In this document: piece after piece, positions 1 to 38,368 of the stretch
Numbering within the stretch: the first letter of the stretch is position 1
How the letters are laid out: every line of letters starts with the position of its first letter
Origin: a virus
Direction: 5' to 3' (one strand)
DNA: 38,368 nucleotides
Virus record (IMG/VR): IMGVR_UViG_3300025009_000250
Location: 1 to 38,368 of that record
The notes under the pieces: generated by a model
The model's database searches: none
Seen by the model: the letters and a program-made list of their open reading frames with translations, nothing else
Told to the model about the DNA's origin: nothing
Position numbers and translations under genes: made by a program

Positions 1-151
1 GTTGGTCGTTACCACTAACCAAGCCGAACAAAGATAACCGCTTCCGACCGCAACTCCAGCGCAACTTTGGCTAGTGGTGTATCCGGGTCTTAAATCAAAA
101 CCTTCTTGCAGTTGGGCGTTGGAGTTCCAATAGTAAGCTCCAAACATAGAG
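1..151. repeat. Left copy of terminal direct repeat (contig overlap)
   Basis: Positions 26-151 are identical to 38243-38368. Positions 1-25 match 38218-38242 except at 7, 18, 23 and 25. The two copies lie in the same codons of one gene, and joining them keeps the frame open. The repeat is therefore most simply the overlap of a circular assembly, with sequence variants present in the population. A genuine short terminal redundancy cannot be excluded from sequence alone. Confidence 0.9.
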
Positions 152-507
152 TCGGCATTACTTGAATTAAAATCATTGGCGGTTTTATTGAACCAGCCCG
201 CCACCGTTATTTCGTTATTGTTTATTCTAGTGGTGGAAGCGTAATCATTCGTCCCATCAAAATTAAACCCCTGCCCTATCTTTCCATAAGAATAAAAAGT
301 GGAGGTGGCGATGTTTTTAAGATTACCATTGTTCGCGTTCCCGCTTCGGTCCAGTGTTACGCCGTTTAAGTCATCGTTCGTATCAAACCTCCACCAGCCG
401 ACAAGAGAAGAGCCGTAGATGTCCGCTTTGGCGGGCAAAACGCTGTAGACGATTATTCCTATCGCTACCAGTATTCCTATTAAGATTATAATTTTAGTTT
501 TTTTCAT
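1..507 (-). CDS. LamG/concanavalin-like surface protein, N-terminal part (gene continues at 38217)
   Basis: The frame starts at ATG 507-505 and runs off the left edge. Through the terminal overlap it continues from 38217 to the stop at 37861, giving 287 residues. Residues 1-28 form a signal or anchor segment (MKKTKIIILIGILVAIG...) ending near AKA. A LamG-like jelly roll follows: GWWRFD near residue 36, then FDGTNDYAS and VAGWF, and in the other half WFHIAGTY, YVNG and LDDVRLYNRALS. Such folds usually bind glycans or other surface ligands. The gene starts one base after the fibre gene (stop at 509) and belongs to the late leftward unit. A role as a receptor-binding or secreted surface protein is inference. 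Confidence 0.85.
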   Translation of the reverse strand, partial: MKKTKIIILIGILVAIGIIVYSVLPAKADIYGSSLVGWWRFDTNDDLNGVTLDRSGNANNGNLKNIATSTFYSYGKIGQGFNFDGTNDYASTTRINNNEITVAGWFNKTANDFNSSNADSMFGAYYWNSNAQLQEGFDLRPGYTTSQSCAGVAVGSGYLCSAWLVVTTN

Positions 508-508
508 T

Positions 509-3262
509 TTAATAATTACTAGCGAGACCCCTTAATTGATAAATAGGAGTTGAAGTGGCATAAGACATTTTCACACTGTAAACATCGCATCTATTTGCTG
601 TAGTGGTTTGACCTGTAGGTGTTTGGTTTCTATAAGCTAAATTTGTAAAAGTCAAAGCTCCAGCTGTAGAGCCCGGATTGCAGATTTCCAATTCCACAGC
701 TTGTCCCGGCTGTCCATTAGCGAAAGTTATTGAAGTTGCTGCTGTTCCCATTCTTAATAATTGATTACCTCCGCCGTTGAAGTCTATAACCATCGTGGTT
801 GAGGTGGGAGATAGAATAACTTGCGGGATAAAGAATGATTTGCCCAAACCCAAAGTCAAAGCGGCGTGTGGTGTAGTGGTGCCTATTCCCACAGCCCCCG
901 CAAAGGTGCTCGTGGCTGTGGTGCTTTCCGCCGTAAAACTAGGAGCGTAAATCGTGGAGGAGGCGTAGATGTTTTCCTGAACCCAGATAGGTGTTGTTGT
1001 AGAGTTAGTATTTTCGCCGTAGTTAGTGGCGGGTGTCCAAGAGAAAGCTCCCCCCCCTGCTGGTGTAGCCCAAGTGGCATCGCCTCGCCAAAAGGTAGTG
1101 GCAGAAGCTCCTGTTCCATCATTGAGATTAGTTACTGGTAAGTTGCCGGTAACTTCACTGGCTAAATCTACACTTGTTCCCAATGTTGCAGAAATTGAAC
1201 CAGATGAAATGTTTATACCTGTTCCCGCCGTGAATAACGAACGAACATAAGTGGTAAAGTTTTCAAAGTATTCTCCAAGAATAGAGATGCCTGTCGTTAT
1301 GGATAGGCGAGGAAAAGTGGAAGTGGCAGTGGTGCTTGTCGCCGTGAACTTCTCCGCTACTGTTTCGCCAACTACTGACAGTTTGGCGTAAGGCGAAGTG
1401 GTGCCAATGCCGATGTTGCCTAAATTATAATAAATATCTTGTCCAGTAATTCCCCATAATTCAGTTGTTTGAGCATTTATAACTTCACTGACGGTTTTCA
1501 CGGTAATTCCATCGGAAGCAATATCATCTATTATCGTTCCAAAGTCAGCGATTGAGTATTCTGTTTCTACTGTTGGAGTTGTTACTATTTTATGGAATAC
1601 CAATATCAGCCATTCTTTATTTATTCTAGCGTTATCAACTAAAGTCGCTATTGAGGCGGGAGTATCAGTATCCAAAATTGATGCTACTCTTAATTTGTGA
1701 TAATCAGCAGGAGGATATGTTTCGGGATATTCAGCAATTGTTCTTGCTGATTTAAAGTATTTACGAACAAGTGGTAAGACTGTCGTTTCATCAAATGCCC
1801 CATTGGGATAAGCAAAATGATCTGCTCCTTTGAACCCGTTTTTAATAAGATAGTTTTTTATATCTAATATGGTTTCTTCAACTTCGGTTGCCGTAAGAGT
1901 GGTAAAGTTAGTTTGGTGATGTGCTGATATATCCCACTCGTGTAAGTTCTGTAATTCTTTCAAATTAGCTAAAGTCATATAGTTAGCCGTGTCTACCAAA
2001 TCAGGAATAATATAAGCAGTCGCTTTCATATCGTATTCATCCATTTTCTTTTTTCCTTCCGTGAATTGAGAATCCCAGCCATCGTCAAAAACAACACTAA
2101 CCACTCCTTCTGTTGGCTCATTGAGCATAGACATACCTCCCCAATTTGCGGTTATCGCTATTGAGTTTTTGTCTTTAATCCTCCACTGGATAGCGTTTAT
2201 GGCGGCTCTGTCAGGAGAACCTGTAACGACTGCCTCACTAAAACTCATTGTTATTGGCACCCAGATGTTATTTTCACTGGCAACAAGGGAATCATTAAAT
2301 TTGAATTTGTTAATTTTGAATGTATAGAAATTTGAGACAAGGTTATCAGAGGAAAGATAAAACCAAAAATCTTCCACATTCGCAATATCATTCACTTTTA
2401 CCCACACTTTTAGATATTTACCCGTGAAATCTAAAGTGGGAGTAATGGATGTCTTTTTTGATGTTACAGCACCCCCTGCTCCATCAGTAACTAATTGTAG
2501 GCTCTGATTGCCTTTTACGTAGTCAGAAGTATCGTCAGTTTGTGTTCCTAATGCTCCTTTTGTATATCCGTGTCCGCTCTGAAGATTAGTGATGACTGTT
2601 TCTTTCGGAGCGTTTAGTGTCTCGCTGGTTGGCTGATATAAACCCATTCCATTCGCAACTATATTGCCATTCACATCCAGCGAGAAAGCAGGCGTCGCCG
2701 TCCCTATCCCCACATTACCATTCTGCAAAACCGTCAATCCCGCCGTTCCAGCGACACTCAACCCCCCCGCGAAAGTGCTAGTGGCCGTCGTAGATGTGGC
2801 GGTGATATACCCGACTGTCGGGCTGCTGGTCGCTCCTACTTCTGTCGCCGAAGTCCAATAGGTAAGAAGATTGGCTGAACCGCCGGAGAGAGAAGCACTG
2901 GTAGTAATTCCCAATGAAGAAGTAGCGGTCAAGGTATAAGTCCCGCCGGAGTTGCCGACTAGCATTTGACCGTAAGAGGGAGCGGTGGATGTTCCGGTGC
3001 CTCCACCTGACGGATAAAGAATAGTGGCTCCAAGTTTTATTTCTTTAATAAAATTATCAAGATAATCAAGATATGTTCTGTTTTGTTCCGCCGTTCCAAG
3101 ATATGTTTCATCTGATATTTCGTTTTCATAAATTTCTTTTCTTTCTGAAAAAGAGGGGAATTTCAAACCTTGCTCTTTGTGATATTCCCATAAGTTAGAA
3201 GCCCCAAAGACTAGGGATGTTGTGGCAAAAAAAGTTAAGACTAAGATAAGTAGTTTTTTCAT
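509..3262 (-). CDS. Large fibre-like protein with polysaccharide deacetylase (NodB/CE4) domain and signal peptide
   Basis: 917 residues. Residues 1-20 look like a signal peptide ([20 protein letters not shown]). About 80-200 and 610-830 are Thr/Ser/Gly-rich beta repeats ([22 protein letters not shown]) of fibre type. About 205-380 looks like a carbohydrate-binding beta sandwich. About 385-600 is a NodB-type deacetylase with VVFDDGW (391-396, D393/D394), AHHQTN (447-452), FAYPNGAFD (483-491) and LILVFHK (552-558). The second metal-ligand histidine of the usual HxxxH appears as N452. The last roughly 85 residues form a compact C-terminal domain. Family knowledge suggests de-N-acetylation of a surface glycan. 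Its place at the end of the virion genes suggests a depolymerising tail spike, but the signal peptide is odd for a virion part. Confidence 0.8.
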
Positions 3263-3265
3263 ATT

Positions 3266-4027
3266 TTAGAAATATCTATAATCACATAAAATTTCTTCTC
3301 CCGCCAATGGGGCAACTGTAAATGTGATTGTTTTATTGGATAATGTGTAATTCCCTGTATTTTTTTGTCTTGCCCCGCCTCGGAAAACTTTTAGTGCGAT
3401 GGGGGATTTGACCAAAGTAAAGATAGTATTTACTCCATTTTTTATTCCGTCCGGTATTTCATCATCTGCAAATTTATAATTAACAGCTGATCCGCCGAAT
3501 ACTTTTGTCCTTAAAGAAACTTGCTGGATTTTTTCTTCCAATTCTTTTTTAAATTCTTCAATATACGGGCTTAATTCTTTTTCTATTTCTTTAATGGTTG
3601 GAATTTTAATCTTGTTTGCGATTTTTTCCGTGATTTTTTCAGTCATCGCTTTCTCATCGGCATCTTTGCCATTTTGGACATTTGCCATTTTGTTATCAAT
3701 TTCTGATTTTATGCCTTGCATTGTTTCTTCCATTCTTCCCATCATTGTTTCGTGTTCTTTGTATATTTTGTCAAATTCAGTTTGGCTTATCGCTTCTTTT
3801 TTAATTTCTGAAAGATTGGCGGTATGGTCATTCCGCATTTTTCCCGTTATCATTTCATAAGTTGTTTCCAATTTGGAAATAGCCTCGCTTTGGCTTTGCT
3901 GGATTTTAGCCACCAGTTCAATAACTTTCTCAAAATGCTTTAAAAACTCCTCACGGGTTAAAGTGTCCTCGTCCATTATAGCGAGCATTTTTTTTAGCCT
4001 ATTCAGATTTTTTTCGTCAAGTTCCAT
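3266..4027 (-). CDS. Coiled-coil virion protein with C-terminal beta domain
   Basis: 253 residues. Residues 1-175 are almost entirely charged helix with heptad character, including MGRMEETMQGIKSEI, and should form a coiled coil. The last roughly 75 residues hold the pattern DGIKNGVNTIFTL ... LKVFRGG ... YTLSNKTITFTVAPLAGEE, a small beta domain common at the ends of phage tail and fibre proteins. A trimeric fibre or tail accessory protein is likely. The gene lies between the ejection proteins and the deacetylase fibre, 3 bases before the latter. TGCTATAAT (an extended -10) lies 6 bases before its ATG, so it may have its own promoter and a leaderless message. Confidence 0.6.
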   Translation of the reverse strand: MELDEKNLNRLKKMLAIMDEDTLTREEFLKHFEKVIELVAKIQQSQSEAISKLETTYEMITGKMRNDHTANLSEIKKEAISQTEFDKIYKEHETMMGRMEETMQGIKSEIDNKMANVQNGKDADEKAMTEKITEKIANKIKIPTIKEIEKELSPYIEEFKKELEEKIQQVSLRTKVFGGSAVNYKFADDEIPDGIKNGVNTIFTLVKSPIALKVFRGGARQKNTGNYTLSNKTITFTVAPLAGEEILCDYRYF

Positions 4028-4103
4028 AAGGTTATTATAGCATTTTATCCGATAAAATTAAATTGGGTTGATAAAAATTAGGGGTGTGGTATGATGGGGG
4101 TAT
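4028..4103. promoter_or_regulatory. Divergent promoters around a perfect palindrome
   Basis: Leftward: TGCTATAAT, with TATAAT on the complement of 4034-4039, six bases before the ATG at 4027. Rightward: TTGATA (4068-4073), a 16-bp spacer and TATGAT (4090-4095), eight bases before the ATG at 4104. Between them is a perfect palindrome with arms 4042-4049 (ATTTTATC) and 4051-4058 (GATAAAAT) and one central base. It would place a dimeric repressor over the leftward promoter. The arrangement is directly visible; regulation is inferred. Confidence 0.55.
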
Positions 4104-4238
4104 ATGATATTAGGTTTTATTTTTTCATTTATAGCAAGCGTGGTAATCGGAGTTTTTTTAGGTAATCCTGTATGGGCAATAATTGCTTTTTTCCCTTTGT
4201 TGTTTTCATCTTTTTTCATCGTTGGTCTACTTGAGTAA
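4104..4238 (+). CDS. Small two-helix membrane protein on the opposite strand
   Basis: 44 residues (MILGFIFSFIASVVIGV...), almost wholly hydrophobic. There are two membrane segments, about 2-20 and 24-40, split by a GNPVW turn, and a single charged residue (E44) at the end. ATG 4104 is chosen because GGGGG lies 4 bases upstream and a rightward promoter ends 8 bases before it. It is one of few rightward genes and its last 12 bases overlap the 3' end of the leftward ejection-protein gene. Size and topology would fit a holin, antiholin or superinfection-exclusion peptide, but no family is recognised. Confidence 0.55.
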   Translation: MILGFIFSFIASVVIGVFLGNPVWAIIAFFPLLFSSFFIVGLLE

Positions 4239-6191
4239 TTGCCTTATCGCTTTAATAAGATTTTCCTCGCTTATTCCACGAGCTTTATCTATACCCTCTC
4301 CCGCTTTTTGCAAAGCAAGGTCAAAAATTCCAGTTGTGCTTTTTAATTTACCTGCAAATGAAGTCGCTTTTTGAACACCTTTACTTACTTCACCCGCAAG
4401 AGATGTCGGCGCTTGTGTTCCAAATAATCTTTCAATATCATTAACAAACACTGTTTGGGTCACAATATCGTCCGTGAATTTACCTCCGTATTGTTCCGCA
4501 ACATCTTGCAAATTATTCAAGGCATTCAGAACATCAGTTCTTGATTGAGCATTGCTTAAAATTCTTCTAGTTAATGTGCCTATTTTTGCATTGGCATTTG
4601 GAAGGTTTGGATTAAATTTCGCTCCCGCTGACTCAACGAATTGGTCAATCGCCTTTCTGGTTGTTGAATATTGTGTATTTACTGCGTTATATTTAGTGAA
4701 GTTTGTATCTAACAAATCATCGATATTGGAAGCTAGCCCTTTTATTATTCTTTCCGTGTTTCCAGTCAAACCCTCTCCCGCTTTTCCATAATTTACCTGT
4801 TCATAAATAAACTTTTTCAATTTATGCAAATCATTAGCGTCATCTGACACTTCGGTCATTCTCTTTACTACTTTATTTATAAGATTTTCTGCTGGTGTAA
4901 TTCCTTCTATATCAGAACCGCTAAAAATAGCTTTTCCTTTTTCAAATTTAACCCCCATAGTATTCAAATCATCAATAAAAGACTTAACCGCTGGTGAAGG
5001 GTCAATTCTATTTCCTTTTAACCCAAGAGCTACGCTGTCCAAACTTTTCGCCGCTTTTTGGTTAGCTGTCTGCACAATTTTAAATCTTTCCAATGCGGAA
5101 TCTCCAATAACATCACTCGGTCTATTCAGCGCCTTGTAGGTTGGATTAGTCCTGCCTTTCTCAAGAATATCCATCATTTTTTGAGCTTTAACTTTATCTG
5201 CGGACGAAGAACCTTTGATTGTCGCAACAGTTCCTTCATCTAACCCTTGTTTAATGACTTCTTGAGCTACTGGGTCATTTTTTATCTGCCCCTCTCCCGT
5301 AAGGGTGTATTTAGCCACCCTTGAATCGGGATTATTTTTTAATAGCTCTATTCTTTGTTTTTTTAGTTCTTGATTGATTCTTAATTTAGTAGTTATACCT
5401 CCTGTAATCCCCCCTATCACTCCACCCGTAATCGCTCCAGCCCCTGCCCCCAGTCCACCAGCCAAAGCGATTTCTTTCGCTCCTTTGTCTTGTTCCGCCG
5501 CCAAACCGGCTCCGTGTATTCCCCCTTCAATAAATCCTGTTGCCGCTCCAGCCCCCGCCCCTCGTAAAGCTCCTCCAGCGAATGAGGTCGCCTTACCGAG
5601 AGCCAATGCTTTTGCTATCCCTCCTGTTTTAATTAAACCTTTTCCGGCTTGTAAGGTAAAAGAACCCCCTTTTGACACTCCACCGAATAAAGCCCCACCC
5701 GCCGCCGTAGACGCTAATCTTGTCGCCGAGCCGATGACTTCTTTCGGGGTAACCAATGACTCCGCAAAATCCTGTTGGGCATCGCTTAATGTAGCCGCTA
5801 AATCTTGACTTCTTTTAAAAGCTGTTTCCAACCTAGAAACATCCATTCCTTGAGCTTTATTTTCTCTGATTTTGTCCATCAGTTTTTTTTGCAAATCAAA
5901 AGTTTGTTGCTGTTCTGATGATAAAGTTTCTTGAACTTCTGGCGCGGCGATGGCTTGCCCCAATCCTTCCGCCAGTTTCCCTCCTCCGACCGCTCCCACG
6001 ATAAAATTCCTAGCTTTGGCTAGAAACCCTTTTGATTTTTCCTGCTCAAATTGATTGCCCGCAATCTGTTCTTTCAGTTGTTTTTGTCTTTGCAAGTCAA
6101 CCGGAGTTTCACCTTTTTCAAATGAAATAATTTGGTCTACGGAAAGTCCTTTGTTTCTTAATTCTTGGAATTGTTCTCTTGTTAATGGCAT
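4227..6191 (-). CDS. Large helical virion protein with glycine-zipper segment, probable DNA-ejection protein
   Basis: 654 residues, mostly helical. Near residues 150-270 there are dense small-residue stretches (GGALRGAGAGAATGF and GGVIGGITGGITTK) typical of glycine-zipper membrane-inserting segments. The rest is polar helix. The N terminus MPLTREQFQELRNKGLS is a short helical capture motif. With the preceding 619-residue gene it occupies the place where podoviruses encode internal or ejection proteins that form a channel through the envelope. Phages with long tails have a tape measure here, but no tail tube genes exist in this genome. Function is inferred from composition and gene order. Confidence 0.55.
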   Translation of the reverse strand: MPLTREQFQELRNKGLSVDQIISFEKGETPVDLQRQKQLKEQIAGNQFEQEKSKGFLAKARNFIVGAVGGGKLAEGLGQAIAAPEVQETLSSEQQQTFDLQKKLMDKIRENKAQGMDVSRLETAFKRSQDLAATLSDAQQDFAESLVTPKEVIGSATRLASTAAGGALFGGVSKGGSFTLQAGKGLIKTGGIAKALALGKATSFAGGALRGAGAGAATGFIEGGIHGAGLAAEQDKGAKEIALAGGLGAGAGAITGGVIGGITGGITTKLRINQELKKQRIELLKNNPDSRVAKYTLTGEGQIKNDPVAQEVIKQGLDEGTVATIKGSSSADKVKAQKMMDILEKGRTNPTYKALNRPSDVIGDSALERFKIVQTANQKAAKSLDSVALGLKGNRIDPSPAVKSFIDDLNTMGVKFEKGKAIFSGSDIEGITPAENLINKVVKRMTEVSDDANDLHKLKKFIYEQVNYGKAGEGLTGNTERIIKGLASNIDDLLDTNFTKYNAVNTQYSTTRKAIDQFVESAGAKFNPNLPNANAKIGTLTRRILSNAQSRTDVLNALNNLQDVAEQYGGKFTDDIVTQTVFVNDIERLFGTQAPTSLAGEVSKGVQKATSFAGKLKSTTGIFDLALQKAGEGIDKARGISEENLIKAIRQLLK

Positions 6192-6195
6192 ATAT

Positions 6196-8055
6196 TTATT
6201 TTTGTCCGGAAGATTGGCCGGAAGATTGTTTTGTTAATTTTAAGTATTCATTATAAGCATCGTCATCCGACATTCCATCTCCGCCCACTTTTTCATAAAG
6301 TTTTGAAGCATTTGGAATTTTGGTATTAACAGTTGCCGTTATCCTGTTTTCTAATTGATTCAAAGCTCCATCAATTGTGGCAAGATTCAAATCAAGTGAA
6401 GCATTGGTTCTAGGATTAACAGCTTTATACTCTCTTGATTCTTCCGGCGAAAAAGCCGCTCCAGTCATAACAACCCGATACATTTGGAATTCCCTTGTTA
6501 ATTGAACCGCCAACGAGGCAAATTTCGGGTCTGTTTTAAGTTGTCCGAATTTTCGGGCAATTTCATCGGCTGTTCCTTTCAGGTATCCCATATTTCCACC
6601 AGCATCGGCAAATTTCTGTATAGTATCTCGTAATCCTTGCATAACTCCATAGTCTATTCTAGCATTGGCAAATTTAGTTTTAACTTCTCCTGTTAGTGAT
6701 TCTTCCACATTGTTGGCCACTTGCGCATAAGCCGAAACAAAATCATTATTTGCGATATATTCCGCCATTGCCGCCTTGCTTGTTTTACCTTTTTCTACCC
6801 CCACAAGATTAGAAGCTGATTTTATAATATCGCCAAATTCTCCCGTTAATGCTTTGTCAGAAGCTTCAGAAATTATTGGTTTCGCTTCTTTCGCCCCCAA
6901 ATCCGTTTCTGAAATAACCCTGCCGGTCGGGTCAAGTGTCTGTCTTATCGTGTGTTTTTCACCATTTACCACTCGTTCAAAAGTGTCAAAAGTCGGTTCT
7001 TCTCCTTTGGCTTTCCAATCAAAATATAATTTTTGTCCTTCGGGAGTGGCTAAATCCGCAGTCGGGAAGAATATTTTGAATTTGGCAATATCCCCCGTCT
7101 CCGCTTTTGGAACGGCAAGAAAAGGAGCGGCCAAAGAAAAGGCCTCGCTTTCCGTTTTGGAATTTGCGATTTTATTGAGAATAACGGTGTCTAAACTGCC
7201 CTGTTTAGCCATATTTTCGGCGGCTTTATTCGCCCAAGATAAAATGTTTTTGGCTTCTTCTTTGGCTTTATTATTGGCTTCTTGGCGGGCTTTTATTATC
7301 TCTTCTTGTTTAATAGCTCGGTTTTTGTCTTCAACAGAAGTTTGGGGAGAATTTTTTATTAAATTCAGATTATTAAGAAGAGCCGCGTATTTCGCTTCAT
7401 CAGGAGCGAATTTATTATTTACCGCTTCTGTTACTTTTCTTTCCGCGCTGGCCAGACGGCCTTGCGCGGCGTCAATTAAGGAAGAAGTCGTCAAAGCGTC
7501 ATAAGCCAAAGCTCTCCGCTTCCCAATTTCCAACGGTTCTACTCCTCCTTCGGTTCGTCCTCGTCCTTCCGCTTCTCTTTGAATTGCGAGGGGAACTAAT
7601 TGCTGTTGTCTTTGCAAATCTCTTAATTGAGTATTTAAGTCATCATAGGCCTGTTGGGCGGCTTCTGTGCCGAACTCTTTTCTTTTTTCCGCTTCAAAAG
7701 CCGGTTTGCCCGATATGGATAATGCCAAGTCCGCCATTTGTTTTTCCAAAGATGTTTGTGCTTCCTCTTGGGGGGTTAATTTCATTTCTCCAATCGGCAA
7801 GCCAGAAATATCGGATGGAGCGGGAACTTGGGGAGAAACGAAAGGAGTAGGCGACTGACCCAACATATCACTAGTGATTATTTGTCCCGTAACGGGATTG
7901 ACTTTTTGCCCGCTTGGAGTTATGGCTTCATTGGTTAAAGAAGTTGGAGATAATCCATATTGAGATAAAACACTTTCTGTTCCAGTCGCCACTCTTTGCC
8001 CATCCTTAAAAATCTCATAATTCCCTTGACTATTTAATTTTGCGGTGGTTGCCAT
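6196..8055 (-). CDS. Large virion-associated protein, probable internal/ejection protein
   Basis: 619 residues. The first roughly 100 are Pro/Thr/Ser-rich (SPTPFVSPQVPAPSDISG). About 100-300 are charged helices rich in Gln, Lys and Ala (DLNTQLRDLQRQQQLVP). The C-terminal third contains QLTREFQMYRVVMTGAAF followed by SPEESREYKAVNPR, a pattern I associate with structural proteins downstream of head-tail genes. The last residues are a flexible SSGQSSGQK tail. It begins 18 bases after the preceding fibre gene and ends 4 bases before the glycine-zipper protein, so the pair is probably co-translated. An ejection role is inferred from position and size. Confidence 0.5.
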   Translation of the reverse strand: MATTAKLNSQGNYEIFKDGQRVATGTESVLSQYGLSPTSLTNEAITPSGQKVNPVTGQIITSDMLGQSPTPFVSPQVPAPSDISGLPIGEMKLTPQEEAQTSLEKQMADLALSISGKPAFEAEKRKEFGTEAAQQAYDDLNTQLRDLQRQQQLVPLAIQREAEGRGRTEGGVEPLEIGKRRALAYDALTTSSLIDAAQGRLASAERKVTEAVNNKFAPDEAKYAALLNNLNLIKNSPQTSVEDKNRAIKQEEIIKARQEANNKAKEEAKNILSWANKAAENMAKQGSLDTVILNKIANSKTESEAFSLAAPFLAVPKAETGDIAKFKIFFPTADLATPEGQKLYFDWKAKGEEPTFDTFERVVNGEKHTIRQTLDPTGRVISETDLGAKEAKPIISEASDKALTGEFGDIIKSASNLVGVEKGKTSKAAMAEYIANNDFVSAYAQVANNVEESLTGEVKTKFANARIDYGVMQGLRDTIQKFADAGGNMGYLKGTADEIARKFGQLKTDPKFASLAVQLTREFQMYRVVMTGAAFSPEESREYKAVNPRTNASLDLNLATIDGALNQLENRITATVNTKIPNASKLYEKVGGDGMSDDDAYNEYLKLTKQSSGQSSGQK

Positions 8056-8073
8056 AATTTTATTTTAACATTT

Positions 8074-8532
8074 TTACGACATTATGCCTATGCTTCGCAG
8101 GGCATCATTAACAACTTTTAATTTTTTTGCCAGTTGATAAAGATTATTTCTGATGGCGGCCGCATCGGTGGCATAAGTGGTCAGGTCGGTATAGTTAGCT
8201 ATTGTGTCAGTCGTTCCTCCGACAGCGACATTGTTGGTCAAATCAGCCCCATTAGATGGTTGATTGGATGGCGACTTGTTCCAAAAGCCCAATTTTTGGC
8301 TGGTTGAAGTGCCAATTTTGCTTCCAGTTGTTCCGCCGACAATAATGTTTCTGCTGTCTAAAAGTTGCAAGTTGCCCTCAATGGTTGTTAAACTTCTGGC
8401 TAAAAAGGCGGGGATTTCTTCCCTGAAAATTTCCCTAACCTGTTCGGCTGTTACATTAGACTTGTCAATATCTTTATCTAAAAGATTTTGCAATTCCTCC
8501 TGAATGAATTGTCGTATTTTTTCTTCGTTCAT
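8074..8532 (-). CDS. Short tail-fibre type protein
   Basis: 152 residues from ATG 8532 (MNEEKIRQ); in-frame upstream starts would overlap the previous gene. The first 50 residues are helical. The rest carries the pattern GSKIGTSTSQKLGFWNKSP ... ITDxL-like end (AAAIRNNLYQLAKKLKVVNDALR), which is common in phage fibre ends: a GTK/SKIGT beta turn followed by a helical ALR tail. It follows the nozzle gene by one base. The likely role is a small fibre or a trimerising cap on the tail; the receptor is unknown. Confidence 0.55.
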   Translation of the reverse strand: MNEEKIRQFIQEELQNLLDKDIDKSNVTAEQVREIFREEIPAFLARSLTTIEGNLQLLDSRNIIVGGTTGSKIGTSTSQKLGFWNKSPSNQPSNGADLTNNVAVGGTTDTIANYTDLTTYATDAAAIRNNLYQLAKKLKVVNDALRSIGIMS

Positions 8533-8533
8533 T

Positions 8534-10093
8534 TTAATACAAATCGTCTGGCACGATTTCACTCTTATATTTTAATCCTATTATTACTCCAATGTCCCCA
8601 GTTGTTCCGCCGACCGCCGCCGAACTTTCAATCCTAAAAGTTATTTCTTTATAAGCAGGCAAGGCATCACCCGAACTTTCTATATTGATAGCTGATTTTC
8701 TCAAAGAATTAGCCGTTGTATTTGTAAGAATAGTTGTAAAAGAAGTTTCTTCGTCTTTTTTGTATTTTACGACTACGCTTCCATTGGCGGGCAATGCTTC
8801 GTGTAAAACAGTAATGCCGTGAAGTTTTTTTGTGGTGGAACTATCCCCTTCATTCAAGATAACAGTTTCATAAACAGCCGTTACAGCGTGAAGATTGGTG
8901 TCATCAGTCTTGCTTACGGCGTGAGTTCCGCCGTCTTCATAAGTGATAAACATAAAATCCCCTACAAGTATAAAATTGAAAACAATATCCGCTGCCAATG
9001 GAGCAACATCATTATTCCAAGTCCTGTCCATCGCCAATGAGAATGTTCCCGATTTTGTTCTCCCGATTTTCCAAACACCGTGTTCAATCGCTCCGTTAAG
9101 AGTAATTTTCATTGAAAAATAAAGATAATTATTTACCTTTTGTTTGGCTAATGGCGTATCAGTTGAGCCGAAAGTTGTTTCATTGACTATTTCTTTAAAT
9201 GTTACAGGTTTGCTTCCGGCATAGTATTTAAAAACCACTTTTTGTTCGAAGTTGAGCGAAGAAGTCCCGACATAAGATATTCCGATTAAATAGCCCTCTA
9301 TTTCCTCTAAAACAGTCAAATTGCCTTCGCCCCACGGAATACTTTGAGAAAGTATGGTGGTGGTTTCGTCCCTGTTCCAAAGATAAACGATTGATTCTCC
9401 CACTCCCGAAAGCGGAGAGCAAGCAATGGCAAGATAATTTCCATATTCAGAGATGGAAGTGATTTTAAGGTGAGAGGGTAAAGTAAGGGCTACCGCCGTC
9501 CAGCTTCCGTTATCATTTTTGGCTATCTTGTTATCATAAGGAATATAAAGAATATCGTCTTTGGAATGGACAAGTCCTTGAGCCAGCGAAGTAAAAGCAA
9601 CAGTCAAAGCAGATTCGGCGAAAGTTGCCGCCCCTGTCGGGTCATAAGCCCAAATAGCCGAGCCGGCTGTCGCCGAAGTCCCTCGCCCACCATAAATCAA
9701 ACCTGTTTTTTTATAAAAGACAAAAAGTTCAAACCAAGAAAAAGTATTGGTGGACTGATTGTTGGCTGTGTTCGCCCAAGCATTGTCGTCTAAATCAGTC
9801 GCCGCTCCTGTTGTTAAATTTTTATACAAAACTTCGGCATTGGTTACACCCGATTTTACTCCAAGAGCATAAAGCGAATAAGTCGTCCCTGTCCGCAAAG
9901 CTACGCAAAAATTCTTTTTTTTGCTGGTAGTCGGAGCGTCATCTCCGCTTTCCGAACTTCTAAAAGGGACTAATTTGTGTTTATAAGTATGAGCGTCAAA
10001 GTTTTTTAATAATTGAGAATAGCGAGTGTCTTCCTCTCGCGATTCGTTGGTCATACCAAGACTGAAATCGGTTATTTGTTTAGTGATTATCAT
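8534..10093 (-). CDS. Probable beta-propeller tail nozzle/hub protein
   Basis: 519 residues. The start MIITKQITDFSLGMTNESREEDTR introduces a beta-rich protein with repeated blade-like units (YSLYALG, LIYGGRGT, DILYIPYD, NYLAIACS, YLWNRDE, FMFITYEDG). The segment QLLKNFDAHTYKHKLVPFR resembles the opening of podovirus structural proteins placed just after the head-tail adaptor. By analogy with T7 gp12 or P22 gp10 it could form the tail nozzle. Gene order (adaptor, small proteins, this gene, ejection proteins) supports this. No enzymatic motif is seen. Assignment rests on fold impression and synteny. Confidence 0.5.
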   Translation of the reverse strand: MIITKQITDFSLGMTNESREEDTRYSQLLKNFDAHTYKHKLVPFRSSESGDDAPTTSKKKNFCVALRTGTTYSLYALGVKSGVTNAEVLYKNLTTGAATDLDDNAWANTANNQSTNTFSWFELFVFYKKTGLIYGGRGTSATAGSAIWAYDPTGAATFAESALTVAFTSLAQGLVHSKDDILYIPYDNKIAKNDNGSWTAVALTLPSHLKITSISEYGNYLAIACSPLSGVGESIVYLWNRDETTTILSQSIPWGEGNLTVLEEIEGYLIGISYVGTSSLNFEQKVVFKYYAGSKPVTFKEIVNETTFGSTDTPLAKQKVNNYLYFSMKITLNGAIEHGVWKIGRTKSGTFSLAMDRTWNNDVAPLAADIVFNFILVGDFMFITYEDGGTHAVSKTDDTNLHAVTAVYETVILNEGDSSTTKKLHGITVLHEALPANGSVVVKYKKDEETSFTTILTNTTANSLRKSAINIESSGDALPAYKEITFRIESSAAVGGTTGDIGVIIGLKYKSEIVPDDLY

Positions 10094-10111
10094 TTTACTT
10101 AAAATTAAGGA

Positions 10112-11110
10112 TTAAGGCTTGGCACAAATTGCATAAACAGTTAAGGTTCCGGCATTACAAGTCCCCAAAGAAACTGAATGGCACCGCAACACTCCCACCC
10201 ACGCTGTATTGGAAGAAGGATAACTTTCTTGCATTCTATATCCTGTATTAGAACCCCAACTTAAGCCGCCGCCCATAACATTTTTTCCTGCGGTGCAAGA
10301 AGTGGTAACGCTTGTATCCCCATTGTCCGAAGTGGCCAATGCGCCAGTATTGGTTACTCTCTCATACCCATTCAAACACCCGACACAAGTTCCTGATACG
10401 GTCAAATTGGTCGTGGAAGCGTTATTAGACACGACTAAATTTCCCGAGAATGTGGATGTGGCGTTTGTTGTTGTGGCGTTGATTATATTCGCCGTTATTG
10501 TTCCCGCCACTCCGAGAGAGGTAAAAGGCGAGGTTGTGCCTATTCCGACATCGCCCACAAATGTCGTGCTGGCGGAAGTGAAACGAGAACCGCCCGTCCA
10601 GTTATAATAAATCGCCGTGTCTACCGCCGAAGTTTGCCACGATGGAGCAGTTCCCGCTCCATTGGAAGTTAGATATTGCCCAGTCGTTCCCAACCCCGAA
10701 ACTATACCGATGTTGCCCGTTCCATTGCCTAAAAGCAACTGGTTGGCGGCCAGTGTGGTGCTTCCCGTGCCTCCTTTGGCGGTCAAAATAGCCGTTCCGC
10801 TCCAAGTTCCCGAAGTGATGGTCCCAACAGTGGCGAGAGCAGATGCGGAAGTTAGCCCTGATAAGGTAGTGATTAAAGGCAAGGTAGTGGTGGATATTTC
10901 AATTTTTCCATTATTAAGAGCCGTAAAGTTGTCATTTATAGTTGTTCGGGAATTTTTAAGCGTGTCGGTAGATTGAATAGTTGTTATTGATGTTCCTAAA
11001 CGAGGAATTGCCTTTGTTTCAAGATATTTTAAGGGAACATAATTTTGAACAGCGAAAAAAGAGGCAAAAGTGATAACGGCGGAAAGGACTATGTTAATCA
11101 AGATATTCAT
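10112..11110 (-). CDS. Membrane-anchored fibre-like protein
   Basis: 332 residues from ATG 11110, whose A is shared with the TGA of the upstream gene. Residues 1-24 (MNILINIVLSAVITFASFFA) form a membrane or signal segment. Next come a region found in fibres (SRTTINDNFTALNNGK), a GGTGSTTLAANQLLLGNGTG repeat unit, GIGTTSP, and STTNLTVSGTCVGC with a cysteine pair. The C-terminal roughly 90 residues are a separate domain with several Cys (SVTTSCTAGKNVMGGG, AICAKP). The repeat style is that of Patescibacteria surface proteins. It may be a displayed adhesin or tail fibre; the N-terminal hydrophobic segment favours export. Confidence 0.6.
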   Translation of the reverse strand: MNILINIVLSAVITFASFFAVQNYVPLKYLETKAIPRLGTSITTIQSTDTLKNSRTTINDNFTALNNGKIEISTTTLPLITTLSGLTSASALATVGTITSGTWSGTAILTAKGGTGSTTLAANQLLLGNGTGNIGIVSGLGTTGQYLTSNGAGTAPSWQTSAVDTAIYYNWTGGSRFTSASTTFVGDVGIGTTSPFTSLGVAGTITANIINATTTNATSTFSGNLVVSNNASTTNLTVSGTCVGCLNGYERVTNTGALATSDNGDTSVTTSCTAGKNVMGGGLSWGSNTGYRMQESYPSSNTAWVGVLRCHSVSLGTCNAGTLTVYAICAKP

Positions 11111-11301
11111 CAATTTTTATTTTCATTGGTAATGGTTAAACTGTTTTTTGTTTCTCTGGCTAAAACAACACCCGACACATCCCAAGTTCCTGTCGCTTCA
11201 TTCCAAGTATAATCAGCGTCATCCCAAGTAACATTGGCGACTTTATTTTCATTGGTAATGGTTAAATTATTTTTTGTTTCTGGTGTAATTGTGATTGCCA
11301 T
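11110..11301 (-). CDS. Small virion-module protein made of a duplicated segment
   Basis: 63 residues. ETKNNLTITNENK near the start is repeated as ETKNSLTITNENK near the end, flanking a Trp-rich centre (VTWDDADYTWNEATGTWD). The DNA shows the same duplication (11117-11155 and 11243-11281, three differences in 39 bases). The centre resembles short WxxAxxxW beta repeats of phage tail proteins. It lies between the adaptor gene (4 bases upstream) and the anchored fibre gene. Function unknown. Confidence 0.6.
   Translation of the reverse strand: MAITITPETKNNLTITNENKVANVTWDDADYTWNEATGTWDVSGVVLARETKNSLTITNENKN
11117..11281. repeat. 39-bp direct repeat pair inside a small gene
   Basis: 11117-11155 and 11243-11281 match at 36 of 39 positions; the three differences are adjacent. 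The copies code for the same peptide at the two ends of a 63-residue protein, suggesting a recent internal duplication. Confidence 0.85.
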
Positions 11302-11305
11302 ATAT

Positions 11306-12055
11306 TTATCTAAATGAAATACGCTCCATTCCTATTATATTTCTTCTGTCTTTCTGCCGTGAAGCATAATGTTTCAATAAAGTTTTTTTCATTTCAATGG
11401 TTTTGTTTTGATACATAACAACCCTGTCTTTTTTATATGCCATACAATGCGGAATAGAAGCCATATAAGCCAAAATGACGTGATGAGTTGAAGGAAGTCC
11501 CGGCTCGGTTGTGTCAGCCGCAGTTGTTGAAACAGCAATAAATAATTGGGCGGTTCTTTTGAATTTTATTTTTAAGCCATTGGTAAGGGTTGCATAAGTC
11601 GCTGTCGGAGAATTGCTTAAAATAATAGTGTCGCCGAATATATCATAATGAGTGGGCAATCCATCTTTGGCGGTATAAGCAGAACCATTAAAAGTTATGT
11701 TAAAAGTTTCCTCAAAAGTCTTCCCTTCTTCCGCCGAATCAAAAGGAGTAAGTCTTCTAAAATATCCGTTTAAATCCAAAACGCTTATTTCTTCAATTTG
11801 CAGATATTCACTAGCAAAAGAATAACTGATTTGTCCGCTAACTAAATTGCCTGTGCCAAATGGCGTGGTGGTATAATTAGTGTCATCATATTGCCAAGTT
11901 CCATCAGCGTTTATAATATCTCCAACCAATTCTTCCAAAGAATTATTCACTCGGGAAGTTTTTGCCAAACGGGTGTAAGAAGTGTCATTGGAATCGCAAA
12001 GACGGTCAATTTCTTGGCAAATTCCCTGTTTAGTTGTGTCGTCGTAAAAAGTCAC
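11306..12055 (-). CDS. Probable head-tail adaptor (connector) protein
   Basis: 249 residues starting at GTG 12055 (MTFYDDTTKQGICQEIDRLC); no ATG lies near. The N-terminal half is helical. The middle is beta-rich (SEYLQIEEISVLDLNG, LPTHYDIFGDTIILSNSP). The end is helical with a conserved-looking LPSTHHVILAYMASIPHCMAY. This size, layout and position after the capsid genes match connector or adaptor proteins of the gp6, gp4 or gp11 type, which dock under the portal. Assignment is by synteny and general pattern. Confidence 0.55.
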   Translation of the reverse strand: MTFYDDTTKQGICQEIDRLCDSNDTSYTRLAKTSRVNNSLEELVGDIINADGTWQYDDTNYTTTPFGTGNLVSGQISYSFASEYLQIEEISVLDLNGYFRRLTPFDSAEEGKTFEETFNITFNGSAYTAKDGLPTHYDIFGDTIILSNSPTATYATLTNGLKIKFKRTAQLFIAVSTTAADTTEPGLPSTHHVILAYMASIPHCMAYKKDRVVMYQNKTIEMKKTLLKHYASRQKDRRNIIGMERISFR

Positions 12056-12104
12056 GTTATTTTTTATTTACCTTACCTTTATAATTATTCCTTTATTCAT
12101 ATTC

Positions 12105-12710
12105 TTAATATAAATACTCCCCTAAATGTCCAATCTTGATACTCGGGTCTACCCATATATCATACCCGGCGTCTCTGGCGGTGTTGCAAAACCACACATC
12201 CTCTCCCAGAGCCAAAGCTCCCTGCGAATCCCGGCCAAAATTAAACCAAGGGGCGCCAAGCGGACGGAATTTGCTTGTAAAAATAGCCAAGTCTATAAGC
12301 AATAAACCAGCTCCGGTGTGCTTCACTTTGAAGAGTTCGGTTTCAGACTCTTCTCCCAATGGTTCATAAAGCCATTTAACGGGAAATTCTCTTTTTTTGT
12401 ATTTAACTCCGACAATTTCTTTTTTATGAGCCAATAATCTTAAAATCGTGTCTTCGGGGAAAATCATATCCGAATCCACGAAAAGAATATGTGTCCCGCC
12501 GTTTTTAATAGCCTCATTTACGAGCCAAGTCCTATTGCTCACGATGTCGCAAGAGCGTCTTAATATCATATCTATCACAAGCCCCCCCGCTCCGATAATA
12601 CAACCCCCTATGGCTTGAGCGGTTAAAGCCCTCATAGCATCAGTATCAGATACTGGAACTCCAATGACGACTTTTATTTCTTTCTTTATTTCTTTTTTAT
12701 TATTTGTCAT
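12105..12710 (-). CDS. GT-A fold glycosyltransferase in the head module
   Basis: 201 residues from ATG 12710 (MTNNKKEIKK). Upstream in-frame codons translate to an implausible leader. Motifs: VVIGVPVSD at the start of the Rossmann-like half, a HILFVDSDMIFPEDT segment with the DxD-type metal site, IVGVKYKKREFP, and a late ALGEDVWFCNTARDAGYDIW matching the acceptor/ED region of GT-A enzymes. It probably transfers a sugar from a nucleotide-sugar. Location between the major capsid gene and the adaptor suggests virion protein or phage-DNA glycosylation, or host surface change; none can be chosen from sequence. Confidence 0.75.
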   Translation of the reverse strand: MTNNKKEIKKEIKVVIGVPVSDTDAMRALTAQAIGGCIIGAGGLVIDMILRRSCDIVSNRTWLVNEAIKNGGTHILFVDSDMIFPEDTILRLLAHKKEIVGVKYKKREFPVKWLYEPLGEESETELFKVKHTGAGLLLIDLAIFTSKFRPLGAPWFNFGRDSQGALALGEDVWFCNTARDAGYDIWVDPSIKIGHLGEYLY

Positions 12711-12776
12711 ATTCTTATTTTGTTCTAAAAAAGGAAATTTTATTACATCTAAATAAAAATTCTTTATATTTGGGCT

Positions 12777-12801
12777 GGGAAGGAGAGATAACCTCCTTCC
12801 C
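12777..12801 (-). other. Nine-base-pair hairpin after the capsid gene
   Basis: Arms 12777-12785 (GGGAAGGAG) and 12793-12801 (CTCCTTCCC) pair perfectly around a 7-base loop, between the capsid stop (12872) and the glycosyltransferase start (12710). No T-run follows on the minus strand. It may be a weak terminator or an mRNA-stabilising end that lets the capsid gene be expressed more than the next gene. Confidence 0.5.
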
Positions 12802-12871
12802 ACTTTCGTCTGCCGAACCCAAGTTCCTGTTCACAAGACAGAGATGAAAAACAAACTATATGACATCCAAA

Positions 12872-13777
12872 TCACGAAACATTAATGTCATATACAATCG
12901 GTTTCAGATTGGTCGGAATCAATAATCCATAATCCAAACGAGTATGGATTTGTGTTCCCGACAAAGAACCGGCCGTTGAGCTTGCCGGCATTTCCGCCTT
13001 AAAAATCTTTCCGTAAGTGCTGGTCAAGATTCCAAGCTTCTGCACTTTGCGAACTCCGCCAAAAAGGTGATTCGCAGTATGAGAAGTTGAAACATAGTGG
13101 AATAAGCCAAGCACTTCTTTGCCTATTCTGCCTTTCCCGCCATCACGAAGAGCTTCATCAGCGAATTGATACCCATTGGCCTGCATATAGGTAACAAGGA
13201 ATGTCCAGTCGGCTGGTCTCCACTCCATAAATCCGCCGTTTTCTAAATACAGATCAAATCCATTGGCAGTCTGAATTTGCTCTATAATTCCACGACAGAT
13301 GTCATCTACATTGTTTGCGTTCACAGTGATTTGGGTAGAAGCAAGTCCTAAGGCCCCCGCTCCCGTATCGCCGAAATCAGTCCAATTAGTATGATTACCA
13401 AGTGAAATAGCTTGCGCTCTTTCGTTAATTTTCTTTCCTAGAAGCGTTCCCATATCAGCCATTTTTGCGTAATTTGATTGCGCCTGATCAGCGTAATCAA
13501 TATACACAGAATCAATTTCCGCAGTAACGATTGAGAGTGTCTCATTCGTCTGGGTTACATCAACAAATGGGATGACATTTGAGAGGGTAGAGCGACCCGC
13601 CGCCGTATTGGTGAGGGTTGCCACTGCTGGCTCATTTGAGGTGCTTATAAGGGGAAAATTATATGTTTGAGCGTCTGTATAGACCACATCGCACACATCT
13701 TTCCAATTCTGAGGTTTATCAAGCCTTCGGGCGATTTTATTCTCCCACAGAGCTTGATAAATAATAGTGCTAGCCAT
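12872..13777 (-). CDS. Major capsid protein (HK97-type, probable)
   Basis: 301 residues (MASTIIYQALWENKIARRLDK...). It follows a charged scaffold-type gene and precedes head-tail connection genes. Content fits a capsid protein: an N-terminal arm, a long helical segment (SNYAKMADMGTLLGKKINERA, about 115-135), then a beta/alpha body with WTFLVTYMQANGYQFADEAL and a C-terminal LDYGLLIPTNLKPIVYDINVS. No cysteine-rich or enzymatic motif. ATG 13777 is used; the 5' flank contains tandem CCAAGTAG-type repeats. Length is typical of a processed or delta-less HK97-fold subunit. Confidence 0.75.
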   Translation of the reverse strand: MASTIIYQALWENKIARRLDKPQNWKDVCDVVYTDAQTYNFPLISTSNEPAVATLTNTAAGRSTLSNVIPFVDVTQTNETLSIVTAEIDSVYIDYADQAQSNYAKMADMGTLLGKKINERAQAISLGNHTNWTDFGDTGAGALGLASTQITVNANNVDDICRGIIEQIQTANGFDLYLENGGFMEWRPADWTFLVTYMQANGYQFADEALRDGGKGRIGKEVLGLFHYVSTSHTANHLFGGVRKVQKLGILTSTYGKIFKAEMPASSTAGSLSGTQIHTRLDYGLLIPTNLKPIVYDINVS

Positions 13778-13823
13778 TGTGTTTTATTGTCTTTTTAAAG
13801 ACTAATTTGCTAATACAAGCGAT

Positions 13824-13862
13824 TAGCTCCAAGTAGCTCCAAGTAGTCCAAGTAGCTCCAAG
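13824..13862. repeat. Tandem 10-bp repeats between scaffold and capsid genes
   Basis: TAGCTCCAAG occurs at 13824-13833, 13834-13843 and 13853-13862, with a 9-base variant (TAGTCCAAG) at 13844-13852. A degenerate fifth unit runs into the end of the scaffold gene. The array forms most of the 85-base gap before the capsid gene. It may be a slippage product, a protein-binding array or an mRNA element; nothing distinguishes these. Confidence 0.8.
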
Positions 13863-14447
13863 TTAGTGCCAAGAAGGTTTATTTCTATTCCCTTTGGCTG
13901 TTACCGCATCGGTTACTTTTGATGCTAATTCAAAGTCCTTTGGCAAAATACCGGTTTCTTCAAATTTGACTATCGCCGAAGATATATCGCCTGATACATC
14001 CCCGCCTCGCCTAGTAGAACTTGGTATCGCAGATTTGACATCTTTTTCTGCTTTCAAGTAAGCCAGTTTAGCTATCACATAATCATCTTTCAAAACTTCT
14101 CTGAGGGTTTGACCCGTTTTTTGAATAACTTTCTGAATAACGGTTATGCTTTCGCTGTCTGTAATTCCCTTTAAGTCAAGATAGTCTAACTGCGTTTCGT
14201 CTAATTCGCCTGTCTTTGGTTGGCTTAGCGTTTCTTTTGAACCCGCCACAACTCCGACCGCTTTTCTAGCATCCGCTAGTTCTTTTTTGAGAGTTTTTGT
14301 TCGCTCTCTTTGAGAAATAGCTTTGTGTTGGAGTTTCTCCGCTTCCGCCTTCCAGTCGGTAGTGTCATCTTCTCCTTCCTCAACTACGGGAAGGTCTAAA
14401 GTTTCTTCCACCTCTACAATTTCTCCTGCTTCATTTTTTGTTTCCAT
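13863..14447 (-). CDS. Probable scaffolding protein
   Basis: 194 residues, very acidic at the N terminus (EVEETLDLPVVEEGEDDTTD), then a predicted coiled coil (about 30-65, KAEAEKLQHKAISQRERTKT), a helical middle, and a basic end (AKGNRNKPSWH). This acidic-coil-basic layout directly upstream of the major capsid gene is characteristic of capsid scaffolding proteins. No protease motif is present. ATG 14447 has no classical Shine-Dalgarno. A sequence close to TTGACA lies about 50 bases upstream, but no convincing -10 goes with it. Confidence 0.65.
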   Translation of the reverse strand: METKNEAGEIVEVEETLDLPVVEEGEDDTTDWKAEAEKLQHKAISQRERTKTLKKELADARKAVGVVAGSKETLSQPKTGELDETQLDYLDLKGITDSESITVIQKVIQKTGQTLREVLKDDYVIAKLAYLKAEKDVKSAIPSSTRRGGDVSGDISSAIVKFEETGILPKDFELASKVTDAVTAKGNRNKPSWH

Positions 14448-14574
14448 AGAATGATAACTTTAATTATTGACTAATGTGCTACTGTGCTCATTTTGTCAAA
14501 CAGTTTTGTTTGAGACTGAAAACTCGTTGATAATTTTATTTATACGGAACTATAACCGTAATTCACTTTTTTAA

Positions 14575-14599
14575 GGGTGAGTGATAACACCCGTTTTTT
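14575..14599 (+). terminator. Rightward terminator-like hairpin at the end of the collagen-like gene
   Basis: GGGTG (14575-14579) pairs with CACCC (14588-14592), and TTTTTT follows at 14594-14599 on the plus strand. The T-run overlaps the stop codon of the leftward collagen-like gene. The polarity would stop rightward, antisense transcription. No rightward gene is seen nearby, so the role is uncertain. Confidence 0.35.
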
Positions 14600-15266
14600 A
14601 ATCCGCTTCGGTAAATTCATTGAAGATAATTGTTGTAGTGTTTGCCGCTTCACGAATTAAAGTCAATTCTCCCCAATCAAGCCCATTTAAAATCAAATCT
14701 CCGCCAGTCGCTTCCGCATATTGCAAATCAACACTGGCATTTTGCGCCTCCAAAGTAATCGTGGCTGTCGCCGTTGAAGAAGCATTGCGAAGATAAACTT
14801 TTGCCACATCTCCCACATTTGGCACATATCCGTGAGTGGATGTTGCGTTAAAGGTGATAGTCGTATTTACATTGGGTGTCCAATCAACATAAGTGGGTAA
14901 TCCGTTGAAATCCTTTTGGATAGTGGTATATGTCGCCGCCGTTGAAGTTGTCGCCAAACGCCCGCCAGATGTAACTCCTCCATTTAAAAACATATGAAAA
15001 TATACATCCGGGCCCGAAACCGCCCCTAATCTTTCAGGCATACCAACTGCTCCTGTTGCGCCTCTGTCGCCCTTAAATCCTTGAAAGCCTCTTTCACCTT
15101 GAATACCTCTATCGCCCTTTACTCCACTCAATCCCCGTTCACCTTGCGAACCTTGAACACCTTGAACTCCTTGAACACCTTGCAAACCAACCTTTCCTTC
15201 TTTGACAACTCCCGTGATCCCTACCGCAAGTGCTACTATCGCAATAAATCCTATTATTTTATTCAT
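14598..15266 (-). CDS. Collagen-like protein with N-terminal membrane segment
   Basis: 222 residues. Residues 1-20 (MNKIIGFIAIVALAVGITGV) are a signal or anchor segment. About 24-75 is an uninterrupted Gly-X-Y tract (GLQGVQGVQG, GERGLSGVKGDRG, GATGAVG), long enough for a collagen triple helix. The C-terminal part is Thr/Ala-rich beta structure (GDVAKVYLRNASSTATATI) and should trimerise the stalk. Phage collagen-like proteins usually form fibres. Here the gene lies between portal and scaffold and has an export-type N terminus, so a displayed surface stalk is also possible. It overlaps the end of a 38-codon gene by 8 bases. Confidence 0.75.
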   Translation of the reverse strand: MNKIIGFIAIVALAVGITGVVKEGKVGLQGVQGVQGVQGSQGERGLSGVKGDRGIQGERGFQGFKGDRGATGAVGMPERLGAVSGPDVYFHMFLNGGVTSGGRLATTSTAATYTTIQKDFNGLPTYVDWTPNVNTTITFNATSTHGYVPNVGDVAKVYLRNASSTATATITLEAQNASVDLQYAEATGGDLILNGLDWGELTLIREAANTTTIIFNEFTEAD

Positions 15267-15375
15267 TTTGTTTTTTTGTTTTTTTGCCGACCTTTGTTTC
15301 TAATTTTACTTCTTTCTCTTCTTGCTCTCTCAATTTGTCTTTCAAACTTTTTCTTCTGAATTTATTGACACTCAT
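15259..15375 (-). CDS. Small basic protein upstream of collagen-like gene
   Basis: 38 residues (MSVNKFRRKSLKDKLREQEE...), highly charged, with K-rich ends (KVGKKTKKQNE). It runs from ATG 15375 to TAA 15259 and overlaps the start of the collagen-like gene by 8 bases, implying translational coupling. It fills the gap between two surface-type genes. It contains the AAGGTCGG motif as codons for KVG. No family recognised; it could be only a coupling leader. Confidence 0.5.
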   Translation of the reverse strand: MSVNKFRRKSLKDKLREQEEKEVKLETKVGKKTKKQNE

Positions 15376-15398
15376 TTTTTTAAATTAACTAATAATAT

Positions 15399-15842
15399 TT
15401 ATCTAAACTCTGTCGCTGTTATCGTGGTGCTGGCGGCTACTCCCAACACAATCATTCTTCCGCAACCATAAATTCCAGCATCATACGCCACAGTCGTGGA
15501 CGCTCCTTGCCAATGCCCCGCCATTGAGGTGATTGTGGTGCTCGCTAAATCCCCGTTAGTCGGATCGCCGTAAAGCACCATTATTGCTTGACCGGCCGTA
15601 GACAACACTCTTGTTACGCAGGAAGTATTTCTAGTAAATACCGTCTTTTTCTCTTGCGGGCCGACTGTGGTGGTCGTGGCAACCGCTAATACGCTATAAA
15701 GCCCTTGTGGCGCTCCTTTTAACACCACCGGCAACACTGCTGGTTCAGATTTAAACACTCCATACATCACAATAACCAGACTAACCAGTATTGCCGCATA
15801 TATAACCATTATTGCCACATATATATTTTTTTCTGTTTTCAT
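15399..15842 (-). CDS. Membrane-anchored small surface-type protein
   Basis: 147 residues from ATG 15842 (MKTEKNIYVAIMVIYAAILV). Residues 8-29 form one membrane helix. The exposed part is Thr/Val/Ala-rich beta structure with two cysteines (NTSCVTRVLS ... GIYGCGRMIVLGVAASTTITATEF). Its end resembles the C-terminal domain of the neighbouring collagen-like protein. It is preceded by a long structured leader with a terminator-like stem, so expression may be controlled by attenuation. The upstream in-frame extension runs through that leader and is rejected as coding. No known family. Confidence 0.6.
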   Translation of the reverse strand: MKTEKNIYVAIMVIYAAILVSLVIVMYGVFKSEPAVLPVVLKGAPQGLYSVLAVATTTTVGPQEKKTVFTRNTSCVTRVLSTAGQAIMVLYGDPTNGDLASTTITSMAGHWQGASTTVAYDAGIYGCGRMIVLGVAASTTITATEFR

Positions 15843-15855
15843 TTTTTTGTTACTA

Positions 15856-15990
15856 ATAAAAAAGCCGACCTTAATAATGTGGCGGCTCCAAGTTCTCCAC
15901 ATAATCGTTCAGTGAAACCGCCAAGTTTTTCTGAACGATTATGTGGAGAACTAAAAAATCTAATTTAATTATATCACATATTTAATTATA
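15856..15990 (-). promoter_or_regulatory. Structured leader: 22-bp hairpin followed by terminator-like stem
   Basis: Perfect 22-bp arms at 15891-15912 and 15931-15952 enclose an 18-base loop. Just downstream in the transcript a second stem (AGCCG...CGGCT, within 15862-15888) is followed by TTTTTT, an intrinsic-terminator shape, 15-20 bases before the ATG at 15842. The large loop contains TGGCGGTTT, able to pair for nine positions (two G.U) with GAGCCGCCA, the 5' arm of the terminator. Two copies of TTTAATTATA (15964-15973, 15981-15990) supply TATAAT-like -10 elements upstream. The structure is seen; switch behaviour is inferred. Confidence 0.55.
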
Positions 15991-16006
15991 ACATATTTTA
16001 TAAAAA

Positions 16007-16237
16007 TCAACGAGCGGGATTTCCAGTAATCGGATTTTCTTTGAATGTCTTGTGCGTGGATATTTCTTTGAAAGCGTTTTTAAGCAATTCTTTGCCATCT
16101 AATCTAGCCCTGACTTTTTCTGCCAAATTAAGAGTATCTGAATTTATATCATCAAGAGAAAAATGTTTTTCAATCGTTTTTTTTACGGCATCAAAAAGAT
16201 TTTGATTGTCGGCTAGTTGTTTAAGAATTTCTGTCAT
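16007..16237 (-). CDS. Small helical protein downstream of portal
   Basis: 76 residues (MTEILKQLADNQNLFDAVKK...), wholly helical and charged, ending ENPITGNPAR. ATG 16237 overlaps the portal stop (ATGA), so it is translated with the portal gene. A large hairpin follows it downstream. Function unknown; small helical proteins in this position are sometimes head accessory factors. Confidence 0.6.
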   Translation of the reverse strand: MTEILKQLADNQNLFDAVKKTIEKHFSLDDINSDTLNLAEKVRARLDGKELLKNAFKEISTHKTFKENPITGNPAR

Positions 16238-18033
16238 AATGCTGGGGCTAATGCTGGGGCTAATGCTGGTAATTTGGCCGGTTCCGTCATTGCAATTTGT
16301 TCTTTGGTTATTCCACTAAAATCTGCGGGGTTTAAGCCGGAACTTTCTAAAATATCGTTAAAAATCTTGCCTATGGCGGGAATTTGCAACACGGCCGGAT
16401 TGGCGATTACCTGCCTGAATATATTTACAAGCTTATCAGTTTTTGCCGCTAAGTCTTTTGACTTTCCTTTTACTACGACCTTAACGGCTAATGGCGTATC
16501 TTTAAATTCGCCTTTCAAAATTTCTATAAAATGTTTATTGCCTTTTTTCTTAAAGTCAGTTTTAATTTTTTCTTTGTAACTCTCTACCTCGTCAGAAGTA
16601 AAAACTTCCCCATTTAAAATCTTTTCTTTTATCATTTTATTTGTTTCGCTCGTTACTAACGAATCAGTAACATATTGCAATTCGTCAAGAGACAATTCAG
16701 AAAGAAATTTTGCCCCTTGTGTAATTCTTTTTTGAATTTCTGGGATATAATCGTCCCGATAAATTTCTTCTATATGTTTGGCAAATTGACCTCTTCTGTA
16801 TTCGTGCAGTCCGTGAGATTCGGCTGTAACAAGTTCTTGAAGTTTAAAGGGCGTGCCGGCGGTGGGCGGTTGACCCATAATTGAATCGTTGGCCGCTCCA
16901 ATTTGTTGAGCGTGAGCTTCCCAATTGGCTACGGATTTTTCAAATAAAGCCATATTGCGGGGAAAAGTATCCACTTGATTAAGGTCTTTTCCCTCTTCAA
17001 TATCTACCACTTCCAAGTTTTTTAAGTTTTTCAGTCCTGACGGATGTTTGGCGGCGACTGCGGGGTCGGTGCTTTTTAGAATAGTTACTGCCGCCGCATC
17101 CAACATATTCTGAATGCGAATCATATCATAATTTATCCATACTTGCGGTTCAAACAACTCTTCCGCCCCGCCAAAGCCTAATGCCCTCCCATACACAGGG
17201 TCTCTTTTAATAAACTTGAAAGGACTTTTATTTTCGCGGGCGGTGTATAAAATAACGCCTTGCATTTCATCGCTATTTTTCTTTTGATAAAAAGCGACAA
17301 TAAATAAACGAGTTTCGTATTTGCCTGATGTATCCGAATGGTCGGCAAATCTCTTCGGAAGATTGCCGTGAACTTCGTATATTTCTATGTATCTTCCGGG
17401 TGTTTTAATTATCACTTTGCCCTTGTCTTGTTGTTTTTCTTCTTTTGACAATTCTATAAGGCCTTCAAGAGAAATTGTCGCTCCGTTGGCTGTATTCCCC
17501 CACCCTTTTTCAGCCATATCCATCAGTTGGTCGGGTGAAAAGAAATGCTTAATTCCTATCGGTCCGGAAAGAATATCTGTCTGATCGCAGAATGCCATTG
17601 ACTGCAACGGCACAACCTCTCTTCCCGAAGAAATCTTTTTTGAAAGTCCTCCGCCAAAATCAATTCTTGAAACATTTAATTCGTCAAAAAAAGTATCAAG
17701 GTTATTCTCTTGCACAAAAACATCATCGTGGTATTTTTTTATCAAAAATGACAGGTGGTATTTTCCCGCATCATCCACATATATTTGCACATCTTTCAGT
17801 TCAACATCTTCTGTTCTGTGTTGCAGATTAAGAATAGGACGAGTTATGTTTTTTACCGGTTTATAGTCGTTCTTGCCTGTTTTAAGTTGCGAGTTGGCGT
17901 AAAGTTCTGTCGTAAGGATGTGGTCTTTCATTCCCCAGTCCCACGAGTCATTCATTCTGATAGGCAAATTGTAAGCGGCCTCCTGAACCGTGATATATCC
18001 GAAAATGTCGTTATAATTTGTTAGTTGCTTCAT
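16234..18033 (-). CDS. Portal protein
   Basis: 599 residues, the length of a large phage portal. It lies downstream of the large terminase and upstream of the head genes. Features: a beta-rich body (about 60-260), QVWINYDMIRIQNMLDAAAV (helical stem region), NDSIMGQPPTAGTPFKLQEL near 380-400 (a typical portal loop), and ESHGLHEYRRGQFAKHIEEIY leading to a C-terminal helical crown. The extreme C terminus is a tandem APAL tail (LAPALAPAL) encoded by a 12-bp repeat near 16240-16268. The product should form the dodecameric DNA channel at the capsid vertex and dock the terminase. Confidence 0.75.
   Translation of the reverse strand: MKQLTNYNDIFGYITVQEAAYNLPIRMNDSWDWGMKDHILTTELYANSQLKTGKNDYKPVKNITRPILNLQHRTEDVELKDVQIYVDDAGKYHLSFLIKKYHDDVFVQENNLDTFFDELNVSRIDFGGGLSKKISSGREVVPLQSMAFCDQTDILSGPIGIKHFFSPDQLMDMAEKGWGNTANGATISLEGLIELSKEEKQQDKGKVIIKTPGRYIEIYEVHGNLPKRFADHSDTSGKYETRLFIVAFYQKKNSDEMQGVILYTARENKSPFKFIKRDPVYGRALGFGGAEELFEPQVWINYDMIRIQNMLDAAAVTILKSTDPAVAAKHPSGLKNLKNLEVVDIEEGKDLNQVDTFPRNMALFEKSVANWEAHAQQIGAANDSIMGQPPTAGTPFKLQELVTAESHGLHEYRRGQFAKHIEEIYRDDYIPEIQKRITQGAKFLSELSLDELQYVTDSLVTSETNKMIKEKILNGEVFTSDEVESYKEKIKTDFKKKGNKHFIEILKGEFKDTPLAVKVVVKGKSKDLAAKTDKLVNIFRQVIANPAVLQIPAIGKIFNDILESSGLNPADFSGITKEQIAMTEPAKLPALAPALAPAL
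16240..16268. repeat. 12-bp tandem repeat at portal 3' end
   Basis: GCTGGGGCTAAT is repeated twice in tandem with a third partial copy, coding for the APALAPAL tail of the portal protein. It is probably a slippage-prone minisatellite. Confidence 0.8.
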
Positions 18034-18048
18034 TCATACTCGGCGGTT

Positions 18049-18237
18049 TCATCTATAAATAATTTTTAATCGCTCTTTTGCTCTTGATAAAATCAAATAA
18101 TTTTCAAATTTCCTTTTTCCGAATTCATTTAATGTTTTCCATTTTCTGCCTTGCCACTTAGCTTTGTTGGTATCAATGAAAAGAATTGTAAATCCGTCTT
18201 CCTTTTTTTCTTTTGTGATAGCAAGTTCGCCTAACAT
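18049..18237 (-). CDS. Small basic hypothetical protein
   Basis: 62 residues (MLGELAITKEKKEDGFTILF...), rich in Lys and Arg with aromatic residues (KWQGRKWKTLNEFGKRKF). It sits between a 95-residue gene (1 base upstream) and the portal gene. No family recognised. Confidence 0.55.
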   Translation of the reverse strand: MLGELAITKEKKEDGFTILFIDTNKAKWQGRKWKTLNEFGKRKFENYLILSRAKERLKIIYR

Positions 18238-18238
18238 T

Positions 18239-18526
18239 TTATTTTAATAACATCGCTAACCACTTAATAATAACGGGCTGAGTTTTCGGATAAAATAATC
18301 TTTTTAATTTCGGGATTGGATAAAGCAGTTCTTTTTTCTTTTGTCCTTGTGAAATGGTTAAAATGCCTTTGGTCGTTATTTTATTCGGAACGGGAATACT
18401 TTGCAAGGCCTCTAACGCAGTTAATCCCTCGCCTTCAATAATCACATTGCCGAGTTTGATGGAAATTTTTACAGTTTCTACATTACCAGTGGGAACTGCT
18501 TTTATTTTTTTAACTTTTTTAATCAT
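18239..18526 (-). CDS. Small hypothetical protein after large terminase
   Basis: 95 residues (MIKKVKKIKAVPTGNVETVK...), a basic start, a beta-rich middle (VKISIKLGNVIIEGEGLT) and a basic C-terminal end with a short hydrophobic stretch (IIKWLAMLLK). It begins 37 bases after terL, and TATAAT lies 7 bases before its ATG, suggesting a separate leaderless transcript for the portal segment. Function unknown. Confidence 0.55.
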   Translation of the reverse strand: MIKKVKKIKAVPTGNVETVKISIKLGNVIIEGEGLTALEALQSIPVPNKITTKGILTISQGQKKKELLYPIPKLKRLFYPKTQPVIIKWLAMLLK

Positions 18527-18545
18527 TGTTTTAATTATAGCATTT
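18524..18545 (-). promoter_or_regulatory. Extended -10 promoter overlapping a start codon region
   Basis: TGCTATAAT (TATAAT on the complement of 18534-18539) lies 7 bases before ATG 18526. The 18-base string GCTATAATTAAAACAATG recurs exactly at about 20925-20942. A transcript from here would begin at or next to the ATG. No good -35 is seen, as allowed for extended -10 promoters. Confidence 0.5.
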
Positions 18546-18563
18546 TTTTTAAATCAAACAATA

Positions 18564-20090
18564 CTATCTGGCCGGGTTGGGCAGTTCTCTTTCGGGTAAT
18601 CGGGGTATTGTCAATTTGGGGCGGATTATTTTTTCATTTTTCATTTGAAAACCGATGGTCGCCGCAATCAACAAATCATAATGTTTTGTGTCTTCGTCGC
18701 CTTTCAGTGTTCGCAAATCTTCCTTATCATATCGTCGGGCTTCGGAGATTATCCTCGCCGAAACAAGCTCAATCAATTCCTCGTTAACACCGGTATTCAA
18801 TTCATAGAGCATTCTTGGTTTGCTAACGAAATTGGTCTGCCAGCCGTAATTATCTTTTTCATCTTTCCAAATGTGTCTTTCGGGATAAATTTCTTTTAAT
18901 TTGGAAATTGTAGTGTGTCCGTGATTATTCCGTTCAACCGCCACGAGGGGCATTTCATATTTATCCGCTAAATTCTTAATCTCATAAGCGAACATATCCG
19001 GAGCTACTTGATTATTGGCGTATTCGGCCACAATTCTAGGTTTGGCTGGCGTAAAATCCCACAAGGCGATGGTTGAGCTGTCCCGCCCTATCCCTTCCGC
19101 CACATCGCAACCCATAGCGTAGCGATGCCCTAATTTATATTCATCAAAAATTCTGAAATTATTATATTCCTTAATCGGAGCTTTTACAATTTGCAACCCC
19201 AGTTTTTCGCTGTCAAAAAGCTTGTTTCCCGAACTCTCAAAAGCTTCTTCCGGCGTAGTCGGAAATTCTTTTTTCATTGTTTTCCAATTTCGTTCGGTTT
19301 CGCCGAGAGATAGGAATTTCAAATAATAAAAAGAAATTTCTTTATCGGTTAGATTATGCTTCTCTTGATACGCCCTGAATTCTTTTGGAACTTCTATAAT
19401 TTCCGTTGTGTTAATTTCTTCGTCCCACCGCCAATTAAAAAAATGGGCTTTGAATTGCGTCTTGTGTTGAGGCTCGCCTCTATCCCAAGCATTCCAGAAT
19501 AAATCATAGAATAATCCGTCCGAACCATCGGCGGTGCTTTCAATGTCCACTCGTCCATCAGTCGGCACGGCGGGGATTGAACCCTCCAATACTTCTCTCG
19601 CCTTATCGGGAAACATTTTGCACAATCGGGCGAACTCGGTAATGTGAAGCCGGTGATAAGTGCCAGCTCGTCCCGAACTATCCACAGCGATGGACGAGGA
19701 TGTTCCATCGCCGAACCCGACTTTGAGTTTTCGCGCCGAATTTAAGTCGCTTTCGTATTTGTCCGCCAAAACAAAATTATCCCAAGCTAGTTTAATTTTA
19801 TTATCAAAAATATCTTTGGCGGTGTCTAGGTCTTGGGCGATGAATAAGCAATCCACATTCCGAGTGAAGAGTATGTCGTCCAACATATCCGCCGCTTCAA
19901 GCGTAGTAAAACCAAGTTGTCTTGATTTCAAAATTATATTCCTAGAATGTTTATTTTTTTCAAAATCTCGCTGGGCTTTATTTTTTTTGAAAGTTACTAG
20001 CTGTTTCTGTTTATTTTTAATTTTGTAAAAATGTTCTACTCGCCATTCCTTGCTTCCCAGTCTTTCTTTGTCTTGAATGCTGAGTTTCAT
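18564..20090 (-). CDS. terL: Terminase large subunit
   Basis: 508 residues with the full two-domain layout. N-terminal ATPase: Walker A variant KSRQLGFTT (55-63), Walker B LHITEFA (148-154, E152), coupling motif ESTADG (184-189). C-terminal RNase H-like nuclease: GCDVAEGIGRDSS (327-339, D329), VAVERNNHG (383-391, E386) and HYDLLIAATIG (470-480, D472) supply the acidic metal ligands. It pumps DNA through the portal and cuts genome ends. Its start overlaps the small-terminase stop (ATGA). The motif set is complete, so it should be active. Confidence 0.95.
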   Translation of the reverse strand: MKLSIQDKERLGSKEWRVEHFYKIKNKQKQLVTFKKNKAQRDFEKNKHSRNIILKSRQLGFTTLEAADMLDDILFTRNVDCLFIAQDLDTAKDIFDNKIKLAWDNFVLADKYESDLNSARKLKVGFGDGTSSSIAVDSSGRAGTYHRLHITEFARLCKMFPDKAREVLEGSIPAVPTDGRVDIESTADGSDGLFYDLFWNAWDRGEPQHKTQFKAHFFNWRWDEEINTTEIIEVPKEFRAYQEKHNLTDKEISFYYLKFLSLGETERNWKTMKKEFPTTPEEAFESSGNKLFDSEKLGLQIVKAPIKEYNNFRIFDEYKLGHRYAMGCDVAEGIGRDSSTIALWDFTPAKPRIVAEYANNQVAPDMFAYEIKNLADKYEMPLVAVERNNHGHTTISKLKEIYPERHIWKDEKDNYGWQTNFVSKPRMLYELNTGVNEELIELVSARIISEARRYDKEDLRTLKGDEDTKHYDLLIAATIGFQMKNEKIIRPKLTIPRLPERELPNPAR

Positions 20091-20401
20091 TTTTCCAAAT
20101 TATCCAATAATTGCCCTATTGGTTTCCCCTTAGTTGTTATGTCTGTCGGTTGCACCACCTTGCCGTCAATTCTGTCCAGTATCTCTTTTGCTAACACATC
20201 GGACTTAGTAATGGCTCGCAATACCATAGCTCTTTTAAGTTTGTCGGCGTTGGTTTCTCCGTCTTTGCCTTTTTCTTGTAGGTATTCAATAATCAATTTA
20301 ACCATAGATAACTTACCCTTACCTTTATTTAGTCCGGTGGTGTTCCTTCTTTTGTCCACTCCTTTTTTAAAAGGTTTTAAATTTTCGGGTTTATTTGCCA
20401 T
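20087..20401 (-). CDS. Probable small terminase subunit
   Basis: 104 residues (MANKPENLKPFKKGVDKRRN...). The basic start FKKGVDKRRNTTGLNKGKGK and the later LAKEILDRIDGKVVQ match the layout of DUF5681-like small terminases: a KGxxxRRxxxG start, then helices ending in a DRIDGK element. It directly precedes and overlaps terL, the usual position of the DNA-recognition subunit. Two copies of an 11-base unit containing TATAAT precede the ATG. Confidence 0.65.
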   Translation of the reverse strand: MANKPENLKPFKKGVDKRRNTTGLNKGKGKLSMVKLIIEYLQEKGKDGETNADKLKRAMVLRAITKSDVLAKEILDRIDGKVVQPTDITTKGKPIGQLLDNLEK

Positions 20402-20425
20402 AACAGAATTATAACAGGATTATAA
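20402..20425 (-). promoter_or_regulatory. Duplicated -10 element before the terminase operon
   Basis: ACAGAATTATA and ACAGGATTATA stand in tandem (20404-20425), giving TATAAT twice on the minus strand (complement of 20408-20413 and 20419-20424). The nearer one is 6 bases before the small-terminase ATG. It is likely the start of the late leftward unit; the duplication may give two start points. No clear -35. Confidence 0.5.
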
Positions 20426-20454
20426 CACTTTAATTGCTTTTTGTCCTGTTCTCT

Positions 20455-20685
20455 TTATATTTTTATTGCTGACAATTTTAAAACTTTATACTTAATAAAA
20501 ACAGGCGACAATTCATTGGCTAATAATTGTATCTCGGCCGGATTTTCCAAAGTGGCCTCTATTTTATAAAGTGGATTGGCGGCGAGTTTTTTTATTTCTT
20601 CTTTCAACTTGTCCACTTGATATTTTAGTTCGGTCTGGCTGTTGGCTATTTTTAGTAAAAACTCTTTGTCTATTGTTATTTTCAT
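20455..20685 (-). CDS. Small helical hypothetical protein
   Basis: 76 residues (MKITIDKEFLLKIANSQTEL...), with a coiled-coil-like middle (ELKYQVDKLKEEIKKLAA). It is the last gene of the early leftward group before the terminase promoter. Unknown family. Confidence 0.55.
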   Translation of the reverse strand: MKITIDKEFLLKIANSQTELKYQVDKLKEEIKKLAANPLYKIEATLENPAEIQLLANELSPVFIKYKVLKLSAIKI

Positions 20686-20702
20686 TTTGTTCTTGCTTTT
20701 AA

Positions 20703-20849
20703 TTATTGATTGAAAGATGCTTTGACCGCCATATATGATACTTTCTCTGACTCTGACATTTTTTCAAGCAATCTTTGCTCCGCTTCAAATTCTTTTTGGA
20801 AGTTTTCCGCAATCAAATCTAACATTTTTTTGTTTATTGTATTTGCCAT
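20703..20849 (-). CDS. Small acidic helical protein
   Basis: 48 residues (MANTINKKMLDLIAENFQKE...), a single amphipathic helix region (FEAEQRLLEKMSESEKVSYM). It runs from ATG 20849 to TAA 20703 and fits between neighbours with no overlap. Function unknown. Confidence 0.5.
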   Translation of the reverse strand: MANTINKKMLDLIAENFQKEFEAEQRLLEKMSESEKVSYMAVKASFNQ

Positions 20850-20863
20850 ATCTTTGTTATTTT

Positions 20864-20927
20864 TTATAAAAACATTTTTATCAATGTCATTTTATTTTTT
20901 TAATCATTTTGTTTTATTGGTGTCCAT
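20864..20927 (-). other. Chain of three ATGA-coupled micro-ORFs
   Basis: Three tiny frames follow a TATAAT (complement of 20935-20940) at a distance of 7 bases: MDTNKTK (20904-20927), MIKKIK (20887-20907) and MTLIKMFL (20864-20890). Each start overlaps the previous stop as ATGA. They precede the 48-residue gene by 14 bases. They may be leader peptides or chance in AT-rich DNA. Confidence 0.3.
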
Positions 20928-20931
20928 TGTT

Positions 20932-21372
20932 TTAATTATAGCGTCTTTTAAAATATCCACACTCGCATTTTTCGCCATCCTCCGTTGGAATATGATTAGC
21001 TATTTTGCATTGCATTTTTATTGCTCTTTCACAATTATAGCACAAATTCCCTTGTCCGTTAACCGTAAACGCTCCTCTTATCGCCTTTCCACAAGTTTCG
21101 CAAAGTGGATGTTCCCATATCGCAATTTCAAAATCCTTGCAAACTTGTTCAAGTTCTTCTCTATTATTAAACATTATAATCGGCGAGCCTTCTTGTTGGT
21201 CGCCTTTGTAGTCTAAATCAATTCGTTGTGAAAGACTATATTCATTACCAGCAATAATCCCAACAAGGTTATCTGTTTCTGTTAAATCCTTTTCGTCTAT
21301 ATACGGATTATTGATTTTCTGTTTCAGGGGTATCCGAACGACAAGTTCGTTATTTTCTTTTTTTATATTCAT
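20932..21372 (-). CDS. Hypothetical protein with C-terminal zinc-ribbon cysteines
   Basis: 146 residues from ATG 21372 (MNIKKENNELVVRIPLKQ...). The C-terminal half has CETCGKAIRGAFTVNGQGN then CYNCERAI, a four-cysteine zinc-binding module, and a further CKI ... CECGYF. The N-terminal half is beta-rich. Zinc ribbons of this kind often bind nucleic acid or protein partners. It begins 5 bases after the upstream gene stop. Its last codons contain a TATAAT sequence. Confidence 0.6.
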   Translation of the reverse strand: MNIKKENNELVVRIPLKQKINNPYIDEKDLTETDNLVGIIAGNEYSLSQRIDLDYKGDQQEGSPIIMFNNREELEQVCKDFEIAIWEHPLCETCGKAIRGAFTVNGQGNLCYNCERAIKMQCKIANHIPTEDGEKCECGYFKRRYN

Positions 21373-21377
21373 AAAAA

Positions 21378-21698
21378 TCAATTCCAATACCATCTAAGAT
21401 GTCTGCCGATATATTCCCACAATTTATCAACTTCGTTATATTCTTTATAAAAACTTTCATCCGGCATATTTTCAAAATCATAAATTAAATCAAGAGTGTT
21501 ATAATATATCCCTCTCCTTTTTTCGTTTCCAGTTATACTCATTTCTTTTAATCTTTCCTCGCAAAATTCTTTCAAGGGTGGAATAAATTGCGAAAAATAA
21601 CTGTCAAACTCCCACTTAATTCGTGAATCCCATCCTTTTATTACTCGTTCATATGCCCAATATATTTCATTTTTTATATCTCTCAGATTATAAATCAT
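21378..21698 (-). CDS. Hypothetical protein, Trp/Tyr-rich
   Basis: 106 residues (MIYNLRDIKNEIYWAYERVI...). It is acidic and aromatic, helical, with DSYFSQFIPPLKEFCEERLK and a WEYIGRHLRWYWN end. Its start overlaps the upstream stop (ATGA). No family recognised. Confidence 0.55.
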   Translation of the reverse strand: MIYNLRDIKNEIYWAYERVIKGWDSRIKWEFDSYFSQFIPPLKEFCEERLKEMSITGNEKRRGIYYNTLDLIYDFENMPDESFYKEYNEVDKLWEYIGRHLRWYWN

Positions 21699-21889
21699 AT
21701 TTTTTTATTATTTTTCTTAAAAACTTCTGATTGCAAATGTCCCAAATAATCCAATAAAGCAGTAACTGCGAATTTGTGCGATTGATAAAGATATATGTCT
21801 TTTGAGTTGGCTGTTTTTTTAACATTCTCAATATAATTTTTTAATCCATCTATCCATTCTATCGGCACTTCTATTGTTTGTTTTGTCAT
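21695..21889 (-). CDS. Small hypothetical protein
   Basis: 64 residues (MTKQTIEVPIEWIDGLKNYI...), helical, with a hydrophobic C-terminal half (FAVTALLDYLGHLQSEVF). It overlaps both neighbours by four bases, so the three genes form a coupled cassette. Unknown function. Confidence 0.55.
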   Translation of the reverse strand: MTKQTIEVPIEWIDGLKNYIENVKKTANSKDIYLYQSHKFAVTALLDYLGHLQSEVFKKNNKKI

Positions 21890-22023
21890 TTATTTTTTAA
21901 TTTTAACGGTTTGTTATCTTCATACGCTTTTTTTACCAGCATTACCGCAAACAACGGCAAAACTACCGGTAAAATTAAAATCTCTAACATTATTCTTATT
22001 AAGTCTTTTATTTTTCTAATCAT
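21886..22023 (-). CDS. Small single-pass membrane protein
   Basis: 45 residues from ATG 22023 (MIRKIKDLIRIMLEILIL). A basic start, a membrane helix (about 9-29, ILPVVLPLFAVMLV) and a charged tail (KKAYEDNKPLKLKNK). It starts one base after the preceding zinc-ribbon gene and overlaps the next gene. Longer upstream frames would overlap that zinc-ribbon gene in another frame and are rejected. Confidence 0.5.
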   Translation of the reverse strand: MIRKIKDLIRIMLEILILPVVLPLFAVMLVKKAYEDNKPLKLKNK

Positions 22024-22024
22024 T

Positions 22025-22204
22025 TTATTTCTCGTATTTTTTATAAAAAAAGTATTTGCCCCTTTTGTATTCCCAATCCCCGCATTTACATTTATATAAA
22101 ACAATAAATTCAACTTGATTAATCCTATTTCCATTTTTAATCAATTTTGTATCGCATTGCGGGCAAAACAAAATTGGACTTAATTCTTCTTTATTTTTTT
22201 TCAT
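22025..22204 (-). CDS. Small zinc-ribbon protein
   Basis: 59 residues (MKKNKEELSPILFCPQCDTK...). FCPQCD and YKCKCGDW supply four cysteines in a rubredoxin-like zinc-ribbon arrangement. Spacing to the next start is one base. Probably a nucleic-acid-binding or adaptor peptide; exact role unknown. Confidence 0.6.
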   Translation of the reverse strand: MKKNKEELSPILFCPQCDTKLIKNGNRINQVEFIVLYKCKCGDWEYKRGKYFFYKKYEK

Positions 22205-22205
22205 T

Positions 22206-22301
22206 TTATTTTAAAAATAGCCAAACAAAATATAGAACTATATCAAAAAAAATTATACCTGCGACTGCTCCTTGTATTACTCCTTTTTGAAATGGTGTCA
22301 T
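22206..22301 (-). CDS. 31-residue membrane peptide
   Basis: MTPFQKGVIQGAVAGIIFFD... continues as one hydrophobic helix ending WLFLK. It starts at ATG 22301 inside the upstream stop (ATGA) and ends one base before the next gene's start region. Coupling on both sides supports real translation. Function unknown. Confidence 0.45.
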   Translation of the reverse strand: MTPFQKGVIQGAVAGIIFFDIVLYFVWLFLK

Positions 22302-22462
22302 ATAAGTTGGCTATTTTTTAAAATCGCCCCTCCATAAAAAATTATTTGTTTCAACTCATCTTCGGTAACAGCGTATATTTGGTCTATTGGAGCCTCTCTT
22401 ATCTCAATTAAATAGCCGCCGCCCGCTTTTCTTATATTTACTTTTGATTTTTTTTCTTCCAT
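22298..22462 (-). CDS. Small hypothetical protein
   Basis: 54 residues (MEEKKSKVNIRKAGGGYLIE...), beta-rich with a TEDELKQIIFYGG helix. The ATG is preceded by the recurring A-rich AAAATAT sequence and not by a Shine-Dalgarno. First gene after the tRNA-like sequence. No family recognised. Confidence 0.5.
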   Translation of the reverse strand: MEEKKSKVNIRKAGGGYLIEIREAPIDQIYAVTEDELKQIIFYGGAILKNSQLI

Positions 22463-22498
22463 ATATTTTTTTTATCTAATAATTCCTATCGGAGCCTT

Positions 22499-22574
22499 GC
22501 TAAGTGAGGGGAATCGGACCCCTAGTCTTTCCTGTAATTCTGAACAGGAGGCTCTACCATTGAGCTACACTCGG
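22499..22574 (-). tRNA. tRNA-like gene with aberrant anticodon loop
   Basis: The minus strand folds as a cloverleaf. Acceptor 22574-22568 with 22506-22500 (one C-A mismatch, one G.U). T8-A9. D arm GCTC/GAGC. Anticodon stem 22549-22545 with 22534-22530 (TCCTG/CAGGA). T arm AGGGG/CCCCT with loop TCCGATT. The anticodon loop has ten bases (TTCAGAATTA), or eight if a further T-A pair forms, instead of seven, so the anticodon cannot be assigned; CAG or TCA are the readings with U before them. CCA is not encoded. It may be a degenerate or unusual phage tRNA. Confidence 0.65.
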
Positions 22575-22628
22575 CATAAATGAGAGGAATTTTAGCCGTC
22601 CTCTCTTTCGGCTTTTTTAAAGGTGCTA

Positions 22629-22805
22629 TTACTTTTTAGGAAGAAGTTGCAACTGAATGACTTTTATTTCTCCTTTCTGACTGATTTGTTTTAGAGAGAA
22701 ATTCTGACAGACTGCTTTGCCTATTCCGATATGCAGGCAATAATTTACGGTCTTGTAGTTATCAATGACTTCGTTTTTTTTCAAGCAGAATGCTTTGGTT
22801 ATCAT
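22629..22805 (-). CDS. Small hypothetical protein
   Basis: 58 residues from ATG 22805 (MITKAFCLKKNEVIDNYKTV...), which overlaps the upstream stop as ATGA. Beta-rich with two cysteines and a basic end. A longer in-frame extension would overlap the zinc-finger gene in a different frame and is rejected. Unknown function. Confidence 0.5.
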   Translation of the reverse strand: MITKAFCLKKNEVIDNYKTVNYCLHIGIGKAVCQNFSLKQISQKGEIKVIQLQLLPKK

Positions 22806-22987
22806 TGAGAGCCGCCTTTCTGGCAATCGGGGCATTTCGTTCGGACAATCTCTGTTATGCCTTTGGCTGTGTATTCTTTTAAACTTTGCTCGGCTAAACG
22901 GCTCGTGTGTTTCCATTCGCCATCTCTTCTTTTTATTTTTCCGCAAATTTCACATTGTCTCACAAATACTTTTCCCTTTATCTGCAT
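22802..22987 (-). CDS. Small zinc-finger protein
   Basis: 61 residues (MQIKGKVFVRQCEICGKIKR...). CEICG near residue 12 and CPDC near 53 give a four-cysteine zinc site. The ATG has an AAAGGAAAAG Shine-Dalgarno-like stretch upstream. It overlaps the end of the HNH gene by ten bases. Possibly a DNA-binding or nuclease-accessory peptide. Confidence 0.55.
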   Translation of the reverse strand: MQIKGKVFVRQCEICGKIKRRDGEWKHTSRLAEQSLKEYTAKGITEIVRTKCPDCQKGGSQ

Positions 22988-23484
22988 TTCTTTTCCTTTC
23001 TACATAATTTACAAAATTTTTGAAAATTTATAACTGGGATAAATTTTTTCTTACATTCCAAACATTCTTTTTCTTTATAAGAACGCTTGGTTTTCATTGT
23101 TTCTTTTCCGTGAATACTCCCGTGGCAACGCCTACATAAAACAATTAAGTTCTTACTGTTATTGTTTACTGGTAATCCTTTTTCTTCATTATTCCTCCCA
23201 TTATTATCAAGGTGATGAATAGTTAAATCATTTTCTTCCTCACACTTCTGACATTTTCTTTTTGCTCTATCATAGACCTCCAAAGCAGTCTTTAACCCAT
23301 ATCTTACAATTGTTCCCGCACCCAAACCATATTTCTTTTTACATTCCTTTTGATATTTTCCCCCGTTTTTTCTTTGATAATTACCAATACATTCTTTACA
23401 AGAATTAAGTTTTCCGTTTCTGTTTTTATAAAAAGAAACTAATGGCTTTACTGATTGGCATTTAATACATTGCTTTGTTTCCAT
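22978..23484 (-). CDS. HNH endonuclease with flanking zinc-finger cysteine pairs
   Basis: 168 residues from ATG 23484 (METKQCIKCQSVKPLVSF). Three modules: an N-terminal CIKC...CKEC finger, a central HNH core (CQKCEEENDLTIHHLDNNG with NLIVLCRRCHGSIHG), and a C-terminal CLECKKKF...CKLC finger. A free-standing homing-type nuclease is likely. It has a perfect TTGACA/TATAAT promoter with the -10 seven bases before the ATG, so its message is probably leaderless. Upstream in-frame codons lie in that promoter and are rejected. Confidence 0.75.
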   Translation of the reverse strand: METKQCIKCQSVKPLVSFYKNRNGKLNSCKECIGNYQRKNGGKYQKECKKKYGLGAGTIVRYGLKTALEVYDRAKRKCQKCEEENDLTIHHLDNNGRNNEEKGLPVNNNSKNLIVLCRRCHGSIHGKETMKTKRSYKEKECLECKKKFIPVINFQKFCKLCRKEKKCR

Positions 23485-23519
23485 ACAATCTATTATAACC
23501 AATCAGTAAAGGGTGTCAA
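23446..23519 (-). promoter_or_regulatory. Consensus promoter with long inverted repeat
   Basis: TTGACA (complement of 23514-23519), a 16-bp spacer, then TATAAT (complement of 23492-23497), both matching the sigma-70 consensus fully. A perfect 13-bp inverted repeat places one arm (23499-23511) in the spacer and the other (23446-23458) inside the HNH coding region. This is the layout expected for an operator bound by a dimer or for autoregulation. A nuclease recognition site is an alternative. Confidence 0.65.
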
Positions 23520-23530
23520 TGCCCTTTCCT

Positions 23531-23740
23531 TTACAGTTTAATTTTCCCGCAAAATAATTCACATAAACAACGAGGGCAAATTGTGAGGGTGCTTTGTGTT
23601 TTGATTGAGAGATAAAACGACAAAATATATTCATCGGGCTTTATCCAAGTTTCAGAAAACGCTCTAATCATTAAACAAATTTCACAAATTTCTAAAACAA
23701 CATTGTCATCGTAAATTTCATAAAGGTCAAATTCTTTCAA
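23531..23740 (-). CDS. Small acidic protein with cysteine pairs, TTG start
   Basis: 69 residues (MKEFDLYEIYDDNVVLEICE...). Start is TTG 23740, chosen because AAGGAGGTGA, a near-perfect Shine-Dalgarno, ends about five bases before it and no ATG exists. Cysteines at CEICL and CPRCLCELFC could bind zinc. One of few genes here with a classical ribosome-binding site. Function unknown. Confidence 0.55.
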   Translation of the reverse strand: MKEFDLYEIYDDNVVLEICEICLMIRAFSETWIKPDEYILSFYLSIKTQSTLTICPRCLCELFCGKIKL

Positions 23741-23752
23741 AGTTCACCTCCT

Positions 23753-24166
23753 TCAAAGTGGCCACAATTCCATCCAAATAATCACCTCAACCTTACAGCT
23801 CGGCCAACTCTTGGAAGACTGACAGCTTCGGCAAGTATGATACTCAACGATGATTTTCTTTTTGCTCAAATAAAACTGGCATTGCATTACAGCTCGGCGG
23901 ACATCAAACTCTTGAATATCAAAGGTTTCGGGTTTCGGCAAAAAATAAATCGTAAAGATTTGCTCTTTCTCATTCATTACTCCGGCCGCCGCCACAAGGT
24001 CCTGTTCTTTCATCTGTTCTTTTACAATTTGCGGGAAAACAAGGTTATGGTTTCGGATAAAATCCTCTAATGGCGTTGCATTCACTTTCGGAGCCAGCCA
24101 AAGCATAAGAGCGAAAGCCAAAGCGAGGATAATCCAATACAGATTTTCTTTCAAAAAGTTTCTCAT
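23753..24166 (-). CDS. Secreted or membrane-anchored protein
   Basis: 137 residues. Residues 10-30 (WIILALAFALMLWLAPKVNA) form a signal or membrane segment with a plausible cleavage site after VNA. The exported part is mixed alpha/beta and ends with a cysteine cluster (CRSCQSSKSWPSCKV). AAAGGAG lies 7 bases before the ATG. The gene follows two large stem-loops. It could be a superinfection-exclusion or envelope-interacting protein; no family recognised. Confidence 0.55.
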   Translation of the reverse strand: MRNFLKENLYWIILALAFALMLWLAPKVNATPLEDFIRNHNLVFPQIVKEQMKEQDLVAAAGVMNEKEQIFTIYFLPKPETFDIQEFDVRRAVMQCQFYLSKKKIIVEYHTCRSCQSSKSWPSCKVEVIIWMELWPL

Positions 24167-24194
24167 TTTTTTTCTCCTTTCCTAAAAAAGTATA

Positions 24195-24334
24195 AATAAA
24201 ATACTGATTAGAGGCCATCACAGACAAGTAACCTGCACGACCTCTGTTCAGTATTTTATTTTTTTAAAGAACTATCCGTAATAATTCATTAGATAGAGGA
24301 GGCCATAGACCTATGACACCCTCTATCTAATGAA
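24195..24334 (-). promoter_or_regulatory. Two tandem large stem-loops before a secreted-protein gene
   Basis: Stem-loop A: 24195-24207 pairs with 24248-24260 (13 bp), plus an inner AGAGG/CCTCT. Stem-loop B: 24285-24299 pairs with 24320-24334 (15 bp), and its loop holds a CATAG/CTATG mini-stem. On the minus strand TATAAT (complement of 24345-24350) lies just upstream. After A comes TTTATACTTTTTT, and on the plus strand A is followed by a T7 run. The two loops share GGCCTC/GAGGCC segments. Likely a structured leader or small RNA. Confidence 0.5.
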
Positions 24335-24371
24335 CTATCACTCTATTATATCACAATCCTAATCTCATTTC

Positions 24372-24647
24372 TCATCTTCCAGCTTCTCCTGATATGGATT
24401 CCTTCACTATATGAACCAAAGAATTGGCTTCCGCAAATTTCTTTAACTCAACTTTTATTTGCTTTAGTTCTCCGTCCATTATAGCATCGGTGGTTTTAGT
24501 AGTTTTGGGGATTAGCAACTTCATTCCACCAGTAAAATCAAACGAGTGAAACAAATAGTTATTCTCAGTAAGATTGCCTGAATCAATAGACCTTTTTTCA
24601 CTCGATTCAGAATCTACTTGTGAACCTGCTTTTGTATTGTTTTCCAT
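24372..24647 (-). CDS. Hypothetical protein
   Basis: 91 residues (MENNTKAGSQVDSESSEKRS...). Ser/Asn/Glu-rich flexible start, then a folded region (LFHSFDFTGGMKLLIPKTTK) and a helical end. The ATG is preceded by AAAAAATAT, and the AAGGTCGG motif is 26 bases upstream. It is followed by the tandem stem-loops. Function unknown. Confidence 0.55.
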   Translation of the reverse strand: MENNTKAGSQVDSESSEKRSIDSGNLTENNYLFHSFDFTGGMKLLIPKTTKTTDAIMDGELKQIKVELKKFAEANSLVHIVKESISGEAGR

Positions 24648-24683
24648 ATATTTTTTATTTATCTTATAATTTTCCGACCTTTA

Positions 24684-24911
24684 TCATATCACCCCGCTTA
24701 ATTCTTGGTCATTACTTGCATCAGTTTCGCCAGTGGTGCAAGTAAAACAAAGTCCTGTATCGTTCCCATACCCATATTTCCAAATTGGAAAACTATTACA
24801 AACTTCACAAATATCGTTATTTTTTAACGCATTTTTAAATTCTTCAAGGCTTCTTTTATCCCCTAATTTTTGAGCCTCTTCAGGTGTGATAAATTTTCCA
24901 AAATTATTCAT
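24684..24911 (-). CDS. Small zinc-binding protein
   Basis: 75 residues (MNNFGKFITPEEAQKLGDKR...). CEVCNSFPIWKYG ... CFTC gives a four-cysteine zinc site in the C-terminal half. The N-terminal helix EEAQKLGDKRSLEEFKNALK could be a protein-docking segment. Unknown function. Confidence 0.55.
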   Translation of the reverse strand: MNNFGKFITPEEAQKLGDKRSLEEFKNALKNNDICEVCNSFPIWKYGYGNDTGLCFTCTTGETDASNDQELSGVI

Positions 24912-24932
24912 ATATTTTCTAACTTTTAATTT

Positions 24933-25397
24933 TTAAAATGTCGGGTTATCTTCTAATAATTCGTATTCGTAATTGGGTTTTTCAATCTTGGTTGGAAATT
25001 TAAATTCTTCGGGATTAGGTATCGCAATTTCACACCACGCCGAGATTTTGTCCATATAGTCGCCAAAATCTTTTTTGTCTAAATTGACAGTTGTGGCTGG
25101 CAATTTATATTCTTGTCCTTTGACTGAAATAAATCTCGGAGGCAAGAATTTTCTTTTTGCAATTTCGTGTATATCTTCCGCCAAATTACCTGTTTCATCT
25201 TCAATAAGATTAAGATATGCCCAATAATAAGCATTTTGTTGAAGCGACCTTTTATATTTTTTTTCTTCAATGGTTAAAATGCAATCTTTGTCGGCGAGTT
25301 TATAAGTAAGATAATTTTCAAATTCCTCACGATTTTTAATTACCAATTTCCCCTCTTTGGTTATTTTTACCTGAAATGTTTTTATGAATTTAGACAT
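24933..25397 (-). CDS. NinB-like recombination protein
   Basis: 154 residues from ATG 25397 (MSKFIKTFQVKITKEGK). The motif EEKKYKRSLQQNAYYWAYLN (about 46-65) corresponds to the RSLxQNxxxWA signature of the lambda Orf/NinB family, which assists single-strand annealing and RecA-type loading. A C-terminal helical segment (DYMDKISAWCEIA) fits the family fold. It lies two genes downstream of a NinG-like protein and an Erf-like annealing protein, forming a recombination cassette. Confidence 0.7.
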   Translation of the reverse strand: MSKFIKTFQVKITKEGKLVIKNREEFENYLTYKLADKDCILTIEEKKYKRSLQQNAYYWAYLNLIEDETGNLAEDIHEIAKRKFLPPRFISVKGQEYKLPATTVNLDKKDFGDYMDKISAWCEIAIPNPEEFKFPTKIEKPNYEYELLEDNPTF

Positions 25398-25440
25398 TTG
25401 ATTTTGCAAAATTCCAAATATATCCTTTATGAAAATTACT

Positions 25441-25746
25441 TTATTTTTTTCTTAAAACTTTTCTGATTATTTTCGCCGCTTGTTCTTCGTAATACCCGTT
25501 GCCCGCATTTTTTTCAAAATCTCTCATTTCTTTTCTTGCATCTTTCTCAATTTGTTCCTGATCAGGCAATTCGTCATAATACATACTCTCCATAAAACCT
25601 CGTTCACCCATTGAAACCGGAAATGATAAAACTATTTCATACGGTTTATGGTAATTATCCAGTCTGCCAGTCAATAAGTTTCTTCTTTCGTAAATTTCCG
25701 TTATTTCGCAATCAAGATGTGATAAGTTGTATTTAATTTTTTCCAT
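25441..25746 (-). CDS. Hypothetical protein in recombination cassette
   Basis: 101 residues (MEKIKYNLSHLDCEITEIYE...), a beta-rich start then a charged helical end (QEQIEKDARKEMRDFEKNAG, AAKIIRKVLRKK). Its start overlaps the NinG-like gene by 14 bases. Position suggests a recombination or repair accessory; no family recognised. Confidence 0.5.
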   Translation of the reverse strand: MEKIKYNLSHLDCEITEIYERRNLLTGRLDNYHKPYEIVLSFPVSMGERGFMESMYYDELPDQEQIEKDARKEMRDFEKNAGNGYYEEQAAKIIRKVLRKK

Positions 25747-26092
25747 AAGTTTTTTTAAGATATAACATCATCAGTTTGTCGTCTCGCTTGCAGTAAAAAT
25801 TCGCTTTTAATTTCAATGCGTCAAATTTTTTCTTTCCTAACTTTTCAAACTTCCAATCTCGGTATTCATTCGGATTTTCTTCAAATTTCTGATGGCAATA
25901 ATCCAGTATGTCGCAGTTATCTTCGTCAAATCTCACATTCTCATTTCTCCGACCATAGAAGTGAGAAACTGATAATCCTTTGCCTTCGGAATAAAATCTT
26001 CCGCATTTCTCGCATCGGTATCCTCTTTTTTTACGGAGGGCTTTGCTGAAATAAGCGTCTGTTGGCCTAATGTGGATATTATGCCAAGACAT
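25733..26092 (-). CDS. NinG-like (Rap) HNH nuclease
   Basis: 119 residues from ATG 26092 (MSWHNIHIRPTDAYFSKALR). The pattern YRCEKCGR ... GLSVSHFYGRRNENVRFDED ... CDILDYCHQKFEENPNEY ... EKLGKKKFDAL matches the NinG/Rap family, which cleaves branched recombination intermediates: CxxC zinc site, SHF, RFD and CxxCH. Shorter than lambda NinG. Adjacent NinB-like and Erf-like genes support a role in phage recombination. Confidence 0.75.
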   Translation of the reverse strand: MSWHNIHIRPTDAYFSKALRKKRGYRCEKCGRFYSEGKGLSVSHFYGRRNENVRFDEDNCDILDYCHQKFEENPNEYRDWKFEKLGKKKFDALKLKANFYCKRDDKLMMLYLKKTYGKN

Positions 26093-26161
26093 ATTTTTTA
26101 CCTTTTTTTGTCCACGACCCCACACCTATTCCATCATTTATTTTTCCAAACATTTTATTTT

Positions 26162-26728
26162 TTAAAAAGGATTTCCACTTTTAAAATCTTCCGCATTTTG
26201 CTTGTCGTATTCTATCACCTTTTCGTCTTCTTCTTTGGTGGTCAAACTATATTTTACATTGTCGTTTTTGTGACGGAAGAAATTGGGACAATATGGCTTG
26301 CCTGTTTTAGCCGAGATTGTCCCTTCCAAACCGCAAGCGGAACAGAACGAGCCGGACTTCTCTTTTCCTTTTGAGCCTGTGGCTTTGTTAATTTCGTCCA
26401 CACTAGCCACGCTGTCAATCACGCCGATACCCATAAGAGCCAACGCCCTGCCGACAGCCGATGTTTCCGCGTTTTCCAATGCGGAAGTCTTATTCACCAT
26501 TCCATCTCCGATTGTCGCTTGGGAATATCCGGTAAATTTTCTGCCTTGCAGTCCTTCGGGATAAACTGTCGCCTTAATGATAATGTGATCGCTCTCGGGC
26601 GAAGTTACAAGCTCTGTGCCAATACACCCCTCTCCATATTTCTCATTGAAGAATATAATGCGGTGAGATACTTGCACATATTCCTTGCCCTTAATTAGAA
26701 TTGCTTTATTTTTTAAATTTTTTTCCAT
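26162..26728 (-). CDS. Erf/Rad52-like single-strand annealing protein
   Basis: 188 residues. The core signature ENAETSAVGRALALMGIGV (about 87-105), preceded by the beta-hairpin SQATIGDGMVNKTSAL, is typical of Erf/Rad52-superfamily phage annealing proteins. A C-terminal zinc ribbon (FCSACG ... YCPNFFRHK) is appended, a domain sometimes used to dock partners. The ATG is preceded by AAAAAATAT and a hairpin whose stem ends about nine bases upstream. With NinB- and NinG-like neighbours it provides RecA-independent recombination and concatemer formation. Confidence 0.75.
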   Translation of the reverse strand: MEKNLKNKAILIKGKEYVQVSHRIIFFNEKYGEGCIGTELVTSPESDHIIIKATVYPEGLQGRKFTGYSQATIGDGMVNKTSALENAETSAVGRALALMGIGVIDSVASVDEINKATGSKGKEKSGSFCSACGLEGTISAKTGKPYCPNFFRHKNDNVKYSLTTKEEDEKVIEYDKQNAEDFKSGNPF

Positions 26729-26737
26729 ATATTTTTT

Positions 26738-26771
26738 ATTCGGGGATAGACTAATAATCTTTCCCCCGAAT
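26738..26771 (-). promoter_or_regulatory. Hairpin in the annealing-protein leader
   Basis: ATTCGGGG (26738-26745) pairs with CCCCGAAT (26764-26771) around an 18-base loop that includes a TATCC/GGAAA region. The stem ends nine bases before the ATG at 26728. It could affect ribosome access or mRNA processing. Confidence 0.5.
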
Positions 26772-26790
26772 GTCCTCCTTAACTGATAAT

Positions 26791-26934
26791 CTACTTACTC
26801 ATCACGCTTTCGTCTTTCTCTTTTGTATATTCATAATCAGCTTTTGCCCCCAAGTCTTCTGTGTCTATGGCATCTTTTATTTCCTCCTCGTATTCTTTGT
26901 CTTCTTTTTCTTCTTCTTTTTCGTCTTCATTCAT
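26791..26934 (-). CDS. Small highly acidic protein
   Basis: 47 residues (MNEDEKEEEKEDKEYEEEIK...), about 45 percent Glu and Asp. It runs from ATG 26934 to TAG 26791 and is followed closely by the annealing-protein leader. Acidic DNA-mimic peptides are known among phage anti-defence proteins, but composition is the only support for that idea here. Confidence 0.5.
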   Translation of the reverse strand: MNEDEKEEEKEDKEYEEEIKDAIDTEDLGAKADYEYTKEKDESVMSK

Positions 26935-26938
26935 AAAA

Positions 26939-27112
26939 TTATTTTTTAGCCAATAATTCTCTTAATTTATTCACTTCCCGATTCTGTTGGTCTCTCATTC
27001 CTTGCTCAATTAGCAAATCATTCTCGGAGCGGTTAAGGTTGCGATATTCAGGGTCAATCCAACCTTTTGTATCTCCCCACACAATCCAAGTCATTAGTTT
27101 TGCAACATTCAT
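26939..27112 (-). CDS. Small hypothetical protein
   Basis: 57 residues (MNVAKLMTWIVWGDTKGWID...), with a Trp-rich start and a helical Gln/Asn/Arg-rich end (QGMRDQQNREVNKLRELLAK). It stops 5 bases before the acidic peptide starts. Unknown function. Confidence 0.5.
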   Translation of the reverse strand: MNVAKLMTWIVWGDTKGWIDPEYRNLNRSENDLLIEQGMRDQQNREVNKLRELLAKK

Positions 27113-27116
27113 AAAT

Positions 27117-27269
27117 TTAAAATATGTTAATCATTATTCCTGCAAAAATCAAAATCATTCCTGTTAAAATTACTAACCAAACAAAATCACGATATTTTTT
27201 TAACATTTCTCGTTTTATTATTTCTGCTTCTTCCTTCAAAATCTGCCTTAAACTTCTATATTCTTCCAT
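27117..27269 (-). CDS. Small single-pass membrane protein
   Basis: 50 residues (MEEYRSLRQILKEEAEIIKR...). A charged N-terminal helix is followed by a membrane helix (about 30-49, FVWLVILTGMILIFAGIM). No signal motif. It is one of several tiny membrane proteins in the early block. Function unknown. Confidence 0.5.
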   Translation of the reverse strand: MEEYRSLRQILKEEAEIIKREMLKKYRDFVWLVILTGMILIFAGIMINIF

Positions 27270-27273
27270 AAAT

Positions 27274-27435
27274 TTAAAAACATTTTATCTGAAAATATAA
27301 TTCACAAAAATCGTATGTTGCGATTGACCACACCGCATACATTCCGATAATCGCACCAAGACTGATTAAAACGAATTTTATTTTTTTGTTTCGGCGTTCG
27401 GCGTAAAAAGTTTTTAAGGCGGGGTTTTGTTTCAT
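27274..27435 (-). CDS. Small single-pass membrane protein
   Basis: 53 residues (MKQNPALKTFYAERRNKKIK...). A basic start and one membrane helix (about 21-40, FVLISLGAIIGMYAVWSIA). Neighbouring starts and stops are within 5 bases, so it is co-translated with another membrane peptide. Function unknown. Confidence 0.5.
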   Translation of the reverse strand: MKQNPALKTFYAERRNKKIKFVLISLGAIIGMYAVWSIATYDFCELYFQIKCF

Positions 27436-27439
27436 ATAT

Positions 27440-27619
27440 TTATTTATTCGCTAATTCTTCAACCAAATCCATTATGTCCGAAATTTCAAACACCGCTATA
27501 TAATTTGGCTTCGCAGATAAATCTTTTCGTGCGCCTGTTATGTCGTCTGCTTGCACCGTAGCAATTAGACCTGACAATTTTTTTTCTATTTTTTTAACTA
27601 ATTTTTTTGTGTTAGTCAT
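27440..27619 (-). CDS. Small hypothetical protein
   Basis: 59 residues from ATG 27619 (MTNTKKLVKKIEKKLSGLIA...), preceded by the recurring AAATAT signature; the upstream GTG would overlap the previous gene. A basic amphipathic start and an acidic helical end (IMDLVEELANK). Unknown function. Confidence 0.5.
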   Translation of the reverse strand: MTNTKKLVKKIEKKLSGLIATVQADDITGARKDLSAKPNYIAVFEISDIMDLVEELANK

Positions 27620-27623
27620 ATAT

Positions 27624-27974
27624 TTATTTTCGTCCACATTCAGGGCAATGTTTTAATTGGGCACCAGTTTCACGGCAATAGTGTTTCGTCTTAACCGCTT
27701 TATTTATGGAAGAAAGAAGAAAAGGCAAATAATTTCTGGTTTCTTTTCTGTCCATTTCTTTTACTAATTCCGTTAATTCAGAATAAGGTGTAATAATCTC
27801 TTTCTCCCAATGCTCAACCCTTTCTTTCGGAATAGTTAATGAACCATCAGAATTTTTAACGCAAAGACTGTGCACATATTTTTGCCATCTTGCCCATCTA
27901 TCGTGTTCAAGATTTGCGCCATTCTCAACAAACTCTTTCACTACTTCATCTTTTATTTGTTGTCGTGTTTTCAT
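27624..27974 (-). CDS. RyR-domain-like protein with zinc finger
   Basis: 116 residues. LEHDRWARWQKYVHSLC (about 23-39) and TPYSELTELVKEMDRKETRN (about 62-81) form the His-Trp ... PY-x-L ... K-x-x-DR pattern seen in RyR-type domains. These occur in bacterial and phage proteins, some of which bind nucleotide signals. The C terminus has HYCRETGAQLKHCPECGRK, a short zinc site. Expression is from a consensus promoter with a structured leader. A role in signalling or defence is speculative. Confidence 0.45.
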   Translation of the reverse strand: MKTRQQIKDEVVKEFVENGANLEHDRWARWQKYVHSLCVKNSDGSLTIPKERVEHWEKEIITPYSELTELVKEMDRKETRNYLPFLLSSINKAVKTKHYCRETGAQLKHCPECGRK

Positions 27975-28150
27975 TTGTTTTTTTATTTTATAAATTCCGA
28001 CCTTAATTGAATTACCAGACTTTCCCTCTGCCTTTGCCTATTTAGACTGTGTCTTGGTTCGGCTGTGGGGTTCGGGAGAAGTCCAGTTTTTCAATCTTGA
28101 ATGTATTATATACCCCTGATAATTATTGTCAAACCCTGATGTGTGGATAA
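27975..28150 (-). promoter_or_regulatory. Consensus promoter, DnaA-type box and structured leader
   Basis: A perfect TTATCCACA box (complement of 28142-28150) lies nine bases before TTGACA (complement of 28127-28132), followed by a 16-bp spacer and TATAAT (complement of 28105-28110). The roughly 120-base leader folds into a long stem (28074-28084 with 28017-28026, ten pairs with one bulge) and then carries AAGGTCGG (complement of 27997-28004) 22 bases before the ATG. A strong, regulated early promoter. Confidence 0.7.
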
Positions 28151-28156
28151 CTTTTT

Positions 28157-28300
28157 TTAGTCATTCTTTTTTAAATTGGCTCGCCTTGTCTTCCACGCCT
28201 TTTTCTGAAATTCGCTTCTCTGTTCGTGAGTATATTTTTTCATTCTCACTTCTACGCTTTTTTTGCCCTTTTTTACAAAAAATTCTTTTGTGTAATTCAT
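28157..28300 (-). CDS. Small basic protein
   Basis: 47 residues (MNYTKEFFVKKGKKSVEVRM...), strongly basic (KKAWKTRRANLKK) and helical. It runs from ATG 28300 to TAA 28157. It may bind nucleic acid; no family recognised. It is the last gene before the next promoter. Confidence 0.5.
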   Translation of the reverse strand: MNYTKEFFVKKGKKSVEVRMKKYTHEQRSEFQKKAWKTRRANLKKND

Positions 28301-28316
28301 ATAAAGGTATAATATA

Positions 28317-28481
28317 TTATCCAGCGGATAAGTCAACTCCTTTTTCTTTTAAAATTATCAATATGTCCTCAATGGCAGAATTGTAAATCATTGCTCGTTC
28401 GTTGGTGCCTCTACTTGTTAATCGTTTTTTATTTTCTATTTCTTCAATCAGCTCTTCTAAAATTGTTTTTATTTTTTTCAT
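28317..28481 (-). CDS. Small helical protein
   Basis: 54 residues (MKKIKTILEELIEEIENKKR...), two amphipathic helices. ATG 28481 overlaps the upstream stop (ATGA). The pattern LTSRGTNERAMIYNSAIEDI suggests a folded helical hairpin. Unknown function. Confidence 0.55.
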   Translation of the reverse strand: MKKIKTILEELIEEIENKKRLTSRGTNERAMIYNSAIEDILIILKEKGVDLSAG

Positions 28482-28747
28482 TTTAAAAATTCGCATTCTA
28501 ATAATTTATGTTTTCCGTTTCCAAACTTCCGACATAAGTTCGCCCGAACTTCGTAAATTGAACATTTATAATTTTCGTTCAGAAAACCGCAAGTCAAATT
28601 TTCATCAGTTGCGATAAAAAAATCGTCAAAATCTTTCACTTCGCATTTTCGGGCAAAAGGAAATTTTTTAAAACTTTGGGCTAGTGGGACGGCTCCACAA
28701 CATTCGGCTTTGCATTGTTGGATGTTACAGTTCATTTTTTTAAACAT
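28478..28747 (-). CDS. YkgJ-type cysteine-cluster protein
   Basis: 89 residues. CNIQQCKAECCGAVPLA, then LTCGFLNENYKCSIYEVRAN followed by LCRKFG, give the CxxxCxxxCC ... C ... CSIYExRPxxCRxF pattern of the YkgJ/zinc- or iron-chelating family. These small metal-binding proteins are widespread and of uncertain function. The start overlaps the upstream gene. Confidence 0.75.
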   Translation of the reverse strand: MFKKMNCNIQQCKAECCGAVPLAQSFKKFPFARKCEVKDFDDFFIATDENLTCGFLNENYKCSIYEVRANLCRKFGNGKHKLLECEFLK

Positions 28748-29031
28748 AAATTATAAAATTCTTTTCCCACTTTGTAATACTCATTTTCTTTCTGCCCCTC
28801 TGTTCTAATTAAATGACTTCTGTGTCCTTTTTTCTTTTCAATTATTTTTTTGTCCGCAAAAAATTCTTGGTCTGATTTTAATTTTTTCCATATTCGGATA
28901 TGCTCACTCACGCAATATAATTTGCCTTCCCCGAAAATCTTTGCCGTCTGCGTGTCTGAAATATATCCATACTTATCCAACATCTCAAAAACTTGTTGTC
29001 CTTTCGTTTTTTTATAATTTAAAATTTTCAT
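28732..29031 (-). CDS. Probable winged-helix DNA-binding protein
   Basis: 99 residues (MKILNYKKTKGQQVFEMLDK...). KGQQVFEMLDKYGYISDTQTA then FGEGKLYCVSEHIRIWKKLK reads as helix-turn-helix followed by a basic wing (KKKGHRSHLI). Position between the helicase cassette and the cysteine-cluster gene fits an early regulator. Family assignment is tentative. Confidence 0.45.
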   Translation of the reverse strand: MKILNYKKTKGQQVFEMLDKYGYISDTQTAKIFGEGKLYCVSEHIRIWKKLKSDQEFFADKKIIEKKKGHRSHLIRTEGQKENEYYKVGKEFYNLCLKK

Positions 29032-29045
29032 TTTTTTCGTTAAAT

Positions 29046-29171
29046 TTAATAATTAATCCTAAAAATTTCTTCTTCCAGTAAATCTATTTCTTTTTTAATT
29101 TTGTCTTCTTCCGCTGGAGTTTTGGCTTTGCGAAGTTTTTTTATAAGTTCTTGTTGTTTTTCTCTTAACAT
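29046..29171 (-). CDS. Small coiled-coil peptide
   Basis: 41 residues (MLREKQQELIKKLRKAKTPA...), two charged helices. ATG 29171 lies inside the 3' end of the upstream 53-residue gene (7-base overlap), indicating coupled translation. Unknown function. Confidence 0.5.
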   Translation of the reverse strand: MLREKQQELIKKLRKAKTPAEEDKIKKEIDLLEEEIFRINY

Positions 29172-29326
29172 AAAAATTTTTCGTTAAAGGTTTTATATTG
29201 CTCAATAATACTTTCCGTTGTTTTTTTAATTTCAGGATTTTTAAAATACTTTAATCCGACTTTTATAACATCTAAAAAAAGTATTTTAATTTCTTGATAA
29301 AATTTTAATTTTTCAATGTTATTCAT
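29165..29326 (-). CDS. Small hypothetical protein coupled to helicase
   Basis: 53 residues (MNNIEKLKFYQEIKILFLDV...), helical, ending CysTAA. ATG 29326 overlaps the helicase stop (ATGA), a strong sign of co-translation and perhaps of a helicase-loader or partner role. No family recognised. Confidence 0.55.
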   Translation of the reverse strand: MNNIEKLKFYQEIKILFLDVIKVGLKYFKNPEIKKTTESIIEQYKTFNEKFLC

Positions 29327-30276
29327 ACCGCTTCCTCAAAGGCTTTGTTGGCTTCGGCTTGAACCTGCCTATAACTGCTAAATTCCTCCTCCCTGAAATG
29401 TCCGTCTCTATACACCATTTTAATGTTTCCAGTTTTTCCAAATCGCCTGTTGGCTTGAACGGACACATTGGTATTATTGGTTATTATTATTTCGTTATTT
29501 TCTCTGACGGTTTCTCTCCAAAGAATAACTACTGTATCACTCTCTTGAGCGATTGAGCCGGAACCCTTGAGGTCATCTAAGTCGGGATTTATATCAAGTC
29601 TTGTTTTGCGCAAGTGGCAAAGTAAAACTATAACTATATTCCATTTTACTGCCAATCTTTTTAATTCTCGCATTGTTTGCCCAATTCGCAGATGATGATC
29701 GTCTCCCGATATTGCAACGATAAAATCCAACTGGTCAATGAACACTATTTTTGAGCCGTGCTTTGCGATACTTTCAATTATTTTCATTTCAATCCATTGC
29801 AGATTATAAAGTTTAACACTTCTCGGTGTGTAAAAAATTGGCGGATTTTCACCTCGCTCAATAAATTTGCGGATTAACTCTTTCGCCCCTTCTTCCAATG
29901 GAAACCACACAGGTTTTTCTTCTGGTATTTTATTTGTTAAGTCTATGCAAAAAGAAGTCTTGCCGTGTTTAGTTATTCCAGATATTGTGATAATTTGACC
30001 CAAACGGAAACCTCCAATTATATTATCCAAACCACTCCAACCAGTTGTTATTTTATATTCTTCTTTTTCATTTTTTATTTCTTCCGCCAATTCCAAAGAC
30101 GAAATTATTTCGTCATCTCCTTGATAAGTTTTATATAATTCTTTCAACCTTTCCAAACTTTCGGTTTTTTGCAAACCTTTCTGTGTTTGATGAATTTCCG
30201 CCTCAATGTTTTTGATAAGCAATCCAATATCTTTTATTTCTTCTTCAAAAGGTGTTTTTAAAAAATTAGGTTTCAT
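29323..30276 (-). CDS. DnaB-type replicative helicase/RecA-like ATPase
   Basis: 317 residues. GWSGLDNIIGGFRLGQIITI leads into Walker A GITKHGKTS (100-108). Walker B is IVFIDQLDF (177-185). LLCHLRK (218-224) and GSGSIAQESDTVVIL (238-252) match DnaB/RecA family motifs. Shorter than cellular DnaB: the N-terminal domain is reduced to a short helical region. It overlaps the replication organiser upstream by 4 bases and is therefore its probable partner in opening the phage origin. Confidence 0.8.
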   Translation of the reverse strand: MKPNFLKTPFEEEIKDIGLLIKNIEAEIHQTQKGLQKTESLERLKELYKTYQGDDEIISSLELAEEIKNEKEEYKITTGWSGLDNIIGGFRLGQIITISGITKHGKTSFCIDLTNKIPEEKPVWFPLEEGAKELIRKFIERGENPPIFYTPRSVKLYNLQWIEMKIIESIAKHGSKIVFIDQLDFIVAISGDDHHLRIGQTMRELKRLAVKWNIVIVLLCHLRKTRLDINPDLDDLKGSGSIAQESDTVVILWRETVRENNEIIITNNTNVSVQANRRFGKTGNIKMVYRDGHFREEEFSSYRQVQAEANKAFEEAV

Positions 30277-30962
30277 TGTTTTTTTATAATGTCGTTAATT
30301 CTCTTGTGGACGGTTTCCAAACTCCACTCTTTATAATTTTGTTCGCAGTGCTTCATTGCTTTTGCGACTTGTTGTCCAGTATATCCCACTAAATCTTTTG
30401 CCGGTCTTAATTCTCTTTTAAGGGCGGAGTTAAATTGTTTCTTGTTTTCAAATTTCCAATCTTTTGTTTTCCAATAGAAAGCTATCAACCGCAAATCTTT
30501 TCTTTTATCATTTTTTAGTTTTTCTAGTTCTTTTAAGAAATCCCATTCTGCGGTTTCCGCAATCTGTTCTACTCTACTCTCCTCTACTCTACTCTCCTCT
30601 GGCTTAGCATCGGCTAAGCATTGGCTAAGCACATATTTTCTGCAATCATTTAAAGTTAATAATTTTTTCTCTTTTTGATGTTGGGTTGGCTTAATTCTCC
30701 TTATATCCAGCCAGTTATTTTGATGCCAGTCAGTTATTACCACTACCCCGCTTTTGAAAGGAATAATAAGTCCAGTATCAATTAAATTTTTTAAATCACC
30801 TTTTTCTCCACCATAAAGTCTAAGTATTCTTGTTGGCGAAACAAACCCCTCATCATCCGCCTCCATTCCAAGTAAAAAATAAATCGCCTTTGCTGATAAT
30901 GATATGTTTAAAAAATTATCAGTTTCCATTATCGCTTTATCAAACATTCTTTTAGAACTCAT
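30273..30962 (-). CDS. Phage replisome organiser / replication initiation protein
   Basis: 229 residues from ATG 30962. The start SSKRMFDKAIMETDNFLNIS, then LSAKAIYFLLGMEADDEGFV, is the typical opening of phage replisome-organiser winged-helix proteins. Upstream in-frame codons would lie in the HNH gene, and AAAATAT precedes ATG 30962. A repeated VEESRVEESRVEQIAETA segment (about 143-160) links it to a DnaD-like C-terminal part (ALKRELRPAKDLVGYTGQQV). It likely binds the origin and loads the downstream helicase. Confidence 0.7.
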   Translation of the reverse strand: MSSKRMFDKAIMETDNFLNISLSAKAIYFLLGMEADDEGFVSPTRILRLYGGEKGDLKNLIDTGLIIPFKSGVVVITDWHQNNWLDIRRIKPTQHQKEKKLLTLNDCRKYVLSQCLADAKPEESRVEESRVEQIAETAEWDFLKELEKLKNDKRKDLRLIAFYWKTKDWKFENKKQFNSALKRELRPAKDLVGYTGQQVAKAMKHCEQNYKEWSLETVHKRINDIIKKQ

Positions 30963-31347
30963 ATATTTTGTTGCCTTTTCCAATGTTACACTCATCGCAA
31001 GAAAGCGTTAGATTATTTTTATTAGATGTTCCACCTTTAGAAATTGGATATATATGGTCAATATGGAAAACAACTTCTGGTGCTTTTCTTCCACAATATT
31101 GACAAGTAAAATTATATTTTTTTAAAAAATCAAATCTATCTTTTAATCGAGTATATCTATAATATTTTCTATTTTTTATTTTATGACATTCTTTACAATA
31201 CCACCCAAAACCATTACATCCTTTTCCTGTAAAATTATGAAAAAAATTACTTTCATTTAATGCAAATACTTCTTTACATAACAAACATTTTCTTAAACCA
31301 AACTTCTTTAAACCCCTTCTATTTTTTTGTGTCTGTCTTTCTTTCAT
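30952..31347 (-). CDS. HNH endonuclease with N-terminal zinc finger
   Basis: 131 residues from ATG 31347 (MKERQTQKNRRGLKKF). A CLLCKEVF ... WYCKECH zinc site precedes an HNH core: CQYCGRKAPEVVFHIDHIYP then ISKGGTSNKNNLTLSCDECN. The arrangement matches free-standing homing-type nucleases. Its stop overlaps the start of the replication organiser by 11 bases. The 32-codon leader and terminator-like hairpin directly upstream may limit its expression. Confidence 0.8.
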   Translation of the reverse strand: MKERQTQKNRRGLKKFGLRKCLLCKEVFALNESNFFHNFTGKGCNGFGWYCKECHKIKNRKYYRYTRLKDRFDFLKKYNFTCQYCGRKAPEVVFHIDHIYPISKGGTSNKNNLTLSCDECNIGKGNKIYEF

Positions 31348-31351
31348 ATTT

Positions 31352-31450
31352 TTAACAGGCAAAAAAGAGCCGACAGGAAATTCTTGGAAGAAAACCGCCG
31401 GCTCTTTTTTGCCAATTATCTATTAAATTATATTCCAAGAATTTCATCAT
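31352..31450 (-). CDS. Possible 32-residue leader peptide through a terminator
   Basis: ATGATG at 31450 opens a frame of 32 codons (MMKFLEYNLIDNWQKRAGGF...) ending in TAA four bases before the HNH gene's ATG. TATAAA lies 8 bases upstream. The frame reads through both arms of the 15-bp terminator stem. A translating ribosome would therefore alter termination. It could equally be a chance frame. Confidence 0.35.
   Translation of the reverse strand: MMKFLEYNLIDNWQKRAGGFLPRISCRLFFAC
31358..31413 (-). terminator. Intrinsic terminator with a competing upstream pairing
   Basis: A perfect 15-bp stem (31358-31372 with 31399-31413) contains the GAGCCG/CGGCTC core and T6 on either strand. Inside its loop, 31377-31389 is perfectly complementary over 13 bases to 31433-31445, upstream in the leftward transcript. 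The two pairings interleave and the connecting segment (4 bases) is too short for both to form fully. This is the geometry of an attenuator. Confidence 0.65.
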
Positions 31451-31512
31451 ATATCTATTTTATACCTCCTTTTTAAACTTGCAAGTCAAGGGGGTGTTTA
31501 AGGTGTGGATAA
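31451..31512 (-). promoter_or_regulatory. Promoter with DnaA-type box
   Basis: TTATCCACA (complement of 31504-31512), then TTGACT (complement of 31484-31489), TGCAAGT (complement of 31477-31483) and GGTATAAAATA with TATAAA at the complement of 31459-31464. The TGCAAGT-N10-GGTATAAAATA block is shared exactly with the Mom promoter at 32147-32177. The -35 to -10 distance is 19, so either TTGACT is not used or an activator helps. Confidence 0.5.
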
Positions 31513-31519
31513 GTATAAT

Positions 31520-32146
31520 CTATACAAATTTTCTATCCAAAATATATAAAAATCTATATTGCCAATCATTACCTTTAATATGTTTAATCCCGGGATATTG
31601 TTTTTGTAAAAATTCTTTTGCTCTGGTTTTGTGGCGATGATACATTGAAACGGGATGCACTCTCTCACCCGAAGGAAGAATATAAAAATCACAGGGTATC
31701 TTTCCTATTATTTTAGCATTTGTCGCTTTATAAATTATTCCAGTATTTCCCACACTGCCGTCAGCGTAAGTTATTATAAATTTTATATTTTTATAAACCT
31801 GTTTTAAATAACTTAATAATAAGGCAATGCACTGGCTCTCACTGTTTTTAGGCAATTCATCAGATAACCACATCCTATCAAATTCACAGAAATTGCCTTT
31901 TGTTATTTTAGAATGAATAGAATGTTTTATTGTTGGTCTTATTCCATACCCTAGTTGCATAAAACCTTTATCTTCATTTACTAAAAAACTTTTAAATCTA
32001 TTTTTTGTTGATTTGTGAGAATAATGATATTTTTTTACTAATTCATCTACTACACCATTATCAGCTTCTTTCAAGATAAATTTTCCATTTGTAATTCCAA
32101 CAGGTTGTTTACCAAATAAAGATTCTTTATATATTAAAGTTTTCAT
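31520..32146 (-). CDS. Mom-like adenine modification protein
   Basis: 208 residues. Segments YHYSHKSTKNRF, FCEFDRMWLSDELPKNSESQ, then CIALLLSYLK, IKFIITYADGSVGNTGIIYK and HPVSMYHRHK follow the layout of Mom-family proteins (a GNAT-like fold) such as phage Mu Mom. Mom converts adenine in DNA to a carbamoylmethyl-type derivative and protects phage DNA from restriction. TATAAA lies 6 bases before the ATG, so the message is probably leaderless, and a 15-bp terminator lies about 110 bases after the stop. Target sequence and exact modification are unknown. Confidence 0.7.
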   Translation of the reverse strand: MKTLIYKESLFGKQPVGITNGKFILKEADNGVVDELVKKYHYSHKSTKNRFKSFLVNEDKGFMQLGYGIRPTIKHSIHSKITKGNFCEFDRMWLSDELPKNSESQCIALLLSYLKQVYKNIKFIITYADGSVGNTGIIYKATNAKIIGKIPCDFYILPSGERVHPVSMYHRHKTRAKEFLQKQYPGIKHIKGNDWQYRFLYILDRKFV

Positions 32147-32326
32147 ATTTATTTTATACCTATTTTTTCTACTTGCATATAATTATTTATGTTTTATGAT
32201 TTATTTAAGTTTCAACCGAAACACTATTTTTAAATCGGATTTTGAAACAACAGCTTTCACTACTGGGCAATTCGGCAAGCCGGTTGTCTGGGGCGGGTAA
32301 AGAGGGGATTTTCAAAGTCTCCTTTT
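32147..32326 (-). promoter_or_regulatory. Mom promoter and structured intergenic segment
   Basis: TGCAAGT (complement of 32171-32177), N10, GGTATAAAATA with TATAAA (complement of 32153-32158) six bases before the Mom ATG. Further upstream GTTTCAA (32210-32216) pairs with TTGAAAC (32242-32248), with inner CCGA/TCGG. CGGCAAGCCG (about 32272-32281) forms a small palindrome. No gene is seen in these 180 bases. Confidence 0.45.
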
Positions 32327-32719
32327 TTATTTATAAAAGCCCTTTGTCGGATTTTTAAATAAATACAATCCTTTGGCTTTCCGTTTCTCGTTTTCAATCG
32401 CTAATAAATCTTTGTAAGATTTCCCTGTTTTAAGTTTCAATGTTTTTCCTGTTTTGTGCCGATACTCATACTGATATTTAATAATTTTTTCTCTTTTAAG
32501 TTTTCGGTAGTTTTTCATATAATCAATTTGGCTCGCCCATATTGATTTTTTTCTCTTGATTAAATCGGTCAATCCATTCTTTTTTAAATGATAATGAATA
32601 CAGCTATGGTTTATGCCATATTTCCTCGCCACCGCAGTTTTTAGAACCCCCGCTTTCACTTCGGCGATAATGTTTTGGACATCTTCCTGCGACAGTTTAT
32701 TTTTAGTTGCTCCGGACAT
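32327..32719 (-). CDS. HTH DNA-binding protein
   Basis: 130 residues from ATG 32719 (MSGATKNKLSQEDVQNIIAE). AEVKAGVLKTAVARKYGINH is a resolvase/transposase-style helix-turn-helix (TAVARKYGIN, then CIHYHLKK). A long basic helical tail follows (MKNYRKLKREKIIKYQYEYR). No nuclease core is visible, so a sequence-specific regulator or HNH-accessory protein is likely. It starts 4 bases after the upstream stop. Confidence 0.6.
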   Translation of the reverse strand: MSGATKNKLSQEDVQNIIAEVKAGVLKTAVARKYGINHSCIHYHLKKNGLTDLIKRKKSIWASQIDYMKNYRKLKREKIIKYQYEYRHKTGKTLKLKTGKSYKDLLAIENEKRKAKGLYLFKNPTKGFYK

Positions 32720-32723
32720 AAAA

Positions 32724-33155
32724 TTAGGTTGTGTTAGAAAAAAATACATCTTTCAGGGCGGATAAAAGTGGATTTTTTTCTTCACCGCCTCTCTTGTCAT
32801 AAATCCAGCGTTTCATTTTATTCATTCTAGTTATTTCGTCTTCGCCTAATACAACTTTGAGTTCTTTGGGAACTTCTATTTTCCATCTTTGTAAAATATT
32901 CCCCGCTAGATACAAATAAATGTTAACCCATTTGTGATTCAATGGCACCCTGCCGGTTTGGGGCATAATATAAGCAAGACATTCCGCGTCCCCGACTGTT
33001 TTACTTTTTAGTTCGGGTTTTGCCATTTCAATGAGCCCGTTTATCATTCGCTCTGATTTTACTTCATTAAGCAACTTTTCAGGCGGTATCCATTCGGTAT
33101 TTGCCAGAAGTATTTTTGTATTCTCCTTATTATTAAACTTCATATTAGTTTTCAT
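32724..33155 (-). CDS. Hypothetical early protein
   Basis: 143 residues (MKTNMKFNNKENTKILLANT...), mixed alpha/beta, with EWIPPEKLLNEVKSERMING and LNHKWVNIYLYLAGNILQRW. It is the first leftward gene after the short-RNA locus and is preceded by a TATAAT with a small palindrome. The first of two near ATGs (33155) is used; 33143 is possible. Unknown function. Confidence 0.55.
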   Translation of the reverse strand: MKTNMKFNNKENTKILLANTEWIPPEKLLNEVKSERMINGLIEMAKPELKSKTVGDAECLAYIMPQTGRVPLNHKWVNIYLYLAGNILQRWKIEVPKELKVVLGEDEITRMNKMKRWIYDKRGGEEKNPLLSALKDVFFSNTT

Positions 33156-33212
33156 AATTTTATAATAACCAACTCTTTCCTTTGAATTACAATTAAGGCT
33201 TAACTATGGAAC

Positions 33213-33237
33213 ATTATATATCAGATAGATTGTCTAT
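33213..33237 (-). promoter_or_regulatory. -10 element with adjacent palindrome
   Basis: TATAAT on the complement of 33213-33218 lies about 58 bases before the ATG at 33155. Just upstream ATAGA-TTG-TCTAT (33225-33237) is an inverted repeat in the -10/-35 interval. No good -35. It could be a repressible early promoter. Confidence 0.4.
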
Positions 33238-33269
33238 GTCTTGCAGTTTCCTTTGGGATAAAATCATTG

Positions 33270-33434
33270 TAAAAACAAAAAACCGCCCCTCAATTAAGAG
33301 AGAACGGTTTCTTGGTAATCGGTCAAATTACTGTTTGCTCCAACAAGGCAAACAAAAGAAAATTCGTTCACGGAAACTAATTCTATTTTCTTTGTCTTGT
33401 TCATTTGTTGGAAAATTATTGATAATTTGACCTC
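33270..33434 (-). ncRNA. Short structured transcript, candidate small RNA
   Basis: A strong promoter (complement of 33441-33469) starts transcription near 33434. The first bases, GGTCAAATTA (complement of 33423-33432), pair perfectly with TAATTTGACC (complement of 33321-33330) at the far end. Inside, TCCAACAA pairs with TTGTTGGA, then AAAGAAAAT with ATTTTCTTT, and a GTTT/GAAC apical hairpin follows. An intrinsic terminator (AAACCG, inner CTC/GAG, CGGTTTTTTG) closes it at 33267-33310. The result is a rod-like RNA of about 165 nt. It is reminiscent of 6S RNA in shape only; no sequence family is recognised. Confidence 0.6.
33294..33404 (-). CDS. Possible 36-residue peptide within the short transcript
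   Basis: ATG 33404 opens a frame of 36 codons (MNKTKKIELVSVNEFSFVCL...) whose TAA lies inside the terminator stem-loop. It nearly fills the transcript and so offers an alternative to a pure RNA function. There is no Shine-Dalgarno, and the start codon lies in a loop between two predicted stems. Either or both readings may be true. Confidence 0.35.
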   Translation of the reverse strand: MNKTKKIELVSVNEFSFVCLVGANSNLTDYQETVLS

Positions 33435-33440
33435 ATTTAT

Positions 33441-33485
33441 ATCTTATACCTATTCAGTTTTAATGTCAAGCAAATATGTGGATAG
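33441..33485 (-). promoter_or_regulatory. Promoter of the short transcript with DnaA-type box
   Basis: CTATCCACA (complement of 33477-33485, one change from a DnaA box), seven bases, TTGACA (complement of 33464-33469), 17-bp spacer and TAAGAT (complement of 33441-33446), overlapping TATAAG. The preceding GG matches the GGTATAA element of two other early promoters. Confidence 0.65.
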
Positions 33486-33749
33486 CTTTTTAAAACTTGA
33501 CACGATTTTCCAAAATCCTAAAAATGAGTTAAAAATTCTTTTTGAGCTTTGTGCTGTAATAAAAATTTTCAAAAAAAATTATACCACATTGCTGGGTTGA
33601 GCGGTTTAAAAACAATTTTTCGCAGAGTGGGTGTTGTGGTTGAGCCACCATATTACCAAAATATGGCTTAAAATAAGGTTAAAATTTGACATCGGCTTTT
33701 CAAAATGCTATCATATAAGAAGAACGAGTGGAGCGTTCCTTAAAAAATT
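33486..33749 (+). promoter_or_regulatory. Divergent intergenic region with rightward promoter
   Basis: No gene is seen in 33435-33749 except the promoters. Rightward: TTGACA (33686-33691), 17 bp, TATCAT (33709-33714), then a leader with GAACG/CGTTC (33722-33738) before ATG 33750. Upstream, AGCCA-CC-ATATT pairs with AATATGGCT (about 33650-33675). The region is very AT-rich and holds the DnaA-type box at its left end, so an origin is possible but not shown. Confidence 0.6.
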
Positions 33750-33923
33750 ATGAAAACATATCTTGTTGAATTTCAATGGGCATCGCCGTATCCTAAACAA
33801 ATGGATTTGCGAGTCTCCGCTTCTTCAATGGCCACTGCCTCTGCCAGAGCCATAAGGGCTTGGCGAAAAGAGAATGGCCGGAAACGACTCAAATCTGTTA
33901 ATCTTCACATTACAAGTTTATGA
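33750..33923 (+). CDS. Small basic protein, rightward unit gene 1
   Basis: 57 residues (MKTYLVEFQWASPYPKQMDL...). An N-terminal beta strand then RVSASSMATASARAIRAWRK, a compact alpha/beta peptide with a basic end. TGA overlaps the next ATG (ATGA). It has its own TTGACA/TATCAT promoter. Being opposite to nearly all genes it may act as an early switch or antagonist; no family recognised. Confidence 0.55.
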   Translation: MKTYLVEFQWASPYPKQMDLRVSASSMATASARAIRAWRKENGRKRLKSVNLHITSL

Positions 33924-34138
33924 AAAAACTTTATGATTATGCAACGGAGTGCATTACTGAATTGGGTAATTTGGTCGGCAAAATGAGAAAGAAAGGCGAA
34001 GACATCGGATTGACTGAATCGCAAACAAAAAAGGTTTGGGTAACAGCTTTTGATGTTTTAGCCAAGAAACAAAAAATATCCCGCCAGATAATGAGCCAAA
34101 ATCTAAGCAAAAAAACATCCCCGCCAGAGAATGTTTGA
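33920..34138 (+). CDS. Small helical protein, rightward unit gene 2
   Basis: 72 residues (MKKLYDYATECITELGNLVG...). Three helices are likely, with TESQTKKVWVTAFDVLAKKQ and a KISRQIMSQNLSKK segment that could be a DNA-contacting helix. It is coupled to gene 1 by ATGA and followed by a rightward terminator at 34250-34283. A regulatory role is plausible but unproven. Confidence 0.55.
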   Translation: MKKLYDYATECITELGNLVGKMRKKGEDIGLTESQTKKVWVTAFDVLAKKQKISRQIMSQNLSKKTSPPENV

Positions 34139-34152
34139 TTATTAAAAGTATA

Positions 34153-34237
34153 GCATAAACCCCTAACTCCACAAGTAGTTTATGCAAAACAAAAAACAAA
34201 TATCCGCTAGTCCGATTTTTAACGGGGCGGATATTTG
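34153..34237 (-). terminator. Leftward terminator of the lysis genes plus a second hairpin
   Basis: CAAATATCCGC (34197-34207) pairs with GCGGATATTTG (34227-34237), 11 bp. On the minus strand it is followed by TTTTTTGTTTT, a classical intrinsic terminator for the late unit. Beyond it GCATAAAC (34153-34160) pairs with GTTTATGC (34178-34185), a second hairpin between the convergent units. Confidence 0.75.
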
Positions 34238-34249
34238 CTTTGCGTATTG

Positions 34250-34283
34250 ACAAAAAGTAAGATTAAACTTTTTGTTCTTTTTT
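34250..34283 (+). terminator. Rightward terminator of the two-gene unit
   Basis: ACAAAAAGT (34250-34258) pairs with ACTTTTTGT (34267-34275), followed by TCTTTTTT (34276-34283) on the plus strand. Confidence 0.65.
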
Positions 34284-34315
34284 GCTGGTGTCATAACTTC
34301 CAGCCGGCAATCCAT

Positions 34316-34341
34316 AAAATCTTACGAAAAAATCTTACGAA
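34316..34341. repeat. Perfect tandem 13-mer
   Basis: AAAATCTTACGAA occurs at 34316-34328 and again at 34329-34341, directly beyond the stop of the transglycosylase gene. Only two copies; role unknown. Confidence 0.85.
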
Positions 34342-34348
34342 CTCTCGG

Positions 34349-34885
34349 CTAAAAATTTTTCCAACAGCTAAAACTTTCTTGCCACGCCGACAATCCTTGC
34401 CCCTCCAAAATCTTTACTCCGCATTTTAAATTGTCTTTGGCGTTTAAGACATCACCCTCGCATTTAAAAAATTCCCAAGTGCCGTCTATAATTTGCAGTA
34501 TACCTTTGGCGGATGATTTTTTATTCTTTGCGGATTGGATTAAAGAACTCTCACAATCCGCAATTTTCACCATTAACGGTTCTTTCGGGAAGTATTGTTT
34601 TATCAATCCCTTAATTCCCGCCACATTATCATTTTCAAGCCCCACAATGCCCCCAGAGGTGCTTCCATCACCTTCCTCGTCTTTCCCCTCATCCCCCCTT
34701 TTTTCATTCAAGGCAAGCGATTTTTCGGGGGTATCAGGAATAACTGAAACGACAAGAGCCGAGGAAGCCAAAGTTGATTTCGGCGAAGCGTAAGCGATAT
34801 TTATCACTTTCGGTTCGGGTGGCATTATCGCTAGATTAACCGCCGAGGCCAAAGCCAAGAGTGATTTAATTGTTAGGGTGAACAT
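34349..34885 (-). CDS. Secreted lysozyme-like transglycosylase (endolysin component)
   Basis: 178 residues. Residues 1-33 are a signal-type segment (MFTLTIKSLLALASAVNLAI, then YASPK). A linker rich in Asp, Gly and Ser follows (EKRGDEGKDEEGDGSTSGG). About 104-178 is a lysozyme/SLT fold: VKIADCESSLIQSA with catalytic E112, SSAKGILQIIDGTWEFFKC and DNLKCGVKILEGQG. Four cysteines probably form disulfides in the periplasm. It cuts peptidoglycan during lysis and is the last gene of the late unit. The signal peptide allows export without a holin. Confidence 0.7.
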   Translation of the reverse strand: MFTLTIKSLLALASAVNLAIMPPEPKVINIAYASPKSTLASSALVVSVIPDTPEKSLALNEKRGDEGKDEEGDGSTSGGIVGLENDNVAGIKGLIKQYFPKEPLMVKIADCESSLIQSAKNKKSSAKGILQIIDGTWEFFKCEGDVLNAKDNLKCGVKILEGQGLSAWQESFSCWKNF

Positions 34886-34912
34886 AGGGCAAGATGAGTT
34901 CCTGCCGGACTT

Positions 34913-35146
34913 CTATTTTTCCGCCCCTAAAATAGTTCCTTCACTATTTGAGATAAAGTTTTTGACGATATATCCCATACCGGAAGCCATAGCCACTTGT
35001 AAAAGGCTGGCGTAGTCAAACGAAGCGAACGAAAAGTTTTCTGCGTTTAAAGCGGAACCAAAAGCCAAAAAGACTGTTGATAAAACTGCGACTAGAAGTC
35101 CACGCCCTAAATCGCCCAAATTAACTCTGAATAGTTTTGATTTCAT
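34913..35146 (-). CDS. Holin-like membrane protein
   Basis: 77 residues, two hydrophobic segments (about 14-31, RGLLVAVLSTVFLAFGSA; about 47-64, LLQVAMASGMGYIVKNFI) with a short basic N terminus and charged C terminus. Located between the amidase and the transglycosylase, the usual position of a holin. No specific family is claimed; the size suits a class II holin. Confidence 0.6.
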   Translation of the reverse strand: MKSKLFRVNLGDLGRGLLVAVLSTVFLAFGSALNAENFSFASFDYASLLQVAMASGMGYIVKNFISNSEGTILGAEK

Positions 35147-35147
35147 A

Positions 35148-35633
35148 TTATAAATTGCTAATTATTTGATAAAGATTCCGGCCGGGACAGGAAGTTGACG
35201 AAAAATCCCTGTGGCCATTTACCACTTTTATATTATATCTCGCCTTTTTCTCTTTTACCAGTTTTTCAAGGGCGGTTAATTGAGCCAAAGTCGGTTCTTC
35301 AATTTCCATATTCCCCTGCAAACAAATTCCGATGGATTGCTTATTGTAGCCTATCGTGTGCGCCCCCTCTTCGTTGTCCACCCGGCCTTGATAAACTCGC
35401 CCGGAATAAGAAATGAAGTATTGGTATCCGATGTAAAAATTTAAAACGGAACGAAATCCCCACTTGCTTTTATGATATTCGTTCACCTGCTCAAAATTAA
35501 GCAGACCCGCTCCGTGGTGGATTATTATGTATTTCGGGTCGTTTAAATTCGGCACGGTCAATTTTTCCTTTAAGAGCATAATTCTTAATTGGAGTTGAAG
35601 TATTTGAAGTTGGAGCTTTAATTTTTCTATCAT
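35148..35633 (-). CDS. N-acetylmuramoyl-L-alanine amidase (endolysin)
   Basis: 161 residues. Zinc ligands fit the Amidase_2/PGRP family: KYIIIHHGAG (H39), then VNGHRDFSSTSCPG with H141 and C149. The GRVDNEEGAHTIGYNKQSIG block (83-102) and CLQGNME are typical. A helical N-terminal tail (LQLQILQLQLRIML) precedes the domain. It cleaves the amide between N-acetylmuramic acid and the peptide. Its ATG overlaps the peptidase-gene stop, giving a lysis cassette. Confidence 0.9.
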   Translation of the reverse strand: MIEKLKLQLQILQLQLRIMLLKEKLTVPNLNDPKYIIIHHGAGLLNFEQVNEYHKSKWGFRSVLNFYIGYQYFISYSGRVYQGRVDNEEGAHTIGYNKQSIGICLQGNMEIEEPTLAQLTALEKLVKEKKARYNIKVVNGHRDFSSTSCPGRNLYQIISNL

Positions 35634-36469
35634 TTTTTAAAAGGTTTTTTTAATAATTCTTTAAAGGCCAGCCAAAAGACTTTTATCAAGTCTAGAACCC
35701 AGTTAGTTTCTTTCGGCGGATAGAAAGTGTCGTTTTTTTTTGCTTCCTCTTTTCTTGCGATGTGAAAACGCTTAACATAAGAAAAGTCTTGTTCAGCTAA
35801 TTTCAAAAACGGCTCGTAAGTGTCAAAAATACCAGTAAATTGTTTTTGGTTGTAGGCGACAGTCCAATGATTTTCTTGACCAAGTCTGATATAAACTCCT
35901 CTTTCGTCTAAAATCCAAGCTTCTACCGAAACACCAAGAATAGAAAATTGCAAGGACAAAATTATCTTTTTTATTTTTTCTTCTTTTGGTTCATTGGGAG
36001 AGAATACATATTCGTGCAAAAATTCATATTTTGATAGCCACTCTTGGCCGGCTTTCAGGCAGTCTTCTTTATTTGCTCCTTTGAAAGAATAGTATTCGTC
36101 TATGTTTTTTAAATCTTCTGAATAAGGTAACATTTCTTCGGGTATCAGGCCGTGTTTTCTAATTGCTTCGCAAACCGTGTTGGGATCATTGCCTCCCTCT
36201 TTTGTGCCGGCCATAATTCCCACAAATCTATCAGAATAATTGACTTTTTCCTTAAATAAACGAAACATTAAAACTTCTATCGCTGAAAGTGTGCCAAAAC
36301 TGACACAATTATAAGTTTCAAAATTTATATTTTGTTTTTCTTTTTCGGGCAGATAATCAGTCCAATCGGAATTGGGTTGCAAAACAATCTGGGGAACATT
36401 CCCCCCGCCAAAAATATAATTATCAGGTGTGATGACTGGCGGTTTGAAACCATAATTTTTATTTTTCAT
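35630..36469 (-). CDS. Papain-like cysteine peptidase
   Basis: 279 residues. Cys in YNCVSFGTLSAIE (C55), His in NHWTVAYNQ (H201) and the following IFDTYEP (D216) match a papain-type Cys-His-Asp/Asn triad; GGNDPNTVCEAIRKHGL lies between them. The C terminus is an amphipathic or membrane-binding helix (WVLDLIKVFWLAFKELLKKP). It precedes the amidase, so a role in lysis, virion processing or peptide cross-link hydrolysis is plausible. ATG 36469 follows a CTTCC/GGAAG hairpin. Confidence 0.65.
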   Translation of the reverse strand: MKNKNYGFKPPVITPDNYIFGGGNVPQIVLQPNSDWTDYLPEKEKQNINFETYNCVSFGTLSAIEVLMFRLFKEKVNYSDRFVGIMAGTKEGGNDPNTVCEAIRKHGLIPEEMLPYSEDLKNIDEYYSFKGANKEDCLKAGQEWLSKYEFLHEYVFSPNEPKEEKIKKIILSLQFSILGVSVEAWILDERGVYIRLGQENHWTVAYNQKQFTGIFDTYEPFLKLAEQDFSYVKRFHIARKEEAKKNDTFYPPKETNWVLDLIKVFWLAFKELLKKPFKK

Positions 36470-36507
36470 ATATTTGCGTCTTCCAAAACGGAAGAATTTA
36501 TCTGGTA

Positions 36508-36597
36508 TTGATTTGTTTATTTCCTTTTGTTATAATTATACCATTATTAGCTTTGTGATTAAAGTGCAGGATACTCACAAAGCGTCCTGCACTTTAA
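36508..36597 (+). promoter_or_regulatory. Rightward promoter and leader hairpin of the homing endonuclease
   Basis: TTGATT (36508-36513), 17 bp, TATAAT (36531-36536). TATAATTATA is palindromic, so a leftward -10 also exists for the peptidase gene. In the rightward leader TTAAAGTGCAGGA (36559-36571) pairs perfectly with TCCTGCACTTTAA (36585-36597), ending nine bases before ATG 36607. The stem may limit translation of early transcripts. Confidence 0.6.
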
Positions 36598-36606
36598 TTT
36601 TATCTT

Positions 36607-37137
36607 ATGAAAGACATAAAAGGTTTTGAGGAATTATATGCTATTACAAAAGATGGGAGGGTGTGGAGTTATAGAAATAAAAAATTTCTTGTCCCACACA
36701 AGTATAAAATTTTAAAATGGTATTATTCAACCACTCTATGTAAAAAGGGAATTAAAAAAAATTTTAAAATTCATAGATTGGTAAGTGAAGCATATACCCC
36801 TAATCCAAATAATTTAAGAGAAGTAAATCATAAAAATGGAATTAAAAACGACAATAGGGTTGAAAATTTAGAATGGTGTTCCTCATCTGAAAACAAAAAA
36901 CACGCAAAAGAAAATGGTTTTTATTCTAATATGCCCAAAGGAGAAGATTGCGGGGTTACAAAGTTTAATAAAAAAACAATCAAACAAATTCGTAAAGATT
37001 ATTTAATTAAAAAAGATTATCCTAAAAAATGTCACTTAACTTCTTATAGAAAACTAGCAAAAAAATATAAAATGTCTAAATCAAACATAGAGGCCATTAT
37101 TACAGGGTTTTCTTGGAAACATTTAAAGGTCTATTGA
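36607..37137 (+). CDS. NUMOD4/HNH homing endonuclease
   Basis: 176 residues. An N-terminal NUMOD4-like segment (IKGFEELYAITKDGRVWSYR) is followed by an HNH core: FKIHRLVSEAYTPNP, then REVNHKNGIKNDNRVENLEW and CSSSENKKHAKENG. The C-terminal part resembles a NUMOD DNA-binding helix-turn-helix (SYRKLAKKYKMSKSNIEAII). It is rightward with its own promoter, more AT-rich than its neighbours, and its 3' end overlaps the convergent HNH gene by 38 bases. This indicates a recent free-standing insertion. Confidence 0.85.
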   Translation: MKDIKGFEELYAITKDGRVWSYRNKKFLVPHKYKILKWYYSTTLCKKGIKKNFKIHRLVSEAYTPNPNNLREVNHKNGIKNDNRVENLEWCSSSENKKHAKENGFYSNMPKGEDCGVTKFNKKTIKQIRKDYLIKKDYPKKCHLTSYRKLAKKYKMSKSNIEAIITGFSWKHLKVY

Positions 37138-37459
37138 TAATTTTATCTCTCCAAATTTTTGCGTCTTCTCTCACTTTTTCATTATACGACTTCCAAGAAT
37201 TTAAGTGGCAAATAAAGAAGTGATGTTCACGACAAACAGTTATAAGGTTTTCTGATAGCAACTCTAAATCTGGCCGTAAATGATAGGGTTGGCAGTGGTG
37301 AAGTTCATTTGGTTTTAAAAAAGTTCCTTTTCCACCGCAAACTTCGCAATTCGGATGTCCCGCTAAAAACGCTTTTCTCACGGCCGGCCATTTAGAAGAA
37401 CGCCTCGCTCCGAATAAATTTCCTCCTCGCCACCAATCTTTTAATCTTTGAAAAATCAT
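37100..37459 (-). CDS. HNH nuclease near lysis/packaging genes
   Basis: 119 residues. PNCEVCGGKGTFL and ELHHCQPYHLRPDLELLSEN followed by LITVCREHHFFICH give a CxxC ... HH ... CxxHH HNH core. Its ATG overlaps the upstream stop (ATGA). HNH proteins like this can cooperate with terminase in genome processing (as HK97 gp74 does), but it may also be a homing nuclease. The 3' end overlaps the convergent endonuclease. Confidence 0.75.
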   Translation of the reverse strand: MIFQRLKDWWRGGNLFGARRSSKWPAVRKAFLAGHPNCEVCGGKGTFLKPNELHHCQPYHLRPDLELLSENLITVCREHHFFICHLNSWKSYNEKVREDAKIWRDKIINRPLNVSKKTL

Positions 37460-37803
37460 CTGTGAAAAATTTTGCTAACTAATAAATATAAAGACCCGAC
37501 AGAACCAGCCAAAATCGCCAAACCGATAATCATTTTTTTCCCAGTCATTAGAGCGTTATAGTTTTCAATTATAGGCTGAATTTTTTCGTAACTATCAAAA
37601 ATCGGTTTCAATTCGTCTCTAAACTCCTGTTCTTTTCTCTCTCTTGATACTTTATTCTCGGCGGAAAATTGATGATGGTCGCTCATTTCTTTTTTTAGAT
37701 TTTCAATGGCAATAGCCAACCTTAATATTTCCTTGCCATTATTTTGATATTGGTCAAGGTGTTTTTCTAGTCTTTCTTCAATTATGTTGCATTTTTCGCT
37801 CAT
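37456..37803 (-). CDS. Coiled-coil protein with C-terminal membrane helix
   Basis: 115 residues. Residues 1-85 are charged helix (ERLEKHLDQYQNNGKEILRL, KVSRERKEQEFRDELKPIFD) and 90-110 is a single membrane helix (MIIGLAILAGSVGSLYLLVS). It follows the LamG gene and precedes the lysis genes. It could be a lysis-accessory or membrane-tethered tail protein. No family recognised. Confidence 0.55.
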   Translation of the reverse strand: MSEKCNIIEERLEKHLDQYQNNGKEILRLAIAIENLKKEMSDHHQFSAENKVSRERKEQEFRDELKPIFDSYEKIQPIIENYNALMTGKKMIIGLAILAGSVGSLYLLVSKIFHR

Positions 37804-37860
37804 TTTATTATAACTTTACCTTGAATTTCTTTATGAAGTTTTTTGTTTTTTTAAAATTAT

Positions 37861-38368
37861 TTAATAATCCGAAAAATATGGCTCCGCTTCATAATATAAT
37901 TGGGCGATTTCCCCCGCCGACAACGCCCGGTTATACAGTCTCACATCGTCCAGCCTGCCGTTGAAATATCCATTATTGACACAGCTATAACCGATATTCA
38001 TTTTTTCAGTGCAAGCACTAACGCCTGTGAGAGGCACAACAGTATTGCCGACAACGTGCAAGTCGGTATCTCTTAAAACTCCATTCACATAAAGCCTTTG
38101 ATTGCCGTCAGACTGGGTGTAAGTGCCGGCAATATGGAACCACTCATCAGTCGTCGTTCCATTTTTGCTAATGCTTGATAAATTAAAAACGGAAGTTTTC
38201 GTCGTTTTAGTTGTCCCGTTGGTGGTTACCACTATCCAACCTGAACAAAGATAACCGCTTCCGACCGCAACTCCAGCGCAACTTTGGCTAGTGGTGTATC
38301 CGGGTCTTAAATCAAAACCTTCTTGCAGTTGGGCGTTGGAGTTCCAATAGTAAGCTCCAAACATAGAG
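37861..38368 (-). CDS. LamG/concanavalin-like surface protein, C-terminal part (gene begins at 507)
   Basis: The frame is open at the right edge and ends at TAA 37861. It completes the gene started at 507 once the overlapping ends are merged: 38217 follows base 1 in the same codon phase. Visible LamG elements are EWFHIAGTYTQSDGNQRLYV, NGVLRDTDLHV, MNIGYSCVNNGYFNG and RLDDVRLYNRALSAGEIAQLY. An internal ATG near 38364 is not the real start. The two ends code for slightly different residues in this region (see findings). Confidence 0.85.
   Translation of the reverse strand, partial: SMFGAYYWNSNAQLQEGFDLRPGYTTSQSCAGVAVGSGYLCSGWIVVTTNGTTKTTKTSVFNLSSISKNGTTTDEWFHIAGTYTQSDGNQRLYVNGVLRDTDLHVVGNTVVPLTGVSACTEKMNIGYSCVNNGYFNGRLDDVRLYNRALSAGEIAQLYYEAEPYFSDY
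38218..38368. repeat. Right copy of terminal direct repeat
   Basis: Matches 1-151 with mismatches only at 38224, 38235, 38240 and 38242. The last 126 bases are identical. This is the circularisation overlap of the contig. Confidence 0.9.

Follow-up and report, generated by a model that had tools for sequence, protein, structure and literature searches.

Three leftward promoters in a viral genome raise the question of whether the DnaA-box-like sites in front of them are accidental or functional and, if functional, which protein reads them and with what effect. The window, i.e., the whole stretch of DNA analysed, is a virus record of 38,368 bases with a GC content of 37%. The original prediction placed a nine-base box or its one-base variant 7, 9, and 14 bases upstream of the -35 elements of these promoters, regarded this as unexpected by chance, and proposed that host DnaA might act on phage early transcription, with an unrelated phage activator as the alternative. 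The relevant features are listed below, with the gap given as the number of bases between a box and the -35 element.

18564-20090: large terminase gene of the window
28105-28110, - strand: predicted -10 element TATAAT (spacer of 16), leading leftward to the ORF at 27624-27974 and small ORFs beyond
28127-28132, - strand: predicted -35 element TTGACA, part of a 12/12 promoter
28142-28150, - strand: DnaA box TTATCCACA, flanked as AG-box-C, gap of 9 to the -35; canonical member of the predicted class
29323-30276: DnaB-like helicase gene, downstream of the leftward -10 at 31457-31462
30273-30995: DnaD-like helicase loader gene, downstream of the same -10
30952-31362: HNH nuclease gene, downstream of the same -10
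31457-31462, - strand: predicted -10 element TAAAAT (spacer of 16), leading leftward into the HNH, DnaD-like loader, and DnaB-like helicase genes
31479-31484, - strand: -35 element TTGCAA preferred by the promoter scan; the -35 first proposed was TTGACT at 31484-31489
31504-31512, - strand: DnaA box TTATCCACA, flanked as AC-box-C, gap of 14 to TTGACT and of 19 to TTGCAA
31520-32146: Mom-family DNA modification gene (Pfam PF25680, 130 bits)
33441-33446, - strand: predicted -10 element TAAGAT (spacer of 17), leading leftward to the ORFs at 32724-33155 and 32327-32749
33464-33469, - strand: -35 element TTGACA from the promoter scan
33477-33485, - strand: variant box CTATCCACA, flank AG, gap of 7 to the -35

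The boxes and their gaps of 9 (28142), 14 (31504), and 7 (33477) to the -35 elements first drawn were confirmed, as were their shared strand and orientation. Exact copies of TTATCCACA in the 38,368-base window were found only at 28142-28150 and 31504-31512, and the site at 33477-33485 differs from it by one change. The predicted promoter at 28132/28105 reached a perfect score of 12/12, whereas the 31504 promoter was weak as originally drawn (TTGACT, approximately 19 bases from TATAAA), and the promoter scan favoured the better-spaced TTGCAA-16-TAAAAT (31484..31457). With TTGCAA as the -35 element, the 31504 box lies at a gap of 19, ten bases from a gap of 9, and is in phase. In all three boxes, position -2 is an A and position -1 a G or a C, as in the wider set described below, and the probability of this shared flank, reckoned from base composition, is approximately 0.002. 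Of the three sites, 28142 counts as a canonical member of the predicted promoter class, 31504 is likely a member placed one helix turn further out, and 33477 is a possible member. The three predicted promoters are called early from their downstream genes only.

Other elements were observed near these sites. A 33-nt repeat (31451-31483 and 32145-32177, 85% alike) holds the same -35/-10 block (TGCAAGT...GGTATAAAATA); the copy at 31451-31483 has the DnaA box upstream and precedes the HNH and replication genes, and the copy at 32145-32177 is without a box and precedes the Mom gene, which is carried by a putative Patescibacteria phage. At 28309-28336 (- strand), the promoter TTGACT-16-TATTAT has in its spacer a perfect, operator-like inverted repeat (TTATCC-GCT-GGATAA), one half of which is identical to the opening hexamer of the DnaA box.

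The number of 9-mers within one mismatch of the box was ordinary in the window (14 versus 10.6 expected). The placement before promoters was beyond chance, as originally proposed: two boxes stood 4-16 bases before strong promoters (score of at least 10/12), compared with a mean of 0.08 for letter-permuted 9-mers, and none of 149 permuted 9-mers reached two such positions.

The same architecture was found in other phages. The pattern TTATCCACA-N4-16-TTGACA-N16-18-TATAAT was present at 95 sites in 2.9 million viral contigs, 71 of them at gaps of 8-10, and after the removal of near-copies 63 of 84 sites had these gaps. The reversed-letter box, used as a control in the viral contigs, gave 24 sites with a flat gap distribution. 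A wider scan, which allowed any gap between 3 and 32 and did not require a -10 element, showed peaks at gaps of 7-10, 18-21, and 28-30 among the matches listed. The gaps of these listed matches, some of whose contigs may be related even after near-copies were removed, had a periodicity of 10.5 bp (R 0.40, p ~1.5e-7), which was matched by 0 of 20,000 uniform simulations. As the phage gaps repeat with the helix, it matters on which helix face the box lies, and such phasing is expected of a protein that contacts RNA polymerase on a single face of the helix. The sole near phage relative of the window (L003) matches it at 12.4-24.2 kb, outside the box promoters, and no synteny at the three box promoters was found in L531, a relative by the helicase loader gene. 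Taken together, the loader relatives had few boxes, none of them at gaps of 7-11, and thus the architecture was not inherited with the loader gene.

Two further arrangements were noted. Reversed boxes (TGTGGATAA) are likewise present close to promoters, where they favour a gap of 5-7 and form a second geometry (viral loci L094-L209 among the matches listed, and G002 loci). A Clostridia promoter family (L290, L296, L313, and L345) has TTATCCACA at a gap of 10-11 before ...TTTCTTGACA...TAATATATAAT and recurs across species.

The sites were also enriched in Patescibacteria (CPR bacteria), a very large group of ultra-small cells, most of them uncultured. An even random draw of 286 Patescibacteria genomes contained 59 sites of the box before TTGACA, compared with 3 for the reversed-pattern control, and gaps of 7, 8, 9, 10, and 11 accounted for 10, 21, 18, 8, and 2 of them, respectively. 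No enrichment was observed in the samples of Bacillota (3 sites versus 6 in the control) and Bacteroidota (6 versus 5). Scanning all genomes gave 117 genome matches, 63 of which were named as Patescibacteria; gaps of 8-10 were found for 39 of 65 Patescibacteria sites versus 11 of 47 sites in other named bacteria, the latter being the expectation for an even spread of gaps. Most Patescibacteria in the 286-genome draw have 0-2 exact sites each, and beyond certain lineages the class is therefore sparse. Among the richest genomes, the draft of AH-259-L07 (G002) has 40 sites and that of its relative AH-259-L05 (G003) has 20, each with 0 in the control; these two and G001 were reached via the pattern itself, and their counts are not a random sample.

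G002 (1.17 Mb) has 117 boxes, of which 43 have a -35 element at a gap of 9 (33 boxes) or 10 (10 boxes); a gap of 19 was found for five, and the remaining gaps for 0-3 each. Boxes were near 32 of its 178 strong promoters, and taking the most frequent base, position by position, ahead of these 178 promoters gives TTATCCACA at a gap of 9, which is the peak in G002, in G002 and G003 combined, and in phages. The extended motif A[G/C]TTATCCACAG is identical in cells and phages. Box density was thus far higher at gaps of 8-10 than at other distances, and not equal away from promoters; in the window, in many other phages, and in Patescibacteria, the box is associated with promoters and keeps a constant orientation and helical phase relative to them. 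The genes behind the box promoters are cellular, encoding aspartokinase-homoserine dehydrogenase, NadA, LexA-like, CDC48-like, ribosomal L10, and HrcA proteins, as well as isochorismatase family, NrtR-like, and PIN and Phd toxin-antitoxin proteins. In a separate arrangement on contig 2 of G002 (L357:18766-18812), four tandem reversed boxes spaced by 10, 14, and 14 bases stand immediately before a promoter and adjoin an array of approximately 10 paralogous zinc-ribbon-like proteins of 570-600 aa.

Regarding the protein that reads the box, the motif is exactly the DnaA consensus, and sigma-70 type promoters with a DnaA box, one feature expected of DnaA-regulated promoters, were found in both the window and G002. 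DnaA domain IV was detected in 53 of 58 relatives of G002, the recognition signature [R/K]DHTT[A/V] was kept in 34 of 34 Patescibacteria DnaA proteins inspected, and the dnaA loci of Patescibacteria contain 14 boxes in 106 kb compared with 0.98 for permuted 9-mers (14-fold). Patescibacteria thus appear to possess a DnaA able to read TTATCCACA. None of the three most box-rich genomes (G001, G002, and G003) yielded a domain IV. The drafts G002 and G003 have 31 and 30 tRNA genes, respectively, compared with 44-49 in fuller relatives; they are therefore incomplete, and the missing domain IV may be missing sequence. Draft incompleteness is likely for these two, but a real loss of DnaA in G001-G003 is conceivable. 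A scenario with loss of DnaA from the box-rich lineage and takeover of its box by another factor was dropped as unproven, G002 and G003 being incomplete. A second box at 11-12 bp was found for at most 1-2 of 56-73 sites in phages and Patescibacteria, and an E. coli-type double-box requirement was discarded on this basis; the double-box rule describes in vivo binding in E. coli and does not define DnaA-regulated promoters. An UP element bound by alpha-CTD, which consists of A/T tracts without a specific 9-mer, does not describe the specific, C/G-containing 9-mer with its conserved flank.

Taken together, we favour, with some confidence, the reading that the boxes mark a distinct class of sigma-70 promoter used by Patescibacteria and their phages, at which a host box-binding protein, most likely DnaA, would assist RNA polymerase. 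The class itself is very probably real, host-based, and exploited by phages; DnaA is quite probably the binder of the box, and box-bound DnaA probably activates the promoter. In the proposed mechanism, a single box A[G/C]TTATCCACAG has its downstream edge approximately 9 bp before the -35 element, or 19 or 29 bp before it with one or two more helix turns, so that a gap-9 box covers roughly -53 to -45. The host protein on the box would contact RNA polymerase from that helix face and facilitate its binding or promoter opening, in the manner of DnaA at E. coli nrdAB, placing the replication genes and other leftward phage genes under a host signal. The box promoter looks like a host switch borrowed by phages. 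The reversed boxes at gaps of 5-7 near promoters, seen in the phage matches listed and in G002 and G003, are not accounted for by a simple one-way contact.

Known systems offer partial parallels. In lambda, DnaA boxes lie downstream of pR, whereas the window boxes lie upstream and in phase with the -35 element. Lambda is similar in that host DnaA drives the replication region of a phage, which for the window is a proposal from sequence; DnaA stimulates pR and ori-lambda transcription through RNA polymerase beta (PMC8203912). At E. coli nrdAB, which DnaA, when at low level, activates and which it can also repress (PMC8203912), TTATCCACA stands 11 bp before the -35 element TTGCAA (NC_000913). 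It has the same orientation as the phage boxes and likewise lies directly before a weak -35 element; TTGCAA is the hexamer preferred at 31504 as well. However, nrdAB has further boxes, one abutting the -35 element, and the E. coli regulon is small, whereas here single boxes with a gap of 9 are found at phage promoters and before dozens of genes unrelated to one another. Inside E. coli cells, DnaA favours box pairs 2-3 bp apart (ChIP-seq, Stringer et al. 2024, PMC11317965); the same 9-mer lies upstream of genes in that regulon, but the Patescibacteria and phage sites are without the second box.

Several other explanations were weighed. That another host transcription factor shares the 9-mer specificity of DnaA, with DnaA uninvolved, is unlikely. 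The three most box-rich genomes without detectable domain IV, the single box at a fixed phase in place of the E. coli double boxes, and the conserved flank (A[G/C]...G) reaching past the 9-mer are consistent with such a factor; the exact DnaA consensus, the recognition signature intact in all 34 relatives, the 14-fold box enrichment at dnaA loci, and the incompleteness of two of the three genomes argue against it. It is also somewhat unlikely that DnaA mainly represses or times the promoters, turning them off at high DnaA-ATP, or that the sites titrate DnaA. Repressor sites usually overlap the -35 or -10 element, whereas here the box is upstream, the core is free, and the helical phase is kept over three turns, and titration needs no phase. 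Nevertheless, DnaA acts as a repressor at many promoters and can work in either direction at nrdAB (PMC8203912), and one report describes titration by chromosomal boxes in E. coli (PMC12371093).

A phage-encoded activator with a similar site, the alternative raised in the original prediction, could explain three sites on one strand of one phage. It has become very improbable, because the sites are not confined to phage: the architecture also precedes chromosomal genes of Patescibacteria and serves unrelated phages. The chance occurrence of AT-rich 9-mers beside AT-rich promoters would agree with the ordinary one-mismatch count and with the individual weakness of the 33477 and 31504 sites, but permuted 9-mers failed to reproduce the placement, and the fixed gap, phase, and phylum specificity refute it for the class, leaving it scarcely credible. 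For the 33477 site alone, chance is possible, although the less probable explanation.

Host-assisted activation, most likely by DnaA, therefore remains the preferred reading, under which a Patescibacterium would be the host of the phage, and transcription of the phage would track the DnaA level or the cell cycle. The evidence on the host is indirect. Relatives of the window portal and terminase, both weak, were found on one Patescibacteria contig (G221:C5), and G116 has a terminase relative (33%). Host assignment via the terminase was not decisive, as isolate phages also match it, at only ~30%. The structural-protein repeat motifs GIGTTSP and TATSTF were present in Patescibacteria loci and absent from the other genome loci compared.

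To our knowledge, hardly anything has been established about how genes are regulated in Patescibacteria, and no paper on Patescibacteria promoters or such box promoters was found in the library searched. A fixed promoter-linked site would be among the first regulatory rules for this group. The architecture could mark Patescibacteria phages and offer an inexpensive way of linking orphan phages to these hosts. More tentatively, the replication initiator may serve across the phylum as a helix-phased activator of genes for metabolism, ribosomes, stress, and toxin-antitoxin systems, dozens in number, with phages having adopted the class for their replication genes. The box promoters would suggest that cell and phage genes alike are tuned by the DnaA level, and, if true, general transcription would be coupled to replication capacity across the phylum.
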